Part shown: in pieces, positions 1-64,000 of the stretch
How positions within the stretch are numbered: the stretch's first letter is position 1
Layout: each line of letters begins with the position of its first letter
NCBI RefSeq assembly: GCF_040687965.1
Contig: NZ_CP156084.1
Span: 1,192,501 to 1,256,500, forward strand
Source: Methylocystis echinoides
GTDB taxonomy: Bacteria; Pseudomonadota; Alphaproteobacteria; Rhizobiales; Beijerinckiaceae
DNA: 64,000 bases
Reading direction: 5' to 3'
Made by a program: the position numbers and the translations under genes
Notes under the pieces: model-generated
What the model saw: only the letters and a program-made list of their open reading frames with translations
Databases searched by the model: none
What the model was told of the DNA's origin: nothing

Positions 1-1
1 C

Positions 2-289
2 GCCCCACAGCGGGGGCGCATCGAAGTGATGGAAATGTATTTCGACGCCGACGGCCGCCCGATCAAGCGCAAGGGGCTCGGCGCCGAACGCGTGGCGCGC
101 GCCTATGACGCGAAAGGCAATCAGGTCGAGGAGGCCTATTTCAACGCCGAGGGCAAGCCGACTGTCCGCAAGGACGTGGGCGCCGCCCGCATCGCCTGGC
201 GTTATGACGACGCCGGCCGCCGCGTCGAGGCCGCTTTTTACGGGGCAGATGGGGCTCCGATCCGATCCTCCGACCCGGGCGAAATCTGA
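2..289 (+). CDS. C-terminal part of a repeat protein of unknown function (runs off the left edge)
   Basis: The frame is open to the window edge and ends at TGA 287-289, so only the C-terminus is visible. It consists of two and a half copies of a ~33-residue repeat of the form (Y/F)F-A-DG-P--RK--GAAR-A--YD--G--VE-A, rich in YD/DG turns. I do not recognise a named domain; such short aromatic/Gly repeats resemble MORN- or WG-like surface repeats, but that is only an analogy. The next gene is on the opposite strand, so this gene ends its transcription unit. The internal ATG at 26 is not the true start. Confidence 0.7.
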   Translation, partial: APQRGRIEVMEMYFDADGRPIKRKGLGAERVARAYDAKGNQVEEAYFNAEGKPTVRKDVGAARIAWRYDDAGRRVEAAFYGADGAPIRSSDPGEI

Positions 290-343
290 GGCGGCGAGGG
301 TTCGCAGCCGCCCCCCGCGCGACCCGCGTGGGGGCCGCCGCAT

Positions 344-1006
344 TTATTTGACGCGCGCGATCAGAAAACCGTCCCAACCCTTCGAGCCGACCGTCTGGAT
401 CGCCGTCGCGGCGACGCGCGGCTCGGCGGCGACGGCGTCGAAGAGCGCCCGCGCGCCGAGGCCGCCGTCATCCGTCGTGGCGGCGTCGGCGACCGCCCCT
501 TCCCTTACGACATTATCGACGACGATTAATGCGCCCGGCCGGGAGAGTTGGAGCGCCCATTTGAAATAGGCTGCATTGTTGGTCTTGTCGGCGTCGATGA
601 AAGAGAGATCGAAGGGCGCGCCGCCTTCGGCGGCCAGCTTCGGCAGAATGTCGAGCGCGGCGCCGACCCGCAGATCGACTTTCTCCGCGACGCCCTCGCG
701 CGTGATATTGTCGCGCGCAATCTCTGCATGGCGCGGCTCGAATTCGATCGTCACGACCTTGCCGCTCGGCGCCAGCGCCCGCGCCAACCAGATCGTCGAA
801 TAGCCGCCGAGGGTTCCGATTTCGAGAATGCGCGTGGCGCCGGTCGCGGCGGCGAGCAGATGCAAAAGCTTGCCCTGCGGCGCAGAAACATCGATTGCGG
901 GCAGGCCGGCGCGCTTGTTGGCGTCGAGCGTCGAGTGCTGCCCCTCCTCGGGCGCGATGAGGCGATTTGCAATGTAATCGTCGACCGCTCGCCAACTCTC
1001 TGTCAT
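344..1006 (-). CDS. SAM-dependent O-methyltransferase (family 3, CCoAOMT-like)
   Basis: A 220-residue class I methyltransferase, the usual length for the bacterial relatives of caffeoyl-CoA/catechol O-methyltransferases. The SAM-binding motif I (LEIGTLGGYST) lies near residue 62, the acidic loop VVTIEFEP near 85, and the metal-binding/catalytic stretches FIDADKTN near 140 and VVDNV near 163 match the divalent-cation-dependent family. It transfers a methyl group from SAM to a hydroxyl of a small molecule, but the substrate cannot be read from sequence. It is cytosolic, with no signal peptide. It stands alone, convergent with the repeat protein to its left. Confidence 0.88.
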   Translation of the reverse strand: MTESWRAVDDYIANRLIAPEEGQHSTLDANKRAGLPAIDVSAPQGKLLHLLAAATGATRILEIGTLGGYSTIWLARALAPSGKVVTIEFEPRHAEIARDNITREGVAEKVDLRVGAALDILPKLAAEGGAPFDLSFIDADKTNNAAYFKWALQLSRPGALIVVDNVVREGAVADAATTDDGGLGARALFDAVAAEPRVAATAIQTVGSKGWDGFLIARVK

Positions 1007-1217
1007 CGCCGGACTCCTTGTCGCTTGCGGCGGCAGCTTGACCTCGTTCGAGGCAAAACCATTTGACCTTCTGCGGATGTTCGTGCCAAGTGCCGCAGTT
1101 CGCGCTCAACCTGTGAGCAGAACGAGGAAGGCTTGATGGCCGCAGTTCGATTAAGCCTCAGTCTCCCTGCGGCCGACGAAGCCGCTCATCAGCCAAAATT
1201 TTATGGGAGCGAAACGA

Positions 1218-1586
1218 ATGATCAAGCTTGCTTTCACCACGGCCGCCGCGGTCGTCGCCCTGAGCGTCCCGGCTCTCGCCGAGTCGTGGAACGTGACGGA
1301 AATCGCCACGTCCGGCATCAAGCGCGCCTCGGGCACCTGGACGATCGCTGCGCAGGGCGACAAGGTCACCGGCAAGGCCGACCTGCAGCTCGATAACGGC
1401 TCGGTGCTCACCTACAAGCTCGACGGCACGGTCGCCGGCGGCGCCTACACCGTCAAGCTCGTCGACCGCACCGACGACAAGAAGGATTGCGTCTGGACCG
1501 GCAAGCCGAACGAAACCGGCCGCGTCTTCAACGGCGACGTGACCTGCTCCAACGGCAAGTTCTCGATCCGCGCCGGCGCGCAGTAA
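1218..1586 (+). CDS. small secreted protein of unknown function
   Basis: About 122 residues, beginning with a clear Sec signal peptide (MIKLAFTTAAAVVALSVPALA, cleavage before ESW). The ATG at 1218 is preferred over 1203 because GGGAGCG lies just upstream of it and the signal peptide starts cleanly there. The mature part is a compact beta-rich domain with a Cys pair near the C-terminus (KKDCVW and VTCSN), which could form a disulfide. The gene stands alone and is followed by a strong intrinsic terminator. No family is recognised; a periplasmic location is inferred. Confidence 0.75.
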   Translation: MIKLAFTTAAAVVALSVPALAESWNVTEIATSGIKRASGTWTIAAQGDKVTGKADLQLDNGSVLTYKLDGTVAGGAYTVKLVDRTDDKKDCVWTGKPNETGRVFNGDVTCSNGKFSIRAGAQ

Positions 1587-1610
1587 GCTGTTCCTGTGTA
1601 AGAGAGCTCA

Positions 1611-1636
1611 AACGCCGGCCTTCGGGCCGGCGTTTT
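1611..1636 (+). terminator. intrinsic terminator of the small secreted protein gene
   Basis: AACGCCGGCC-TTCG-GGCCGGCGTTTT forms a 10-bp GC-rich stem with a stable UUCG tetraloop and a short T run, 24 nt past the stop codon. Confidence 0.88.
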
Positions 1637-1783
1637 AATTTGCGCGCCCTTTGCGCCCGCGCCGTTCACCAAAATTGTGGCTAGAATGATTCTTTAGCTA
1701 TGCTATGACTTTACGCGCCTGTCGCTTGCGTGCTTGTTACTTTTGTCGAGGCTTAGTCGCCGTCGAAGTCCCGAGGTGTCTTC

Positions 1784-2266
1784 ATGCGCGTTTCAAATAT
1801 GCGTCCGCTTATAGTTTCACTGGCCATCGGGATGGCGGCCGCGCCGCTTGCTTCCTGTAATTCCCCTCAGACGGCGAACCCCGGCGTGGCGCAAGGCGTT
1901 CCCGCCATTCCCTCGACCATCGCGCCCGGCGCCCTCGTCGGCCGCTGGGGCGTCGCCGCCTACCATCGCGACAGCGACCGCCCCCGCACGGAGGCGGAGG
2001 CGCGCCGCCAATGCAACAACGCCTATGCAATCAAGCCCGGCCCGACCGGCGGCGTGATGATGCATCTTGCGGACGAACCGCAGGTGTCGGAGCTGGTGCT
2101 CAAAGGCAGCCCGAGCGGCGTCACTTATCTCGGCCCGCCGGGTCCGGCCGCCGTGCCGACCGATCGCGAAATTGTCACAATCGACGACAATTCCTTCACC
2201 GTGAAATGGGTGAGCCCCGACAACTCCACGCGCTACGGCACGATGGTCTACGTTCGCTGCACATAA
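1784..2266 (+). CDS. predicted lipoprotein of unknown function
   Basis: About 160 residues. The N-terminus carries a lipoprotein signal: a short charged region, a hydrophobic stretch and the lipobox PLASC (Cys near residue 25), so it should be lipidated and membrane-anchored. Ser after Asn at +2/+3 gives no strong inner-membrane retention signal. The mature part begins with a Pro/Ala-rich linker and then a beta-rich domain (GRWGVAAY through YGTMVYVRC) with Cys near both ends. An alternative start at 1799 would leave the signal intact. It lies just upstream of an L,D-transpeptidase gene, which suggests an envelope role (inference). Confidence 0.7.
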   Translation: MRVSNMRPLIVSLAIGMAAAPLASCNSPQTANPGVAQGVPAIPSTIAPGALVGRWGVAAYHRDSDRPRTEAEARRQCNNAYAIKPGPTGGVMMHLADEPQVSELVLKGSPSGVTYLGPPGPAAVPTDREIVTIDDNSFTVKWVSPDNSTRYGTMVYVRCT

Positions 2267-2323
2267 GCGCGAAGGCGCCGCGTCGCATATTTCAGTTAGG
2301 CCCATCCCGAAAGAGGTTCGACG

Positions 2324-2938
2324 ATGGCATTTGCAGTCAAGGCTATCCGCCTGATGGTGGCGTCTTCGGCGCTGTTTCTGCTTGGCTTCGGCGCCGCGAC
2401 GGCGGCGAGCCCCCAGGCAGATGAAATGGAGATCGACGAGCAGCCAGGCTATGAGCCGAGCCCGGAGGAGGAGACGCTTTCCGGGCCTTACGAGCGACAG
2501 GTCGTCTTTTTCCGCACCACGGAAGCGCCCGGCACCATCGTGGTCCACACGGCCGACCGCTATCTCTATCTCGTGCAGGGCGACAATCGCGCCATTCGTT
2601 ACGGGATCGGGGTCGGCCGCGAAGGCTTCCAATGGGCCGGCATGCACAAGATCACCCGCAAGCAGGAGTGGCCGGACTGGCGCCCGCCGCCGGAGATGAT
2701 CCAGCGCCAGCCCTATCTGCCGCGTTTCATGGCCGGCGGACCGGGCAATCCGATGGGCGCGCGCGCCCTTTACATCGGCCAGACGGTCTATCGCATCCAC
2801 GGCACCAACCAGCCGCAGACGATCGGCCACGCCGTTTCGTCGGGCTGCTTCCGACTGGTCAACGGCGACGTGACCGATCTCTACAATCGCGTTCCGATCG
2901 GCACCAAGATCGTCGTCAAGCAGGCGGCGGATCTGTAG
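2324..2938 (+). CDS. L,D-transpeptidase (YkuD domain)
   Basis: About 204 residues, with a signal peptide (cleavage near ATAAS, residue 28), a short acidic linker and a YkuD catalytic domain from ~residue 60. The catalytic signature is complete: IHGTNQP near 163 and the SSGCFRL nucleophile motif near 176, His and Cys both present. Such enzymes act in the periplasm, making 3-3 peptidoglycan crosslinks or anchoring proteins to peptidoglycan. An upstream AAGAGG can serve as ribosome binding site. Which reaction it performs cannot be told from sequence. Confidence 0.9.
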   Translation: MAFAVKAIRLMVASSALFLLGFGAATAASPQADEMEIDEQPGYEPSPEEETLSGPYERQVVFFRTTEAPGTIVVHTADRYLYLVQGDNRAIRYGIGVGREGFQWAGMHKITRKQEWPDWRPPPEMIQRQPYLPRFMAGGPGNPMGARALYIGQTVYRIHGTNQPQTIGHAVSSGCFRLVNGDVTDLYNRVPIGTKIVVKQAADL

Positions 2939-2971
2939 TTTCATCTCCTACCGCTATTGAAAGAGGTCGTT

Positions 2972-4003
2972 ATGCGTCTTCTGCACAAGCGCGTTCGCGC
3001 GTTCATCCCCTTGCTGACGGCCTCCTTCTGCCTTTTTGGAGCGGCGTCGCAGGCCTCGACCCTCGATACGGTGAAGCAGCGGGGCGCGCTCATCTGCGGG
3101 GTGAGCTCCGGAATCGCCGGATTTTCGATCGCCGACGACAAGGGCAAATGGTCGGGCTTCGACGTCGATTTCTGCCGCGCCGTCGCCTCGGCGATCTTCG
3201 GCGACCCGTCGAAAGTTCAATTCGTGCCGGTCGCGGCCGACCAGCGTTTCGAAGCCTTGAAGTCCGGCAAGTTCGACCTGCTGTCGCGCAATTCGACCTG
3301 GGCTTTCTCCAATGAGGTCGAACAGGGCCTCGTCTTCGCCGGAGCCACCTATTACGACGGCCAGGGCTTTCTCGTGCCGAAAAGCCGCAAGGCCACATCC
3401 GCGCTCGAACTCGACGGCGCCAAGGTTTGCCTGAAGGCGGGCACGACGACGGAAGCCAATGTCGAGGACTACTTCCGGCAAAATCATATGAAGTTCGAGC
3501 CGGTGCGCTTCGAGCTTCTTGCCGACATTCTCAAGGCCTACGACTCCGGCCAGTGCAATGTGATCTCGAGCGACGTGTCGCAATTGCATGCGAACCGGCT
3601 CGAACTCAAGAAGCCGAACGACCATGTTATTCTGGCCGACGTCATCTCGAAGGAGCCCCTCGGTCCCGCCGTGCGTCAGGGCGACGACCAGTGGCTCAAC
3701 ATCGTGAAATGGGTCAGTTTCGCCATGCTGAACGCTGAGGAGCTCGGCATCAACAGCGCCAATGTCGAAGAGGCCAAAAAGTCCCAGAAGCCGGCGGTGC
3801 GCCGCTTTGTCGGCGCCGAGGGCGACATTGGCAAGCATCTGGGCCTGTCGCCCGACTGGGCCGTCAATATCGTAAAGAACGTCGGCAATTACGGCGAAAC
3901 GCTCGAGCGCAACGTCGGCCGGAAATCCAAGCTCGGCATTGCGCGCGGGCTCAATCAGTTGTGGACGATGGGCGGCATTCAATACGCGCCGCCCCTTCGC
4001 TGA
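2972..4003 (+). CDS. periplasmic amino-acid-binding protein of an ABC transporter (AapJ-like)
   Basis: About 343 residues. The start is placed at ATG 2972, 5 nt after AAAGAGG; an in-frame TTG at 2957 lacks such a site. A signal peptide (to ~residue 27, ASQA) precedes a type II periplasmic binding fold of SBP family 3. The segment GFSIADDKGKWSGFDVDFC and later NSTWAFSNEVE are typical of general L-amino-acid-binding proteins AapJ/BztA, and the length agrees. No permease or ATPase gene lies beside it, so it is an orphan that must share a transporter encoded elsewhere or act as a sensor subunit. Confidence 0.88.
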   Translation: MRLLHKRVRAFIPLLTASFCLFGAASQASTLDTVKQRGALICGVSSGIAGFSIADDKGKWSGFDVDFCRAVASAIFGDPSKVQFVPVAADQRFEALKSGKFDLLSRNSTWAFSNEVEQGLVFAGATYYDGQGFLVPKSRKATSALELDGAKVCLKAGTTTEANVEDYFRQNHMKFEPVRFELLADILKAYDSGQCNVISSDVSQLHANRLELKKPNDHVILADVISKEPLGPAVRQGDDQWLNIVKWVSFAMLNAEELGINSANVEEAKKSQKPAVRRFVGAEGDIGKHLGLSPDWAVNIVKNVGNYGETLERNVGRKSKLGIARGLNQLWTMGGIQYAPPLR

Positions 4004-4025
4004 TCCGCGCGCCGACGCTGCGGCG

Positions 4026-4235
4026 TCAGGCGGCGTGATCGTCGGCGAGAAGAAAGCTCGGCATTACGCCGAGCCGTTCCAGGGCGCTTTTTTCGAGCTT
4101 CTTCTCGGGTCGGACCGCAACGTCGAGCGCCGCCGCGATCGCCGGGGCGCCAATGTCCTGATAATGGCGCAGCAGCCAATCGCGCGCCTGACGCTCACGC
4201 ATTTCGAGATATTTCCTGTCTGTCGACTCGGTCAT
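4026..4235 (-). CDS. small hypothetical protein
   Basis: About 69 residues starting MTESTDRKYLEMRERQ. ATG 4235 is preferred because AGGAG lies 7 nt upstream. It is highly charged, with a helical N-terminus (REWQ/ARDWLLRHYQDIG) and no signal peptide or membrane segment. Family unknown. It lies between the binding-protein gene (convergent) and another small gene on the same strand, with 39 nt between them, so the two small genes may be co-transcribed. Confidence 0.5.
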   Translation of the reverse strand: MTESTDRKYLEMRERQARDWLLRHYQDIGAPAIAAALDVAVRPEKKLEKSALERLGVMPSFLLADDHAA

Positions 4236-4274
4236 CACGACACTCCTGTTACCGTTTGTTTTTTTTGAAAAAGA

Positions 4275-4502
4275 TCATTCCGCTGCGGCGGCGCGGTGGA
4301 GGGGCGTCATGCTCGACTGCTTCGCCTCTGGGCGGTCCTGCAGCGCCATGATGGCGTCGCGGGCTTCGGTCGCGGTGCAAAATAGATTGCTTTGGAGCGC
4401 GCTCAGCGAACGCCGCGTCGCATAAAAGCGATAGCCCTCCGCCTCGCGAACGATCAGCCCCACCGTATCCTGCTCAATCTCGATCAAATAGGCGTGCGAC
4501 AT
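4275..4502 (-). CDS. small hypothetical protein
   Basis: About 75 residues beginning MSHAYLIEIEQDTVG. AGGAA lies 5 nt upstream of the ATG. The pattern of an alternating beta N-terminus (YLIEIEQDTVGLIV), then YRFYATRRSLSALQ and a C-terminal helix, looks like a small alpha/beta cytosolic protein. No catalytic motif is visible. It lies upstream of, and on the same strand as, another small gene, and the two probably form one transcript. Confidence 0.5.
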   Translation of the reverse strand: MSHAYLIEIEQDTVGLIVREAEGYRFYATRRSLSALQSNLFCTATEARDAIMALQDRPEAKQSSMTPLHRAAAAE

Positions 4503-4755
4503 ACGGCTTCCTCACATTCTTACGAATGATTGTTCTTTGCCTCTCGCAGAAACGCCCCTCCGGCGCTTGCCGCACCGCGGCCCTGTCGCGCGAAACTGCG
4601 CGTCGAAATCGCTTTCATTGGGACAAGGGGGACGTAACCCAAAGCAAAGTTGGAAATAGGTAAAGTTTTGGTAATCGAAGAAAGGAACGTTTAACGATTT
4701 CGCCTCTTCCCGGCCCGGCCGCTTTCGGCGCGCCGGGCGCGCTGCAGGGTCGGAC

Positions 4756-4956
4756 TCATCTGTCGCCCGAAGCCACCAGACGGCCGACGAAAACGCCGCC
4801 GTCGTCGAGCGCTGCGGCGTCCTGCGCGGGCGCCGACGGCGTGACAAAGCCGATGAGCGCTGCGCCGATCGCCAATGCGATCACCATGAAAAGCGAAATG
4901 CGGAATTGGCGGCGCGCGGATTCGCCGTGCATGGCGGAATAAAGCGTGTCTGACAT
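4756..4956 (-). CDS. small single-span membrane protein
   Basis: About 66 residues. GGAGG lies 5 nt before the ATG. A basic N-terminal stretch (ESARRQFR) precedes one hydrophobic helix (ISLFMVIALAIGAALIGFV), followed by a ~25-residue tail. This suggests an N-in single-pass inner-membrane peptide. No family recognised. The 250 bases on its left (4503-4755) hold no gene that I can support. Confidence 0.5.
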   Translation of the reverse strand: MSDTLYSAMHGESARRQFRISLFMVIALAIGAALIGFVTPSAPAQDAAALDDGGVFVGRLVASGDR

Positions 4957-5063
4957 GATCGCCTCCGTTGTCTGATTGACGACGGCAAGCTAGCGATCGT
5001 GACGGCGCCCCGATGTGCGCCGCCGCACATCGAGGCCAGAGACGGCAAGTGGCGACCTCGCCG

Positions 5064-5348
5064 TTACTTCGTAGAGCCGCGCATCCCCGAGCTTCCCGCC
5101 CCGCTGCCCACGCCCCAATCGAGCCCCGACCCGAAGTTGCCGGACTCGCGGCTACCGGCCGGGGCGCTTCTGTTGCCGGTCGACGCGCCCTGCCCCGAGC
5201 GCCCTGGCTGGCCGCCGCCGGGCCCCGGCGGGTCGGACGTTCCGGCCCCCGCGCCGCCGCGCGTCTCGGAGGTTCCCGCGCCCTGCGCCATGGCGAACGG
5301 AACGCCAAGCGCCAGCGCTACGAACAGTGAGATGCAGTGCCGCGCCAT
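5064..5348 (-). CDS. secreted Gly/Ser-rich low-complexity protein
   Basis: About 94 residues. A signal peptide (MARHCISLFVALALGVPFAMAQ, cleavage after AMA) is followed by a mature chain made almost only of Gly, Ser, Pro, Thr and Ala. GAAGAG precedes the ATG. It has no enzyme motif; the composition suggests an unstructured periplasmic or surface protein. Low-complexity GC-rich sequence opens long frames by chance, but the clean signal peptide plus ribosome binding site support a real gene. Confidence 0.5.
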   Translation of the reverse strand: MARHCISLFVALALGVPFAMAQGAGTSETRGGAGAGTSDPPGPGGGQPGRSGQGASTGNRSAPAGSRESGNFGSGLDWGVGSGAGSSGMRGSTK

Positions 5349-5447
5349 GCTCTTCTTCCCTCACGCCCCATCGCCCCCTGCCGTCGGGGGCAGATAGGCG
5401 GTGGGTCGACAGGGTCAATGCGCGGCGATGCGGAACGCCGCCCCCCG

Positions 5448-6101
5448 TCAGACGGCAAAATTGTCGCGGCGCCGCCGCGAGCGCCACAAGAGAAGCGCCG
5501 CCCCCGCGCAGACCAGGAGCGCCGCCGGCAGAGCGACCCAGGGAGCAACCGACGCACGGGATCTGTCGGAGGCGGCGAGCTTGGGCGGCTCTACGGCTGC
5601 GACGCTCTTCGCGACTTGCGGCGACGGGAGCTGAGCCGGTTGCGGCGCCGGCGCGGCGGGTCCGTCCAAACCGGCGCGAGGCTCCGTGATCCGGCGGATC
5701 GCCGCCTCGAGCTCGGCGTCGGATCGCCCCAGGTCGCGCAGGCGCAGATAATCCGCGAGGCTTTGAGACGCCTGTCCTTGCATTTCATAGGCGAGGCCGC
5801 GCAATCTCAGGGCCAGCGCATGATCCGGCGCGAGCCGAATCGCCCGGCTGAAATCGCCGATGGCGTAGTCGAACGCCCCGAGTTCGCCGAAGGCGACGCC
5901 GCGGCGGAGCAACACCGTCGCATTATTCTTGAACTTCTGAAGGACCGCTGTGCACGCCGACACCGCCTCGACCGCCGGCAAGGCCTCGCTGAGACACGAG
6001 CCGCGCGAATAGCCGAGCCGGGCGGCCTGCGCGGGGCCGAGCGACGCCGCGGCGGCTGTCGCGAAAATCAGGGCAAGGAAAAGCGCGCGCATCCTTGGCA
6101 T
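5448..6101 (-). CDS. TPR protein with signal peptide and C-terminal membrane anchor
   Basis: About 217 residues: signal peptide (to ~residue 26, AQA), a tetratricopeptide region (~45-130) with typical repeat phrases (LLRRGVAFGELGAFDYAIGDFSRAIRLAPD; here quoted only as the span ~65-94), then a Pro/Ala linker and a single transmembrane helix near 185-207 (VALPAALLVCAGAALLLW) followed by RRRR. The topology suggests a periplasmic TPR scaffold anchored at its C-terminus. The partner is unknown. It reads left from a promoter region shared with no other gene. Confidence 0.7.
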   Translation of the reverse strand: MPRMRALFLALIFATAAAASLGPAQAARLGYSRGSCLSEALPAVEAVSACTAVLQKFKNNATVLLRRGVAFGELGAFDYAIGDFSRAIRLAPDHALALRLRGLAYEMQGQASQSLADYLRLRDLGRSDAELEAAIRRITEPRAGLDGPAAPAPQPAQLPSPQVAKSVAAVEPPKLAASDRSRASVAPWVALPAALLVCAGAALLLWRSRRRRDNFAV

Positions 6102-6214
6102 GCAAAGACTCTTGCAAAACAGGCGCCCAACGGCCCTGCTCCGACCATGCGAGCTTGCGCCAAAAAATGCTTCGGAAAGATTAAGCTCTTGCCAGTAGTG
6201 ATCTTTTGCGATCG

Positions 6215-6442
6215 TTACTCACGTCCCGGCCAGTTTTCCAGCGCATTTCGCGCGGCTTCCAAGATCAAAAGGACCATGGCGCCGAAGGCGGACGAAATCC
6301 CGGCGACCTGCGCGAACGCCAAAAGGCCGCGCTCAGCCGTGTAATCGCCGAGATGCAGATAGATATGGATCGCGAGAATCGCGCCGCTCAGCGCGGCGGC
6401 GGCGAGGATGACGGGCGGCGCGCTCACCTGAGTCTTTCGCAT
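6215..6442 (-). CDS. small two-helix membrane protein
   Basis: About 75 residues from MRKTQVSAPPV. GGGGAG lies 7 nt upstream of this ATG, so it is preferred to the longer frame starting at 6535. Two hydrophobic segments (VILAAAALSGAILAIHIYL and FAQVAGISSAFGAMVLLIL) are separated by a short polar loop, giving a hairpin inner-membrane protein. No family recognised. Confidence 0.55.
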   Translation of the reverse strand: MRKTQVSAPPVILAAAALSGAILAIHIYLHLGDYTAERGLLAFAQVAGISSAFGAMVLLILEAARNALENWPGRE

Positions 6443-6654
6443 CGCGTCGCTCCCCCGGACCAGCAGTCGCCCCTCGCGCGGTCGCCGCGCTTCTTGGCTG
6501 AGGAGCAGAGTAGCGAGTTTTCGCCAGCCGACCACTCCCGGGCCGCCAAAATGCGCTCACTCACAGCCGCCGCACGGGCGCCCAGACCTTGACTGCCGGA
6601 AAGAAAATAGTCAGCGCGCAGTAAAAATGGAATAAAAACTCACTGTATTCAGCT
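6443..6654. other. intergenic, no gene seen
   Basis: Together with the promoter and leader that follow, this makes a 354-base gap between divergent genes. The left part is GC-rich without a supported gene; the right part turns AT-rich, as expected for a promoter region. Confidence 0.4.
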
Positions 6655-6683
6655 TTGAAAACCCCTGAAATCACGCGTATATT
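6655..6683 (+). promoter_or_regulatory. sigma-70-type promoter of the exopolysaccharide sugar-transferase gene
   Basis: TTGAAA (6655-6660), a 17-nt spacer and TATATT (6678-6683) make a near-consensus promoter in an AT-rich stretch. Transcription would start near 6690, leaving a leader of about 107 nt before the start codon at 6797. Confidence 0.6.
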
Positions 6684-6796
6684 TCAACTTTGTACTTAAG
6701 CTTGGCAATAAGAGCGCCAACAATTCATATTGCCCGCTCTCAATTGCTTGATTACAATCGATGTCCTTACTTGGAAGATTAGGGAAGCTTTAATAT

Positions 6797-8380
6797 ATGC
6801 GATTGGCTTCGCCTACATCCCGGGACCGCTATCGCTTGCGGCTCGAGCCGCTGGACGTCGTTTGGGCGATAGCGGCGCCATTCGTTGCGCTTGCGCTGAG
6901 AGATCCGACGCTCCTCGCCGTCGGCGGAGCGGCAGGCGTCGTTCCACAAACCTATCAATATGCAATCATCGCCATCGTTCTGTCGCTGTGCAGCTTTCTG
7001 TTTTTCCGCATCAGCGACGGGATAAGCCGTTTCTTCTCCATTCGCGACGCCGCCAATCTCTGCGCCGCGGTCGCCTGCGCGGTCGCTTTGAGCAGCGTCG
7101 CCGCTTTCATGCTCACGCGACTGGAGGGCGTTCCGCGCTCGACGCCCCTGATTCACGGGCTCGTCCTCGTGACGGGGCTCGTCGCGACGCGGCTCATCGC
7201 CCGCACGATGTTCCAGGATCATGCGCATCGCCCGTCGGCCTCGACGTCGCAGGCGTCCGACTATCGGCGCGTCCTGATCGTCGGCGTCGATCATTTCGCC
7301 GCCGCGGCGATCCGGCTGATCGATTGTCAGCGGCCGAGAACGACGATCGTCGTCGCGGCGCTGGATGGACGCCCGTCCATCATGGGACGCAAGATCAGCG
7401 GCGTGAAAGTCGTCGGCAATGCGGCGGACATCGACGAAATCATTCAGGAATATCTCGTCCACGGCGTCGCGATCGACGAGGTGTGGGTCTCGGATTCGGC
7501 GCCCCTGGCGAGCGATCTCGCCGACTATGTGGCGGCCCGCTGTCGCGCACGAAGCCTGCCGTTGCTGCGCCTTTCGGAAGCGTTGAATCTTCAGCCGCAG
7601 GCGGCCCCCACGCCCGTTTATGACGTCGAGGAGATGAGCGACGTCGGCGAGTATTTCGAGATCAAGCGCATCATCGATGTCATCGGCGCGAGCGCCTTGC
7701 TCGCGGCTCTGCTCCCGATCACCGCCGTCGTCGCCGCCTTGACCTATTACGACGTGGGCGCGCCGATGCTGTTCTGGCAGCAACGCGTCGGCAGGCACGG
7801 GCGGAAGTTTCTGCTCTACAAGTTCCGCACCTACCATGCGCCCTTCGACAGAACGGGACGCCGCATTCCGGAAGAGCAGCGTCTTTCCAGAATCGGCCGC
7901 TTGGTCAGGGCGACCCGCCTCGACGAAATCCCTCAGCTTTACAGCGTACTCGTAGGAGACATGTCTCTCATCGGGCCGCGTCCGCTCTTGCCGCACGACC
8001 AACCGAAAGACCCCCGCACGCGTCTTCTCGTCCGGCCGGGGATTACCGGCTGGGCGCAGATCAACGGCGGCACGGCAATCGGGCCCGAGGAGAAGGACGC
8101 GCTCGACATCTGGTATATCCGCCACGCGTCGTTCATGCTGGACATGCGCATCGTCTTCAGCACCCTCATGGTCGCCTTGATGGGCGAAAAACAGAACCAC
8201 ATCGCCGTCCGGCACGCGATGCGATGGCGCCAGTCGAGCTTTGCGCCTTCAAGCGTTGAAGGATCGGGGACCGGCGCCGCTGAGACGCCCCACGGCGCCG
8301 TCCTGGACCTCGAGCGAAGCGTTACTGAAAGAGGCGCTCAATATACGCCCGGGATGAGTCGCGCCGTGCGCCGCGCATAG
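6797..8380 (+). CDS. polyprenyl-phosphate sugar-1-phosphate transferase (exopolysaccharide initiation)
   Basis: About 527 residues, the usual length of WcaJ/PssA-type initiating enzymes. The N-terminal half has about four transmembrane helices and a CoA-binding-like domain (RRVLIVGVDHFA near 155); a further helix near residue 300 leads into the C-terminal bacterial sugar transferase domain with KFRTY near 347, TRLDEIPQLYSVL near 373 and DMSLIGPRPLLP near 390. It links a sugar-1-phosphate to undecaprenyl phosphate in the inner membrane, the first step of repeat-unit assembly. Its 3' end overlaps the convergent methyltransferase gene by 43 bp. Confidence 0.92.
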   Translation: MRLASPTSRDRYRLRLEPLDVVWAIAAPFVALALRDPTLLAVGGAAGVVPQTYQYAIIAIVLSLCSFLFFRISDGISRFFSIRDAANLCAAVACAVALSSVAAFMLTRLEGVPRSTPLIHGLVLVTGLVATRLIARTMFQDHAHRPSASTSQASDYRRVLIVGVDHFAAAAIRLIDCQRPRTTIVVAALDGRPSIMGRKISGVKVVGNAADIDEIIQEYLVHGVAIDEVWVSDSAPLASDLADYVAARCRARSLPLLRLSEALNLQPQAAPTPVYDVEEMSDVGEYFEIKRIIDVIGASALLAALLPITAVVAALTYYDVGAPMLFWQQRVGRHGRKFLLYKFRTYHAPFDRTGRRIPEEQRLSRIGRLVRATRLDEIPQLYSVLVGDMSLIGPRPLLPHDQPKDPRTRLLVRPGITGWAQINGGTAIGPEEKDALDIWYIRHASFMLDMRIVFSTLMVALMGEKQNHIAVRHAMRWRQSSFAPSSVEGSGTGAAETPHGAVLDLERSVTERGAQYTPGMSRAVRRA

Positions 8381-8979
8381 GCCTTGTAATCGGGGAAGGC
8401 CTCGGAGAGGACCTCTTCCTCATAATGGATGCGGGCAATCTGGGAGCCGATCGCGACCATCAGCGCCACGACCGCCCAAGGCGGCGCGAGTTCAAACGCC
8501 TTACTCGCGATGATCACAAACTCGGCCAGATAGAGCGGATGTCGAATCGACCGGTAGGGCCCGTTGGTCACGAGGCCGCGCGCCTGCGGCAGAATGCTGA
8601 ACGATCGCCCCAACCAAAACAGCACATAGATGGAAGCGGCCGTTCCGAGCAGACCCAGCGCAGACAGGACGGCGAGCGCCGACTGTGAAAGCGTTGCTCG
8701 AGGCAGAACGAGAACCAGAAAAGGGGTCAGGCAGCCGATGACTCCCGCCGATACCGGCCCCGCCCCCTTCGCCTTTTTTATCGGCGGTTTTCGTATGATA
8801 AACAGCGCAATCGCCACCATCAAAAAAACGACCGTCGCGATCTGAAGAGAAATCTGCGCCGTCCCCGCCTTTGCCCCGAACAGCTCCAGGGCGCGCAGCG
8901 ACGATCCAACGGCGCCGACGGCGAACCAGAGGATAATCGGACTGGCCATCGCCAGGTCATGGAGCTTTTCCCTGGTCAC
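8338..8979 (-). CDS. isoprenylcysteine/phospholipid-type membrane methyltransferase (ICMT family)
   Basis: About 213 residues with several transmembrane helices. The C-terminal signature of the ICMT/PEMT fold is clear: TNGPYRSIRHPLYLAEF near 130 and EEEVLSEAFPDYKAYARR near 190. Such enzymes methylate small or lipid substrates in the membrane with SAM; the bacterial substrates are mostly unknown. GTG 8979 with GAGG 8 nt upstream is taken as start; starts at 9051 or 8949 are possible. It lies inside the exopolysaccharide locus, so it might modify the polymer or carrier lipid (inference). Confidence 0.75.
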   Translation of the reverse strand: MTREKLHDLAMASPIILWFAVGAVGSSLRALELFGAKAGTAQISLQIATVVFLMVAIALFIIRKPPIKKAKGAGPVSAGVIGCLTPFLVLVLPRATLSQSALAVLSALGLLGTAASIYVLFWLGRSFSILPQARGLVTNGPYRSIRHPLYLAEFVIIASKAFELAPPWAVVALMVAIGSQIARIHYEEEVLSEAFPDYKAYARRTARLIPGVY

Positions 8980-9133
8980 TTTCGTCGCCTCGCATTGCGG
9001 ATGAACGGTATAGGCATGTAACACGCTCGATGCCTGAGATAAAAAGACCAAGACAAAAGTCCTCGCGCCTTATAAAGGCCAAATCGACCCGGCATTATTC
9101 AAGTGCGTTATTTTATCATTGAAGAAGACCACT

Positions 9134-10039
9134 GTGATCGACCTCCACTCTCATATCCTGCCGGGCATCGACGACGGCGCCGCCGACCTCAATCTTTCGC
9201 TCGAAATGGCGCGCATCGCCGCCTCGCAAGGCGTAATCGTGCAGGCCTGCACGCCGCACATCTTCCCGGGGGTTTACGACAATACCGGCCCGCAGATCCT
9301 CGAGGCGGTCGCCGCGCTCCAGCGTGAACTCGATGACGCTGGCATCGACCTCACGCTCGTCGCTGGCGCAGACGCGCATATGACGCCCAACATGATCGCC
9401 GGTCTGCGCAGCGGGAACATTCCGTCCCTCGCAGGCACCAGATATGTTCTTGTCGAGCCGCCGCATCACGTCGCGCCTCCCCGAATAGACGCCTTCTTTT
9501 TCGATCTGCTCGCTGCTGGCTATGTCCCCGTGCTCACGCACCCCGAGCGGCTGCGATGGATCGAGGCGCAGTATGAGACGTTTGTGCGCCTCGCGCGCGC
9601 CGGCGTTTGGATGCAAATCACATCCGGATCGCTCACCGGCGCTTTCGGCAGCACGCCGAAATATTGGGCGGAGCGGATGCTCGATGAAGGGCTGGTGCAC
9701 ATCCTCGCGTCGGACGCGCATGGCGTGCGGCGGCGGGGACCCGATCTCGCCGCCGGCCGCGCCGCCGCGGAGAAATGGGTCGGCGCCGAGGAAGCCGAGC
9801 AGCTGGTCTATTTGCGGCCTTATGCAATTCTCGAGAACGCCGACCCGTCGCAGGCGGCGCCGCCGCCCGGCGCGCTCAATCCGGGAAGTTACGCGGCCTC
9901 CTACGAGAACCGGCGCCGCCCCGGCCGGGCCGCCGATCGTCGCCAGGGCGGGGTGACCGCCTTCGGCGCGAAAGTGCTTACCGCCATCCCCGGCCTGAAA
10001 ACGGTTTTCGCAAATCAGAAACGACCCGGCGGCAACTGA
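9134..10039 (+). CDS. PHP-family protein-tyrosine phosphatase (CpsB/CapC/YwqE-like)
   Basis: About 301 residues from GTG 9134, where the protein begins MIDLHSHILPGIDDG exactly as family members do; GAAGAAG lies 6 nt upstream. Metal-binding motifs of the PHP fold are present: HSH at residues 5-7, CTPHIFPG near 45, LTHPERL near 135 and SDAHG near 195. CpsB-type enzymes dephosphorylate tyrosine autokinases that control polysaccharide chain length. The partner autokinase is the Wzc-like gene at 11971-14238. A Pro/Arg-rich C-terminal tail of ~50 residues goes beyond the catalytic domain. Confidence 0.85.
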   Translation: MIDLHSHILPGIDDGAADLNLSLEMARIAASQGVIVQACTPHIFPGVYDNTGPQILEAVAALQRELDDAGIDLTLVAGADAHMTPNMIAGLRSGNIPSLAGTRYVLVEPPHHVAPPRIDAFFFDLLAAGYVPVLTHPERLRWIEAQYETFVRLARAGVWMQITSGSLTGAFGSTPKYWAERMLDEGLVHILASDAHGVRRRGPDLAAGRAAAEKWVGAEEAEQLVYLRPYAILENADPSQAAPPPGALNPGSYAASYENRRRPGRAADRRQGGVTAFGAKVLTAIPGLKTVFANQKRPGGN

Positions 10040-10052
10040 ACGCCGGGCGTTC

Positions 10053-11357
10053 TCAGTTCGGCGTGATGGAGAGGTCGTCGAACCAAATCTCGCCCGAGAG
10101 AATTTCCTCGGACGGCGAACGCGCCGCAAGGCCCAAGCGCAAGACTTGCGCCGCGCAGCCCTTGTCGGGCACTGCGAAGACGAATTCGAAGCGCCGCCAA
10201 TCCTCAGCCAAACCAAGAAACCTCTGGCTTTGTCCCAACACGGGCCCGTCCATGCAGGAGACCGCCCACTCCACGCCCCGCGGCCCCTCGAGATCGCCCT
10301 TGTAGGAGCCCCGGACCCGGTAGCGCCCGGGAGTCAACATGGTCAATTGTGAGACCCCCGGAAACTCGGCTCTCCCCGAATTGAAGCCAACCACGAGCGC
10401 GCGATCCGTCTCGTTTTCTGATTTGGCCGCGTAATCGACGGTCACATTCGTTCCCACAGGCGCTTGCCAGTCGAAGGGCGAACCGGTCGGCGCCTCCTCA
10501 AATCGCCCGTTGAACAAGAACCCCGCGTCCTCCAGCTTTTCCGGCGGCAGGAACTGAAGCCAGACATAGTAAGCGAGAGGATAAAGCTTCTTCTGGTAGA
10601 GAATCCATTGAAAGGCGTTGAGTTCGTCCGGACTGGCCGGCGCCGCGGTTTCTCTCAGGTTCAAGAACAGCTCCAGGGGAACGGCGACGTCGGAAAGATA
10701 TTTGTAAATCTCGCTGAAAAAGACGCCGCGCCATGGCGGGTTTCCGGTCAGGAGCTTGATGACTTCCTGGCCGCCGGCTCCCTTGCTTTCCAGCATGCGC
10801 GCGAAAACGGGCAAAACATATTCCGCAGAAACCGACCCTGATCGCAACAAGACGTCCGCATAATAGGCGGAAGCCTGGAAGTTCTTGTTTTCGAGCGCCT
10901 TGCCCATGAGCCAAAAAGCCGCATAACCATCGTGAAGCGAATGCCGTGCGGCGGCCACCATTGCGGCGCTGGCCAATTTCTTCGCCCCCTGCATCTCGGC
11001 GATCTGCGCCAGCAGCCGATAATTTCGAGCCCGGAGCGGATCGAGCGCGATAGCCCGCTCGACGACTGACTTCAGCTCGTCGAGCTCTCGCGGCAAGAGT
11101 TTTGACTTTGTCGCCTCGCCGCCTTGCTTCAGCGTTGGGTCGATCGCCTTGTCTGCGACCCTGGAAAGCGCGGTTGGTTCGCTGGCGTTCAAACGCAGCG
11201 CCCATTGCGGCTCGCTCCAGGCAAGATAGGCGGCGACGCTATTGCGCACGATGAGCCAGCAAAGAACGAGGCCCAGCGCCCCATAACAGAGAATGGGAGC
11301 GATAGCCCCAGAGGAACCCTGCCTTTGCTCAAGCCGATCTCGGTCAAACATGAACAT
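10053..11357 (-). CDS. membrane-anchored TPR-like protein of the exopolysaccharide locus
   Basis: About 434 residues. One transmembrane helix near the N-terminus (APILCYGALGLVLCWLIV), a helical TPR-like region (~90-270), then a beta-sandwich C-terminal domain (~290-434) with phrases such as GRYRVRGSYKGDLEG and GEIWFDDLSI that resemble carbohydrate-binding/galactose-binding folds. It most likely projects into the periplasm. It follows the J-like gene with a 3-nt gap and ends the four-gene wza-wzc-J-TPR operon, so a role in assembly or secretion of the polymer is inferred. No known family name can be given with confidence. Confidence 0.7.
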   Translation of the reverse strand: MFMFDRDRLEQRQGSSGAIAPILCYGALGLVLCWLIVRNSVAAYLAWSEPQWALRLNASEPTALSRVADKAIDPTLKQGGEATKSKLLPRELDELKSVVERAIALDPLRARNYRLLAQIAEMQGAKKLASAAMVAAARHSLHDGYAAFWLMGKALENKNFQASAYYADVLLRSGSVSAEYVLPVFARMLESKGAGGQEVIKLLTGNPPWRGVFFSEIYKYLSDVAVPLELFLNLRETAAPASPDELNAFQWILYQKKLYPLAYYVWLQFLPPEKLEDAGFLFNGRFEEAPTGSPFDWQAPVGTNVTVDYAAKSENETDRALVVGFNSGRAEFPGVSQLTMLTPGRYRVRGSYKGDLEGPRGVEWAVSCMDGPVLGQSQRFLGLAEDWRRFEFVFAVPDKGCAAQVLRLGLAARSPSEEILSGEIWFDDLSITPN

Positions 11358-11360
11358 GCG

Positions 11361-11993
11361 CTAGAATTTCAGTTTGATGGCGAAGGCGATGATCCGACTG
11401 ATGAGGCTGCGGCGTTTGCGCCGGACGCCAATACGCGTTCGTCCGTGCAGAACGGAAGCTTTTGCCGAGGACCCGCGCTTCGATTTCTGCGCGCCCCAAC
11501 CGCGCGCCTTCCTGTCGTCGCCGGAGGCCTGCGGCGAAAGATGCGCGTCGAGCGACTGGTCATAGGCGGCGCGCCGGTCCGGCGTTTTGATATTGTTCCA
11601 AGCCTGAGTGATTTTCACGAGATAGGCCTTCGCCGTGAAGCCGTCCCGCTCTTCCGCATGAATCCATTTGCAAAGATAAACGAAATGCTGTCGCAGCTGC
11701 TGTGACGGAGTCTCTCTCGATCCTCCGAGCGTGCGATAGCTGTCGCCTCCCGGAGCGAGCATGATCTGCTCAATGAAAAACCCCGCCGCTTCCATGATTT
11801 GCTGCGGACTCCGCTGAAGTCTTGTCGCGACAGCGGCCGCCGCGCCGCCGTCGACCGCAACGCTCAGCAGAAGGTCCATGCCTTCCGGCAGAGCCGCCTT
11901 GCGCAGTTGACGACGGAACGGCGGAAGGGACGTCAAGGACAGCGCCGCCCTGATCGCCGCGAGTTCGTCGTCATGCGGCGGCAGAGCCGTCAT
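11361..11993 (-). CDS. degenerate J-domain-like protein of the exopolysaccharide operon
   Basis: About 210 residues. A segment near residues 105-148 follows the J-domain pattern (CKWIH, then YLVKITQAWNNIKTPDRRAAYD), but where an active J domain has HPD there is HAE. Without HPD it should not stimulate Hsp70 ATPase, so it may be a scaffold. The C-terminus is basic (RRKRRSLISR...KLKF). Its start overlaps the end of the autokinase gene by 23 nt on the same strand, implying translational coupling. Similar small genes sit beside autokinases in other alphaproteobacterial loci (from memory, not checked). Confidence 0.6.
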   Translation of the reverse strand: MTALPPHDDELAAIRAALSLTSLPPFRRQLRKAALPEGMDLLLSVAVDGGAAAAVATRLQRSPQQIMEAAGFFIEQIMLAPGGDSYRTLGGSRETPSQQLRQHFVYLCKWIHAEERDGFTAKAYLVKITQAWNNIKTPDRRAAYDQSLDAHLSPQASGDDRKARGWGAQKSKRGSSAKASVLHGRTRIGVRRKRRSLISRIIAFAIKLKF

Positions 11994-14238
11994 CCGCCGA
12001 TTCCTTGTCAGAGCCCGCGTCTATGTCTCTCGATTCGATCTTGTCAGGTTCAGCGCCGTATCCGTACCCGTATCCGTAGCCGTAACCATAGCCGTAATCT
12101 CCGCCGAAGCCGGTTTTCCGCGGATCGTATTTTGTCACGATCATGCCGATCGGAGTTACGCGAGACCGTTTCAGTCTCTTGATGGCGTTCCGGATCAATC
12201 CAATGCGTCCCTGTCCGGCGGCGACGATGAACAGGGTGGCTTTTGCAATATTGCCGAGCACCAGAGCGTCCGCCATTCCCATCACGGGCGGGGCGTCGAT
12301 GATGACCATATCGAACACTTCGCCGCTCGAGGAAACGAGGGAAGCGAAGCGAGCGCCGTTCAGCAATTCAACCGGATTCGGCGGCGTCGGTCCCGCGGAG
12401 AGAATGTGAATATTGGTGTATTCGAGCTCGCGGATGGCTTCGCCCAGATCGCAGTTGTGAGTGAGATAGGTGCTCAGGCCGATGCTGTTGTCGATCTGCG
12501 CCTTTTCATGAAGGGCAGGTTTGCGCAAATCTGCGTCGATGACGAGAACCCGCACGCCCAATGCGGCAAATCTATTCGCGAGACCGAAGGCGACGCTGGA
12601 TTTCCCCTCGCCTGGGGTCGAGCTTGTAATAACGAGCGTTTTCGGCGCCCCCGCCTCGGTCGAAAACTGAAGCGACGTGCAGGCGGATCTGAACGCCTCG
12701 GAGATCGCGGATCGCGCGTCGGCCGACTCCTCTTCGAACGACCTGCCCGACGGCGGCTTCGGAATGATCCCGTGCAACGTGAGGCCGCAAGCCCTCTCCG
12801 CCTCCGCGGGATCGTGGACCACGTCGTCGAAGTGCTCCAGAGCGAAAGCCCCGCCGACCCCGATCACGAGCCCCAGGCCCAGGGCGATCGCCATCACAAA
12901 AGGTCGGTTGGGCGAGCTCGGCGAGGATGGAAGCTGAGCTCTTTCGACGATGAAGACGTTGTTTGTGCCGATGCCGCTGGCGACGTCCACTTCCTTGTAT
13001 CGCTGCAACAAATTTTCATAGAGCGAACGCGTCGAATCCACTTCCCTCTTCAGGATGTTGTACTGAATGCTCCGCTTCTGAAGATCGAGCGTGTCCTGCC
13101 GCAGCTTTTCGATTCGCTCCTTCATCTGGTTTTCTTGGCTCAAAGACCCCTCATAGGCGGCCTTCAGCGATGATTTTACCGTTTTGACCTCGACGCCGAG
13201 CTGATGCTCCAGCTCTTTGATTTTGCTGCTCAGCTGCACCATCTCGGGATAATTGGCGCGAAACGTCTGCGACTTTTCTTGATATTCGGCGACGAGCTGC
13301 CCGCGCCTGGATCGCAAGTCTTCAATCGCCTTGTTGGTCAAGAGCTGCGGCAAGTCGATGCCCGTGGCGCTCTCCGCCTGACGCCACAACTGCTCATTCT
13401 TGATGCGTTCGGCGATGATCTGGCCCAGCGCCGTGTTTGCGGCAGAGAGGCTGTTTTCGGCAACCGAAGCCTTGTCGGACGTGCCGACGATCTGCTCCTT
13501 CTCGGCGAAGGCGATCATGGCCTTTTCGGCCTCTTCGAGCCGAAGCTTGAGCTGCTTGAGCTGGTCTTCCAAGAAGGACTTTGCGTAGGCGTTGGCCTGG
13601 AACCGCTTATCCAGATTGGCGGCGACGTAACCGTCGCCGTAAGCGTTCGCGACTTTTTGCGCCCGCGAAGGGTCCGCGTCCGTATAGCTGATGTCGACCA
13701 GGCGGGTTCCCGGTATCGGCTTGACCGAGACGCCGCGCAGCACGGTCCCCCCCGCCGCATGATCGCGCTCCGACCGATCGCTGGGGCTGTCGCCCTTGGC
13801 GCTGGATTCACGGTCCAGGCGCAGGCGGGACGCGACGCGCTCCGCAAGATTGCGCCCCTTCAGCAACTCCAGCTCCGTGTTCAGATAATCCTCTGAATAA
13901 TCTATCTCGCCCGGCGCCCTGTTTTTGTCGGAGAGAATATTCGTCGCGCTCTTATCGATCTGAACCCTGATGGTCGCCGTGTAGAGCGGCTTTTGCAGCA
14001 AAATCCACAGCAACCCGAGAGCGAGGCATATTGCCGCCGCGACGCCGATCAGTCGCTTCCTCTTGAGGAGCACCCTGACGATCTCGCGAAGATCGAGATC
14101 AGAGCTTTCTCCCTGCGCTTCTCCAAAGTAGCCGCCCATGTCAGGATAAACGTAGCCGCCCGGCCATTTGGCGGAGCTCTGGGTCATCGGCCCTCGGTTT
14201 TGGGGCTCAACCTGAACAGGCAGTTCTCTCTCGGTCAT
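11971..14238 (-). CDS. polysaccharide co-polymerase/tyrosine autokinase (Wzc/ExoP-like BY-kinase)
   Basis: About 755 residues. An N-terminal Wzz domain has two transmembrane helices (~60 and ~450) flanking a long coiled-coil periplasmic part. The cytosolic C-terminal BY-kinase carries Walker A (STPGEGKSS near 543), Walker A' (VLVIDADLRKP near 567) and Walker B (MVIIDAPPVMG near 650). The tail has seven Tyr-Gly pairs in a row, the usual site of autophosphorylation, here unusually regular. It controls chain length and export with the Wza-like protein encoded 29 nt upstream, and should be the substrate of the PHP phosphatase at 9134. Confidence 0.93.
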   Translation of the reverse strand: MTERELPVQVEPQNRGPMTQSSAKWPGGYVYPDMGGYFGEAQGESSDLDLREIVRVLLKRKRLIGVAAAICLALGLLWILLQKPLYTATIRVQIDKSATNILSDKNRAPGEIDYSEDYLNTELELLKGRNLAERVASRLRLDRESSAKGDSPSDRSERDHAAGGTVLRGVSVKPIPGTRLVDISYTDADPSRAQKVANAYGDGYVAANLDKRFQANAYAKSFLEDQLKQLKLRLEEAEKAMIAFAEKEQIVGTSDKASVAENSLSAANTALGQIIAERIKNEQLWRQAESATGIDLPQLLTNKAIEDLRSRRGQLVAEYQEKSQTFRANYPEMVQLSSKIKELEHQLGVEVKTVKSSLKAAYEGSLSQENQMKERIEKLRQDTLDLQKRSIQYNILKREVDSTRSLYENLLQRYKEVDVASGIGTNNVFIVERAQLPSSPSSPNRPFVMAIALGLGLVIGVGGAFALEHFDDVVHDPAEAERACGLTLHGIIPKPPSGRSFEEESADARSAISEAFRSACTSLQFSTEAGAPKTLVITSSTPGEGKSSVAFGLANRFAALGVRVLVIDADLRKPALHEKAQIDNSIGLSTYLTHNCDLGEAIRELEYTNIHILSAGPTPPNPVELLNGARFASLVSSSGEVFDMVIIDAPPVMGMADALVLGNIAKATLFIVAAGQGRIGLIRNAIKRLKRSRVTPIGMIVTKYDPRKTGFGGDYGYGYGYGYGYGYGAEPDKIESRDIDAGSDKESADDGSAAA
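12055..12096 (-). repeat. six-base tandem repeat encoding (Tyr-Gly)7
   Basis: Seven consecutive TAC/TAT-GGN hexamers on the minus strand inside the autokinase gene. Codons are mixed (GGC, GGT, GGA, GGG), so the repeat is not a fresh slippage product. It encodes the tyrosine cluster of the kinase. Confidence 0.85.
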
Positions 14239-14267
14239 CTACTTATTCCTCACGCGATCGCCTGCCG

Positions 14268-15044
14268 TCAGATGAAAGGCACCGCATAGCCCGCGACCGG
14301 TAGTACTTTCAGCACGAGATTCAGACTGGTCTTGGCAGTGGAGTCCTCGACGACGATGACGTCGCCGGGCTGAACAGGCGGATCCTCGGCCGTGCCGCTT
14401 CTTATGCCGCTGAGATCGTAGCGGATCATTGTGCGGGAGCCGCCTGCGGTCCGGAAAATCACCACGCTGTCGGAAGACGTCGCTCGGTCCACGCCGCCCG
14501 CCTTGGCGATCGCCTGTTCGAGCGTATCGTTCCCCTTCAACGAAAACACGCCGGGATTCTTGACGGCTCCTTCGAGCGTCACCCGCTGGCTGTTGTATTC
14601 TTTGACGACCACGGTGACTTGTGGCGAGCGCATATAGCCGGCGTCGAGACGCTTTTGAATCTCCTTCTCGAGCGCCGAGGGACTTTTTCCGGCCGCCGGC
14701 GTTGCTCCAATCAACGGCAGATTGATATTCCCATCGTCCGCCACGGGAACCGTCCGCGAGAGATCGGGCGCTTTGAAGACAGTAATGTCAAGCACATCCT
14801 GCGGGCCGATCAAATAGCTGGCGCTGCCCGGCGTTGTCGTCGAGATGTATTTGCCCGCCACCTTGGCCGCAGCCGCATCGGGAGACGACGCCGGCTGCTG
14901 CTGCTGCTGTGCGTCGAACCCCGTCCCGTCGCCCGGCACGCCGTTGCATCCACTCGTCACTATCGCAAAAAGGCTCAGGAAAACCATTACTTGGAAGGTT
15001 TTGGCGCAATACAGAAAGTAACGCTGATGCACCCGATCGCCCAT
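14268..15044 (-). CDS. outer-membrane polysaccharide export lipoprotein (Wza-like)
   Basis: About 258 residues. The N-terminus is a lipoprotein signal (FLSLFAIVTSGC, Cys near residue 33), then a Gln/Pro-rich linker, the polysaccharide export domain (YLIGPQDVLDITVFKAPDLS near 78) and one SLBB domain (VTLEGAVKNPGVFSL near 155). It is shorter than E. coli Wza and lacks a long C-terminal helix region, as in ExoF-type rhizobial proteins. It forms the periplasm/outer-membrane channel of the exporter, working with the autokinase encoded directly downstream. Confidence 0.9.
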   Translation of the reverse strand: MGDRVHQRYFLYCAKTFQVMVFLSLFAIVTSGCNGVPGDGTGFDAQQQQQPASSPDAAAAKVAGKYISTTTPGSASYLIGPQDVLDITVFKAPDLSRTVPVADDGNINLPLIGATPAAGKSPSALEKEIQKRLDAGYMRSPQVTVVVKEYNSQRVTLEGAVKNPGVFSLKGNDTLEQAIAKAGGVDRATSSDSVVIFRTAGGSRTMIRYDLSGIRSGTAEDPPVQPGDVIVVEDSTAKTSLNLVLKVLPVAGYAVPFI

Positions 15045-15298
15045 GGACCACCTTAATAATCAAAAGCTACGCCAAGTGCGCAGCCGCCACTCCTTGGCCT
15101 GATCAACTCCTTTATCGCACAAGCGGCCAAAAGCGAACTTTTTTCCTCGATACGCATATATACGAGGTCGTCGCACGCGACGCTTTCCAAAAATTAACGA
15201 ACAGAGGCTCTATTACTGTTGCCTTTCGGCAACGTGTAAATAAAAACCCAAGTCCAAATTACTGCCAAGCTTGCGAGCTCAGATGGGCTGCAGTACTT

Positions 15299-15312
15299 CG
15301 GAACGTGTTCCG
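15299..15312. promoter_or_regulatory. dyad CGGAAC-GT-GTTCCG, possible operator
   Basis: Perfect 6-bp arms around a 2-nt centre, 87 nt upstream of the start codon at 15399. The binding protein is unknown. Confidence 0.35.
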
Positions 15313-15371
15313 CATAGGGCGGAAGATTTGCACCGAGCTCGGTAAGGCGGGAGCTGACCCTGCCGAATGCG

Positions 15372-15385
15372 TAGGCGAACGCCTA
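15372..15385 (+). promoter_or_regulatory. hairpin TAGGCG-AA-CGCCTA next to the ribosome binding site
   Basis: A 6-bp perfect inverted repeat whose right arm touches the AAAGGA ribosome binding site (15385-15390) of the gene at 15399. It may fold in the mRNA and limit ribosome access, or be an operator. Confidence 0.35.
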
Positions 15386-15398
15386 AAGGAGCGCGTTG

Positions 15399-15908
15399 AT
15401 GAAGACTCTGAAAATTCTTATTGTTAGCCTGTTTGCCGCGACTGCGGCGCAAGCAGCCACCCTCAACGACATCAAGGGCGATGTCCGCGTCAGCCATGGC
15501 GAAGGATTTACGGCCGTGAAGAGCTCGGCCGAAGTCGGCCCGGGCGACAAGATCAAGGTCGGACAGAAGGCCGGCGTCAAACTCGTCTATTCCGACGGCT
15601 GCAGCATCAGCATCCCCGCCGGCGCGTTGGCGACGGTCGCAAAGCAGTCCCCGTGTTCGTTCCGGGCGCAACTCATCAGCCAGGGTCAGAACCCGGATCA
15701 GGTGTGCCAAGGCTCGCTCGACCCGCTCTGCTGCAGCGTCGACGCCAATCCCGGGGCGTGCTGGTGGCTCCCGGCCGGCTTCATCGGCGTCGGCGGCGGC
15801 ATTGCAGCCGCTCTGGCTTCCCAACAGAGCTCCTCGAGCTCGTTCATTCCGCCGATCGTGAACCCGCCGCTGCCCTCGACTGTCACCGGTCAAAACACCG
15901 CCCAATGA
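15399..15908 (+). CDS. secreted FecR-like protein of the exopolysaccharide locus
   Basis: About 169 residues from ATG 15399, 8 nt after AAAGGA (an in-frame TTG sits directly before it). Signal peptide to ~residue 20 (ATAAQA). The mature chain begins ATLNDIKGDVRVSHGEGF and contains GPGDKIKVGQKAGVKLVYSDG, the pattern of FecR-type beta domains. Several Cys (VCQ, LCCS, ACWW) follow, then a hydrophobic Gly/Ala stretch and a Pro-rich tail, so it may be anchored in a membrane. Function unknown; it sits between the export operon and the ligase-like gene. Confidence 0.65.
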   Translation: MKTLKILIVSLFAATAAQAATLNDIKGDVRVSHGEGFTAVKSSAEVGPGDKIKVGQKAGVKLVYSDGCSISIPAGALATVAKQSPCSFRAQLISQGQNPDQVCQGSLDPLCCSVDANPGACWWLPAGFIGVGGGIAAALASQQSSSSSFIPPIVNPPLPSTVTGQNTAQ

Positions 15909-15957
15909 CGCCTTTCGGCGTTTGCCGCCGCTCGGTTTTTGAACTGGGCGGCGGCTG

Positions 15958-17367
15958 ATGTTTTTCTACGTTACGGCGGCAGGGTTTCTCGCGAGCCTGC
16001 TGTTAGGCGGCGCGACGCAGCACGGCTCCGTCTCGGACGCCATCCTTCAGATCGTCTCTGTTCCTTTCATGCTCGTGGCGATCTGGCGGCTGGGCGGCGT
16101 CCCGAAATCGACGCCGCTTCGCTGGAGCATTGCATTTTGCGCGGCGATCGTCGCCTTGCCGCTCCTTCAACTTGCGCCCCTCCCGCCGATTTTGTGGACC
16201 CATCTGCCGGGGCGGAATGCATTGGCGTCCGCCTACGCGCTGCTGGGCGACCCCCTCGCATGGGCGCCAATCAGCTTGGCGCGTGACGCGACCTGGTTAT
16301 CGGCGCTTTCCTTACTGCCGCCGCTTGCTCTGTTCCTTGCGGTCGTGACTCTCAACTGGCGCGATCGACGGCGACTAAGTCTCGTCCTCGCCGCCTTCGC
16401 TGTCGTCAGCGGGCTCATCGGCCTGATGCAAAAAGCCCAGGGCTCCGACAGCGTTTTCCGGTTCTACGCATCTGTCGACGCCACGCAGCCGTTAGGGTTT
16501 TTTCCCAATCAAAACCTTCTCGCGGCTCTGCTTTATTGTGGAGCTATGACCACGACCGCGTGGATGCTCGCATCGCTGAATCCGCGGCGCTCGAACCGCC
16601 GCTCGCAAAACCGCCAGACAATGGCCATAGCAGTCGGTTCGGGCCTCGCGCTCCTGACCCTGATTTCCGTCGAGATCGTGACCCGATCCCGCGCCGGCGT
16701 CTTCCTCATGTTCGTCGGATTATGCGTGCTCCTCGCCGTTGCTTTCTTCCGCAGTTCTGAAGGCGGGCTCGGCGAGGATGACATCGATGAGGCGCAGTGG
16801 CGCTTGGGCCGGCCCGCCATCGGCGGGATCATTGCTCTCGTCGGCGCAGCCCTCCTCTTCGTTGGATGGTCTTCGCTGGGGGCGCTGCTCGATCGCCTTG
16901 CACGCGACCCGCTCGGAGACGAGCGGCCCGTTTTCGCGAGAGTCACTTTTCTGGCCGCTGAGGCCTTTCTGCCGGCGGGGAGCGGGCTCGGCACGTTTAT
17001 CCCAACCTATCAAATGTTTGAAAAGCCAAAAGATCTCTTTGTCATAAGCTACGCCAATCATGCGCATAACGATCTTCTCGAGCTTGCGCTGGAAACCGGA
17101 ATCGGCGGGCTGTTACTGGTATGCGTTTTCCTTGCCTGGCTGATCATCCGCGCTCGCAGGGCGCTGATGGATGAGCGCCGCCCCGTGACGGCCGATACGT
17201 ATCTTGTCGATGCGTCCATCGTCACCATTCTGCTTCTGCTCATTCACTCTCTCGTGGATTATCCGCTGCGCACCAGCGCCCTCGCGTCGGTTTTCGCCTT
17301 TTCATGCGCCTTGTTGATCGAGCCGCCGGCGGCGGCTCTCCCGCGACGTGCAGATCGACGCAGATAA
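15958..17367 (+). CDS. O-antigen ligase/polymerase-like membrane protein (Wzy_C family)
   Basis: About 469 residues with ten or more transmembrane helices. The hallmark large periplasmic loop is present: FFPNQNLLAALL near 180, GSGLGTFIPTYQMF near 340 and the conserved HNDLLELALETG near 368. Members polymerise or ligate undecaprenyl-linked glycans at the outer face of the inner membrane. It is one of two polymerase-like proteins in the locus (the other is EpsG-like at 28612), so one may polymerise and the other ligate or serve another glycan. Confidence 0.85.
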   Translation: MFFYVTAAGFLASLLLGGATQHGSVSDAILQIVSVPFMLVAIWRLGGVPKSTPLRWSIAFCAAIVALPLLQLAPLPPILWTHLPGRNALASAYALLGDPLAWAPISLARDATWLSALSLLPPLALFLAVVTLNWRDRRRLSLVLAAFAVVSGLIGLMQKAQGSDSVFRFYASVDATQPLGFFPNQNLLAALLYCGAMTTTAWMLASLNPRRSNRRSQNRQTMAIAVGSGLALLTLISVEIVTRSRAGVFLMFVGLCVLLAVAFFRSSEGGLGEDDIDEAQWRLGRPAIGGIIALVGAALLFVGWSSLGALLDRLARDPLGDERPVFARVTFLAAEAFLPAGSGLGTFIPTYQMFEKPKDLFVISYANHAHNDLLELALETGIGGLLLVCVFLAWLIIRARRALMDERRPVTADTYLVDASIVTILLLLIHSLVDYPLRTSALASVFAFSCALLIEPPAAALPRRADRRR

Positions 17368-17405
17368 TTCAAAGACCCGGTTTCCAAGCCTGCATGGCGT
17401 CGAAC

Positions 17406-17430
17406 GCGCCCCTCACCGCTTGAGGGGCGC
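17406..17430 (+). terminator. hairpin after the ligase-like gene, possible terminator or processing site
   Basis: GCGCCCCTCA-CCGCT-TGAGGGGCGC is a perfect 10-bp stem with a 5-nt loop, 39 nt after the stop codon at 17367. No T run follows, so it may stabilise the mRNA end rather than terminate. Confidence 0.4.
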
Positions 17431-17620
17431 CGGCATGGCGCAGCTGGATATTCGTATGCTCGTGTAGAAAGCTTGGCGCGTCGCCTGCGCACGCCGCCCC
17501 CGAATAGTCGCAATCAGCCATGAGGAGTTACTCCGCAACAACGGGACTGGGAACTTAACTATGTGATTCAGACCCCTTTTCTCGTTCCTGCGCCGGGCAT
17601 CCGCCGCGACCCTTTTTTTC

Positions 17621-17649
17621 TTGGCAAGCTCTGCGCTTGTTCCTAAAAG
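17621..17649 (+). promoter_or_regulatory. possible promoter of the NusG-paralogue operon
   Basis: TTGGCA (17621-17626), 17-nt spacer, TAAAAG (17644-17649). The -10 is weak. A start near 17656 would give a ~45-nt leader beginning at GCGGTACCGT, which partly resembles the ops element further downstream. Confidence 0.4.
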
Positions 17650-17699
17650 GATTTGCGGTACCGTTGACGATGAGGCTCGCAAATTGAGAGGAGTCCTAG

Positions 17700-18266
17700 G
17701 TGAAAGGCGGTCGCGGCTCGTCCGAGCCCCTAAGCGAAGGGCAGAGCGCCCTGTCCTCCCCACTTGCTGCATCCGAACGATGGTATGTCGCTCGCTCGCT
17801 GCCGCGGCAGGAAGTCAAAGCGATGAACAATCTTCGTCGGCAAGGATTCCAGACGTTCTTGCCGCTTCTGCCAAAAACCGTGCGCCACGCGCGAAAACTG
17901 CGTAGCGTTCTCAGCCCCGTTTTTCCCGGTTATTTATTTGTTATTCTAGATTTGGACAGAGATCGTTGGCGCGCGGTCAATAGCACGATTGGCGTCGCCT
18001 CGCTGATCATGGCGTTGGAGCGGCCGGAGCCGGTTCCGGCCGGCGTCGTTGAACAGCTTATCGATCGTACTGGCGCCGGCGGCGTGACGCGTTTCGATCT
18101 TGATCTCGAGGAAGGGCGATCCGTTCGCCTTCTCTCCGGACCGTTCGCCAATGCGATCGGTTGCCTTGAGCGACTCGACGCAAACGGCCGGGTGAAAGTC
18201 TTGCTCGACATCATGGGCGGCAAAGTGTCCGCCTATGTCGACCGATCCGCTCTCGACGCGGCGTAA
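17700..18266 (+). CDS. specialised NusG paralogue (RfaH-like antitermination factor)
   Basis: About 188 residues from GTG 17700, preceded by GAGAGGAG. The NGN domain occupies ~25-130: [31 protein letters not shown] and the [11 protein letters not shown] phrase are diagnostic. A KOW-like C-terminal domain follows ([30 protein letters not shown]). Housekeeping NusG genes lie beside secE/rplK; this one opens a polysaccharide operon, as RfaH, UpxY and LoaP-type paralogues do. It should bind RNA polymerase and prevent premature termination in the long downstream operon. The ops copy at 18335-18346 supports that. Confidence 0.88.
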
Positions 18267-18334
18267 CGCACGCCGCCCGTCCGCGGGAGGCCCCACAGAA
18301 AAAGGCAGGGGAAAGCGGCGCGCTTCACCCTGAC

Positions 18335-18346
18335 GGCGGTAGCGTG
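18335..18346 (+). promoter_or_regulatory. ops (operon polarity suppressor) element
   Basis: GGCGGTAGCGTG, identical over 12 bases to the ops pause element that recruits E. coli RfaH. It lies 69 nt after the NusG-paralogue stop and 39 nt before the ATG of the first sugar gene (18386), on the non-template strand as required. It would act on RNA polymerase entering the long glycosyltransferase operon. Confidence 0.65.
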
Positions 18347-18385
18347 GACAAAGCGACCGCATCAAGAGGAAGGCCATACTTACAC

Positions 18386-19396
18386 ATGCGGCGCGTGTTT
18401 ATCACCGGAACGGCGGGCTTCATCGGCTTTCATCTCGCTAGGCTTCTTCTCTCGGAAGGGTTCAGCGTATGCGGTTATGACGGCATGACCGACTACTACG
18501 ACGTCGCCCTCAAGCGGCGGCGTCACCATATGTTACTGGAGCATCCGGAATTTTCCTGCACCGAGGCGATGCTTGAAGATAATGACGCGCTCTGGGGCGC
18601 CATTGAGAGGTATTCTCCCGACGCGGTCGTTCACCTCGCAGCTCAAGCAGGCGTGCGTTACAGCCTCGAAAATCCACGCGCTTACATCGACAGCAATGTC
18701 GTTGGCGCGTTCAACGTGTTGGAGGCTGCTCGCAGACTGCAGGTGGGCCACTTGCTGATGGCGTCGACCTCTTCCGTCTATGGCGCGAACGAGCATATGC
18801 CCTTTACCGAGACCGACAAAGCCGACACTCAGCTGACGGTTTACGCCGCGACAAAAAAGGCCAATGAGTCCTTGGCTCACGCTTATGCGCATTTGTGGGG
18901 CCTGCCCACCACAATGTTTCGCTTTTTCACCGTCTATGGCCCCTGGGGGCGCCCGGATATGGCGCTCTTCAAGTTCGTCGAGGCCATCATCGAAGGCCGG
19001 CCGATAGACGTCTACAACGGCGGCGACATGTATCGCGACTTCACCTATGTCGACGATCTGGTGCGAAGCATCCGCCTCCTCATCGACGCTGTCCCGCCGC
19101 GCCCTGCAGGCGCCGCAGACCACGTGGGCGACTCGCTCAGCCCCGTCGCCCCATTTCGCATTGTGAACATCGGCAATTCGACCAAGGTGCGGCTTCTCGA
19201 TTTCATCGAGGCGATCGAACGGGAGCTCGGCCAAAAGGCGACCCGCAACTATCTGCCAATGCAGATGGGCGACGTGCCAGCCACATGGGCGGACGCCTCA
19301 TTGCTCCAGCAATTGACTGGTTATATGCCTCAGACGGATTTTCGTGACGGCGTTCACAAGTTCGTCCAGTGGTATCGCGACTACTATGGGAAATAG
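18386..19396 (+). CDS. NAD-dependent UDP-sugar epimerase (UDP-glucuronate 4-epimerase-like)
   Basis: About 336 residues from ATG 18386, where GAGGAAGG lies upstream and the Rossmann motif begins directly ([15 protein letters not shown]). SDR catalytic residues are present: the STSSVYG serine near 130 and YAATKK near 155. Phrases such as [16 protein letters not shown] and [14 protein letters not shown] match UDP-glucuronate 4-epimerases (LpsL/Cap1J). Product would be UDP-galacturonate for the polymer. The gap to the next gene is 17 nt. A longer frame from GTG 18344 would begin inside the ops element and is not preferred. Confidence 0.88.
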
Positions 19397-19413
19397 GCCC
19401 GGAGGGAGCGTCA

Positions 19414-20688
19414 TTGTATTCTTTAAAGGACTTGCGGTTGGCGGTGATCGGTCTTGGCTACGTTGGCCTGCCTTTGGCTGTGGAATTCGGAAAAAAGCGA
19501 TCAGTCGTAGGCTACGATATCAACTCAGCGCGCATTGAGGCCCTCAAAGCCGGCCACGACAGCACTCTGGAAGTCAGCGACGAAGAGCTGCGCGAGGCGC
19601 GGGGATTGCAATTCTCCGCCGACCTCGCCGAGATCGCTGACTGCAACGTATATATCGTCACGGTGCCGACGCCCATCGACGAGCACAAACGTCCGGACCT
19701 CTCGCCGCTCATCAAGGCGTCACAGACCGTCGCGAAAGTGCTGAAAAAGGGCGACATCGTCATCTACGAATCCACGGTCTATCCCGGCGCCACTGAAGAG
19801 GACTGCGCGCCGGTGCTGGAAGCTGTCTCGGGACTGAAATTCAACGTCGATTTCTTTGCCGGCTACAGTCCCGAACGCATCAATCCCGGCGACAAGTTGC
19901 ACCGTGTCTCGACGATTAAAAAAGTTACGTCTGGCTCGACCGAGGAAATCGCCGACGTCGTGGACAAGCTCTATGGCGAGATCATCGTCGCTGGAACGCA
20001 TAAGGCGTCCAGCATAAAGGTCGCGGAAGCGGCCAAAGTGATCGAGAACACACAGCGCGACCTCAACATTGCATTAATCAACGAGCTGGCGATCATCTTC
20101 AATCGAATGGGGATCGATACGGAAGCGGTGTTGCAGGCCGCCGGCACGAAATGGAATTTCCTGCCGTTTCGTCCCGGACTTGTCGGCGGCCATTGCATCG
20201 GGGTCGACCCTTACTATCTCACCCACAAAGCCATGGCGATCGGCTATCACCCCGAGATCATTCTCGCAGGTCGTCGCCTCAATGACGGCATGGGCGTTTA
20301 TGTCACCTCCCAATTGGTCAAGGCGCTCATCAAGCGGCGCATCCATGTGGAGGGCGCGCGTATCCTGGTCATGGGCCTCACCTTCAAAGAGAATTGCCCC
20401 GATCTGCGCAACACGCGCGTCGTCGACATCATCCGTGAACTCGTGGATTACAATGCGATTGTGGATATCCATGATCCTTGGGCAGACCCCGAAGAGGCCC
20501 AGAGAGAATACGGATTGAAGCTCGTCGCTGATCCGCAGGCGGGCGCTTATGACGCAATCGTTCTGGCGGTCGCGCACGATCAGTTCCGGCGCCTTGGCGC
20601 GACGATCAGAAGCTTCGGCAAGGACGGGCACGTGCTATACGACCTTAAATATATTCTTCGCCCTGACGAGTCCGACCTGCGTCTCTAA
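19414..20688 (+). CDS. UDP-N-acetylhexosamine 6-dehydrogenase (TviB/WbpO-like)
   Basis: About 424 residues from TTG 19414, 5 nt after GGAGGGAG. The NAD-binding motif ([16 protein letters not shown]) starts at residue ~10. Catalytic features of nucleotide-sugar dehydrogenases are visible: [11 protein letters not shown] near 150, [17 protein letters not shown] near 205, and the active-site Cys in [17 protein letters not shown] near 255. The pattern is that of UDP-GlcNAc/GalNAc dehydrogenases rather than UDP-glucose dehydrogenase. It makes a UDP-N-acetylhexosaminuronate for the repeat unit. The AsnB-like gene downstream could amidate such a uronate. Confidence 0.88.
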
Positions 20689-20823
20689 AAGCGTCCCAAG
20701 TCTGCTTTTCCCTCCATCAAGCTGTCGGCGGCGACAGGCCGCCGTCGCCTCATCCGAGCGAATTCTTTGCTCTAGGCGATACAGAGGCCATGCAGAAGCA
20801 GAAATAGAGGAGATCAGAAAAAC

Positions 20824-22665
20824 TTGACTGCGAACGCCCCGATTGCAGAAGTCTCTCCGCCAATGATCGTTGGCCTAAAGCGCTTGCTCTCGCACCTTTC
20901 CAGACGCCGACGTTGGCAGGCTGCATGGCTGTTGGCCGCCATGATTATCGGAGCGATCGCCGAGTTAGCCACCTTAGGGGCCGTAATGCCCTTTCTCGCC
21001 TTGTTGGCGAATCCGACCCTGGCCCCCAACTTCCCGCTGCTGCAGAAGCTTCTGGGCGTGGTCGCCTGGAAGGGCGACAACACAATTCTTCCCGCCATTA
21101 TGCTGTTCGCCGTCGTAGCGCTGAGCGCCGCGGCGATAAGAATGCTTGTCGCCTGGGCCAGCGCCAAATGGATTTTTGGCGTGGCCGCCGACATCGGCAT
21201 GGAAGTGTATCGTCGCACGCTTTACCAGCCTTACAGCTTTCACGTGTCGCGAAACACCAGTCAAATTATCGCCGGCTTGAACAAAGTGCAAACCATGGCG
21301 TTCGACGTCATCAATCCTTTAGTTCAAAGCACCATGGCGTTGGTTATTTCCATTGCTATCCTGTCGGCGCTGATTCTCATCGATCCGGTGACCGCCGGAG
21401 TCGCCGGCCTTGGGTTTGCGGCTCTATACCTTCTCGTCACGCGCGTCACCGGCCGCACATTGAGGGCCAACGGCAAGACCATTGCAGAAAACGAAACGCG
21501 TCGCGTTCAGGCCGTTCAAGAAGGGCTCGGCGCGATTAGGGACGTTCTTATCGACGGGACCCAAGATATTTACGTCAGACGTTTCTGGGAGTTCGATTCA
21601 GCCTATCGCCGGGCGCAAGCCGCGAATAACTTCGTCGGCGGCTCGCCCAGATACCTCATCGAATCGATGGGTATGGTCTTCATTGCTTTCCTTGCGTTTT
21701 GGCTGAGCTTGCGCATGGGAGGATTGTCCGCCGCGATACCGGCGCTCGGGGCTCTGGCCATGGGCGCCCAAAAACTATTTCCGCAGATGCAGCAGATCTA
21801 CTATGGTTGGGCCGGCCTCAGCGGCAGTTCGACCGCACTGGCGGAAGTCACTTCGATGCTCGAACTTCCGATCCCAGAGGAATATTTAAGGCGTTGTCCG
21901 GTTGGCCGCACAAGGTTGGAGCAAGGCGTCGCACTCTGCAATGTGAGCTTCCGCTACCGCGAAGACGCTCCGGATGTCGTCGCCGGACTGAGCCTCGACA
22001 TCCCAAGAGGTTCGCGCGTTGGTTTCGTCGGGAAGACTGGCAGCGGCAAGAGCACCGTGCTCGATCTCATAATGGGCCTTTTGGAGCCGACAAAGGGCCG
22101 GATCGAAATCGACGGGAAACTACTTACACGCGATAACCGCCGCGAATGGCAGGCCCGCATCGCGCATGTGCCGCAAGCAATCTACCTGACCGATGCGACC
22201 ATCGCCGAAAACATAGCTTTTGGTCTCAACGCTCCGGATATTGATCAAGCTCGCGTACGCGAGGCGGCGGACAAAGCCCAGCTTGCCGATTTTATCGAAA
22301 CTCTGCCCGCTCAATATGACACGCAGGTAGGCGAAAGAGGCGTCCGACTTTCAGGCGGTCAGCGTCAACGCATCGGTCTGGCCCGAGCGCTCTACAAGAA
22401 TGCCGACGTCTTGGTCCTGGATGAAGCGACGAGCGCGCTGGACGAGGGGACGGAATCAGCCGTCATGGAGGCGATTAACTCACTTGGGGAGGACACGACA
22501 GTATTAATGGTCGCTCATCGCACCTCGACTTTACGCAACTGCGACCGGATCTTTGAGCTCAAGAATGGCCGCTTGTTCCGAGAAGGCGCCTATGAACAGA
22601 TCACGAGAGGCGAAGACGCCGCGCCAGAGAGTTCTAAGTCCACATCATGGGTCATAGATGAATAA
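20824..22665 (+). CDS. ABC-type lipid-linked oligosaccharide flippase (PglK/MsbA-like)
   Basis: About 613 residues from TTG 20824 (AGAGGAGA 10 nt upstream; ATG 20863 is an alternative). Six transmembrane helices lead into an ATPase domain with Walker A GKTGSGKST near 402, Q-loop IAHVPQAIYLTD, signature LSGGQRQRIGLARAL near 507, Walker B VLVLDEATSALD near 530 and the AHRTST H-loop. The N-terminal phrase IAELATLGAVMPFLALL is typical of PglK-like half-size flippases. It would move the undecaprenyl-linked repeat unit across the inner membrane. No Wzx-type flippase gene is in the locus. Its stop overlaps the next gene by 8 nt. Confidence 0.87.
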   Translation: MTANAPIAEVSPPMIVGLKRLLSHLSRRRRWQAAWLLAAMIIGAIAELATLGAVMPFLALLANPTLAPNFPLLQKLLGVVAWKGDNTILPAIMLFAVVALSAAAIRMLVAWASAKWIFGVAADIGMEVYRRTLYQPYSFHVSRNTSQIIAGLNKVQTMAFDVINPLVQSTMALVISIAILSALILIDPVTAGVAGLGFAALYLLVTRVTGRTLRANGKTIAENETRRVQAVQEGLGAIRDVLIDGTQDIYVRRFWEFDSAYRRAQAANNFVGGSPRYLIESMGMVFIAFLAFWLSLRMGGLSAAIPALGALAMGAQKLFPQMQQIYYGWAGLSGSSTALAEVTSMLELPIPEEYLRRCPVGRTRLEQGVALCNVSFRYREDAPDVVAGLSLDIPRGSRVGFVGKTGSGKSTVLDLIMGLLEPTKGRIEIDGKLLTRDNRREWQARIAHVPQAIYLTDATIAENIAFGLNAPDIDQARVREAADKAQLADFIETLPAQYDTQVGERGVRLSGGQRQRIGLARALYKNADVLVLDEATSALDEGTESAVMEAINSLGEDTTVLMVAHRTSTLRNCDRIFELKNGRLFREGAYEQITRGEDAAPESSKSTSWVIDE

Positions 22666-23815
22666 TATGCATCCGATAGGGAGTAATACGATTATCGATA
22701 ACGGCCCAACTGTCATGCATGTCGTCACGTCGCTTCACTTTGGCGGCGTCGAAAAGCATATGGAATTGATTTCAGAGGAATTGCTCGCAGCGTCGATGAA
22801 TCACGTTTTTGTGGCGCTTGGCGGCGGAGGCGAAACCGCGGAACGTTTGAGGGAAAACAGAGCTGAGGTTGTTTGCCTGAATCAACCGGTTCGCATCCCA
22901 TCTTTTGGAGCGCTCACGCGCTTGTTTAAACTACTGAAGAAATATCGCCCGGTTGTTATCCATACGCATGGAGCGGAAGCAAATTTTCATGGCCTAATTG
23001 CAGGATGGCTGGCAGATATCCCCGTGCGAATTGCTGAAGAGATTGGCATGCCGGAGCACGGCGCCAAAGCGAAACTGACGTTTCGTCTCGTTTACGGACT
23101 TGCTCATCGCGTTATTGGTGTCTCCGAAATCGTCTCAGCTTGGCTAGAGAACAACAATGAGGTTCCTCGCTCGAAGCTTGTGTGCCTCAACTGCCCGACG
23201 AGATTGCCCCGACAGCGAATGACGCGGAACCCCGAATTAGACGCCCAATTCCGGGTTTGCTTTGTCGGCCGCCTCGAGCCGGTGAAGAATCCTTTGGTTT
23301 TAATTCCCGCAGCAGTAAAGTTGATCGAACAAGGCATCCCCTTGGAGGTATGGATCATCGGCGAGGGCAGTTTGCGTCCCGAACTTGAACGACAAATAGA
23401 GAAGAACGGGCTTACTGGAATAGTCAAGCTTTATGGATTTCAAGCCGATCCTGCCGAGTTTATGCGACGCAGCAGCATTTACGTTCAGCCCTCGTTCTCT
23501 GAAGGATGCAGCATTTCATTGGTCGAGGCGATGGGCTGCGGCGTGCCGGTCGTTGTGCCGCGTATCGGCAACGCGCCTGAACTGGTTGAAACGAATGTGT
23601 CAGGGTGGCTTCTGGAGGACAACTCAACGGAAGCCGTCGTCGAAGGCTTGCGCCAAGCATGGGACGCTGGACCCCAAAGACTCTTCGAAATGGGCCAGGC
23701 AGCCCACAAGACGGTTGAGGGGCGCTTCGAGCCAGCTCGATACGTCCGCGATCTCGAAGCGCTTTACTCGCGCGTCTCCGCGGGAAATAAGGAACGCGTC
23801 CGTTGCGAAAGCTAA
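22658..23815 (+). CDS. glycosyltransferase family 4
   Basis: About 385 residues of GT-B fold. The N-terminal domain has the donor-side glycine loop VTSLHFGGVEKHMELI; the C-terminal domain has VCFVGRLEPVKNPLVLIPA near 205 and the family 4 nucleotide-sugar motif PSFSEGCSISLVEAMGCGVPVV near 290. It adds one sugar to the lipid-linked repeat unit at the cytosolic face. The start overlaps the flippase stop by 8 nt and its own 3' end overlaps the next gene by 13 nt, so the three genes are translationally linked. Donor and acceptor are not predictable. Confidence 0.87.
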   Translation: MNNMHPIGSNTIIDNGPTVMHVVTSLHFGGVEKHMELISEELLAASMNHVFVALGGGGETAERLRENRAEVVCLNQPVRIPSFGALTRLFKLLKKYRPVVIHTHGAEANFHGLIAGWLADIPVRIAEEIGMPEHGAKAKLTFRLVYGLAHRVIGVSEIVSAWLENNNEVPRSKLVCLNCPTRLPRQRMTRNPELDAQFRVCFVGRLEPVKNPLVLIPAAVKLIEQGIPLEVWIIGEGSLRPELERQIEKNGLTGIVKLYGFQADPAEFMRRSSIYVQPSFSEGCSISLVEAMGCGVPVVVPRIGNAPELVETNVSGWLLEDNSTEAVVEGLRQAWDAGPQRLFEMGQAAHKTVEGRFEPARYVRDLEALYSRVSAGNKERVRCES

Positions 23816-24945
23816 GAGTTTTACATTGTCTAGAAACCGTCGGCTCTGGCGGCGTCGAGCAGTTGAAGTTGATCAAAGCTCGACAGCTCGACAAGAATCG
23901 CTATGAGCAGGCCTTGATTTGCACCCAGGCTATTGGCTCATTGCCTGCGGAATTCGCGCGCGCCGATTGCCCCGTGCATGAAATAGGAGTTTTTTCGAAT
24001 ATTTTCGACTTCGAACGCTATGCCCGAGCGCATCGCGTCGTTCGCGAATTCAAACCAGACATCATACACGGCGCAGTTTACGAAGGCGTTGCAACGGCTG
24101 CGATCACAGGGACGTGGGCTCGGGTGCCGGCAATCATTGGCGAAGAGACCTCTGATCCCGTGGGTCGGCGTTTGCGAGGGCATCTCCTTTACAGGACATT
24201 GGCTGCACTTACTCATCAAATGGTCGCCGTGTCCCCAAGCGTCCGGGATTATTTGGTGCATGGCATTAAGATCCCGAAGAACAGAGTTACGCTGATCAAT
24301 AATTGTGCGATGGAGCCCCCAGCAGCAACCGCCGAGGAAATGCGATTGGTGCGAGGGCTGCTCAATATCAAGCCGGACGACGTCATAATTGGATGCTGCT
24401 GCCGATTGTTCGACGAGCATAAGCGGGTCAGCGACCTCATCAAGGCGTTCGCGCGCGTACATGCTCTCGAACCTAAATCCAAACTGCTCATTGTCGGGGA
24501 TGGACCTGACAAAACCAAGCTTTGCGCCTTAGCCGGTGAACTTGGAATAGCGGAACATGTCTTTTTCGTTGGGTATCAAGGCAACACGCGCCCATTTTTT
24601 GAAGTTATGGATATTTTCGCACTCGCATCGGCCTATGAGGGGCTGCCGGTTGCCCTTCTGGAGGCCATGTTTGCGCGCCTCCCTGTCGTAGCTACCCGAG
24701 TTAGCGGGATACCAAGCGTCGTCACCTCCGAAGCGGGATTTCTTGTTTCGCCTAAGGCTCCAGACGAACTTGCCGATAAACTGCTCGTATTGATTGGCGA
24801 TCCCGCCCTACGGAAATCCATGGGCGAGGCGGGGTTGCAAGTGGCGCGCGCAAGTTTTAGCGCCGACCGCTATGTTAGGGAATTCGACGAACTTTACCAA
24901 AGTGTCGCCGCCGAACGGCTCCGCGTCCGGTTTGCGTCCCGATAA
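23803..24945 (+). CDS. glycosyltransferase family 4
   Basis: About 380 residues from TTG 23803 (AAGGAA upstream), overlapping the previous gene by 13 nt. GT-B fold: LHCLETVGSGGVEQLKLI at the N-terminus and ALASAYEGLPVALLEAMFARLPVVAT near 268 in the nucleotide-sugar-binding half. A CCCR stretch near 196 (GCCCRLFDEHKRVSDLI) is the usual start of the C-terminal domain. It acts in the same repeat-unit pathway as its neighbours. The exact linkage is unknown. Confidence 0.87.
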   Translation: MRKLRVLHCLETVGSGGVEQLKLIKARQLDKNRYEQALICTQAIGSLPAEFARADCPVHEIGVFSNIFDFERYARAHRVVREFKPDIIHGAVYEGVATAAITGTWARVPAIIGEETSDPVGRRLRGHLLYRTLAALTHQMVAVSPSVRDYLVHGIKIPKNRVTLINNCAMEPPAATAEEMRLVRGLLNIKPDDVIIGCCCRLFDEHKRVSDLIKAFARVHALEPKSKLLIVGDGPDKTKLCALAGELGIAEHVFFVGYQGNTRPFFEVMDIFALASAYEGLPVALLEAMFARLPVVATRVSGIPSVVTSEAGFLVSPKAPDELADKLLVLIGDPALRKSMGEAGLQVARASFSADRYVREFDELYQSVAAERLRVRFASR

Positions 24946-25041
24946 TGCATGCCGCCGCGGCAGTGGCGTCCAAGGCTCGAAGCTTTGAGCTAATTAGAGG
25001 TCCGACGTTGGGCGCAAACTGAAAAGAGGCAGGTTTCCTTC

Positions 25042-26274
25042 ATGGCCGTTCGAGCCTTGTATGTGACATGGGACGGGCCCCAAGTCTCTTATCTGGAAGG
25101 CTTGTTCCTACCGATATTCGCGGGCCTCAGGGCTCATGACATCGAAATTGACGTCTTGCAGTTTACATGGGGGCCTCAAGCATATCTCGAGCGCCAGGAG
25201 CAGGTCTGCGACGAAAGCGGGGTGGTCTATCACAGGGTGATCGTGCCCAAAGCGGCCGGCGGCCTGGGTAGCTATCTGTCGGCCGTAATGGGCTCAAAAA
25301 GGATTTTGCAATTACGGAAGGACCGCCATTTCGACGTCATTATACCTCGTAGCGTTATGCCTGCGATCGCAACCTTACACGCCGATTGGCGACGATCTGC
25401 AGGGCGGGCGCCGATGTTATTTGACGCGGATGGTTTGGCGATCGACGAGAAGGTCGATGCTGGCCAGCTGTCGCCTAGCTCCCTTTCTTACAGAATGCTA
25501 AAGTGGTACGAGCGATCAGCCATAAGCGCCGCCGCGGCGGTAATCGGCCGGACTGAGCGCGCCTGCGAAATTTATAGGACATATGACGCGCAACCACGAC
25601 AAGACAAATACATAGTCGCAGTCAATGGTCGAGACCCAACAAAATTCAAGCCTTCAGCTCCGGCGGAACGTGAGTTGGCGTGTCGCAGACTCGAGATAGA
25701 TCCGCTCGCTCCAATAATCGTTTACAGCGGTTCTTTTGGAGAGAAATATTGCCCGTTGCAAATGTTTCAACTTTTTCGAGCCATTCTGCAGCTCACGCCA
25801 AATGCGCGGTTTCTGATCATGAGCGGCTCGCCGGAGGATGTCTTGACTTATGTAAGAAGCCAGCACCCGGATCTCATTCCGGCGTTGAACATCAAGTCGT
25901 TTACGTCTGGGGAAGTGGCCGGCTATCTGGCGGTCGCGGATCTCGGGATCTGCTTATATAAGGACACGTTTGCCAACCAAGCGTTTCAAGCAACCAAACT
26001 AGGTGAATATCTACTTTGTGGTCTTGCCACCGCCGGTACCGCAAATGCTATGCGATTCGGGTTGTCCAACGCGTCATTTGCGAGAACGATCTCAACGATG
26101 TCGCAAGATGAACTCCAAGCCGTTGCACATTGGTTTGTAAACGACGTACTTCCCGCGCGGACTTCAATTCGAAACCAAGCGCGAGACTTTGGATTAGCGC
26201 ACTTGACAACCGACAAGACCGTATCGAGCTATGCCGAGGCGATTAAGCGGGCGATCGAGTACAGAAGCAACTAA
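25042..26274 (+). CDS. glycosyltransferase, GT-B fold (family 4-like)
   Basis: About 410 residues, with AGAGGCAGG upstream of the ATG. The C-terminal half has IIVYSGSFGEKYCPLQMFQLF near 228 and the DLGICLYKDTF...QATKLGEYLLCGLATAGT motif near 315-335, as in divergent family 4 enzymes, where EYLLCGLA replaces the common EAMA-G. The N-terminal DGPQVSYLEGLFLPIFAGL follows the glycine-loop pattern loosely. Base composition is more AT-rich than the core genome. It is likely a transferase for the repeat unit. Confidence 0.78.
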   Translation: MAVRALYVTWDGPQVSYLEGLFLPIFAGLRAHDIEIDVLQFTWGPQAYLERQEQVCDESGVVYHRVIVPKAAGGLGSYLSAVMGSKRILQLRKDRHFDVIIPRSVMPAIATLHADWRRSAGRAPMLFDADGLAIDEKVDAGQLSPSSLSYRMLKWYERSAISAAAAVIGRTERACEIYRTYDAQPRQDKYIVAVNGRDPTKFKPSAPAERELACRRLEIDPLAPIIVYSGSFGEKYCPLQMFQLFRAILQLTPNARFLIMSGSPEDVLTYVRSQHPDLIPALNIKSFTSGEVAGYLAVADLGICLYKDTFANQAFQATKLGEYLLCGLATAGTANAMRFGLSNASFARTISTMSQDELQAVAHWFVNDVLPARTSIRNQARDFGLAHLTTDKTVSSYAEAIKRAIEYRSN

Positions 26275-26403
26275 GATGCGCTCCCGGAAGACGAACGGCC
26301 CTCGACAGGAATTCTGCCTTACGCCAGCTTCGACGCGCCTGTCACAATCTATCGCGGACGCCCCTCCGTTGTGTGCGCTAATTATGTTAAGGGTCGAGAA
26401 CAA

Positions 26404-28380
26404 ATGTGCGGGATAGCTGGCTTCTTCAATGCAGGGCCGCGTTCCTTGAAGGCTGGCGGCCCGGCCCGGTCCCGACTCCAGCCAATGGCCGATGCGATTG
26501 CACACCGCGGCCCGGACGCCGATGGATTCTGGAGCGACGACGACGCCGGAATTGCGTTCGCCCACCGGCGACTTTCAATTCTCGATTTATCTCCGGCCGG
26601 CGCACAGCCGATGGAAGACCACTCCGGACGCTATGTTATTGTCCTCAACGGTGAGATATATAATCACCTCGAACTGAGGCGCCGAATGGAAAGCCAGCGG
26701 GAGCGCTCCGGCTGGTTTGGACATTCTGATACGGAGACGCTTGTCAACGCAATCGCGTGCTGGGGTTTGCAAGCGACGCTCGAAAGCGCCTGCGGCATGT
26801 TCGCCTTCGCACTTTGGGATCGGTCCGCCCGTAGATTGACGCTCGTGCGAGATCGGCTTGGTGAAAAGCCGCTTTATTACGGGTGGGCGAATCAAACTCT
26901 TCTTTTCGGCTCCGAACTCAAGGCGATCCTAGCGTATCCGGGCTGTGACGATCGCCTCGACCGGGAAGCCATCGCCGCCTATTTGCGGTTCTCCTACATC
27001 CCCGAACCCGCCACGATTTACCGGCAGATCCGTAAATTACAACCAGGCCACTTGTTCTCAATTGGAACTGAGTCTGATGCGGCCGAGCCCCGGCCCTACT
27101 GGTCTCTCGAAGACGTTGCCCTCGACGGAGTGCGGCAGCGACGCCGGGAGCCCTATGTCGATCTCTGCGAAATGGTTGAGGCGACCCTCACGGATGTCGT
27201 CGGATCACAAATGCTCAGTGACGTTCCGCTAGGATGCTTCTTATCGGGAGGAATTGACTCATCGCTTGTTGCGGCGCTGATGCAGAGAACCTCTCGTAAC
27301 AAGGTGCGAACCTTCTCAGTTGGGTTTGAAGACAAGCGTTTCGACGAGTCTGGCTATGCCCGCCGTGTAGCCGAGCATCTTGGCACCGAGCATACGGAGT
27401 TCATCGTCACGGAAGATGACGCGCTCTCGCTCGTGCCGGATCTCACGAACATTTACGACGAGCCTTTCGCTGATACGTCTCAAATCCCCACAGCGCTATT
27501 GTCTCGCCTAAGTCGTCGCCATGTCACCGTCGCATTGACGGGAGACGGGGGAGACGAGGTGTTCGGAGGCTACAATCGCTATATTTTTGCGCCCAACGTC
27601 TTGCGATATACATCTGTGCTTCCTGAGCCTGTCCGCAAGATGGCCGGCGCGGCGCTTGGTAAATTGCAGTTCGCCGGCACGAGAGAGAAATCAAGCGCCT
27701 ATGCCGTCGCTTCCTATCTTGGACTTCCGATTACGACGGTCGATAAGTTGTCGCGCGTCGGCGCAGCTATCTCCCATTCATCCGACGCCAAGCGTCTTTA
27801 TCGGGACCTTGTGAGCACCTTCGTCGACCCCGCCGCTATCATGCTGGGCGGGTCCGAGGAGGCCGCGGGAACTTGTCTCAGCAATGGCGCCGATCAGGCG
27901 CTCGGCGCTGAAGAGTGGATGATGGCAATGGATAGCATAAGCTATCTGCCGGGAGATATTTTGGTAAAGGTCGATCGCGCTGCGATGAGCGCGTCGTTAG
28001 AGACGCGGGCCCCGTTCTTGGATCGACGCGTGGTGGAACTCGCGTGGCGACTTCCACTTGACGCCAAGATCAATGGGCGCATCGGCAAACGAATTCTTCG
28101 CGACATTCTCTATCGCTATGTGCCTCGAGAGTTATTGGAACGACCAAAGCAGGGCTTTGCAATTCCCTTGGACCGTTGGCTGCGTGAAAATCTGCGTGAT
28201 TGGGCCGGAAGCCTTTTGTCGCGTGACCAGGTCGTGGCGACCGGTCTTTTCGACCCAGACAAGGCTGAGGCGCTTTGGCGCGCGCACCAGCTTGGCAAGG
28301 ATAACCTCGGGCATCAGCTTTGGACCCTTCTGATGATGCAAGCTTGGCTTCTCCAGCATCGCCCTCGAAGCGCCGGATGA
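26404..28380 (+). CDS. asparagine synthetase B-like glutamine amidotransferase (sugar-uronate amidation?)
   Basis: About 658 residues. ATG 26404 is the start because Cys2 (MCGIAGFF) must be the N-terminal nucleophile of the glutaminase domain. Glutaminase residues RLSILDLSPAGAQPM and NGEIYNH are intact. The synthetase domain has the pyrophosphate motif LSGGIDSSLVAAL near 283. In polysaccharide loci such enzymes (for example WbpS) amidate sugar carboxyl groups; with a UDP-HexNAc dehydrogenase in the same operon, amidation of a uronate is a reasonable inference, but simple asparagine synthesis cannot be excluded. Confidence 0.87.
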   Translation: MCGIAGFFNAGPRSLKAGGPARSRLQPMADAIAHRGPDADGFWSDDDAGIAFAHRRLSILDLSPAGAQPMEDHSGRYVIVLNGEIYNHLELRRRMESQRERSGWFGHSDTETLVNAIACWGLQATLESACGMFAFALWDRSARRLTLVRDRLGEKPLYYGWANQTLLFGSELKAILAYPGCDDRLDREAIAAYLRFSYIPEPATIYRQIRKLQPGHLFSIGTESDAAEPRPYWSLEDVALDGVRQRRREPYVDLCEMVEATLTDVVGSQMLSDVPLGCFLSGGIDSSLVAALMQRTSRNKVRTFSVGFEDKRFDESGYARRVAEHLGTEHTEFIVTEDDALSLVPDLTNIYDEPFADTSQIPTALLSRLSRRHVTVALTGDGGDEVFGGYNRYIFAPNVLRYTSVLPEPVRKMAGAALGKLQFAGTREKSSAYAVASYLGLPITTVDKLSRVGAAISHSSDAKRLYRDLVSTFVDPAAIMLGGSEEAAGTCLSNGADQALGAEEWMMAMDSISYLPGDILVKVDRAAMSASLETRAPFLDRRVVELAWRLPLDAKINGRIGKRILRDILYRYVPRELLERPKQGFAIPLDRWLRENLRDWAGSLLSRDQVVATGLFDPDKAEALWRAHQLGKDNLGHQLWTLLMMQAWLLQHRPRSAG

Positions 28381-28611
28381 CCTGACCGGTTGCCGCTCCG
28401 TTCTTCCCAGAGATGGCCGCCTTCGCCTTCGAACAAGTTAGAAAGGCTTGGAACGCCCGAATTGCTGGCCCCGCCCCCTGCAAACCGGTCCAAGACAAAG
28501 TGGTCTGCAGCAAGATTGAAATACGCACCTGAAGTCTTTAGAACGACACGTCCAATCCTCGGCGCACTTCGCGAGTGACAAGACCATGACGATGTTCAAC
28601 AGGCGCGGTCC

Positions 28612-29643
28612 GTGACATATTTTCTTACGTATATAGCTCTGTTATTCGGCGGGTTATCGACAAGAAAGAACGTAAATCTTCGTGGTATTTTATATTACGC
28701 CTGTTTATTTGGACTATTCATTTTTGTCGGGTTTCGGTATAGGGTCGGCTGTGACTGGGGCGGCTACCTCGTCATTTTCAATTCCGCACGCCGCAACGAA
28801 TTGTTTTCGAGCGGGATCGAGCCTGCATTCTTTGCCGCCAATCAATTCTTACATTATTTCGAACTCGAATACCCGTACATCAACGTTATAGCTTCCGCAG
28901 GGTTTTTCGTCGGACTTGGCGCGTTGGCTCGAAGACAGCCTGACCCTCTTAACTTTTTGGTCCTTGCATTTCCAATTCTCATTCTTAACCTTGCCATGTC
29001 GGCTCTGCGGCAATCGCTTGCCTTTGGATTTTTATGTTTTGCGTTCAACGCATTTGTTGACAAGCGGCTTGGCTGGTATGTCGGATTCGTGGCGATTGCC
29101 ATGACGTTTCACACGAGCGCCGGCGCTTTCTTATTGCTCGCGCCCTTCATACGCGGCGACTTCAGCCGCAAGCGCATCGCTTTAGGCGCGTTGCTCGCGT
29201 TGCCCGGCCTTTACTACCTGATGACCAGCACCTTCTACGAGATGTACGCGCGACGTTATATCGGGACGGCCACCGAGGCTTTCGGCGCGCCTTTCCGAAC
29301 CGCGCTGGTCGCCGCAAGCGCCATCACATTCCTTTGGCTGTTCGACCGCAAATGGAAGGAGCTTTTTCCTTCCGATTATAAGATGGTCAAACTCCTCTCA
29401 TATGCAATGATCGCTGTGTTTCCGATTTCTTTTTTATCCTCTGTCGCGGGGGACCGCTTCGGATATTATCTCTCTGCGATACAGCTCGTCATTCTGGCGC
29501 GGTTGCCCTTTATGGTCACCGGCAGGCGATCGACATGGTGGTATATGGCGCCACACATGGTCTTGGGGCTGACCCTGCTCATGTGGGTGCTAAGATCTTC
29601 CCTCTTCGAGAAGTGCTACGTTCCATATCAGACGTGGCTTTGA
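28612..29643 (+). CDS. EpsG-like polysaccharide polymerase (membrane)
   Basis: About 343 residues from GTG 28612, with about ten transmembrane helices. The family signature FVGFRYRVGCDWGGYLVIFN lies near residue 37 and SALRQSLAFGF near 122, both typical of EpsG/Wzy proteins that polymerise exopolysaccharide repeat units in the inner membrane. It is AT-rich at its 5' end compared with neighbours. The 231 bases before it (28381-28611) show no gene. Confidence 0.82.
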   Translation: MTYFLTYIALLFGGLSTRKNVNLRGILYYACLFGLFIFVGFRYRVGCDWGGYLVIFNSARRNELFSSGIEPAFFAANQFLHYFELEYPYINVIASAGFFVGLGALARRQPDPLNFLVLAFPILILNLAMSALRQSLAFGFLCFAFNAFVDKRLGWYVGFVAIAMTFHTSAGAFLLLAPFIRGDFSRKRIALGALLALPGLYYLMTSTFYEMYARRYIGTATEAFGAPFRTALVAASAITFLWLFDRKWKELFPSDYKMVKLLSYAMIAVFPISFLSSVAGDRFGYYLSAIQLVILARLPFMVTGRRSTWWYMAPHMVLGLTLLMWVLRSSLFEKCYVPYQTWL

Positions 29644-29738
29644 TCTCGAGGTCACAGACCGGGCGCCTCGACGCGCTCCGGGGGACGCGCTTTGAAAGCA
29701 GCAGCGTCAGGATAAACCGAGACAGTCGAGCCGATCCC

Positions 29739-30863
29739 TTGAAACTTATCCTCTTCGCGAACACCGACTGGTATCTCTATAATTTCCGCCGATCGCTGGC
29801 GGCTGCGCTGCGCGAGAGCGGCCACGACATCCTTCTCGTCTCCCCTCCCGGCCCTTATGGCGAGAAGCTTCAGTCGCTCGGTTTTCGATGGATAGAGGCT
29901 CCGATGGATCGCAGGAGCCTTAATCCAATAAGCGAGCTCGCTCTGCTGGCCTGGCTTTGGCGTTTGATGCGGAAGGAGCAACCCGATATCGTGCACGGGT
30001 TTACGATCAAATGCGCGGTCTACGCATCATTGATCGGGAGGCTGGTCAAGGCAGGACGGATCAATGCGGTCGCGGGACTGGGCTATGTATTCGTAAATAA
30101 TTCCATTAAGGCGAGAGTCCTTCGGCCTTCATTGCGGCTCTTGATGCGCGTGGCGTTTGGCGGACCGAAAGCGCGCTTGATTTTGCAAAACCCCGACGAT
30201 GTGCAGCTATTCGAGAAAGCTGGCATTGTCGGTTTGGAGCAAATCCGCCTCTTGCGTGGTTCTGGCGTCGATTGCCAGCGGTTTCGCCCCCCGAGCGGCG
30301 ACTCTGATGCGTCTGCGCCGTTGCGCGTGGTTCTGGCCGCTCGAATGTTGTGGGACAAGGGCATTGGCGAGTTCGTTGAAGCCGCGCGAATCTTGAAAGC
30401 GGAGGGCCGACCGCTTCGCTTCGTTCTCGCTGGCGTTCCCGATCCCGGGAACCCGGCGGCGATCCCCGAAGAAGCGTTGCTTGCTTGGCAAGCCGAAGGA
30501 CTGGTGGAATGGCTCGGGCATGTCGCCGACATGCCCAAGCTCCTCGCCGAGGCCGACATGATTGTCTTGCCCAGCTATCGCGAGGGGCTTCCAAAGAGCC
30601 TTATTGAGGGTGCGGCGTGCGCCCGCCCCTTGATCACGACGGATGTTCCGGGCTGCCGCGAGGTCGTGACGAACGGAGTGGATGGTCTGTTGGTGCCGGT
30701 CCGCGACGCCCAGGCGCTCGCGCGAGCGATCGCACAATTGCAGGACAATCCGACGCTTGCTCGGCGCTTAGGCCAGGCCGCGCGCGAAAAGGCGCTCGCC
30801 GAGTTCGACGAGCGGTTCGTTATTCAGCAAACCCTCGCCGTCTACTATGAAATTGCACGCTGA
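29739..30863 (+). CDS. glycosyltransferase family 4 (PglA/WbpY-type)
   Basis: About 374 residues from TTG 29739, where the protein begins with the family N-terminus (MKLILFANTDWYLYNFRRSL). The frame is open further upstream, into the end of the EpsG-like gene, so GTG 29634 is an alternative. Motifs: VHGFTIKCAVYASLIG near 88, VLAARMLWDKGIGEFVEAA near 198, and LPSYREGLPKSLIEGAACARPLITTD near 275. These match enzymes that add N-acetylhexosamine to undecaprenyl-linked glycans. It lies 18 nt before the next transferase. Confidence 0.85.
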   Translation: MKLILFANTDWYLYNFRRSLAAALRESGHDILLVSPPGPYGEKLQSLGFRWIEAPMDRRSLNPISELALLAWLWRLMRKEQPDIVHGFTIKCAVYASLIGRLVKAGRINAVAGLGYVFVNNSIKARVLRPSLRLLMRVAFGGPKARLILQNPDDVQLFEKAGIVGLEQIRLLRGSGVDCQRFRPPSGDSDASAPLRVVLAARMLWDKGIGEFVEAARILKAEGRPLRFVLAGVPDPGNPAAIPEEALLAWQAEGLVEWLGHVADMPKLLAEADMIVLPSYREGLPKSLIEGAACARPLITTDVPGCREVVTNGVDGLLVPVRDAQALARAIAQLQDNPTLARRLGQAAREKALAEFDERFVIQQTLAVYYEIAR

Positions 30864-30881
30864 AGGGATCGGGCCGGCTGA

Positions 30882-31958
30882 ATGAAGATGTTGGCGTTGA
30901 TGAAATATGGAGACAAGGCGGCCAGCACTCGGCAGCGGCTTCTTCAATATGTTCCCTATTTTTCGAGAAGCGGGATCGAGGTGTCTTATTCGTCGCTTTT
31001 ATCCAACGATTATTTGGAACGCACCTTTCAGGGACAGTCGGCGCCGGTCCTGTCCATCGTGACGGCGTATCTGTCACGGGCGGCGCTCTTGTTGAGAGCA
31101 AGTCAATTCGACCTGATCTGGGTGCATTACGAATGCTTTCCTTATATGCCTGGCTTTTTCGAACGTCTTGCGGAGCTCAGCGGGAAGCCAATCGTATATG
31201 ATTTCGACGATGCGATTTTTCATCAATATGACTCACATCCTCGCGCCGTCGTACGTCGCTTCCTTGGGCTGAAATTGCAGCCTTTATTGAACGCCGCGTC
31301 TCTTTGCGTCTGCGGGAACGCCTATCTCGCAAGTTATGCCGAACGCTTCTGCAGGCGTGCGGAAATTATCCCAACCGTCGTCGATACGACGGTGTATTTT
31401 CCAAAAAATCCAGCGTCAACTGCAGCGCGGCCGCTGGTCGTGGGATGGATCGGTTCGCCATCGACCTGGCGCTTTGTTCTGCCGATTGTTCCCTTGCTCA
31501 GCCGCCTGTCTCAAGAGTTGAATTTGAAAATTCGGGTGATCGGCGCAGGTCCCCAAGATACGGTTCCTCCCAATTTCGAGTTCCTGGGCTGGTCCGAGGA
31601 AGCAGAAGTCGAGATGATTCAGGGAATGGACGTCGGGATTATGCCGCTCCCGGACGAGCCATGGGCAAGAGGAAAATGCGGTTATAAGCTGATTCAGTAT
31701 ATGGCCTGCGGCATCCCTGTCGTCGCATCGCCGGTCGGGGTGAACGCCGATATCGTCGATCACGGTCTGAACGGCTTTCTTGCCTCTCAAGAGGACGAGT
31801 GGGATTTGTCTCTTCGTCGCCTCCTAGCCGATAGCGGTCTGATAAGAGAGATGGGGGTGCGAGGCAGGGAGAAGGTAATGGAAAAATATTCATTGCAGGC
31901 CTATGGGCCGCGACTGGCGGCTTTGCTCTGCGACGTTGCTGGAAAGCCTCTCTCCTGA
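30882..31958 (+). CDS. glycosyltransferase, GT-B fold (family 4-like)
   Basis: About 358 residues. The N-terminal domain contains YDFDDAIFHQY near 108, often seen in this subgroup; the C-terminal domain has VVGWIGSPSTWRFV near 186 and the donor motif GKCGYKLIQYMACGIPVVASPVG near 264. A cytosolic enzyme of the repeat-unit pathway. Convergent with the next gene (11-nt gap), so it closes the + strand operon. Confidence 0.84.
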   Translation: MKMLALMKYGDKAASTRQRLLQYVPYFSRSGIEVSYSSLLSNDYLERTFQGQSAPVLSIVTAYLSRAALLLRASQFDLIWVHYECFPYMPGFFERLAELSGKPIVYDFDDAIFHQYDSHPRAVVRRFLGLKLQPLLNAASLCVCGNAYLASYAERFCRRAEIIPTVVDTTVYFPKNPASTAARPLVVGWIGSPSTWRFVLPIVPLLSRLSQELNLKIRVIGAGPQDTVPPNFEFLGWSEEAEVEMIQGMDVGIMPLPDEPWARGKCGYKLIQYMACGIPVVASPVGVNADIVDHGLNGFLASQEDEWDLSLRRLLADSGLIREMGVRGREKVMEKYSLQAYGPRLAALLCDVAGKPLS

Positions 31959-31969
31959 GGCGGCGGGAG

Positions 31970-32773
31970 CTAGAAATACGTCGATTTTGGCTGCGGCTCC
32001 GCGAAGCGGCAGGCCACGAGTCGAGTCAATAATAGAAAATAGAAAATTCGCGTTCTTAGGGAGAACGGCGGAATTGGCTTGACGATGTGCAACGCTATTT
32101 TGGCGAGACCAGTCAAGCTCAGCATTTTCCGGTTTGTGTAATACGCAATTGCAACATGCTCATTGAGCTGTTTGAGCATGAGTTTGTCGCTGATGTTAGG
32201 ATTAGCGGCGTTGCTCATCCCCGCTCCGGAGATCCGCGCGACCGCCAGCGCTCGCGTGTGAACGAGCCAGTTCGACCACTCCTGATCTTCCGCCGAGAAA
32301 ACTTCCGGCCTGAACGGCCTGGAGCGGACCAAGTCCGTTCTCAAAATGGCGCAAGTATTCCACACGCCATTGAAGCCGTTGAAATTCGACCGGTCTATGC
32401 GCTGGTGCGTCAGCGGCTTTCTTTCATTATCGAAATAGGCCGCGCCAATCGTTTCGTCGCGATCCAGCAGATCGAGCGCGTAGCGGATTGCGCCCGGGTC
32501 CGACAGGGCCGTGTGCGAACTGATAATCAGAACCTTGTCACAGGAAACATGGGCGATCCCTTGGTTCAACGCCGAGGAGTAATTGAATTTCTCGCCAACG
32601 AAGCGATGCACGACCGCGCCTTCCGGCAACAGTGAAAGGGTGGCGTCTCGAGAGCCGGAGTCGACGAAGACATATTGGGAAGGCGGCGCCGACTGCTCGG
32701 AGAGTGACCGCAGGGTGGCCGCCAGAGTCTGCTCGGAATTGAAGGTGCGGATGAGGGCGGAATAGCTGCTCAT
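31970..32773 (-). CDS. glycosyltransferase family 2
   Basis: About 267 residues with a GT-A fold: SALIRTFNSEQTLAATLRSL at the N-terminus, FVDSGSRDATLSLL near 36, and the region near 165 with EDQEWSNWL (ED-EW, typical catalytic base). One hydrophobic stretch near the C-terminus (TRIFYFLLLTRLVAC) could bind the membrane. It runs against the operon, so it has its own promoter in the 188 bases before 32962. It is the last sugar gene of the locus. Confidence 0.83.
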   Translation of the reverse strand: MSSYSALIRTFNSEQTLAATLRSLSEQSAPPSQYVFVDSGSRDATLSLLPEGAVVHRFVGEKFNYSSALNQGIAHVSCDKVLIISSHTALSDPGAIRYALDLLDRDETIGAAYFDNERKPLTHQRIDRSNFNGFNGVWNTCAILRTDLVRSRPFRPEVFSAEDQEWSNWLVHTRALAVARISGAGMSNAANPNISDKLMLKQLNEHVAIAYYTNRKMLSLTGLAKIALHIVKPIPPFSLRTRIFYFLLLTRLVACRFAEPQPKSTYF

Positions 32774-32961
32774 GGCGTTTGGGTCTGTGCCGGCTGCTGC
32801 AAGTCTTCTGACGCGCCGACCAGTGGCGCTCCCTAAATCAGCTGGGGCGCAGTTGGACTACGGCCGCCGCGCGCAACGCCTTGCAGGTCGCATGGTGATG
32901 AGCGCCAAGCAAATGAAAGGCAACCACGCAGAACAGGCGCTCACAGACGCGCCAGTCAATA

Positions 32962-33047
32962 TGGTGCCCAGGAGAGGACTCGAACCTCCACGGCTTTCAC
33001 CACTGGTACCTGAAACCAGCGCGTCTACCAATTCCGCCACCTGGGCA
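32962..33047 (-). tRNA. tRNA-Leu (CAG)
   Basis: On the minus strand the 7-bp acceptor stem TGCCCAG/CTGGGCA, a long variable arm typical of class II tRNAs, the T-loop GGTTCGAGTCC, encoded CCA, and anticodon stem CTGGT/ACCAG around loop TTCAGGT with anticodon CAG. Confidence 0.95.
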
Positions 33048-33241
33048 TGTGGGGGCTCTCTTAGGGGCGCCGCCCTGCTTCTGTCAATCTCGATCCGCAC
33101 AAAAGTTGTGACGGCCGGCGAAAAGCCGGCCAAACGCGCTTCCGAGCCTCCCGGCGCATTTCCTTCGCGGCCAAATTTCGCTAGAGCACGGGCGACGAAT
33201 ATTGAGCCGGCGCGGCCGGCGCGGCGAATGGAGCATCAGGC

Positions 33242-34249
33242 ATGAGCGGCGTGAACGTGGGCGCGGGGCGCGTGGTGACGGTGTTTGGCGGATCGGGCTT
33301 CGTCGGACGCTATGTCGTCCGAGCGCTCGCGCGCGACGGCTGGCGCGTTCGAATCGCTTGCCGTCGGCCCGACCTGGCTTTCCACCTGCAGCCGCAGGGG
33401 CGGGTCGGACAGGTCATGGCGGTTCAGGCCAATGTGCGCCACCCGGAATCGGTCGCGGCGGCGCTCCGCGGCGCCTCAGCGGTCGTCAATCTCGTCGGCA
33501 TCCTGGCGGAGGGCGGGGCCCAGACCTTCTCCAAGGTTCAGGCGGAGGGCGCGCGCGCCGTCGCCGAGGCCGCCAAGGCCGCCGGCGTCGACACGGTCGT
33601 CCACATCTCCGCCATCGGCGCCGACCCGAGTTCGGGCGCCGCCTATGCGCGCAGCAAGGCCGCGGGCGAGGCCGCGATGCGCGACGCCGCGCCGTCGGCC
33701 GTCATCCTGCGCCCGTCTGTGATCTTCGGGCCGGAAGACGATTTCTTCAACCGCTTCGCCACGATGGCCCGCTTCTTCCCGATCGTCCCGATCGTCGGGG
33801 CGGACACCCGGTTCCAGCCGGTCTATGTCGGCGACGTCGCCGAGGCCGTCGCCGCCGCCGTGGCCGGCCGCGCCCAGCCCGGAAGCGTCTATGAGCTCGG
33901 CGGGCCAGAGACCAAGACCTTCGCCGAACTGGTCGAATATGTGCTCAAGGTCACCGAGCGCGCGCGCCGGGTCGCGAAACTCTCCTTCGGGACTGGCCAG
34001 CTCGTCGCCCGCGTGACCCAACTCCTGACGAAGGCGTCTCTGGGCCTCTTCCCCAAGCTCCTGCGCATGACCACGGATCAGGTGGAATTGCTCAAGCACG
34101 ACAATGTGGTGAGCGAAGAGGCCATCCGTGACGGCCGCACCCTGCAGGGCCTCGGCGTGCAGCCGCAGGCGATCGAGGCGATCGTCCCGACCTATCTCTA
34201 CCGCTATCGCAAGACCGGCCAGTACCAGGCGCAGCGCCTCGGGGCTTAA
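33242..34249 (+). CDS. NDUFA9-like complex I-associated NAD(P)-binding protein
   Basis: About 335 residues, an atypical short-chain dehydrogenase: VVTVFGGSGFVGRYVVRALA at the N-terminus binds NAD(P), followed by ILRPSVIFGPEDDFFNRFA near 158 and VYELGGPETKTFAELVEYV near 217. Length and phrases match alphaproteobacterial relatives of the mitochondrial complex I subunit NDUFA9. Most likely bound to the inner face of NADH:quinone oxidoreductase or involved in its stability. No other complex I gene is nearby. Confidence 0.85.
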   Translation: MSGVNVGAGRVVTVFGGSGFVGRYVVRALARDGWRVRIACRRPDLAFHLQPQGRVGQVMAVQANVRHPESVAAALRGASAVVNLVGILAEGGAQTFSKVQAEGARAVAEAAKAAGVDTVVHISAIGADPSSGAAYARSKAAGEAAMRDAAPSAVILRPSVIFGPEDDFFNRFATMARFFPIVPIVGADTRFQPVYVGDVAEAVAAAVAGRAQPGSVYELGGPETKTFAELVEYVLKVTERARRVAKLSFGTGQLVARVTQLLTKASLGLFPKLLRMTTDQVELLKHDNVVSEEAIRDGRTLQGLGVQPQAIEAIVPTYLYRYRKTGQYQAQRLGA

Positions 34250-34286
34250 GGTCGCGCGCCGCGGAACCGGCGGCGCGATCCGCCGG

Positions 34287-34955
34287 TCAGCGCGTCGACA
34301 GGAACTTGTGAATCCGCGCCATAAAGGCGACGCCGAACAGGGGCGTCAGCACATTGAGGCCCGGCGTCGCGACGAAGGCGGCGATGAACAGGCCGGCCAG
34401 AAAGAGCTGCGGCGCATAACGGCGACGCAGCTCGGTCGCCTCCTCCAACGGGCGGAAGCGCGTGGCGGCGAAGAGAAAATACTCGCGGCCGAGCAGATAG
34501 GCGTTGGCGAAAAGGAAAGCCACGGCGTTGACGCCCGGCACGAGCAGCAGAAGCAGCGCCAGAAAATTGACCGCCGCCGAGATCGCCGCAAAGCGCAGGC
34601 CCATGAGGATGGCCTGGGCGGCGGGGATCGCTTGGCCGCGACGCCCCGGCGGATAAAGATCCGCTTCGACGACGTCGGCGAGATCGTCGAGAAAGAGGCC
34701 GGCGACGAGGACCGAGATCGGCCCGATCAGAAACGCGAGCAGAATGAAAAGGCCGACGCCCGTCGCGTAAGTGAGGGCGAGCTGCAGCCAGGGATGGTTC
34801 ACCGCGACGTAAGACAACGCCAGCCTGTCGAGACCCACCCAGGCAAGCGCCAGGAAGAGGAAGGTCATTCCGAGGCTCTTGAAGAGCACATTGCGGAACG
34901 GCGGCGAGACGATCTCGCGCAGGGCCGCCAGAGCGGCGTCGAACATGAAGGTCAT
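34287..34955 (-). CDS. EI24-domain (CysZ-like) membrane protein
   Basis: About 222 residues from ATG 34955 (MTFMFDAALAALREI); the frame is open to 35024. Four or more transmembrane helices. Phrases FLIGPISVLVAGLFLDDLADVVE and LGREYFLFAATRF are typical of the EI24/CysZ family. CysZ takes up sulfate in E. coli, but alphaproteobacterial members have not a settled role. Convergent with the NDUFA9-like gene, 37 nt apart. Confidence 0.78.
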   Translation of the reverse strand: MTFMFDAALAALREIVSPPFRNVLFKSLGMTFLFLALAWVGLDRLALSYVAVNHPWLQLALTYATGVGLFILLAFLIGPISVLVAGLFLDDLADVVEADLYPPGRRGQAIPAAQAILMGLRFAAISAAVNFLALLLLLVPGVNAVAFLFANAYLLGREYFLFAATRFRPLEEATELRRRYAPQLFLAGLFIAAFVATPGLNVLTPLFGVAFMARIHKFLSTR

Positions 34956-35148
34956 CTCATGGCCTCGAGCAGCCGCTTGCGGGGCGGCCGGCATCCACTT
35001 GGAGATGGGCGCGCACAGGCGCAAGGGCGAGATTGAGCGAGCGCGCGCTTAGAGCCTTGCTTGAGGCGTTCCAGCAGCTACGCGTCGCCCCCACCCACTG
35101 CCCCCTCCCCGCCGCTTGGCGCGAGCAGGGGAATGTCGCCAGCTCGCC

Positions 35149-37311
<2,163 letters not shown>

Positions 37312-37416
37312 TTTACCCTCGGCTGTTTAAGCCTTTCTCATAGACGAGAGAGGGCGCCGGCGCAAAGTCTGCGCCCCCGGGCGATTGCCAAGTTTTCAGG
37401 AAAGCGAAGAGAGCCG

Positions 37417-37764
37417 TCAGCGCTTCTGGATCGACGCCAGATAGGCGAGCAGCGCCTCGACTTCGCCCGTTTCGAAGCGGAACTGCGGCATGTCGAGCCC
37501 TTCGTGGCCGACCACGATTCCCTCGCCCAACGCCTCCTCGAGATTGGCGAGCGGATATCGCCGCGCGAGAGAGCGAAACGGCGGGGACTTGGGATTGGGG
37601 CTCGCGCCCCGCCGGCCAACCGCATGACAGGCCCCGCAGTTGTTTTTTGCGATCGCCTCGCCCTGTTTGAGGGCGCTCTTGGACGGGGGCGCCGGCTGCG
37701 CCGCCGCAAAGCCGGCGGGGAGCGCGAGAGCCGTGAGAAGCGACAGCGCGGCGAATCGGGACAT
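37417..37764 (-). CDS. small periplasmic c-type cytochrome
   Basis: About 115 residues. Signal peptide to ~residue 22 (GFAAA), then one haem site CGACH near 43-47 and a likely axial Met in GLDMPQFRF near 95, as in class I cytochromes c. It carries electrons in the periplasm; the partner is unknown. On the same strand as the mutase gene, which starts 105 nt further left, so co-transcription is possible. Confidence 0.87.
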   Translation of the reverse strand: MSRFAALSLLTALALPAGFAAAQPAPPSKSALKQGEAIAKNNCGACHAVGRRGASPNPKSPPFRSLARRYPLANLEEALGEGIVVGHEGLDMPQFRFETGEVEALLAYLASIQKR

Positions 37765-37807
37765 GAGACGGGAGTCTAGTCGCAGCCCCCGTCCCTGTCA
37801 CGGACGC

Positions 37808-38236
37808 CTACTGGCGGACGACGAGCACCGAACACTTGGCGTGGCGGACGATCGTTTTCGCGTTGGAGCCGAGCAGGTAGGTCGCCATCGTCGGCCGATG
37901 CGAACCGACGACGATCAGATCCGCGCTCCAATCTTCGGCTTCCGCGAGCACCTCGGGATAGACGGCGCCGAAGCGCACGGTCGACGAGACGCGCTCGCCC
38001 GGCAAATCGACCTTGGCGGCGAGATCAGCGATCTCCTTCTCAGCCGCCTCGCGCATTTCTTCGTCGAAATTCGGTGGGATATAGTCGACGAAGGCCACCG
38101 GCACGAGCGGTTGGACATTGATGAGCCGCAGGCTCGCCTCGGAGCCGGTTTTGGCCAGGGCGAGCGCAGCGTCGAGCGCAAGTTTGGTCATGTCCGGCTC
38201 GCTCAGATCAACCGGCACGAGAATCTTCTTAAACAT
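37808..38236 (-). CDS. universal stress protein (UspA family)
   Basis: About 142 residues from ATG 38236 (MFKKILVPVDL), with GAGGGAG 6 nt upstream; the frame extends five codons further. The nucleotide-binding pattern G-2-G-9-G near the C-terminus is present in modified form (VVGSHRPTMATYLLGSNAKTIV), ending with CSVLVVR. A single Usp domain, cytosolic. It stands next to a PhyR-like stress receiver on the same strand, which fits a stress island. Confidence 0.87.
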   Translation of the reverse strand: MFKKILVPVDLSEPDMTKLALDAALALAKTGSEASLRLINVQPLVPVAFVDYIPPNFDEEMREAAEKEIADLAAKVDLPGERVSSTVRFGAVYPEVLAEAEDWSADLIVVGSHRPTMATYLLGSNAKTIVRHAKCSVLVVRQ

Positions 38237-38333
38237 GGACGTCTCCCTCAACGCCTTCTCATATAGGCATTCCCAATGGCGGACGAGAGCGAACGCTCTG
38301 GCCGCGAGAGACGAGAATAGCCGAAGGAGCCCC

Positions 38334-38825
38334 TTATTGCTTGCGGGTGAGCCGGCTGACCGCGCTTTTCGTCGCCATGATGGTGTCGAGCGACTGTGAG
38401 CGCTTCGACGTCGCCTTCGACACGGCGTTCTTGATCTCGTCGACCGAATAGGGCTTCGGGATCACCAGCACCGGCTCCAGCTCCCCTGTCTGCAGCCACT
38501 GGGGAACGGCGGTGACGAAGATTACGGCCGCGTCGATGCTTTTCAGCATCTCGTCGACCGCAACGATGCCGGAGCTGCCGTCAGCGAGCTTGACGTCCGC
38601 GACGACGACGGCCGGCCGCGCCTTCAGCGCGAGCGACAGCGCTTCTTCGTGCGTGCGGGCCGGGCCGATCACACGGTGGCCGAGATCGCTCACAATCAGC
38701 TCGATGTCCTTGGCGATGATGGACTCGTCTTCGATCACCAGCACGTCGAGCGCGCGGCGCTGTCGCTTGGTGCGGGGCGCCTGCGCCGTCTCGGGCGTCT
38801 GCGCGTCTTCAGAAGGGAGGTTCAC
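38334..38825 (-). CDS. stand-alone response-regulator receiver resembling the PhyR receiver domain
   Basis: About 163 residues from GTG 38825, 6 nt after GGAAGAGG. A ~25-residue charged N-terminus leads into a CheY-like receiver: acidic pair VIEDESIIAKDIELIV, phospho-acceptor Asp in VVVADVKLADGSSG near 84, Thr in IFVTAV and Lys in VIPKPYSV. ADVKLADGSSG and the surrounding phrases are close to the receiver of the general-stress regulator PhyR, but the sigma-like N-terminal domain of PhyR is absent. It would act as a single-domain regulator or phosphate sink. An EcfG-type promoter lies 112 bases upstream. Confidence 0.82.
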   Translation of the reverse strand: MNLPSEDAQTPETAQAPRTKRQRRALDVLVIEDESIIAKDIELIVSDLGHRVIGPARTHEEALSLALKARPAVVVADVKLADGSSGIVAVDEMLKSIDAAVIFVTAVPQWLQTGELEPVLVIPKPYSVDEIKNAVSKATSKRSQSLDTIMATKSAVSRLTRKQ

Positions 38826-38936
38826 GTTCTGCCTCTTCCTTTGCAGCGCCCGGCGGCTCCTAAAAGGTCGAAACCCGCTTCCCGAAGGGCGCCTGGGGCC
38901 GGCGGAGTGGGCGCGGCCATGGCTGCAATGCTGTTT

Positions 38937-38961
38937 AACGCGCCCATTCCCCAACCGTTCC
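38937..38961 (-). promoter_or_regulatory. EcfG-type general-stress promoter of the receiver gene
   Basis: On the minus strand GGAAC (38961-38957), 16-nt spacer, CGTT (38940-38937): an exact match to the alphaproteobacterial EcfG consensus GGAAC-N16/17-CGTT. Start would be near 38930, about 105 nt before the GTG. Confidence 0.6.
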
Positions 38962-39049
38962 GGCGGCTGGGCTTTTTCTTCAACGACTTGGCCGGCGCCT
39001 TTGCGTCACTTTGTCTCACCCGGCCTCGCCCAAACTGAGCAAGTCGTCA

Positions 39050-39078
39050 TTGATCGGGGCCGGGGCGCCCAATAGGGT
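39050..39078 (+). promoter_or_regulatory. sigma-70-type promoter of a small RNA
   Basis: TTGATC (39050-39055), 17-nt spacer, TAGGGT (39073-39078). The start near 39085 coincides with the first hairpin of the RNA below. Confidence 0.5.
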
Positions 39079-39084
39079 TGCGCC

Positions 39085-39168
39085 AGTCAGCCCTTCCCTC
39101 AGCTGACATCGCCCTCCTCGGGCGTTCTCCCCCGACTTGGGCTGCTGGCGACAGCAGCCCTTTTTCTT
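39085..39168 (+). ncRNA. candidate trans-acting small RNA with anti-Shine-Dalgarno loops
   Basis: Three hairpins in 84 nt with no coding frame. Hairpin 1 GTCAGC/GCTGAC (39086-39091/39102-39107) exposes loop CCTTCCCTCA. Hairpin 2 CGCCC/GGGCG (39110-39114/39120-39124) exposes TCCTC. A single-stranded TTCTCCCCC follows, then a strong terminator. C-rich, unpaired anti-Shine-Dalgarno loops plus an intrinsic terminator are the hallmark of the alpha-r14 and cuckoo (CcsR) RNA families of alphaproteobacteria. No neighbouring + strand gene explains the terminator, which supports an independent RNA gene. It may repress translation of many mRNAs. Confidence 0.6.
39139..39168 (+). terminator. intrinsic terminator of the small RNA
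   Basis: GGGCTGCTG-GCGA-CAGCAGCCC followed by TTTTTCTT: perfect 9-bp stem, GNRA loop and T run on the + strand. Confidence 0.85.
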
Positions 39169-39251
39169 CGACCTGGCGGTCGTTCACTTGCAGTCGGCCG
39201 CGTTCAAAAGCGGGAGCGCGGCGTCATGAATGACGCGCGCCTCGCCGGCGC

Positions 39252-41300
39252 CTAGACGCCCTTCGTGAGAAACGGCCGTGGCGCCTGGGGCCGCGGCCGG
39301 CCCTTCTGCGCCACGCGACGCCCCTCCCCCGCCCGGCCGGTCCCGGCCGGCTGCCAGGCCGGCACGAGCTGATGCTTGCCCGGCCCGATGAGATCGGCGC
39401 GGCCCATGGCCTTCAAGGCGTCGCGCAGCACGGGCCAGTTTTCGGGATCGTGATAGCGCAGGAACGCCTTGTGCAGGCGGCGCTGGCGCAGGCCCTTCAC
39501 CGCGTCGACCGGCTCCGAGACGCCGCGACGCACCGGCTTCAGCGGATTGAAGCCGCTGTGATACATCGCCGTGGCGAGCGCCATGGGCGACGGCAGATAG
39601 GTCTGGACCTGATCGGCGCGATATTTGTTGCGCTTCAGCCAAAGCGCCAGATTCATCATGTCCTCATCCGTCGTGCCGGGGTGGGCGGCGATAAAATAGG
39701 GGATGAGGAAATAATCCTTCTTCGCCGCCCGCGCCGCGGCGTCGAAGAGCTGCTTGAACCGATCGTAGGCGCCGATGCCCGGCTTCATCATCTTCGAAAG
39801 CGGCCCGGCTTCCGTATGTTCGGGCGCGATCTTCAGATAGCCGCCGACATGATGCTCGACGAGTTCGCGCACATAGGCCGAGCTTTTGACGGCGAGATCG
39901 TAACGCACGCCGGATGCGACGAAAACCTTCTTGACCCCCGGGATCGCCCGCGCCTTGCGATAGAGCTGGATCAAGGCCTCGTGGCTGGTGTCGAGATTCT
40001 TGCAGACATCTGGATAAACGCAGGACGGGCGCCGGCAAAGCGCCTCCGTCTCGCGATCCTTGCAGGCCATGCGATACATATTGGCGGTCGGCCCGCCGAT
40101 GTCGGAAATGACTCCGGTGAAGCCCTCCGTCTTATCGCGGATCGTTTCGATCTCGCGCAGGATGGAGCCCTCCGAGCGCGACTGAATGATGCGTCCCTCA
40201 TGTTCGGTGATGGAGCAGAAGGAGCAGCCGCCGAAACAGCCGCGCATGATCGTCACCGAATGACGGATCATCTCCCAGGCAGGAATTTTCGCGCCGCCGT
40301 AGGCCGGATGCGGCGCGCGCGCAAAGGGCAGCTCATAGACCGCGTCCATTTCCGCCATGGTCAGCGGGATCGGCGGCGCCGTGAGCCAGACGTCCTTGTC
40401 GCCGTGGCGCTGCACGAGCGGGCGGGCGTTGCCGGGATTGCTCTCCTTGTGCAGCACGCGCGAGGCGCGGGCGTACGACTCTGGATCGCCGCGCACCTGC
40501 TCGAAGGACGGCAGGCGGATGACGATCTTCTCCGCCTCTTCGCCGGTCCCCCGGCGGCGGCCTTCGCTCGGATCGTCGAGATCGTCGGCGGCCGCCTCGG
40601 TCCAGCCGTCGGGCGTCGCATCACGCAGCAGGGCGAGACCGCGAAGGTTTGAAAAATCCTGGTCGAGCCCGCTTTTCGCGATGCGATGCGCGACATCGAC
40701 GAGCGCACGCTCCGCATTGCCATAGAGCAGCAGGTCGGCCTTGGCGTCGAGCAGGATGGCGCGGCGCACCTTGTCGGACCAATAGTCGTAATGGGCGATG
40801 CGGCGCAGCGACGCCTCAATGCCGCCGAGCAGGATGGGCGCGTCCGGGAAGGCCTCGCGCGCGCGCTGCGCGTAGACGATGACGGCCCGATCCGGCCTTT
40901 TGCCGCCCTCTCCACCCGGCGTGTAGGAATCATTGTGCCGCAAGCGGCGATCCGAGGTGTAGCGGTTCACCATGGAATCCATGTTGCCGCTGGTCACGCC
41001 GAAGAAGAGATTGGGCCGCCCGAGCGCGCGGAAGGCGGACGCGTCGCGCCAGTCCGGCTGGGCGATAATGCCGACGCGGAAGCCCTGCGCCTCCAGCAGC
41101 CGGCCGACGATCGCCATGCCGAAGCTCGGATGGTCGATATAGGCGTCGCCGGTGACGAGGATCACGTCGCAGGAATCCCAGCCCAGCGCCTCCATTTCGG
41201 CGCGCGACATGGGCAGGAAGGGCGCGACCCCGAAGCGCTGCGCCCAGTATTTACGGTAGGAAAAAAGCGGCTTTACGGCCTGCGGTTCGAGAGTGGCCAT
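39252..41300 (-). CDS. YgiQ-family radical SAM protein
   Basis: About 682 residues. The N-terminal region ([31 protein letters not shown], residues ~31-61) is diagnostic for YgiQ. The radical SAM cluster motif CFGGCSFC (CxxxCxxC) lies near 355 and [16 protein letters not shown] near 478. A basic Pro/Arg C-terminal tail follows. It binds a 4Fe-4S cluster and SAM; the reaction of the family is unknown. It stands alone on the minus strand, divergent from the aminotransferase gene. Confidence 0.92.
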
Positions 41301-41503
41301 GACCTAGCGGTTTTTATGAAAGGAACGACCGGCGGCGCCGGATCTTTGACGCCATTCTACCACAGGCCGCCAGCTGAATGCATTAGCGCCGCGCCAGGAA
41401 GACGGGGCCGCCCGCCCGCATGCTATTGAAGAAGGTCTAACGCTCGGGCTAGGGAAGCGGCGTCAGCCTGCCAGAGGGTCGGCCGCTCGCTTTCAGGACG
41501 CTC

Positions 41504-42679
41504 ATGCACGACTCCCGCCGCCTTCAGGCTGTTCAGACGCCCATCATCCCCGTGATCGCCGATCTGATCCGCGCTCATCCCGGCACGATTTCGCTTGGCC
41601 AGGGGGTCGTCAATTACGGGCCCCCGCCGGCCGCCGCCGAGGAAATCGCGCGCTTCCTCGCCGAGCCCGACAACAACAAATATCAGGCCACGTCGGGCGT
41701 CCCGTCGTTGCTCGAGGCGCTGTCCCGGAAGCTCGCGGCGGAGAATGGCGTCGCCGTGGGCCCTGGCCACGGCAACCGGCTGATGGTCACCGCCGGGGGC
41801 AATCAGGCGTTCCTCAACGTCGTGCTCGCCATTCTCGATCCGGGAGACGAGGTCATCCTCCCGGTTCCCTATTATTTCAATCACGAGATGGCCATTGTTA
41901 TGGCCAACACGCGCCCGGTTCTCGTCGAGACCGACGCGAACCACCAGCTCGATCTCGACGCCATCCGCGCCGCCATCACGCCGCGCACGCGGGCGATCGT
42001 CACCATCTCGCCCAATAATCCATCCGGCGCCGTTTATCCGAAAGAAGCGCTAAGCGCCGTCAATGCGCTTTGCGCCGAGCGCGGACTCTTCCATGTGAGC
42101 GACGAGGCCTATGAGTATTTTACTTATGACGGCGCCAAGCCGTTCTCACCGGCGTCGATCCAGGGCGCCGCCGCGCATACGATTTCACTTTACTCCATGT
42201 CCAAGGCCTATGGCTTCGCGAGCTGGCGGATCGGCTGGATGGTCTTTCCCGAGTCGCTCGAGCCGGCGATGCGAAAGGTTCAGGACACGGTGATCATCTG
42301 TCCGCCCGTCATTGCTCAATACGCCGCCGTCGGGGCGCTCGGGGCGGGTCGCGCCTTCGTGCAGAAGCAGGTGGACAGGCTTGGTCAGACGCGCGCCATG
42401 GTGAAGAGCCAACTCTCGGCGTTGGAAGAGGCCGGACTGGCCGAGCTTCCGCACGCCGCCGGGGCGCTCTATTTCCTCCTGCGACTGAAATCGAAGATGG
42501 GGCCGCTCGATTACGCATCGAAGCTCATTCGCGAGCATGGCGTTGCGGTCATTCCCGGCGACGCCTTTGGCCTGACTCGAGGCTGCCATTTGCGCGTCGC
42601 CTACGGCGCCTTGCGACCGGAGACCGCCGTCGAAGGCGTCGGCCGCCTCGTCGCGGGCGTCAGGGCGCTCGCCGATTGA
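41504..42679 (+). CDS. PLP-dependent aminotransferase (class I/II)
   Basis: About 391 residues. AGGA lies 6 nt before the ATG. Fold type I features: TISLGQGVVNYGPPP near 29, TAGGNQAFLNVVLAI near 97, the Asn/Pro loop SPNNPSG near 165 and the PLP lysine in SMSKAYGFASWRIGW near 230; a conserved Arg (LRVAYG) near 366 binds the substrate carboxylate. It transfers an amino group between an amino acid and a 2-oxo acid; the specificity is not readable. It stands alone. Confidence 0.9.
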   Translation: MHDSRRLQAVQTPIIPVIADLIRAHPGTISLGQGVVNYGPPPAAAEEIARFLAEPDNNKYQATSGVPSLLEALSRKLAAENGVAVGPGHGNRLMVTAGGNQAFLNVVLAILDPGDEVILPVPYYFNHEMAIVMANTRPVLVETDANHQLDLDAIRAAITPRTRAIVTISPNNPSGAVYPKEALSAVNALCAERGLFHVSDEAYEYFTYDGAKPFSPASIQGAAAHTISLYSMSKAYGFASWRIGWMVFPESLEPAMRKVQDTVIICPPVIAQYAAVGALGAGRAFVQKQVDRLGQTRAMVKSQLSALEEAGLAELPHAAGALYFLLRLKSKMGPLDYASKLIREHGVAVIPGDAFGLTRGCHLRVAYGALRPETAVEGVGRLVAGVRALAD

Positions 42680-42749
42680 GGGAAGAACGGCGGAACGCGG
42701 GTTGGCTTTCGCAGGTTCTCGCTGCGGCCGATCGCATAGGAGGAGGCCC

Positions 42750-42998
42750 ATGGACACGCGCGCCGCGCTTCTTCTCGTCGTTCTTTGCGTCGTCAGCGCC
42801 GCGCCGGCGCTGGCGCAAAATGAACGGCCCGGCGACGAAAGCGGCGACAGGGGCGGAAGCCTGAGCGAGAAGCTCGACAAGGGGAAGGGCGTAATCAAGC
42901 CCGCGCCGGGCGTCGACCCCCATATCGTGAAGCCCGCCCCTGACCTTCCGCCGCAATCCACGCCTGTAATTCCGCCGCCCGCGCCGCAGGCCAAGTGA
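42750..42998 (+). CDS. small secreted Pro-rich protein
   Basis: About 82 residues from ATG 42750, preceded by AGGAGGA. Signal peptide to ~residue 21 (APALAQ), then an Asp/Gly-rich, Lys/Pro-rich chain with repeated KPAP motifs, probably unstructured in the periplasm. No family recognised. It follows the aminotransferase by 70 nt. Confidence 0.6.
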   Translation: MDTRAALLLVVLCVVSAAPALAQNERPGDESGDRGGSLSEKLDKGKGVIKPAPGVDPHIVKPAPDLPPQSTPVIPPPAPQAK

Positions 42999-43190
42999 CG
43001 CGACGTGCGCGCAACGGCGACGGTCTGGACCGGTTTTCTCGCTTCGAAAAAGCGACGGGCGCGCGTCACAGCACCGTCTTCGGGAAACGACAGCGAGACG
43101 CTCTGCAGTTTCAACTTCTCTTCGCTGTCGCCGGCTCTATCTTGAGCGTAGCTTCAAGTCGAAATGTTTCGCTTTCGGCTTGGAGGAAAA

Positions 43191-43712
43191 ATGAAGACGA
43201 CTTGCTACTTGCGTTTTTGTGGCGCAGCAATCCTGTCGCTGGCGTTCGCGTCCCCTTCAGCCGCGACCTGCGTGAGACCGAGCGGTGAATACGCTGGACA
43301 GGGCGGCGGATCCGTCGTCTCTGTAGATGGAAAGCTTCTGGGCGCACAAACGGAAAGATGGTCCCTCACTTTCCCGACCTTCAAGAATTCTGGCGTTGTG
43401 TCGATGTCGGCGACCGTAAGAATGGCTCTGCCCGGCGCCCCTTTGGGGGGCATATTGGAACTCTTCAATGGGACGACATACCCTTTCGATGAGACCAAGG
43501 TATACTCAGCATGGGATCCCACCACCTGTAGCGGCGTTCTTCGCGGCGTGGGCGGCTGGGCCTCTTTCGGCTCCGGAAAGATCCTGATTCAGCGCCAATA
43601 TAGTTTCACCAGCGCCGATAATGGCCGCGTCGTCACACTGGCCCTGGGTTACGACGCGAAGACCTCTGAGCCCTATTTCCCCGCCTACGTCATCCGGCTC
43701 GAAAAGCAGTAG
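43191..43712 (+). CDS. secreted protein of unknown function
   Basis: About 173 residues from ATG 43191 (MKTTCYLRFCG), preceded by GGAGG; the frame is open nine codons upstream. Signal peptide to ~residue 24 (SPSAA). The mature part is beta-rich (GEYAGQGGGSVVSVDGK, then YSFTSADNGRVVTLALGYD) with two Cys, at its start and near 115. It looks like a periplasmic beta-sandwich. No family recognised. Confidence 0.65.
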   Translation: MKTTCYLRFCGAAILSLAFASPSAATCVRPSGEYAGQGGGSVVSVDGKLLGAQTERWSLTFPTFKNSGVVSMSATVRMALPGAPLGGILELFNGTTYPFDETKVYSAWDPTTCSGVLRGVGGWASFGSGKILIQRQYSFTSADNGRVVTLALGYDAKTSEPYFPAYVIRLEKQ

Positions 43713-43794
43713 TCGATCCAAAGAACGGAAGCGCGCTCCTATCCAGGATTTCCGCATCTCGAGGCGGGAGCGCGCGCGCAACGCGGTTACGCCC

Positions 43795-44253
43795 TTAAAC
43801 ATGCTCCTTCAGCGCCCGGACGAGCTTGACCAGCCTGCGCATGACCCGCTGCCAGACAGACTCATATCTGGCGCGGATGACCGGTCGCCCATCCTTGACG
43901 ACGAGGCGCCAGCCGTCGTTCGGGCCCCTCTCGAGCAGCCCCTTGCTTTCCAGCAGGCTGAGCTTTCTGCGAACCGTCTCGCGCGGTATCGTCGTGATCT
44001 GCGCAATGCGCGACAGGGTCAAATGATGATGATGCTGTTGCGGTCCCGCTTCTTCTGACGCCGCGTTGATGCGTTCGTCTCGCAGGTAATAGCGGGAGAT
44101 CGAGATGAAGATGAGCAGAGCGTCCAGATCCCCTTCGAAAATCGCCCGCATGTCGACGAGGTGCGCGAACAGGAACTCGAGCAGTTCGTGCTGAAATTTG
44201 ACGTAGTTCTCCTCGACGATGGTCTGAGGGATGTCCGGCTTCGCATCCATCAT
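43795..44253 (-). CDS. winged helix-turn-helix transcriptional regulator
   Basis: About 152 residues. The N-terminal ~70 are helical (a likely dimerisation part), followed by a winged helix: LTLSRIAQITTIPRETVRRKLSLLESKGLLER near 78-109, a Crp/MarR-like recognition helix, then the wing GWRLVVKDGRPVI. A His run (HHHH) near 74 is notable. It lacks a cyclic-nucleotide domain, so the effector is unknown. A 12-bp perfect palindrome lies 66 bp upstream and may be its operator. Convergent with the secreted protein gene. Confidence 0.75.
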   Translation of the reverse strand: MMDAKPDIPQTIVEENYVKFQHELLEFLFAHLVDMRAIFEGDLDALLIFISISRYYLRDERINAASEEAGPQQHHHHLTLSRIAQITTIPRETVRRKLSLLESKGLLERGPNDGWRLVVKDGRPVIRARYESVWQRVMRRLVKLVRALKEHV

Positions 44254-44652
44254 CTTGGCCCTCTTACGCCTTTAACGAAGCGAGCCTGTTTCGCCCGCGG
44301 CGCAGAATTCAATCACGTCGACAATTGTCGTTCAGGCGGAAATCGAAAGAAAAAAACCGTTGGCGCAGGCGGTCGGCGACAGTTGGAAAAGCGCCTGTTT
44401 CGCCGTTTTACGCCATGAGATTTGGCGCACAGGTAAACATAAGCGATCCAGGAATCAAGCGCGGGGCGCGACCACAGCGGCGCCGCCCATGGCGCGCTCA
44501 AGCGGCGCCGGAGCGGTGAATCAAGCGCAGGGGCTCTCGGAAGGCCCGCTGGTCCTCAGCGCATTTCCCTTCTCAACAAATCGGCCGCGGCGATGACCCA
44601 TCGCCTCGTTGCGTTTATATCCATTGAGGTCCACTCCAGCCCGCCGGCCCCG
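44254..44652. other. 399-base region without a clear gene
   Basis: It holds the promoter region of the regulator gene with the palindrome at 44319-44330. Short open frames here lack ribosome binding sites and look random. Confidence 0.5.
44319..44330. promoter_or_regulatory. palindrome CGACAATTGTCG, possible operator
   Basis: A perfect 12-bp palindrome 66 bp upstream of the winged-helix regulator start. This is the size and position expected for an autoregulatory operator. Confidence 0.4.
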
Positions 44653-44910
44653 ATGAAACGGTTCTCGACTCTTTCCTGCACGCTGATTTTTGCGCTCAAC
44701 GCATCGACGGCCCTGCCGCGCGTCCGTCACGAGCCTCCCGGGTCCGACCAAGCTTTCTGCGCCTTTGAAGCGCAGAAGGCGGTGGCGCGACGCCACCGAC
44801 TGGCCGCCAGCGGGAGCGGCTCCGACGCCTTGGGGATTTATGCAAATCCGCAAATGAGCCTGGAAGCGGACAACGCTTTCGATGCTTGCGTCCGAAGACA
44901 GACTCGGTAG
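44653..44910 (+). CDS. possible small secreted protein
   Basis: About 85 residues starting MKRFSTLSCTLIFALNAS, which looks like a signal peptide, followed by a Cys pair (AFCAF and DACVRR). No good ribosome binding site is seen and no family is recognised, so this is a weak call; an ATG/GTG upstream in the same frame at 44593 exists. Confidence 0.3.
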   Translation: MKRFSTLSCTLIFALNASTALPRVRHEPPGSDQAFCAFEAQKAVARRHRLAASGSGSDALGIYANPQMSLEADNAFDACVRRQTR

Positions 44911-45009
44911 CGCGGGCTTGTACGCGCGCGGGCGGTCTCGAGATCAGTCGACATGGTCGGATCAAAGAGCGCGAAGCCGCAGATCTTTGACGGATGGTTG
45001 CGCGGGCGA

Positions 45010-45086
45010 TGGTAGCGGAGGAGGGATTCGAACCCCCGACACAAGGATTATGATTCCTCTGCTCTAGCCGACTGAGCTACTCCGCC
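45010..45086 (-). tRNA. tRNA-Met (CAT), elongator type
   Basis: On the minus strand GGCGGAG/CTCCGCT acceptor stem with encoded CCA, D-arm GTAGCTCAGTCGGCTAGAGC, anticodon stem GAGGA/TCCTT around loop ATCATAA (anticodon CAT) and T-loop GGTTCGAATCC. A paired G1 and A-T rich features of initiators (CCC in the anticodon stem) are absent, so it is elongator Met rather than fMet. Confidence 0.93.
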
Positions 45087-45174
45087 CCGACTGTCTTGAC
45101 GCAGCCTTTCTGGAACGCGAGCGATATAGGTCGGCGCCGCGCGCCAAGTCAAGACGCTAGGTTCGCCGCGCCCG

Positions 45175-45207
45175 AAAAAGGCGCCCCCGCTCATCCGAGC
45201 GGGCGCC
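45175..45207 (-). terminator. orphan intrinsic terminator (minus strand)
   Basis: Read on the minus strand: GGCGCCCGCTC-GGAT-GAGCGGGGGCGCC (one 2-nt bulge) followed by TTTTT. No minus-strand gene lies upstream of it, only the leader of the phosphoribulokinase gene on the other strand. Confidence 0.5.
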
Positions 45208-45353
45208 GACAGGCGATCAAAGTCCCGACCGCGCGGCTTTCGGCGCCTCAAGAGCCTTTTCTTTGCCGGTCCGGCATGCGACAAGCCGGGCGCGGCCGAC
45301 CTAAGGGCGGGTCACGCCGCAAGCTCGACAGGAACTCTCCGGATAGCGCGCCC

Positions 45354-46229
45354 ATGTCGGTCAAACACCCCATCATCTCGATCACCGGCTCATCCGGGGC
45401 CGGCACGAGTTCCGTCAAGCAGACTTTCGAGCAGATTTTCCGGCGCGAGCGCATCGAGGTCGCCTATGTCGAAGGCGACAGTTTCCATCGCTACAACCGC
45501 GAACAGATGAAGGTGAAGATGGCCGAGGCGCAGGCCGGCGGCGTCTATCATTTCAGCCATTTCGGCGCGACCGCCAACCTCCTCGTGGAGCTGGAGAATC
45601 TCTTTCGCGAATATGGCGAGACCGGCTCCGGCCGCTATCGCCATTACGCGCATGACGAGAACGAGGCCGCGGTGCTCGGCGTGCCGCCGGGCGAGTTCAC
45701 CGATTGGGAGGAGTTGCCGCCCAATACGGACATCCTCTTCTACGAGGGCCTGCACGGCGCCGTGGTCACGGACGAGGTCAACGTCGCCCGCTACGCGGAC
45801 CTCAAGATCGGCGTGGTGCCGGTCATCAACCTCGAATGGACGCAGAAGCTTCACCGCGACCGCCAGGCGCGCGGCTATACGACGGAGGCCGTCACCGAGA
45901 CGATCCTGCGCCGCATGCACGATTACGTGCATTACATCTGCCCGCAGTTTTCCGAAACCGACATCAACTTCCAGCGCGCGCCGACGGTCGACACCTCGAA
46001 CCCTTTCGTCGCGCGCTCCATTCCCACCCCCGACGAATCCATCGTCGTGATCCGCTTCCGCGAGCCGCGCGGGGTTGATTTCCCCTATCTGGTGGCGATG
46101 ATCGCCGGAAGCTGGATGTCGCGGGCAAATTCCATCGTCATCCCGGGCAACAAGCTCGATCTTGCGATGCAACTCATCCTCACGCCGAGGATTCTCGAAC
46201 TCGTCAAGCGCCGCAAGAGCGCGACGTGA
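45354..46229 (+). CDS. cbbP: phosphoribulokinase
   Basis: About 291 residues, typical of the class I bacterial (octameric) enzyme. Walker A GSSGAGTSSVK near residue 12, then the substrate-binding EGDSFHRYNREQMK near 41 and FYEGLHGAVV near 130. ATG 45354 starts the domain directly; an open frame continues upstream without homology. It phosphorylates ribulose 5-phosphate to ribulose bisphosphate, a reaction specific to the Calvin cycle. It opens a four-gene cluster with transketolase, aldolase and, 97 nt further on, ribulose-phosphate epimerase. Confidence 0.95.
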   Translation: MSVKHPIISITGSSGAGTSSVKQTFEQIFRRERIEVAYVEGDSFHRYNREQMKVKMAEAQAGGVYHFSHFGATANLLVELENLFREYGETGSGRYRHYAHDENEAAVLGVPPGEFTDWEELPPNTDILFYEGLHGAVVTDEVNVARYADLKIGVVPVINLEWTQKLHRDRQARGYTTEAVTETILRRMHDYVHYICPQFSETDINFQRAPTVDTSNPFVARSIPTPDESIVVIRFREPRGVDFPYLVAMIAGSWMSRANSIVIPGNKLDLAMQLILTPRILELVKRRKSAT

Positions 46230-46241
46230 AAGTTTAAGGAC

Positions 46242-48236
46242 ATGTCAGACGCACTCGAAGCCGCCCCGACCGCCGACACGCGCTCCTGCGCCAACGCCAT
46301 CCGCGCGCTCGCCATGGACGCCGTGGAAAAGGCCAAATCCGGCCACCCCGGCATGCCGATGGGCATGGCCGACGTCGCGACGGTGCTGTTCCAGCGCTTC
46401 ATGACCTTCGACGCCAGCGAGCCCAATTGGCCCGACCGCGACCGCTTCGTGCTCTCGGCCGGTCATGGCTCGATGCTGCTCTATGCGCTGCATTATCTGC
46501 TCGGCTATCCGGGCATGACGCGGGCGGACCTCGAGAATTTCCGCCAATTCGGCGCGCCGACGGCGGGCCATCCGGAATATGGCCATGCGCCCGGCGTCGA
46601 GACGACGACCGGCCCGCTCGGCCAGGGCCTCGCCACGGCGGTCGGCATGGCCATTGCGGAGCGTCTCGCCGCCGCCCGCTTCGGCGACGATCTCGTCGAC
46701 CACAACACCTATGTCATCGCCGGCGACGGCTGCCTGATGGAAGGCCTGAGCCATGAGGCGATCGACCTCGCCGGCCATCTCAAGCTGTCGCGCCTAGTCG
46801 TCCTGTGGGACGACAATTCGATCTCCATCGACGGCCCCACCGATCTTTCGACCTCCATGGACCAGTGCGCGCGCTTCGCCGCCGCAGGGTGGCATACGCA
46901 ACGGGTCGACGGCCATGATCCGGAGGCGGTCGCGGCCGCGATCGCGACGGCGAAGGCGGACCCGCGGCCCTCGATGATCGCCTGCCGCACGGTGATCGGC
47001 TATGGCGCTCCCGGCAAGCAGGGCAAGGAATCGGTCCATGGCGCGCCGCTCGGGGCGGAGGAAGTCGCCGCCGCCCGCGCCGCGCTCGGCTGGCCGCACA
47101 CGCCCTTCGAGGTGCCGGAGACGATCCTCGCCGCCTGGCGCGCCGCCGGACGCCGGGGCGCCGGGGCGCGCGAGGCCTGGGAAAAGCGCTGCGCCGCCTC
47201 GGCGAAGGGCCGGGCCTTCGCAACCTTTCTGAAAGGCGACGTCGCCTCGGAGATCGCCGGCCCGCTCGCCGACTTCCGTACTGCGCTCGCCGCAGAAAAG
47301 CCGAAGGTCGCGACGCGCAAGTCCTCAGAAATGGCGCTGACGGTCATCAACGCCGCGACCGACGCCACCATCGGCGGCTCGGCCGATCTGACGCACTCCA
47401 ATTTCACCATCACCAAGGGCATGGGGTCGGTTCGCCCCGATGATTTCTCCGGCCGTTACATCCACTACGGCGTGCGCGAATTCGGCATGGCGGCGGCGAT
47501 GAACGGCATCGCGCTGCATGGCGGCTTCGCGCCCTATGGCGGCACCTTCCTCGTCTTCTCCGACTATGCGCGCGGCGCCATTCGCCTCTCGGCGCTCATG
47601 GGCCTGCGCGTCGTCTATGTGCTGACCCACGACTCGATCGGGCTCGGCGAGGACGGGCCGACGCACCAGCCGGTCGAGCATCTCGCTTCGCTGCGCGCGC
47701 TGCCCAATCTGCTCGTGTTCCGCCCCGCCGACGCCATCGAGACGGCGGAGTGCTGGGAGCTGGCGCTGGCGCAAGCCCATACGCCGTCGGCGCTGAGCCT
47801 CTCCCGACAGAACCTGCCGACGCTGTCGCGCCCGGTCACTGAAAATCTATCTGCGAAGGGCGCCTATGTCTTGCGCGAGCCCGAGGGCGGTCGCGACGTG
47901 ACGATCCTCGCTACGGGCTCGGAGGTCGAGATTGCGCTGGCCGGCGCCGACGCCCTCGCCCAGACGGGCGTGAAGGCCGCCGTCGTCTCCATGCCCTGCT
48001 GGGAGCTTTTCGAGGCGCAGCCGGCGAGCTATCGCGCGCAGGTGCTGGGCGCGGCGCCCCGCGTCGGCGTCGAGGCCGCTGTGCGGCTCGGCTGGGACCG
48101 CTGGCTCGGCGACAACGGCGCCTTCATTGGCATGTCCGGCTTCGGCGCCAGCGCGCCGGCTTCGGCGCTTTACAAACATTTCGGAATTACCGCCGAGGCC
48201 GTGGCCGAAGCGGCCCGCACCCTAATTAAGGCTTAA
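46242..48236 (+). CDS. tkt: transketolase
   Basis: About 664 residues, full length. The thiamine-diphosphate binding motif [20 protein letters not shown] lies near 165 (GDG...NN-type), [16 protein letters not shown] near 74 and the pyrimidine-domain glutamate in [15 protein letters not shown] near 410; TLDS-type phrase [20 protein letters not shown] near 465 is a family hallmark. It moves two-carbon units between sugar phosphates in the Calvin and pentose phosphate pathways. It follows phosphoribulokinase by 12 nt. Confidence 0.96.
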
Positions 48237-48255
48237 GAGATCAGCGGAGGCGACT

Positions 48256-49338
48256 ATGGCTCTGATTACCCTGCGGCAATTGCTCGACCACGCCGCCGAG
48301 CACGACTATGGCGTGCCCGCCTTCAATATCAACAATATGGAGCAGGGCCTCGCCGTGCTCGAAGCGGCCTCCGCCGTCGACGCGCCGGTCATCATCCAGG
48401 CCTCGCGCGGCGCCCGCAGCTACGCCAATGACATCATGCTCGCCAAGATGATCGAGGCGCTGATCGCCATGTATCCCGATATCCCGATCGTCATGCATCA
48501 GGACCATGGCAACAGCGAAGCGACCTGCGCCAGCGCCATCCGCTTCGGTTTCTCCTCGGTGATGATGGACGGCTCGCTCAAGGCCGACGGCAAGACCCCG
48601 GCCGACTATCGATACAATATCGACGTGACCCGCCGCGTCGTCGATCTCGCCCATTGGGTCGGCGCTTCGGTCGAGGGCGAGCTCGGCGTGCTCGGCTCGC
48701 TCGAAACCGGCGAAGGCGAGAAGGAGGACGGCCACGGCGCCGAGGGCAAGCTTTCTCACGACCAGCTGTTGACCGACCCGGCGCAGGCCGAGGATTTCGT
48801 CGCCCTCACCAAGGTCGACGCGCTCGCCATCGCCATGGGCACCTCGCACGGCGCCTATAAATTCACGCGCAAGCCCGACGGCGCGATCCTCGCCATGAAC
48901 GTCGTCGAGGAGATCCATCGTCGCCTGCCCAACACCCATCTCGTCATGCACGGCTCGTCGTCCGTGCCGCAGGACCTGCAGGACGCCTTCAACGCCGCTG
49001 GCGGCGAAATGCCCCAGACATGGGGCGTGCCGGTCGAGGAGATCCAGCGCGGCATCAAATTCGGCGTGCGCAAGATCAACATCGACACCGACTGCCGCAT
49101 CGCCATGACGGCGGCGATCCGCGCCACGCTCGGGAAGCACAAGGGCGAGTTCGACCCGCGCAAATATCTGAAGCCCGCCCAGGAGGCGATGGTGAAGGTC
49201 TGCCGCCAGCGCTACGAGGAATTCGGGACCGCCGGCTGGGCTTCGAAAATCAAGCCGATCCCGATGGCCGAGATGGCCAAGCGCTACGCCAGCGGCGCGC
49301 TGGACCCGCAGTTCGGGACGAAGAAAGCGGCGGAGTAA
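48256..49338 (+). CDS. fba: fructose-bisphosphate aldolase, class II (CbbA-type)
   Basis: About 360 residues, with GGAGG 5 nt before the ATG. Zinc ligands of class II aldolases are visible: HQDHGN near 80-85 and the later EGELGVLG (Glu near 137), HGAYKFT near 198 and HGSSS near 231; the DTDCR phrase near 277 binds substrate. The version with a long EDG insertion ([14 protein letters not shown]) is the CbbA/Fba type seen beside Calvin-cycle genes. It condenses triose phosphates to fructose 1,6-bisphosphate and sedoheptulose bisphosphate. The gap to transketolase is 19 nt. Confidence 0.96.
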
Positions 49339-49364
49339 GCCGCCGCGGCGCTGATCGTTAGCGT

Positions 49365-49413
49365 CCCTCTCCCGTGCGCGGGGGAGGGCCAGGGAGGGGG
49401 TTCGAGCCGCCTC
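49365..49413. repeat. imperfect palindromic GC-rich intergenic repeat
   Basis: CCCTCTCCCG-TGCGC-GGGGGAGGG followed by CCAGGGAGGGGG. Sequence of this kind (a CCCTC...GAGGG palindrome) is scattered between genes in many GC-rich alphaproteobacteria, like a REP element. Only one copy is in this window. Confidence 0.4.
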
Positions 49414-49435
49414 CCCTACTCGCCTTCAGGACTGC

Positions 49436-50116
49436 ATGCCCGACGTCGTCATCGCTCCCTCGATCCTCTCCGCCGACTTCGCCAGGCTCGGCGAGGAGAC
49501 GCGCGCCATGGAGCTTGCAGGGGCGGATTGGATTCACCTCGACGTGATGGACGGGCATTTCGTGCCCAACATCACCTTCGGCCCCGGCGTCGTCGCCGCG
49601 CTGCGACCGCATACGCGCCTGCCGCTGGACGTGCATCTGATGATCACGCCGGTCGACCCCTATATCGGCGCCTTCGCCGACGCGGGCGCCGACGTTATCA
49701 CCGTTCACGCCGAGGCGGGGCCTCATCTGCACCGATCGCTGCAGACCATTCGCGCGCGCGGAAAAAAGGCTGGCGTGTCGCTCAATCCGGCGACGCATGA
49801 GAGCGCGCTGCAATATGTCCTGGACGACATCGACCTCGTGCTGGTGATGAGCGTCAATCCCGGTTTCGGCGGCCAGACCTTCATCCCGTCGCAGCTCGAC
49901 AAGATCCGCGCCATTCGCGAGATGATCGGGCGCCGCGACATCCGCCTCCAGGTCGACGGCGGCGTGACTCCCGAGACCGCCGCGGCGATCGTGGACGCCG
50001 GCGCCGACGCGCTCGTCGCCGGCTCGGCCGCCTTCCGTGGCGGCGGGTCGCAATATGCCGCCAATGTTGCGGCGCTGCGCGCGGCGGCGGCGCAGGCGGG
50101 CGCGATTGGGGTCTGA
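49436..50116 (+). CDS. rpe: ribulose-phosphate 3-epimerase
   Basis: About 226 residues, a TIM barrel. Family phrases: [16 protein letters not shown] at residue 5, [20 protein letters not shown] near 32, HLMI near 68, [14 protein letters not shown] near 138 and LQVDGGV near 170; metal-binding His/Asp residues are intact. It interconverts ribulose and xylulose 5-phosphates, feeding phosphoribulokinase. It lies 97 nt after the aldolase, the gap holding the GC-rich repeat. Confidence 0.96.
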
Positions 50117-50180
50117 CGCCTTTTCAATTGGCGGCGCTTTTGCTTTAGCCTGGCCCTGTCTTTTCGCGAGCTGACGCAAG

Positions 50181-51782
50181 ATGATCGCCCACGCTCCCTT
50201 TGTCATTGTGCTCGCGCTGCTCGTGGCGGCGGTCATCCTCTCGATCCTGGCCAAGCGGCTCGGCATGCCGCCGGCCGCCGCATATGTCATCGGCGGCATG
50301 GCGCTCTCCTTTGCGCCGCAGCGGCTGCCTTTCGAGATCGATCCCGAATTCATCATGGTGCTGTTCCTGCCGCCGCTGCTGCAGTCGAGCGCCTATTTCA
50401 CCGTCTGGCGCGACTTCAAGGCCAATCTCCGGCCTATCATGATGCTGGCCATCGGGGCCGTGATCTTCACCACGGCGGTCGTGGGCCTGGTCGCGCATTG
50501 GCTCGTGCCGGCGATGCCGCTCGCGGCCGGCTTCTGTCTCGGCGCCATTGTCTCGCCCCCAGACGCCGTGGCCGCCAAGGCGGTGCTCGCGCGCCTTCCC
50601 GTGCCCGAAAGAGTGGTCACCATTCTGGAGGGCGAAAGCCTCGTCAACGACGCCTCCGGCCTCATGCTCTATCGCGTCGCGACGGCGGCGGCGTTGACCG
50701 GTCTTTTCGACTGGTCGGACGCGGCGATGATGTTCGCGCAATTGACCGCGGGGGGCCTCGCCGCCGGCGCCGCCGCCGGCGTTTTCGTCAATTTCCTCAT
50801 GGCGCGGCTGCGCGACACGCAACTGATCATCATCACGAGCTTTCTCTCGGCCTGGGCGACCTATCTCGGCGCTGAGGCGTTGCATGCGTCCGGCGTCCTT
50901 GCGGTCGTCACCGCCGGCCTCATCATGGGCTGGGGCCAGCACGCCATTCTCGACGCCGAGAGTCGGCTGGAGGCGCAGGCGGTCTGGCGCTCGGCGGTCT
51001 TTCTGATGGAAGCCGCCGTCTTCATTCTGATCGGCCTCGCCCTGCGCAAGGTCGTCGAAGAACTGGGCGGCTTCGGCCCCGCCCTGACCTCGGCGCTCCC
51101 CCATGCGCTCGTGGTGACCGCAGCGATGATCGCCGCCCGCTTTGTCTGGGTCTTTCCGGCCACCTATCTGCCGCGCCTGCTGATCCCGGCGATCCGCGCC
51201 CGCGATCCCTTTCCGCCGCCCTCCATCCCGGTGATCATCGGCTGGGCCGGGATGCGCGGGGTCGTCAGTCTCGCCGCCGCGCTGGCCTTGCCGATCGGCT
51301 TTCCCGAGCGCGGCTTCGTCATTCTGACCACCTTCGTCGTGATCGCCGTCACCGTGCTGCTGCAGGGCGCGACGCTCGGACCGCTGGTGACATGGCTGAA
51401 GCCGACCGCGCCGGCCGTCGGCCCGAATCCGCCCCTGGGGGACCACGCGGCGAGGGAAAAAGTCTATTCCGCGGCGCTGGAGCGGATCGAGGCCGAAGTC
51501 GACGACGACGGCGCGCATCTCCATCCCCGGCTGATGGAGGAATATCGTCGCCGCGTCTTCATCTACCGCAAGAACCACGAGGAGCGGGAAGCGCTGGTCG
51601 ACGTGCGACGAGCGCATTTTGAGATGGCGCTCGAGGCCGTCTCGACCGCCCGCGACGAGCTCCTCCGCCTGCACCGCCTCGGCTGCGTCCACGATTCGAC
51701 GCTTCATGCGGTCGAAGCCGAGTTGGACCTCGAAGAGGCGCGTCTGAGGCGGCTGTCGGGGGAGCGCTCGAACGGCCATTGA
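50181..51782 (+). CDS. Na+/H+ antiporter, CPA1 family
   Basis: About 533 residues with about twelve transmembrane helices and a ~110-residue cytosolic tail. The ion-binding signature of NhaP/CPA1 is present: GAIVSPPDAVAAKAVLA near 123 and GESLVNDASGLMLYRVA near 156, and the C-terminal GWAGMRGVVSLAAALALP near 354. It exchanges cytosolic Na+ or K+ for H+ at the inner membrane. The tail is charged and may regulate activity. It follows rpe by 64 nt, and may or may not be co-transcribed. Confidence 0.92.
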   Translation: MIAHAPFVIVLALLVAAVILSILAKRLGMPPAAAYVIGGMALSFAPQRLPFEIDPEFIMVLFLPPLLQSSAYFTVWRDFKANLRPIMMLAIGAVIFTTAVVGLVAHWLVPAMPLAAGFCLGAIVSPPDAVAAKAVLARLPVPERVVTILEGESLVNDASGLMLYRVATAAALTGLFDWSDAAMMFAQLTAGGLAAGAAAGVFVNFLMARLRDTQLIIITSFLSAWATYLGAEALHASGVLAVVTAGLIMGWGQHAILDAESRLEAQAVWRSAVFLMEAAVFILIGLALRKVVEELGGFGPALTSALPHALVVTAAMIAARFVWVFPATYLPRLLIPAIRARDPFPPPSIPVIIGWAGMRGVVSLAAALALPIGFPERGFVILTTFVVIAVTVLLQGATLGPLVTWLKPTAPAVGPNPPLGDHAAREKVYSAALERIEAEVDDDGAHLHPRLMEEYRRRVFIYRKNHEEREALVDVRRAHFEMALEAVSTARDELLRLHRLGCVHDSTLHAVEAELDLEEARLRRLSGERSNGH

Positions 51783-51886
51783 ATCCGGTTTCGAGGACGG
51801 CGGCGAGGCGGGGCGGGGGCAGGCGCGAGCGAGACGGCTCCCGGGTTGCGAAGCGGCTCCCACGGCATTAAGGAGAGCGGGCGCTT

Positions 51887-51961
51887 TGGGGCGTCGCCAA
51901 GTGGTAAGGCAGCGGATTTTGATTCCGCCATACGGAGGTTCGAATCCTCCCGCCCCAGCCA
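51887..51961 (+). tRNA. tRNA-Gln (TTG), attachment target of the integrated element
   Basis: TGGGGCG/CGCCCCA acceptor stem, G discriminator and encoded CCA, anticodon stem GCGGA/TCCGC around loop TTTTGAT (anticodon TTG), T-loop GGTTCGAATCC. Its 3' 17 bases form the left end of the direct repeat of the integrated element and remain functional. Confidence 0.96.
51945..51961 (+). repeat. attL: 17-bp direct repeat within the 3' end of tRNA-Gln
   Basis: TCCTCCCGCCCCAGCCA, identical to 62346-62362. The left boundary of the 10.4-kb element. Confidence 0.9.
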
Positions 51962-52022
51962 GAGCCAAGGTTCTCCAAAAAATAGAGTATTATCAAGCGC
52001 TTAGTCTCTTTAAAACAGGCCT

Positions 52023-52043
52023 TGGTACCCCACTGGTACACCA
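52023..52043 (+). repeat. two 10-bp arm-like repeats near attL
   Basis: TGGTACCCCA (52023-52032) and TGGTACACCA (52034-52043), 61 bp inside attL. The same motif occurs twice near attR, so they are likely integrase arm-binding sites. Confidence 0.55.
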
Positions 52044-52183
52044 AACTAGGCACCGCTGTCTGTGTTATGGGAGGCCTTTAAGAAAGCCAAGGGCGTTCTG
52101 AAAGGCTAAGTTGATCGCGCTGCCAGGACGCCTCACCTGTGGGGGTGCTAAACCAATAGGCAGCTCCACTCCTCACAGCCTGT

Positions 52184-52197
52184 TGACTTTTAAGTCA
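52184..52197. promoter_or_regulatory. dyad TGACTT-TT-AAGTCA at the start of the toxin-antitoxin-like operon
   Basis: Perfect 6-bp arms, ending on the first base of the start codon at 52197. Position and symmetry suit an autoregulatory operator bound by the HTH protein encoded second. No ribosome binding site is visible before the ATG. Confidence 0.4.
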
Positions 52198-52760
52198 TGA
52201 TTTATGATCTAACAATCGAGAAGGCCGAAGCTCTAAGAAAATGCGAGCGGGAAGGCAAACTCCTTGAAGTGTCTGGCTTGGTCCGAGCGAGGTCGATCCG
52301 CAGGCGTGTGTGGATCAGAACAAGTCTGATGCAGGAACTGTTCGGCAAAAACGGGGGCGAACCGCAACATTGGGCGGCTGCCGATGTGCAAGCGTTCCTC
52401 AAGCGCTTTGTACAAGGGGAAAAAATGGTCATGATTTTTGCCGAACGTGGCCTAGGCGCATTTCCTGATTTCAAATTGACCAAGGGAGGCGGAAGTCCAT
52501 TTTTTGAAATCAGGTTTGATCTCGAACCGAATCGACCACCGCAGGTTCGGCTTTTCGGTCGATTCATCGCCACGGATTGCTTTGTCATAACGTCTATCGG
52601 CGAGAAGGGGCCAACCGACACAAAGGGAAAGACTAAAACCATCGATGTGGCAGCGCATAGGAAGGTGTGCCAGAGGACGTTCGACAATTGTGACTTGACT
52701 CGAACGCCTTGGATTCCGGACCCGGAGGGATCCATGTCTAGTGTGGAGATTGCAAAATGA
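52197..52760 (+). CDS. RelE/HigB-like toxin candidate with long N-terminal extension
   Basis: About 187 residues. The central part, ~105-160 (FFEIRFDLE, then VRLFGRFIATDCFVITSIGEKG), follows the pattern of the RelE-superfamily toxins and phage-derived Gp49-like proteins, with the basic C-terminal stretch that would bind the ribosome or RNA. The N-terminal ~100 residues are an extension I do not recognise. Its stop overlaps the next gene's start by 4 nt (ATGA), and that gene encodes a helix-turn-helix protein, the classic HigBA order (toxin first). Function is inferred from context and pattern, not proven. Confidence 0.5.
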   Translation: MIYDLTIEKAEALRKCEREGKLLEVSGLVRARSIRRRVWIRTSLMQELFGKNGGEPQHWAAADVQAFLKRFVQGEKMVMIFAERGLGAFPDFKLTKGGGSPFFEIRFDLEPNRPPQVRLFGRFIATDCFVITSIGEKGPTDTKGKTKTIDVAAHRKVCQRTFDNCDLTRTPWIPDPEGSMSSVEIAK

Positions 52761-53230
52761 AGCCGAAGCAGCAAACGGTTGCCAGAAAAGAAAAGCAAAA
52801 AGCGACCACACAAGCAGTTTCTGCTTTTGAAAAAAAGGTTGCCATCGCGTTCCTGACCCAACAGGTCCTTTCTGCTTTTTCAGCCAAGCTGATCCAACTC
52901 AATAAGCAAAAGGGCTGGGGACAAGCAGACTTGGCCCGGCGTTTAAACATCGATCCTAGCCAAATCTCGAGGTGGCTTGCAGGAAGGCAACCGAACATGT
53001 CGCTTGAGTCGACTGCGTTGCTAAGCCTTGCAATGCAGTGCGAACCCTCGTTTGAGCTCATAGACTTAGAGGTTGTTGAGGAGCGAGGAGCGGAGATCGA
53101 ACTCGAGGCTGAGGCGTTGGATTGGACCTGCGAGATAAGCGACGATGACGAGTGGGGGACCATCAATGAATTTGAGAACGAGGACTTACAGACGCTTGAG
53201 AATTACTACGAAGTAGAAGAACTGTGCTGA
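52757..53230 (+). CDS. XRE-family HTH protein, likely antitoxin
   Basis: About 157 residues. The helix-turn-helix spans ~48-80: QKGWGQADLARRLNIDPSQISRWLAG. The N-terminus is basic, and the acidic C-terminal ~50 residues (EEWGTINEFENEDLQTLENYY and similar) look flexible, as in antitoxins that neutralise by wrapping a toxin. ATGA overlap with the upstream gene shows translational coupling. It probably binds the dyad at 52184-52197 (inference). Confidence 0.6.
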   Translation: MKPKQQTVARKEKQKATTQAVSAFEKKVAIAFLTQQVLSAFSAKLIQLNKQKGWGQADLARRLNIDPSQISRWLAGRQPNMSLESTALLSLAMQCEPSFELIDLEVVEERGAEIELEAEALDWTCEISDDDEWGTINEFENEDLQTLENYYEVEELC

Positions 53231-53248
53231 GATTGAAAGCAAGTACCG

Positions 53249-53791
53249 ATGGCCAAAGGAATTACTAACGCTGCGGCTGAAAATGAACCGCCTATCCGGA
53301 TCTTGCCTGGAGCAATTATCTGCGATCACGTTAAAGATGATCCGCATTCGGGTCTCACGCTCTTGGGCGCTCGAGTGGGAGTTATGTTGGTTCCGAGGTC
53401 TCCAGGAGCTGAATACAAGTTTCGTGTTGTATTGCCTATAATGCACAAGACAGCTGGCGATTATGTTATCCGCATGATCGCTGCTGCAGGAAAAAAACAG
53501 CTCTTCTCTGGCGCTTTGAAAGTAAAAGCTGACGGTAAGAATGGGGTAGGTTACGTAAATACTCCCCCCTTCAAACTGCGCCTTGAGGCACCCTCCGTGC
53601 TAACGATCTCCTTTGGAGTGGAAGGCTTTCCACTGCGTCCTGCAATTGTATTGGCCTTGATTAATGAAGAAAAGGAAAAAACTATGAGTGAAATACCTCC
53701 GCTTGGAACGCCGACGAATCAGGCCGTCGAATCGAAAATCGTAAAGGCTAAGCCGAGGCGAACTAAAATCTCCTCTACTCCGCAGAAATGA
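53249..53791 (+). CDS. conserved-looking protein of unknown function (possibly DUF6941-like)
   Basis: About 180 residues. A beta-rich domain of ~110 residues (IICDHVKDDPHSGLTLLGARVGVMLVP, then FRVVLPIMHKTAGDYVIRM; spans ~22-75) resembles the beta-sandwich of DUF6941 proteins, but this is from memory and uncertain. A basic, unstructured C-terminal tail (KAKPRRTKISSTPQK) follows. No signal peptide, so cytosolic. It follows the HTH gene by 18 nt and may belong to the same operon. Confidence 0.5.
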   Translation: MAKGITNAAAENEPPIRILPGAIICDHVKDDPHSGLTLLGARVGVMLVPRSPGAEYKFRVVLPIMHKTAGDYVIRMIAAAGKKQLFSGALKVKADGKNGVGYVNTPPFKLRLEAPSVLTISFGVEGFPLRPAIVLALINEEKEKTMSEIPPLGTPTNQAVESKIVKAKPRRTKISSTPQK

Positions 53792-54059
53792 TAGTTGCAT
53801 AACTAGCTGATCTCAGCCTGGCACACCCACCACGAAGGCATATGCTTCTCCCGCCGCAGCCAGGCGCAAACTAATTTGTTTTTATTCAATAAAACCCGAG
53901 ATTTACTATCAGGTGACCGCCCTTGGTACATCAACGAGTATCCAGACATGATGCCAGTCCATTCCCTGCGAAGCCGCCGACTTATCAATGCCGCCGGTAA
54001 CCCTGCGGGGGTATAGTCTCTGTCCCGATCTAACGACAGTCTTTTGATTCAGGCGCACC

Positions 54060-55601
54060 ATGAAATACGAACTGCCGAGCAGCCATGGCCTCCCTCATGA
54101 GATAGTCTCGAACCCAGAGCTTGTTCCGAGAACCGCCGAGGGGGACCCATCGTTAACTGACGTTCAGTTTGCCGCCTTAGAGGCTGGTGTTGCCCGTGGG
54201 GCATCTTTGCTCGTGGTAGCGCCTACCTCAACCGGGAAAACCCTTATAGGCATTTGGGCCCTAGCAAGTTGGTTGAAGAGCGATCCTAGACACCACGCGG
54301 TCTACCTGGTTACCCACCGCGCATTAGCGGCTCAGAAGTTCGAGGAGTTGGATGCCCTGCTAAGACCGTCTTGCTTTCAAGGCGACGGAAGCTGCATCGT
54401 TTTAGCTGATGGCGACTCGATAAGGGATGGAAATGGAAACACTCCGATCGAGCCATTAAACGTTCCGGTATTGGTAGCGACCTACGAAAAGTATCTTGCC
54501 ATGCTGGCCGGCAGCGGCATTAGGGAAGACATGTCCCATTGCGCTGTCGTCTGTGACGAAATCCAGATTATTGGAGATCAGCACAGAGGTAAGCAGATCG
54601 AAGTCCTAATGACTATTTTGAGGATGGCGCGATGGGGCCAGGTGGTTGGTCTTTCAGCAGTCCTGGAGGCCTCCGATGCAGAAGCGTTGAGCAGCTGGCT
54701 TGACGTACGGCTCATCAGATCCACCCAACGAGAGAAGCACTTAAGGTATGAGTGTCGCAGGCCTGACCGGGTCCAGCTCTTCGAAACGACGCGGGATAAC
54801 GGCGACATAACTGAGGAAGCTCGCGGGCGTGAGCGAAGCATCGACACTATAGGAATCGTAAGGGAGCTCCTAGCTGAAGGCGATTGTCTGCCGGTAGTTG
54901 TGTTCTGTATGACAAAGAATAAAGTCTTTGAGTTAGCGCAGGAGTTCGCTGAGTCCAAAGGCGTAACTGTGGGGCCGCGTGTTAGCATCCATGAGGAACT
55001 CGCGGACGCGACCACCTCGGCGCTAGAGCTTACGAGCTACCTTCAGCATCGGTTCGCCTACCATTCGGCCGATCTCTTGCAAGCAGAACGTGCACTGGTC
55101 GAAAAGTCTATAAAGGCTGGTGATGTCGATGTGGTCTTTTCAACAAGCACTTTGGCTGCGGGCGTCAACTTCCCGTTCCGAACGGCAGTTTTTGATAGCT
55201 GGAAAAGGTACAATCAGAGGACACAGATACATGAGCCGATCCCGGCGAGTGATTTTCAGAACATGGCTGGGCGCGTGGGCCGCATGGGTTTTGAGGGAGA
55301 CTATGGCCGAGTTCTATTTACAGCAGAGAATGGATTTCGAGAGCGGGCGGCAAATGTTTACTTATCGCCGGATTTAGTTAGTCAACTAGAATTACGCCTG
55401 CGCCCGGAGGCATTCACTCATCTAGCTCTACAACTAGCTTCGTCCGGCATTTGCAAGACTAAAGCAGAGGTTGAATCGTTTTTGACGGGAACCTTGAGCG
55501 CAGAGCGGGAGCGGGCACGCAACAGAGCAGGATTAGCTCACTGGCAGCAAGCGGTATCAAGTTCCATCGACGAACTAAAAGCTTGGGGCTTCTTACTATG
55601 A
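54060..55601 (+). CDS. Ski2-like superfamily 2 helicase, N-terminal half (DEAD + helicase C domains)
   Basis: About 513 residues. Motif I APTSTGKT at 54-61, motif II DEIQ at 166-169 (unusual: Gln for His), motif III LSAVLEA near 198, motif IV VVFCMTK near 280, motif V STSTLAAGVNFP near 361-372, motif VI QNMAGRVGRMG near 400-410. It ends just after the helicase C domain with a short winged-helix start. The ratchet and helix-hairpin-helix parts of Ski2 proteins are absent here and instead open the next gene, which starts at an ATGA overlap. It may unwind nucleic acid as one half of a two-protein machine. Confidence 0.8.
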   Translation: MKYELPSSHGLPHEIVSNPELVPRTAEGDPSLTDVQFAALEAGVARGASLLVVAPTSTGKTLIGIWALASWLKSDPRHHAVYLVTHRALAAQKFEELDALLRPSCFQGDGSCIVLADGDSIRDGNGNTPIEPLNVPVLVATYEKYLAMLAGSGIREDMSHCAVVCDEIQIIGDQHRGKQIEVLMTILRMARWGQVVGLSAVLEASDAEALSSWLDVRLIRSTQREKHLRYECRRPDRVQLFETTRDNGDITEEARGRERSIDTIGIVRELLAEGDCLPVVVFCMTKNKVFELAQEFAESKGVTVGPRVSIHEELADATTSALELTSYLQHRFAYHSADLLQAERALVEKSIKAGDVDVVFSTSTLAAGVNFPFRTAVFDSWKRYNQRTQIHEPIPASDFQNMAGRVGRMGFEGDYGRVLFTAENGFRERAANVYLSPDLVSQLELRLRPEAFTHLALQLASSGICKTKAEVESFLTGTLSAERERARNRAGLAHWQQAVSSSIDELKAWGFLL

Positions 55602-56947
55602 GTTTATTGTACGCAACGGACGTGGGCAAAGCAGTGGCGGCCAGCGCCCTCCTGCCCCAAACTGCTGCTTATCTTCTTGAATACCTAGCAAGTCGTGGAC
55701 CGAGACTAGCTGGTCTCTTACCCTCTGATGATGGAAACGTAGGGGAGCCTGATAAGCTTGCATTCTGCTTATTCCATGCATGTCTGTGTTCACCAGAGTT
55801 TTCGGGAGTTCAAGGAACCCGTTTCATCCCGTATCACTTGGCCACAAACCAAGTGAATGCTCTTGCAGACCAGTGCCGACCTCTTCTGGTTGACGGAGGG
55901 AGGTGGGAAGCGAACAAATCGGCCGCTAATGGTTCAAGTTTGTTAATCTCTTGGATCAACGGGGAGCACATACCCAGTTTGGAGCGAATGTATCCAGGAC
56001 TGCGCGCAGGCGTCATACAGACGCTTTGCCACGATGTTAATTGGTGCCTCACGGGTATCACGAACATTCTGGCGATAGCTACCCGGAGTTCACTCCCCGA
56101 AGCCGAAAGACCGACAGCTTTCAGACGTTTGTCTCCTGACGAACTCAGTCGCTTGAGATCGCTTTTGCCTTCGCTGCGCCTACTCAGTCGACGATTAACC
56201 GTAGGTCTTCCCGATAACATTTTATGGATGATGGATCTCAAGTCTGAGAACGGGCGGCCGCACATCCGGCGTAGGGAAGCTATAGAGCTAAGATCCGCGG
56301 GTTTCTCGTCTTTCAACCACTTTCGGCAGCGCACAAACTGGCCTGCTCTAATCTCCGTGTTCAGAAGCCTCGGAATCAGAGATGCGCAGGGTCATGCGGA
56401 AATCTTGCAGCGTTTGGCTAACGAATGGCACATGAAGCAGCGAGTTCGTTGTCTTTCCCAGCAGAGAGTAAGCTTAACCGGTGAAGATCGTCTCCTGTTA
56501 GAAAATCTCTACGCAACACGGGACTTGGAATTTCAGAGATCTTTAGAGGCTTTGCTGAATCGAGCTGGACTCAGCTTTACTCTTTTCGATGACGGCACGA
56601 GACCGGGGGCATTCGATTATCTATTGCACGTGGGGGAAAGACCAGATCTGGTCATTGAGTGCAAAACCAAACAGAACAACGGACTAGTTGACTTAAACAG
56701 TGCCCGCGTCGTGCTTGCCAGCGCCTCGCAATACGGTTTCGACGAAAACTTCTGTATAACTGTCTGTCAGCCGGGGATTGATCCAAATGTGCCGGAGCAT
56801 CTGCAGGGGTGTGCAAAGCTAGCTGTGGTCGAAACACACGACCTTGCTGCCGGATTAGTTAAGGTCATAGCGGGCGTTATGACCCCCGCGCAGCTTCACG
56901 ATTGGCTGAGCCAGCCCGGCCAAGCAACTGTAGAAACTATGGGTTGA
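55598..56947 (+). CDS. helicase ratchet/HhH-type protein with C-terminal PD-(D/E)xK nuclease
   Basis: About 449 residues from ATG 55598, overlapping the helicase stop as ATGA. Residues ~1-260 resemble the C-terminal half of Ski2/Hel308 helicases: winged-helix start LYATDVGKAVAASALLPQT, ratchet phrase LLISWINGEHIPSLERMYPGL near 115-135 and helix-hairpin-helix phrase RRREAIELRSAGFSSFN near 224. The C-terminal ~130 residues form a restriction-endonuclease-like fold with D340 and the E354-C-K356 motif (DLVIECKTK), typical of PD-(D/E)xK. The pair looks like a split helicase-nuclease, probably acting against foreign DNA (inference). Confidence 0.7.
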   Translation: MSLLYATDVGKAVAASALLPQTAAYLLEYLASRGPRLAGLLPSDDGNVGEPDKLAFCLFHACLCSPEFSGVQGTRFIPYHLATNQVNALADQCRPLLVDGGRWEANKSAANGSSLLISWINGEHIPSLERMYPGLRAGVIQTLCHDVNWCLTGITNILAIATRSSLPEAERPTAFRRLSPDELSRLRSLLPSLRLLSRRLTVGLPDNILWMMDLKSENGRPHIRRREAIELRSAGFSSFNHFRQRTNWPALISVFRSLGIRDAQGHAEILQRLANEWHMKQRVRCLSQQRVSLTGEDRLLLENLYATRDLEFQRSLEALLNRAGLSFTLFDDGTRPGAFDYLLHVGERPDLVIECKTKQNNGLVDLNSARVVLASASQYGFDENFCITVCQPGIDPNVPEHLQGCAKLAVVETHDLAAGLVKVIAGVMTPAQLHDWLSQPGQATVETMG

Positions 56948-57066
56948 GCCTTGGAGACGCTAAAAATCCAGCAAAAACTTGTTAAGCCCTTTTGTGGTGC
57001 GTATCTTCTTCGTTTCCCCCCTCCCACGTCGGTGGCTAACATCGCTCTTTGAGGGGTGGATTAAGA

Positions 57067-57624
57067 CTAGTCGCTGCGCATGTCGTTGAGGATGCGATAG
57101 ACGCTCGCTCTACCGATTCCAACCTCGTTCGCAATGTCTGACGGTCTCTTACCAGACTTATACAAGCTCATAACGGTTGACGACTTCGCTCGTGCGGTTG
57201 TGGCTCGTCCCTTGTATTTCCCTTCCTGCTTAGCTTTTGCTATCCCTTCCCGCTGGCGTTCAAGCATTATTTCTCGTTCAAACTGGGCTATCGAGCCAAC
57301 CAGATTGATCAACAAACGTCCTGTCGGCGTGTCCGTGTCGAGGTTCATGGCAAGGATACGAAGAGAAGCGCCCTTGTCCTCAAGCCGCCCCATGATCTTT
57401 ACAAGGTCAGGAACTGAGCGGGCGAGCCTGTCGAGCTTGGTCACAACCAGTGCGTCACCTTTACGGACGAACTTGAGCACCTTCTCCAACTCGTCTCGCC
57501 GCTGGACTGAGGACACCAGTTCCTCGAAGACTTCGTCACACCCACACGCCAGCAAGTCTCGGCGCTGGGCCTCCAAGCCCGCCGCCTGCTCCGTGGTGCT
57601 GGTTCGTGCGTATCCAACGAGCAT
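57067..57624 (-). CDS. serine recombinase (resolvase/invertase)
   Basis: About 185 residues with GGAGGGAG right before the ATG. The catalytic Ser is Ser9 (GYARTSTTEQ), and the arginine-rich active site VTKLDRLARSVPDLV near 61 is intact, as is the E-helix FEREIMLERQREGIAKAK near 117-134. A C-terminal HTH (PSDIANEVGIGRASVYRIL) binds DNA. Length matches Tn3-type resolvases and Hin-type invertases. No transposase is present, so it may resolve dimers of the element, invert a segment or be a Tn remnant. Confidence 0.88.
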   Translation of the reverse strand: MLVGYARTSTTEQAAGLEAQRRDLLACGCDEVFEELVSSVQRRDELEKVLKFVRKGDALVVTKLDRLARSVPDLVKIMGRLEDKGASLRILAMNLDTDTPTGRLLINLVGSIAQFEREIMLERQREGIAKAKQEGKYKGRATTARAKSSTVMSLYKSGKRPSDIANEVGIGRASVYRILNDMRSD

Positions 57625-57760
57625 TGACTCCCTCCTGTCTCATACGATGCACCACATTGTGAGAATAATGGCGTCTCAAGTCAAGTGCCATTCTTGTGAG
57701 ACGGCTTTTCGTCGTTTTGCGGTGACCCACACGGGCAGGGCCATGTGAGACATTGGAATT
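57625..57760. promoter_or_regulatory. repeated GTCTCA/TGAGAC sites upstream of the recombinase
   Basis: Four copies of TGAGAC in either orientation lie within ~115 bp: near 57638 and 57673 as GTCTCA and near 57697 and 57746 as TGAGAC. They form inverted pairs (TCTCAAG ... CTTGTGAGA). A possible recombination (res-type) or autoregulatory site. Confidence 0.35.
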
Positions 57761-57782
57761 CTTGCGGAGATCGTCGTGCTTC

Positions 57783-58472
57783 TCATCCGTGTCCAGGAAT
57801 GTGCTTTCGGACGAACTCAATCACGGCAGAGCGATTTGACTTCAACTCTTCCTTTTTTAGACCCTTGCTTCGGTTCACAGCTACGCTTGGGATGCCTCTG
57901 GCGTCGCAGGCGGCTTTCCCTCCGCCCTCTGCTTGGCTGGCCCACAATCCTATGAAAATGACAGCGCGGGGCTTCAGTAGGTCCAGCCATCGCTGGAAAT
58001 GCAAAGTTCGGCAGGTAGCGGCAGTCGCCTTGTTTGGCGGGCTGTATTTTTGGCCGGCCCTACTTGTGCGGCAGCGAACCAGATTGCAGTAGGCAATCTC
58101 CTCCAGAACAAGGCCGCATTCCACCAGAGGAAAATACTGCCCATGCACTGGCCAGGTCGGAATGAAATCGTCTAGGAGGCCTTGCAGATGTGAGTAGCTT
58201 GCGACCGTTTCGGTATCGCGCAGGGCTCGGAGGGCTGCGGTGTAAACCCGGTCTGCATCTCCCAACCGTTCGTTTGGCAAGCCAGGGTTCTGCCCGACCA
58301 GCAAGAGCTTACTGCGATCGTAGTGGCGGCCTATGTAACCCGGCTGCGGGACGTTTTCGTTCGAGTCTCGTAACAAATTCTTGTCAGTGGCGGCATTGCA
58401 CTCAGCGCACTTGAGAACCTTAACGAACTCCTGATGCCAGGGCACATCTGCAATAGGGTCTTCGTCTATCAT
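57783..58472 (-). CDS. uracil-DNA glycosylase-like protein
   Basis: About 229 residues from ATG 58472, 6 nt after GGGGAGG. The phrase LLLVGQNPGLPNERLGD near 55-71 corresponds to UDG motif A, followed by YCNLVRCRT near 128 and RWLDLLKPRAVIFIGLWASQ near 160. N-terminal Cys pair CAEC could bind metal. The usual C-terminal HPSP motif is not seen, so catalysis is uncertain. Found on the element beside the recombinase and on its strand (158 nt apart). It might excise bases or sense modified DNA, for example in phage genomes (inference). Confidence 0.62.
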   Translation of the reverse strand: MIDEDPIADVPWHQEFVKVLKCAECNAATDKNLLRDSNENVPQPGYIGRHYDRSKLLLVGQNPGLPNERLGDADRVYTAALRALRDTETVASYSHLQGLLDDFIPTWPVHGQYFPLVECGLVLEEIAYCNLVRCRTSRAGQKYSPPNKATAATCRTLHFQRWLDLLKPRAVIFIGLWASQAEGGGKAACDARGIPSVAVNRSKGLKKEELKSNRSAVIEFVRKHIPGHG

Positions 58473-58703
58473 CCTTTGCCTCCCCGGCGAGCTAAGTAGC
58501 CAGCTCAGTCGACTAAGCAAGACACTCAGTGAACGCCTAAGAAACTTGGGAAGACGCTAACCCGTCTCCGTGTTGCTCAATCGCAACATAAGCTCGCTGA
58601 CCTGAAGAACAAGCATTAGAATCAGTATTGAGTGAGTTTTTCTTCGTTCGCTAAAACGTTTCTGTCCTTCTTAGGACGGATACAAAAAGCGAATGGAGAT
58701 CGA

Positions 58704-59369
58704 ATGGAAAGAAGTTGCAAGGTGTCTGGATGCTTGTCGCCAGCGAGTGGATACGGAGTTTACTGCTCCAAACATAAAGCTAACGACAGGCGTCATGGCG
58801 ACCCCAACCAAAAAGGGGTTACAACAGCAGAGCTTAAACCGTATCGAGCCATGGTTACCGCCCGAATCCATAAAAACATCCAAAGTTCCGTTTGGCAGAT
58901 GGCCGATCAAAGGTGGAACGCTGTAGTCCAACTGGCGGAAGGCATCCTGAACCGATTTGCAAGCGGTAGGCCAGGGATCGGCTGGGAGCGGAAGGCCGCT
59001 GTGGAGGTAGTAAAACTCTCCCGAAACGTAGCTGCTAGGGAAGTCGTCGAGAACGTGCTGGCAATGTATCTGATGCTGGACATGGAACCACGGCGGTTCG
59101 TTACTGATAGGGCGTTCAGAACCCAACTGGTAAGAAGGGTGCGTGGTCTCACGAGAATAAACGCCCGAGAATGGGTGGACCAAGATTCTGGCAGGCTCAA
59201 GCGAGTATACACTGAGTTGCCCCCAAGGGTGACACGTTCAATTGGAGAGTGGCTTGCTTCCGCCTTAGGGGGCATCGGAGTCTACCTTGCCAATCTAGAA
59301 AGAGAGGAAGTCCGAGGTAGGGATCGAGAAGCACGGGAACTGACCGAGGCTTTAGAGGGGGTGCGGTGA
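58704..59369 (+). CDS. zinc-finger protein of the element, unknown function
   Basis: About 221 residues from ATG 58704. The N-terminus has a Cys/His cluster C-x4-C-x9-C-x2-H (CKVSGC, YCSKH near 21, then RRHGDPNQ), a small zinc ribbon seen in several phage and satellite proteins, often with HNH nucleases, but no HNH motif is present. The rest is helical and basic. It overlaps the primase-helicase start by 4 nt (GTGA), so they form an operon and may act together in element replication or its control. Confidence 0.6.
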   Translation: MERSCKVSGCLSPASGYGVYCSKHKANDRRHGDPNQKGVTTAELKPYRAMVTARIHKNIQSSVWQMADQRWNAVVQLAEGILNRFASGRPGIGWERKAAVEVVKLSRNVAAREVVENVLAMYLMLDMEPRRFVTDRAFRTQLVRRVRGLTRINAREWVDQDSGRLKRVYTELPPRVTRSIGEWLASALGGIGVYLANLEREEVRGRDREARELTEALEGVR

Positions 59370-60718
59370 CAATGAACGTTCACGTTAAGGAGACTACGAT
59401 ACTGCCGCTGGAAGATGCCCCAGAGTTCAAGAAATTGGTCAGTCAAGTTCGGAATGAGTTGGTAGAGAAGTTTGCTTGGTCTGCCCAGCACGACGGGATC
59501 GTGTATCGCCAAGACCCATTAAAAGCTCCACCGATGAAAGACGCTACTTTCAACCGGATTTCAAGGAGCGCACATTCTTTTCTCTACATAAACAAGAAGG
59601 GAAAGAAAGACCGATGGTATGAAAGTTTCGAGGACGTATTGAGTGCCCTGGACGATCCTGACAGTGACTTTGGTTTCGTCATGGCGGAAGCCGTGGAGTT
59701 TCTTCCGGGTCAAAGCGAACTAAGCAAGGACGGCTTAGGCAGGTTGGTCCTGAACCTATGGCGAGCGCCCCCTTGGCAGATCATCGCAGATGCTGAACCA
59801 CCGCAACCGCTTCTCATTCACCTTGCATACCTCTTTGATGGGGACCAGCAGGCTGTAGATCACATCCTGGACTTCATGGCACACCTCCTTCAACGGCCGG
59901 AGGAGCGAGTTAATCACGCCATTCTGTTGACGAGCGAGGCCAAGGGCATTGGTAAATCCACGCTTGGAACGATTGTACGGCGGCTCGTTGGCCAGAGGAA
60001 CAGCCGAGTCGCTCAGTCGAAGGACTTGAAGAGTTCGTTTGACGGGTGGCTCGTGGGACAGCTCATCATTCAGGTAGACGAGATTTACGAATACGGAAAC
60101 TGGGATCTAGCCAACAAGCTGAAGCCGATCATTACGGAGCCGACTGTCAGCGTGAACATCAAATACGGCCCAGAGATGGAGGTTCAGAACTTCGCCAGAT
60201 TGTTAATGTTCTCCAATCACGAAGCTCCCATCGACCTTGAGGAGGGTGATAGGCGGTACTTCGTGTTCAACAGCAAAGCCCAACCGAAGGACACGCTCTA
60301 CTACGAGGAGCTGAATGCCTACATCGACTCGAAAGAGGGAATGAACGCCATCTACACCTTCCTGATGAAACGTGATTTATCCCGGTTTAAGCCCTTTGCT
60401 CCACCGCCACTCACGGAGGCGAAGAAGGCGATCATCAAAGCAAGCGGCAGTCCTCTCAAGCATTACATTGCCGAGGTGGTCGCCAATGGGCATCTAATGA
60501 GGGAGTTGCGGAGAGAATTTACCTTAGACGAGTTGGTGCGGCAGCTGACAAAAGAGGGGTACGGGCAGCAGGTAAAGAACACAAAAGAACTCGGAATGGC
60601 CCTTAAAGCGGCAGGGGTCACTCAGGGGAGGCGTGGATCGGGCGAAAGGCGCGTGCGGGTCTACATCCTGCCGGAACCTGTCGAACCGATGGCCTCGATT
60701 GAAGACGCCGAGTTTTAA
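59366..60718 (+). CDS. phage/plasmid-type primase-helicase (superfamily 3, DUF5906-like)
   Basis: About 450 residues. SF3/D5-like ATPase: Walker A TSEAKGIGKSTLG near 189-201, Walker B IIQVDEIYEYG near 234-244, and sensor phrase LMFSNHEAP near 280. The N-terminal ~150 residues contain no recognisable prim-pol catalytic motif, so it may be the helicase loader/helicase part of a replication initiator. Start is either GTG 59366 (GTGA overlap) or ATG 59372; GAGGGGG lies upstream. Satellites and integrative elements use such genes for their own replication after excision. Confidence 0.82.
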   Translation: MTMNVHVKETTILPLEDAPEFKKLVSQVRNELVEKFAWSAQHDGIVYRQDPLKAPPMKDATFNRISRSAHSFLYINKKGKKDRWYESFEDVLSALDDPDSDFGFVMAEAVEFLPGQSELSKDGLGRLVLNLWRAPPWQIIADAEPPQPLLIHLAYLFDGDQQAVDHILDFMAHLLQRPEERVNHAILLTSEAKGIGKSTLGTIVRRLVGQRNSRVAQSKDLKSSFDGWLVGQLIIQVDEIYEYGNWDLANKLKPIITEPTVSVNIKYGPEMEVQNFARLLMFSNHEAPIDLEEGDRRYFVFNSKAQPKDTLYYEELNAYIDSKEGMNAIYTFLMKRDLSRFKPFAPPPLTEAKKAIIKASGSPLKHYIAEVVANGHLMRELRREFTLDELVRQLTKEGYGQQVKNTKELGMALKAAGVTQGRRGSGERRVRVYILPEPVEPMASIEDAEF

Positions 60719-60821
60719 GGGAGGAGTTTAGGGACCACGGCGGGCAGCTCGGTCACAGAGACCTAACCGACCGAAAACAAGGGCGTAAATGAGAGCCCGA
60801 GTAGCGGCCAAGGAGGGGCGA

Positions 60822-62228
60822 CTATTCGGGTTCTCGGCCACTCTTGTTTCTGATTGGAAGCGTCACCGATTCAACACAAGCCTGCTTGGCCGCTAAACTG
60901 GTATCCCCGGCATAACGGCCCATGGTCATACCAAGAGGCATGTCCTCCTTTGAATGCCCAATAACCTCGGCAATCGTCCAAGGCGAGTAGCCGGTAGCAC
61001 CGTTGTCGAGTGCATCGGCTGCTTTCTTGGAGAACCATCGACGGAAGCTGTGGAAATCAACCCTCGATTGTCGTGCTCCAGGGAGCCTGTCATCAACACC
61101 GATCCGCCTTCTGTAATCGGTGAAGCGTTTGGAGATTTTTTGCGACCGCTCGACCGGACTCCCTTCTGCTGGCGTCGGCAGTTCGTCGAAAAGGAAGGAG
61201 TCTAATGGTTTACCCTTACAACGCCGCTCGAAGATGTGGAATAAAGAAGAGTGTATTGGTACTTCTCGCTCGCCTGCAGGGGTCTTCGCCAACTTGACAT
61301 CGATGACTCCGTTCTGAACATCTCTTATCCGCAACTGAGCAATTTCCTCGACCCGCATTCCAGATAGCGCCGCTATGAAAATTGCGTCCATAAGGTACTC
61401 GGGAGGATCGTTAGAGATAAGCTTCAAAACTTCCTCGTCCGTATAAGGCCGCTTCTTTTCTTGCTTGGAAACACGACGCTCCGGCAAGGATTGGCCCTGC
61501 CATACGTTGTCTTCAACATGACCCTTTCTACGCAACCATTTCCAATAGGATGACAGGCAGGAAATGTCCTTGTTAGCGGTCCGCCAGTGAGCGCCTCTTT
61601 CTACAAAGGCTTTTGTCACGTAATCACCAGCCGCTTTTCTGGTGACGGCTTCGATTGTTAGAGCGTGCCCGTTGAGACCCAGCCATCTGTCCAACTTCAA
61701 AACTGCCCTACGGTAGTCGATCTTCTGTCGAGGCTTCATGGAAGATTCGGCCAACCACTGGTTGATAAACGTGACAAGTAGCGTTTCCTCCCCTGAAGCT
61801 ATCTTGTAGAAAATCGAACCAGCCCCTGGGTTACCTGCCTCTGACAATTCTTGTGCCCGTTCCGAAATAAGGGAACGCATCACCATTGGGCCATCGGCAA
61901 CCACCTCGCCCCAAGGAGCTATCTCCTGCCCGTAGCTAGGGTCCTTCAGAGCTCGCTGCAGTTCTTTCCTGTAATCAAGTGCATCCCGGACAATGGGGTT
62001 TTGTAGTGAGCCGCTTCCCGTTTCCAGTTGCCTTTGCGCAGAGGCGATCACCTCCCTGAATTCAGCGACCACGTTCCAGCGTAACGCATTAGCTTTCGCT
62101 AAGCTGTCGGTTTTCAAGGGTCGAACTAACTTAGCTTTTCCGACGATGTGCCGTACGGGCGCAGGTACCTTAACCTGAACACGCCATTGGTTACCGTGCT
62201 TTTCCAAGTATCTTTTGTCGAGAGCCAT
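60822..62228 (-). CDS. tyrosine-type integrase of the tRNA-Gln element
   Basis: About 468 residues from ATG 62228 (MALDKRYLEKHGNQWRVQ). The frame continues to 62375, but that extension is translated from the attR repeat and junction, so it is not coding. An N-terminal arm-binding domain and SAM-like core-binding domain precede the catalytic domain: Arg in ALSGMRVEEIAQL near 310, HSFRRW near 403, GHS near 438 and the nucleophile Tyr in MGRYAG. It catalyses integration into and excision from the 3' end of tRNA-Gln. It reads inward, toward the element. Confidence 0.92.
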   Translation of the reverse strand: MALDKRYLEKHGNQWRVQVKVPAPVRHIVGKAKLVRPLKTDSLAKANALRWNVVAEFREVIASAQRQLETGSGSLQNPIVRDALDYRKELQRALKDPSYGQEIAPWGEVVADGPMVMRSLISERAQELSEAGNPGAGSIFYKIASGEETLLVTFINQWLAESSMKPRQKIDYRRAVLKLDRWLGLNGHALTIEAVTRKAAGDYVTKAFVERGAHWRTANKDISCLSSYWKWLRRKGHVEDNVWQGQSLPERRVSKQEKKRPYTDEEVLKLISNDPPEYLMDAIFIAALSGMRVEEIAQLRIRDVQNGVIDVKLAKTPAGEREVPIHSSLFHIFERRCKGKPLDSFLFDELPTPAEGSPVERSQKISKRFTDYRRRIGVDDRLPGARQSRVDFHSFRRWFSKKAADALDNGATGYSPWTIAEVIGHSKEDMPLGMTMGRYAGDTSLAAKQACVESVTLPIRNKSGREPE

Positions 62229-62259
62229 CTGCGCCGGTTCTAAAGCGAATGTACGCCAC

Positions 62260-62282
62260 GGGTACACCAATCTGGTACACCA
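62260..62282 (+). repeat. two 10-bp arm-like repeats near attR
   Basis: GGGTACACCA (62260-62269) and TGGTACACCA (62273-62282), about 63 bp from attR. They mirror the pair near attL. Confidence 0.55.
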
Positions 62283-62345
62283 TAAAAAGCCTATTTGAAA
62301 TGGATAATCAATACTTTCAATTAGAAAAATGCCTATGACGTAGGC

Positions 62346-62362
62346 TCCTCCCGCCCCAGCCA
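62346..62362 (+). repeat. attR: 17-bp direct repeat
   Basis: TCCTCCCGCCCCAGCCA, identical to the 3' end of tRNA-Gln at 51945-51961. The right boundary of the element. Confidence 0.9.
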
Positions 62363-62479
62363 AGGTTTTCTGCAAGTCTCGGTTCTGCCTTCAGCTGTCC
62401 GGCGCTCGACGTGGGCTCGTGGCCCGCGTTGTCACATTCACCGACGGATAGGCTTCGGCGCGCGATTGAGGCTCCGCCG

Positions 62480-62826
62480 TGAGCTACAACGCCCTCGTTT
62501 TTGCGCCCCAGATCATCGCCGATCGCGTCCGGCTCCTCCCTCGAAGCGATCAGCGCCTCGGGGGATTCCCGCAACCCGCCTTCATTTTCGGCGTTCTGCC
62601 CCTGGTGATTGCGACGGGCGCCGGCGCCAATGCGCGACGATCGCTGGGCGTCACTGTGCTCACCGGGATGCTGTCGTCGACCTGCCTCGCGGTCGTGCTG
62701 GTTCCAGCATTTTTTGTGGTTCTGCAGCAATTGGACGAGAACAGGCGGCGCAGCAAACAGTTGGTTGCGCGGCCGCGCTCCGAGGAGAGCGCAAACGATG
62801 CGACTTCAGCTCCGCAGAGTCCGTAA
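62480..62826 (+). pseudogene. remnant of an RND efflux pump permease (C-terminal end)
   Basis: A ~40-residue stretch (FIFGVLPLVIATGAGANARR, then GVTVLTGMLSSTCLAVVLVP) is the conserved second-to-last and last transmembrane region of AcrB/MexB-type permeases, with a truncated hydrophilic tail. Upstream, homology is lost in this frame but traces continue in another (LEAISAS), indicating a frameshift and loss of more than 900 residues. It lies directly outside attR and represents an old deletion or insertion scar. Confidence 0.6.
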
Positions 62827-62845
62827 GCCCGCCTCCTCAAAGGCG

Positions 62846-62878
62846 CAAAAAAGGAAGCTCGGCGCAAGCCGAGCTTCC
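62846..62878 (-). terminator. intrinsic terminator of the truncated outer-membrane protein gene
   Basis: GGAAGCTCGGC-GCAA-GCCGAGCTTCC, 11-bp perfect stem; on the minus strand it is followed by a run of six T. It lies 31 nt after the stop codon of the minus-strand gene. Confidence 0.85.
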
Positions 62879-62909
62879 CGCTGTCGTCTCAACCCTGAGC
62901 GTCCGCCGA

Positions 62910-63148
62910 TCAGTATTTCGCGACGGCTGGCGCCGGGGCGCCAAAATTGAAGTGATAATTGACGCCCGCGCGAACGATGTTGAACTGCGGGTGGCGATGG
63001 TAGCCGGTCTGGAAGCCCCAGTAGCCGGTCTGGCCGCCGCTGTTGAGATCCGTGTAGAGATACTCCGCCTTCGCCGACCAATTGGGCATGAACATCCACT
63101 CGACGCCGCCGCCAGCCGTCCAGCCGGTGCGGGTGTTGGAGAAGTCTC
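62910..63148 (-). pseudogene. C-terminal fragment of an Omp25/Omp31-type outer-membrane beta-barrel protein
   Basis: About 79 residues of open frame (from GDFSNTRTGWTAGGGVEW to VNYHFNFG...AVAKY) matching the last strands of small alphaproteobacterial porin-like barrels (GWTAGGGVEW, WSAKAEYLYTDL). The frame is cut by a TGA at ~63149 without a start or signal peptide, so the N-terminal two-thirds are missing. It lies 165 bases from the integrase at 63314, whose element may have cut it. Confidence 0.65.
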
Positions 63149-63313
63149 CTCATTAGCATCCGCCAGTGTCCATAATTGTCTGAATATCGCGTAAAAACAA
63201 TGGCATTACGCTAGCGGCCTGTCTGTGAGCGTCCGTCGCTGCCCGTTGGTATCCACGGAAAACGATGGTATAAGAGTTGGTGTCGGCGCTTCGCCGGGCG
63301 GGATCATACCAAC
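63149..63313. other. junction region of a second integrated element
   Basis: AT-rich relative to flanks, starting at the break in the porin fragment. It holds TTGGTATCCACGG and GATGGTATAAG, resembling integrase arm-type repeats, and the leader of the integrase. The left attachment site is probably near 63150-63200 but was not identified. Confidence 0.4.
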
Positions 63314-64000
63314 ATGCCATTGACTGACATTGAGATCAGGAAGGCCGCGCCCTCCGATAAGGTCCGTAAGCTCTCGGACGGCGGCGGGCTGCAACTGTGG
63401 GTCCAGCCTGACGGGGCAAAGTATTGGCGTCTCGCCTATCGCTTCGGCGGGAAACAGAAGCTGCTGGCCCTAGGCGTCTATCCGACGGTTGGATTGCGGG
63501 AGGCTCGGGCGGAACGCGAGCGCGCTAAGGGTCTACTTGTTGACGGGCGGGACCCTGGCCAAGCGAGGAAACTAGAGAAGGCGGCGAGGGCGGCTGCGTC
63601 GGAAAACACGTTTTGCGCCGTCGCCACAGAACTTGTCGAAAAGAAGCGGCGCGAACAAAAGCGCGAAGCCACGATTGACCAGCTGGAGCGCCTACTCGCT
63701 CTCGCAACGCCGTCTATCGGTGCGCGCCCCATAGCAGACATAACGGCGGCCGAGATTCTCTCTGTTTTACGTGGTGTTGAAAGGCGCGGAACGCATGTTA
63801 CGACGCTCCGCTTGCGCTCCGTCATCGGCGCCGTTTTTCGGTATGCTATCGCCACCGGCCGCGCAGAGAATGACCCGACCGGCGCACTCAAAGGCGCGCT
63901 AACGACGCCCACGTTGAAACATCGCGGCGCGATTGTAGACCCGAAAGCTTTTGGCGCGCTTCTCAGAGCTATAGATGGCTACCACGGCGCTCCCGAGACC
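63314..64000 (+). CDS. P4-family tyrosine integrase, N-terminal 229 residues (runs off the right edge)
   Basis: Starts MPLTDIEIRKAAPSDKVRK, then LSDGGGLQLWV...GAKYWRLAYRFGGKQKLLALGVYPTVGLREAR, the arm-binding DUF4102 domain of P4-type integrases, followed by a SAM-like core-binding domain (~100-190) and the beginning of the catalytic domain (GAIVDPKAFGALLRAIDGY). The catalytic Arg would lie just beyond the window. It opens a second mobile element to the right. Distinct from the first integrase by family and target. Confidence 0.93.
   Translation, partial: MPLTDIEIRKAAPSDKVRKLSDGGGLQLWVQPDGAKYWRLAYRFGGKQKLLALGVYPTVGLREARAERERAKGLLVDGRDPGQARKLEKAARAAASENTFCAVATELVEKKRREQKREATIDQLERLLALATPSIGARPIADITAAEILSVLRGVERRGTHVTTLRLRSVIGAVFRYAIATGRAENDPTGALKGALTTPTLKHRGAIVDPKAFGALLRAIDGYHGAPET

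Follow-up and report, generated by a model that had tools for sequence, protein, structure and literature searches.

Two overlapping genes on a mobile element of Methylocystis echinoides were found to encode, as two chains, what every relative found carries as one protein, a Hel308-type helicase continued by a nuclease-like domain. We give about an even chance to the reading that this pair is a mobile defence protein, a DNA-sensing helicase-nuclease split into two chains whose production is coupled. The genes, P0001 and P0002, lie in the window, meaning the whole 64,000-nucleotide stretch of DNA that was analysed. The features of the locus and its carrier element are summarized in Table 1.

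Table 1. Features of the split helicase-nuclease locus and its carrier element (window coordinates)
Feature	Position	Strand	Description or basis
tRNA-Gln(ttg), element attachment site	51887..51961	+	ARAGORN
attL, 17-bp repeat = tRNA-Gln 3' end	51945..51961	+	Exact match search
Helicase half P0001	54060..55601	+	513 aa; RecA1, RecA2, start of winged helix through first wing strand
ATGA overlap	55598..55601	+	Helicase-half stop and nuclease-half start; second ORF in frame -1
Nuclease half P0002	55598..56947	+	449 aa; second wing strand, ratchet, HhH, then PD-(D/E)xK-like domain
DUF5906/VapE-like replicative primase-helicase	59366..60718	+	DUF5906 E = 4e-20; P4-family primase C-terminus E = 5e-7
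Tyrosine integrase	60822..62375	-	Phage_integrase E = 2e-9
attR, second 17-bp repeat copy	62346..62362	+	Exact match search

Domain composition of the two proteins

Together, P0001 and P0002 have the length of one protein of approximately 960 amino acids. The gene sizes, coordinates, and ATGA overlap given in the initial annotation were recovered when the sequence was read again. The first protein had also been credited with a full set of helicase motifs; of these, motifs I, II, III, V, and VI were identified individually, starting at GKT-59, DEIQ-166, SAV-199, TSTLAAG-362, and QNMAGRVGR-400, respectively, and the Pfam domains DEAD (E = 1e-17) and Helicase_C (E = 1e-8) were matched.

P0002 matched no family in Pfam, NCBIfam, or PADLOC and no PDB sequence, and its structure was predicted from an alignment of three sequences (mean pLDDT 73). 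Hel308-type regions occupy residues 1 to approximately 290, followed at approximately 300–449 by the PD-(D/E)xK-like domain with D340, E354, and K356. In Foldseek, the model resembled the C-terminal halves of Hel308 and the POLQ helicase (best matches 9b15/2va8; E 2.6e-4 to 8.7e-4 for the top three). Moreover, residues 1–275 were superposed by VIA-align on Hel308 2zj8 with a Z of 17.5 (3.6 Å, 213 residues), so that the predicted model bears out the earlier proposal that P0002 starts as the missing C-terminal half of a Hel308-type helicase. Residues 205–284 fitted the HhH region of NusA at 1.9 Å over 68 residues (Z 7.6). The Hel308 architecture of core, winged helix, ratchet, and HhH was thus present, in two chains here and in one chain in the relatives.

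In the models, the last approximately 150 residues of P0002 form a helix-strand-strand-strand-helix arrangement followed by more strand-helix units. D340 precedes the strand 341–345, and E354 and K356 lie within the strand 351–356, in a model whose pLDDT was below 50 at 332–339 and 359–404. The three residues were present as initially described and were invariant in all seven family members. The fold matches of this domain were weak (VRR_NUC 4qbn, prob 0.30; EcoRV, prob 0.33; E about 3). When members of the nuclease alignment (A6) were compared with Pfam, six families were returned, each from one of the seven members and the best at 0.013; HSDR_N was matched by one member at 0.017. The four matches of the A6 profile in the PDB (best 0.023) were discarded as not credible. 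The VIA-align match list was filled by P0002 residues 1–293, and missing nuclease-fold rows were not taken as a sign of a new fold. As the fold matches were weak, HSDR_N was matched by one member of seven, and the model was partly unreliable, the C-terminal domain is at most called a likely PD-(D/E)xK nuclease.

Position of the break

The design had initially been described as cut at a domain border, and this was rejected, as both an alignment and the predicted model of the fused Paracoccus protein place the break within the winged helix. In the alignment, the last residues of P0001 (IDELKAWGFLL) pair with the first wing strand and those that follow the Met of P0002 (SLLYATDVGKAVA) with the second, at a distance of three alignment columns. 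In the fused model, the wing strands were found at 504–507 and 510–513, flanked by helices 487–500 and 515–523, with a pLDDT of 80–82 at residues 501–520. Because the helicase half of that model was poor (pLDDT <50 at residues 1–443), the C-terminal half alone was used. As modelled, the break is at the wing turn and, falling between the two wing strands, inside a domain.

Fused relatives and the state of the split

A tblastn search with P0002 returned 2 of 72,556 plasmid records, both Cereibacter plasmids, in which a single 962-aa gene spans both halves; having the same match figures, they were pooled as one locus. Further relatives were found in G203, Asaia krungthepensis (G759), Paracoccus versutus (G758), G1023, and G1055, the last from the window's own family, which gave six other distinct loci. 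The break position was open in all six, and the window alone was split. The gene of Asaia continues past one end of its contig (7,170 bases) and has its start at the other, so that a small circular plasmid is the probable source of this contig. The Asaia copy, from a genus of the Acetobacteraceae, shares 89–90% identity with the Cereibacter copies, which are from Rhodobacterales and lie on conjugative plasmids.

A scan of 385 genomes (E <= 0.01) listed nine, of which the window genome and G203 were genuine; the other seven were discarded as chance-level (14.7–17.9 bits). No relative was found in 50,697 phage records, in a first scan of genome contigs, or in two scans of viral contigs, a type of scan that depends on short conserved peptides. 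The A2/A3 searches covered overlapping genome sets and yielded 1/398 (own), 1/18 (G203), 2/295 (Paracoccus and G1023), 2/248 (own and G1055), 1/150 (Asaia), and 1/234 (own), with no second split copy among them. The distribution was accordingly sparse, at 2 of 248 family genomes with the window's own counted.

Looking for fused or split homologues, as the initial annotation had suggested, thus gave the single-chain form at every other locus. One design in two overlapping genes was upheld, but the term two-gene system was given up, since all six relatives are fused. As the split was absent from every relative found, the two-gene arrangement is an isolated state within a single-gene family, and the continuity of the relatives makes a derived state the simplest account of the split. 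In the helicase-core tree, the window branches first inside the fused family (fork 92/98, not starred).

The split, known from one genome and one copy, may be non-functional, an indel (recent mutation or sequencing error) near the junction having disrupted what was a normal fused gene; we lean against this explanation but regard it as a serious possibility. It is favoured by the six fused loci, by a break in mid-domain with a frame relation of -1, and by the junction itself, where neither an X XXY YYZ heptamer (shared open stretch 55475–55601) nor a stable RNA structure (z +1.2) was found. As both were absent, there was no sign of programmed -1 frameshifting, and it was rejected. Such an indel is, however, harder to reconcile with an exact ATGA junction that leaves almost no out-of-frame tail. 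One-base deletions simulated in five fused genes (Asaia was left out as its gene is cut) produced an ATGA junction at 0.5–5.3% of positions and one within 5 codons at 0.5–1.8%, and insertions at 0%, the geometry being impossible; any start-stop overlap arose at 15–45% of deletion positions, and the ATGA feature was chosen post hoc. Also against a broken gene, no other break was found across approximately 960 codons, and all checked helicase and nuclease residues were kept. The genome was rated 100% complete and 0.11% contaminated, which speaks weakly against widespread frame errors. The C/N divergence ratio was 1.13–1.21 in the 6 window pairs vs 1.04–1.37 in 15 other pairs, and by this sequence comparison the half beyond the break has not decayed faster. 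The ATGA junction tips the sequence evidence slightly in favour of a split that works as two chains over a frameshift or sequencing error. A non-functional split would be compatible with the family being defensive; the window copy would then be dead or misread.

The carrier element and the role of the pair

The pair had been placed in an integrative element, and this was confirmed by a 10.4-kb stretch bounded on either side by a copy of the tRNA-Gln 3' end. The element also carries a serine resolvase and a UDG-like gene, and its GC content is 49–57%, against 63–71% in the left flank (44.5–52 kb) and 60–63% in the right flank. With its integrase, direct att repeats, and foreign composition, it is a tRNA-borne integrative element. 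Based on these features together with the low GC, the DUF5906/VapE-like gene, the serine resolvase, and the UDG-like gene, it may resemble a phage satellite or a similar integrative element. The true start of the integrase is probably further in, since the listed TTG start lies beyond attR. The toxin-antitoxin-like pair proposed for the element was not confirmed: the second gene has a Cro-type HTH, but searches of Pfam, NCBIfam, and PADLOC gave no family for its 187-aa partner.

Relatives of the integrase (E <= 1e-40) were found in 9 other genomes among 149 of the family, and 12–16 kb were fetched from four of these nine. Two of the four stretches (L048 and L051) also share the resolvase and orf245, and in L048 the integrase lies 8 kb away from a tRNA-Gln gene. 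Neither the helicase nor the nuclease half was found at E <= 1e-3 in the four stretches; thus, the pair is variable cargo. None of 38 other genomes of the genus showed a clean empty site; the listed matches there stop at, or within 9 bases of, the tRNA gene end.

At two of the six other loci, defence-type genes adjoin the copy. The Cereibacter copy (L011, a C. azotoformans plasmid) neighbours DarT (5.6e-16), an ADP-ribosylglycohydrolase (4e-35), and a UvrD/GajB-like protein, and next to the Paracoccus copy lie a 'cll' match from PADLOC (4e-20) and a RES protein (8e-18). The other four loci (G203, G1023, G1055, and Asaia) showed no defence neighbour among the three neighbours scanned in all, namely, LysR and YkuD at G1055 and an AMP-binding/thioesterase enzyme at G1023; the neighbours at G203 and Asaia were read as ORFs only. 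By analogy, the family is probably an anti-phage defence gene, a plausible reading drawn from context and from comparison with known systems. In passages of PMC12278908, HamB of the Hachiman system is described as sensing DNA ends with 3'-5' polarity and activating a nuclease.

The protein could instead serve the element (replication, fork repair, or transfer) or general repair, which we consider improbable. Hel308, HELQ, and POLQ are repair helicases, the element holds a DUF5906/VapE module and a UDG-like gene, and copies occur on plasmids, all of which fit such a role. The parts of PMC12278908 available likewise treat HELQ as a repair helicase. However, L048 and L051 do without the pair despite an integrase of the same kind, the resolvase, and orf245; no other protein of the window element was found in the 20 kb around the G203 and G1055 copies; and the sparse distribution within the family also argues against this role.

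Relation of the helicase to Hel308, Hachiman, and caspase fusions

P0001 matched the Hel308 model PRK02362 with 176 bits (E = 1e-51), and its best PADLOC match was HamB1 with 120 bits (2e-35). The scores stayed far below the Hel308 equivalog cut-offs (176 bits vs 887; 127 vs 1200). There are 32 residues before the DEAD match of P0001, and core matches to HamB1 profiles begin at profile positions of approximately 110 to 320; NAH, the accessory HamB domain that binds HamA, sits N-terminal to the core. HamA (PF08878) had no match in the window genome, with 4 of 80 family genomes matching, and none among the ten element proteins at E <= 10.

A plasmid search with the Paracoccus protein returned 63 records, two of them covering at least 80%. 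Seven of the other 61 were opened (H5, H7, H9, H10, H12, H16, and H17). Six (L015–L018, L035, and L037) encode proteins of approximately 1,000 amino acids that carry the annotation DEAD/DEAH box or superfamily II helicase and bear a caspase domain, Peptidase_C14, at the N-terminus (E 3.5e-8 to 2.9e-16), and the seventh a 769-aa archaeal helicase of Methanomethylovorans. In a tree of 18 helicase cores, midpoint-rooted for drawing only, the seven fused-family members, window included, grouped at 100/100 and the six caspase fusions at 100/99, and the two groups were joined at 97/96. The archaeal helicase and four HamA-linked helicases (fork 87/94, not starred), labelled HamB by adjacency to a PF08878 match only, fell outside this group. 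Because the HamB branches are few and long, with two of them meeting, exclusion of the family from the HamB clade is at most probable from these sequences.

That the pair is a diverged Hachiman system is very unlikely: HamB1 is the best PADLOC match and the logic of helicase plus nuclease is the same, but HamA is absent from the genome and the element proteins, Hel308 outscores HamB1, and the group of caspase and fused proteins does not include the four HamA-linked helicases. The earlier view that the pair is not Hachiman was thus sustained, and membership was rejected on the absence of HamA, with the tree as suggestive evidence only.

The family shares with Hel308/HELQ and the POLQ helicase domain the order of SF2 core, winged helix, ratchet, and HhH. 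Unlike Hel308, it adds a C-terminal PD-(D/E)xK-like domain and is bacterial and mobile. Since Hel308 is reported absent from bacteria in the parts of PMC12278908 available, finding a mobile clade of Hel308 type in bacteria is of note in its own right. The same passages present Hachiman as a Ski2-like DNA helicase with a nuclease effector, a pairing that recurs here with a predicted nuclease; the family differs in that HamA is absent, the nuclease-like domain sits at the helicase C-terminus or on a second chain, and the core probably belongs to another clade. The caspase-helicase fusions have the nearest helicase cores in the tree and carry Peptidase_C14 at the N-terminus (6/6), whereas the nuclease-like domain of the fused family is C-terminal; their C-terminal ends were compared through Pfam and, for four of the six, PADLOC.

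The PADLOC candidate PDC-M23B matched P0001 and five fused members (1.4e-28 to 3.6e-33), with the best-matching stretches in the helicase core; PDC-M23A was absent among the PADLOC matches listed, and no paper found in the open-licence literature names PDC-M23. Helicase-nuclease fusions are already known in defence from BR systems, according to the available portions of PMC12839542, in which type-1 BR helicases carry a C-terminal active PD-(D/E)XK nuclease. They resemble the family, whose nuclease is predicted, in this layout and differ in having a Swi2/Snf2 helicase with a TUDOR domain in multi-gene BREX-related loci. HamA fusions are also on record (PMC12799240, as far as its available text goes). 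Among the matches listed from the open-licence literature, no paper on the fused family or on caspase-Hel308 fusions was recognised.

Proposed mode of action and significance

In the preferred reading, a split DNA-sensing defence protein, the two chains would be produced from the overlapping ORFs by coupling at the ATGA and would come together at the winged helix that they share, forming a single motor of Hel308 type, the second half of which has a predicted fold. As with Hel308 and HamB, the motor may load on 3' single-stranded ends or forks exposed by phage replication or DNA damage and translocate 3'-5'. By analogy with HamB, DNA engaged by the motor would next be cleaved by the C-terminal PD-(D/E)xK-like domain, with destruction of the phage genome or death of the cell as the outcome. 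The action would be Hachiman-like, with the effector on the C-terminus of the motor rather than in a separate HamA and with a helicase most likely from another clade. This reading is supported by the fused relatives at 6/6 loci, the kept catalytic residues, the predicted Hel308 fold of the second half, the lack of faster downstream decay, the rare ATGA junction, and the defence-type neighbours at two loci. Mobility is supported by the att repeats, the low GC, the related elements without the pair, the Asaia-Cereibacter identity, and the conjugative plasmids. Counting against the preferred reading are a split seen in one genome, the four loci with no defence-like gene among the three neighbours scanned, and a nuclease domain that matches no family or solved fold well.

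A broader proposition joins two parts: a mobile bacterial Hel308-type DNA-sensing clade that swaps effectors (an N-terminal caspase or a C-terminal PD-(D/E)xK nuclease) in parallel to Hachiman, and an obligate two-chain nuclease form here, split inside the winged helix. That both hold is rather unlikely, and the proposition is offered tentatively. A working split would be a naturally occurring helicase of two chains, divided within a domain. Should the family be defensive, the genome-integrity-sensor helicase of Hachiman would have a separate bacterial Hel308-like counterpart with a built-in effector; moreover, as the neighbouring branch carries a caspase instead, effector swapping on one DNA-sensing motor would become directly testable.

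Gene content and right flank of the integrative element

The tRNA-Gln element carrying the split helicase and nuclease genes also contained a three-gene set, which may constitute a second cargo module. Its 187-aa protein matched no family and its 180-aa protein no credible family in PADLOC, Pfam, and NCBIfam, while its Cro-type HTH protein was weakly matched to PADLOC PDC-M64 (5e-8). The UDG-superfamily-like protein scored 24.1 bits against the Pfam cut-off of 24.3, falling slightly short, and no counterpart was found in four related element stretches (tblastn, 1e-3).

The right flank (window 62363-62660) never followed the tRNA-Gln gene among the matches listed from other genomes of the genus. 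As its segment 62577-62649 matched other places in five of those genomes, an older insertion or rearrangement may have occurred here. The integrase most similar to that of the window (L048:13398-14716, related element of genome G1153) showed 59-60% identity over 306 residues and was broken by an internal stop.

Fused copies and caspase-helicase proteins

One of the three genes adjoining the Paracoccus fused copy (L014) had a RES domain, and another matched PADLOC 'cll'. In the Asaia record (L013, NZ_BAPV01000006.1), the end and start of the fused gene lay at opposite ends of a 7,170-base contig; therefore, it is probably a circular plasmid opened within this gene.

Features in the window and in other records (L)
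Feature	Location	Strand	Remark
Three-gene set	window 52197-53791		On element, upstream of helicase half
UDG-superfamily-like protein	window 57783-58520	-	On element; Pfam E=4e-5
Three genes adjoining Paracoccus fused copy	L014:3106-5964
Large serine recombinase	L014:12442-14175
Caspase-helicase fusion	L015:4155-7160
Caspase-helicase fusion	L016:4119-7133
Caspase-helicase fusion	L017:4101-7151
Caspase-helicase fusion	L018:4146-7244
Caspase-helicase fusion	L035:3119-6145
Caspase-helicase fusion	L037:3128-6247

In six plasmid-borne proteins of approximately 1,000 aa, an N-terminal Peptidase_C14 (caspase) domain was joined to a Hel308-like helicase, the hosts being Alphaproteobacteria, Bacteroidota, and one Nitrospirota MAG. 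These fusions could possibly represent an undescribed defence family.
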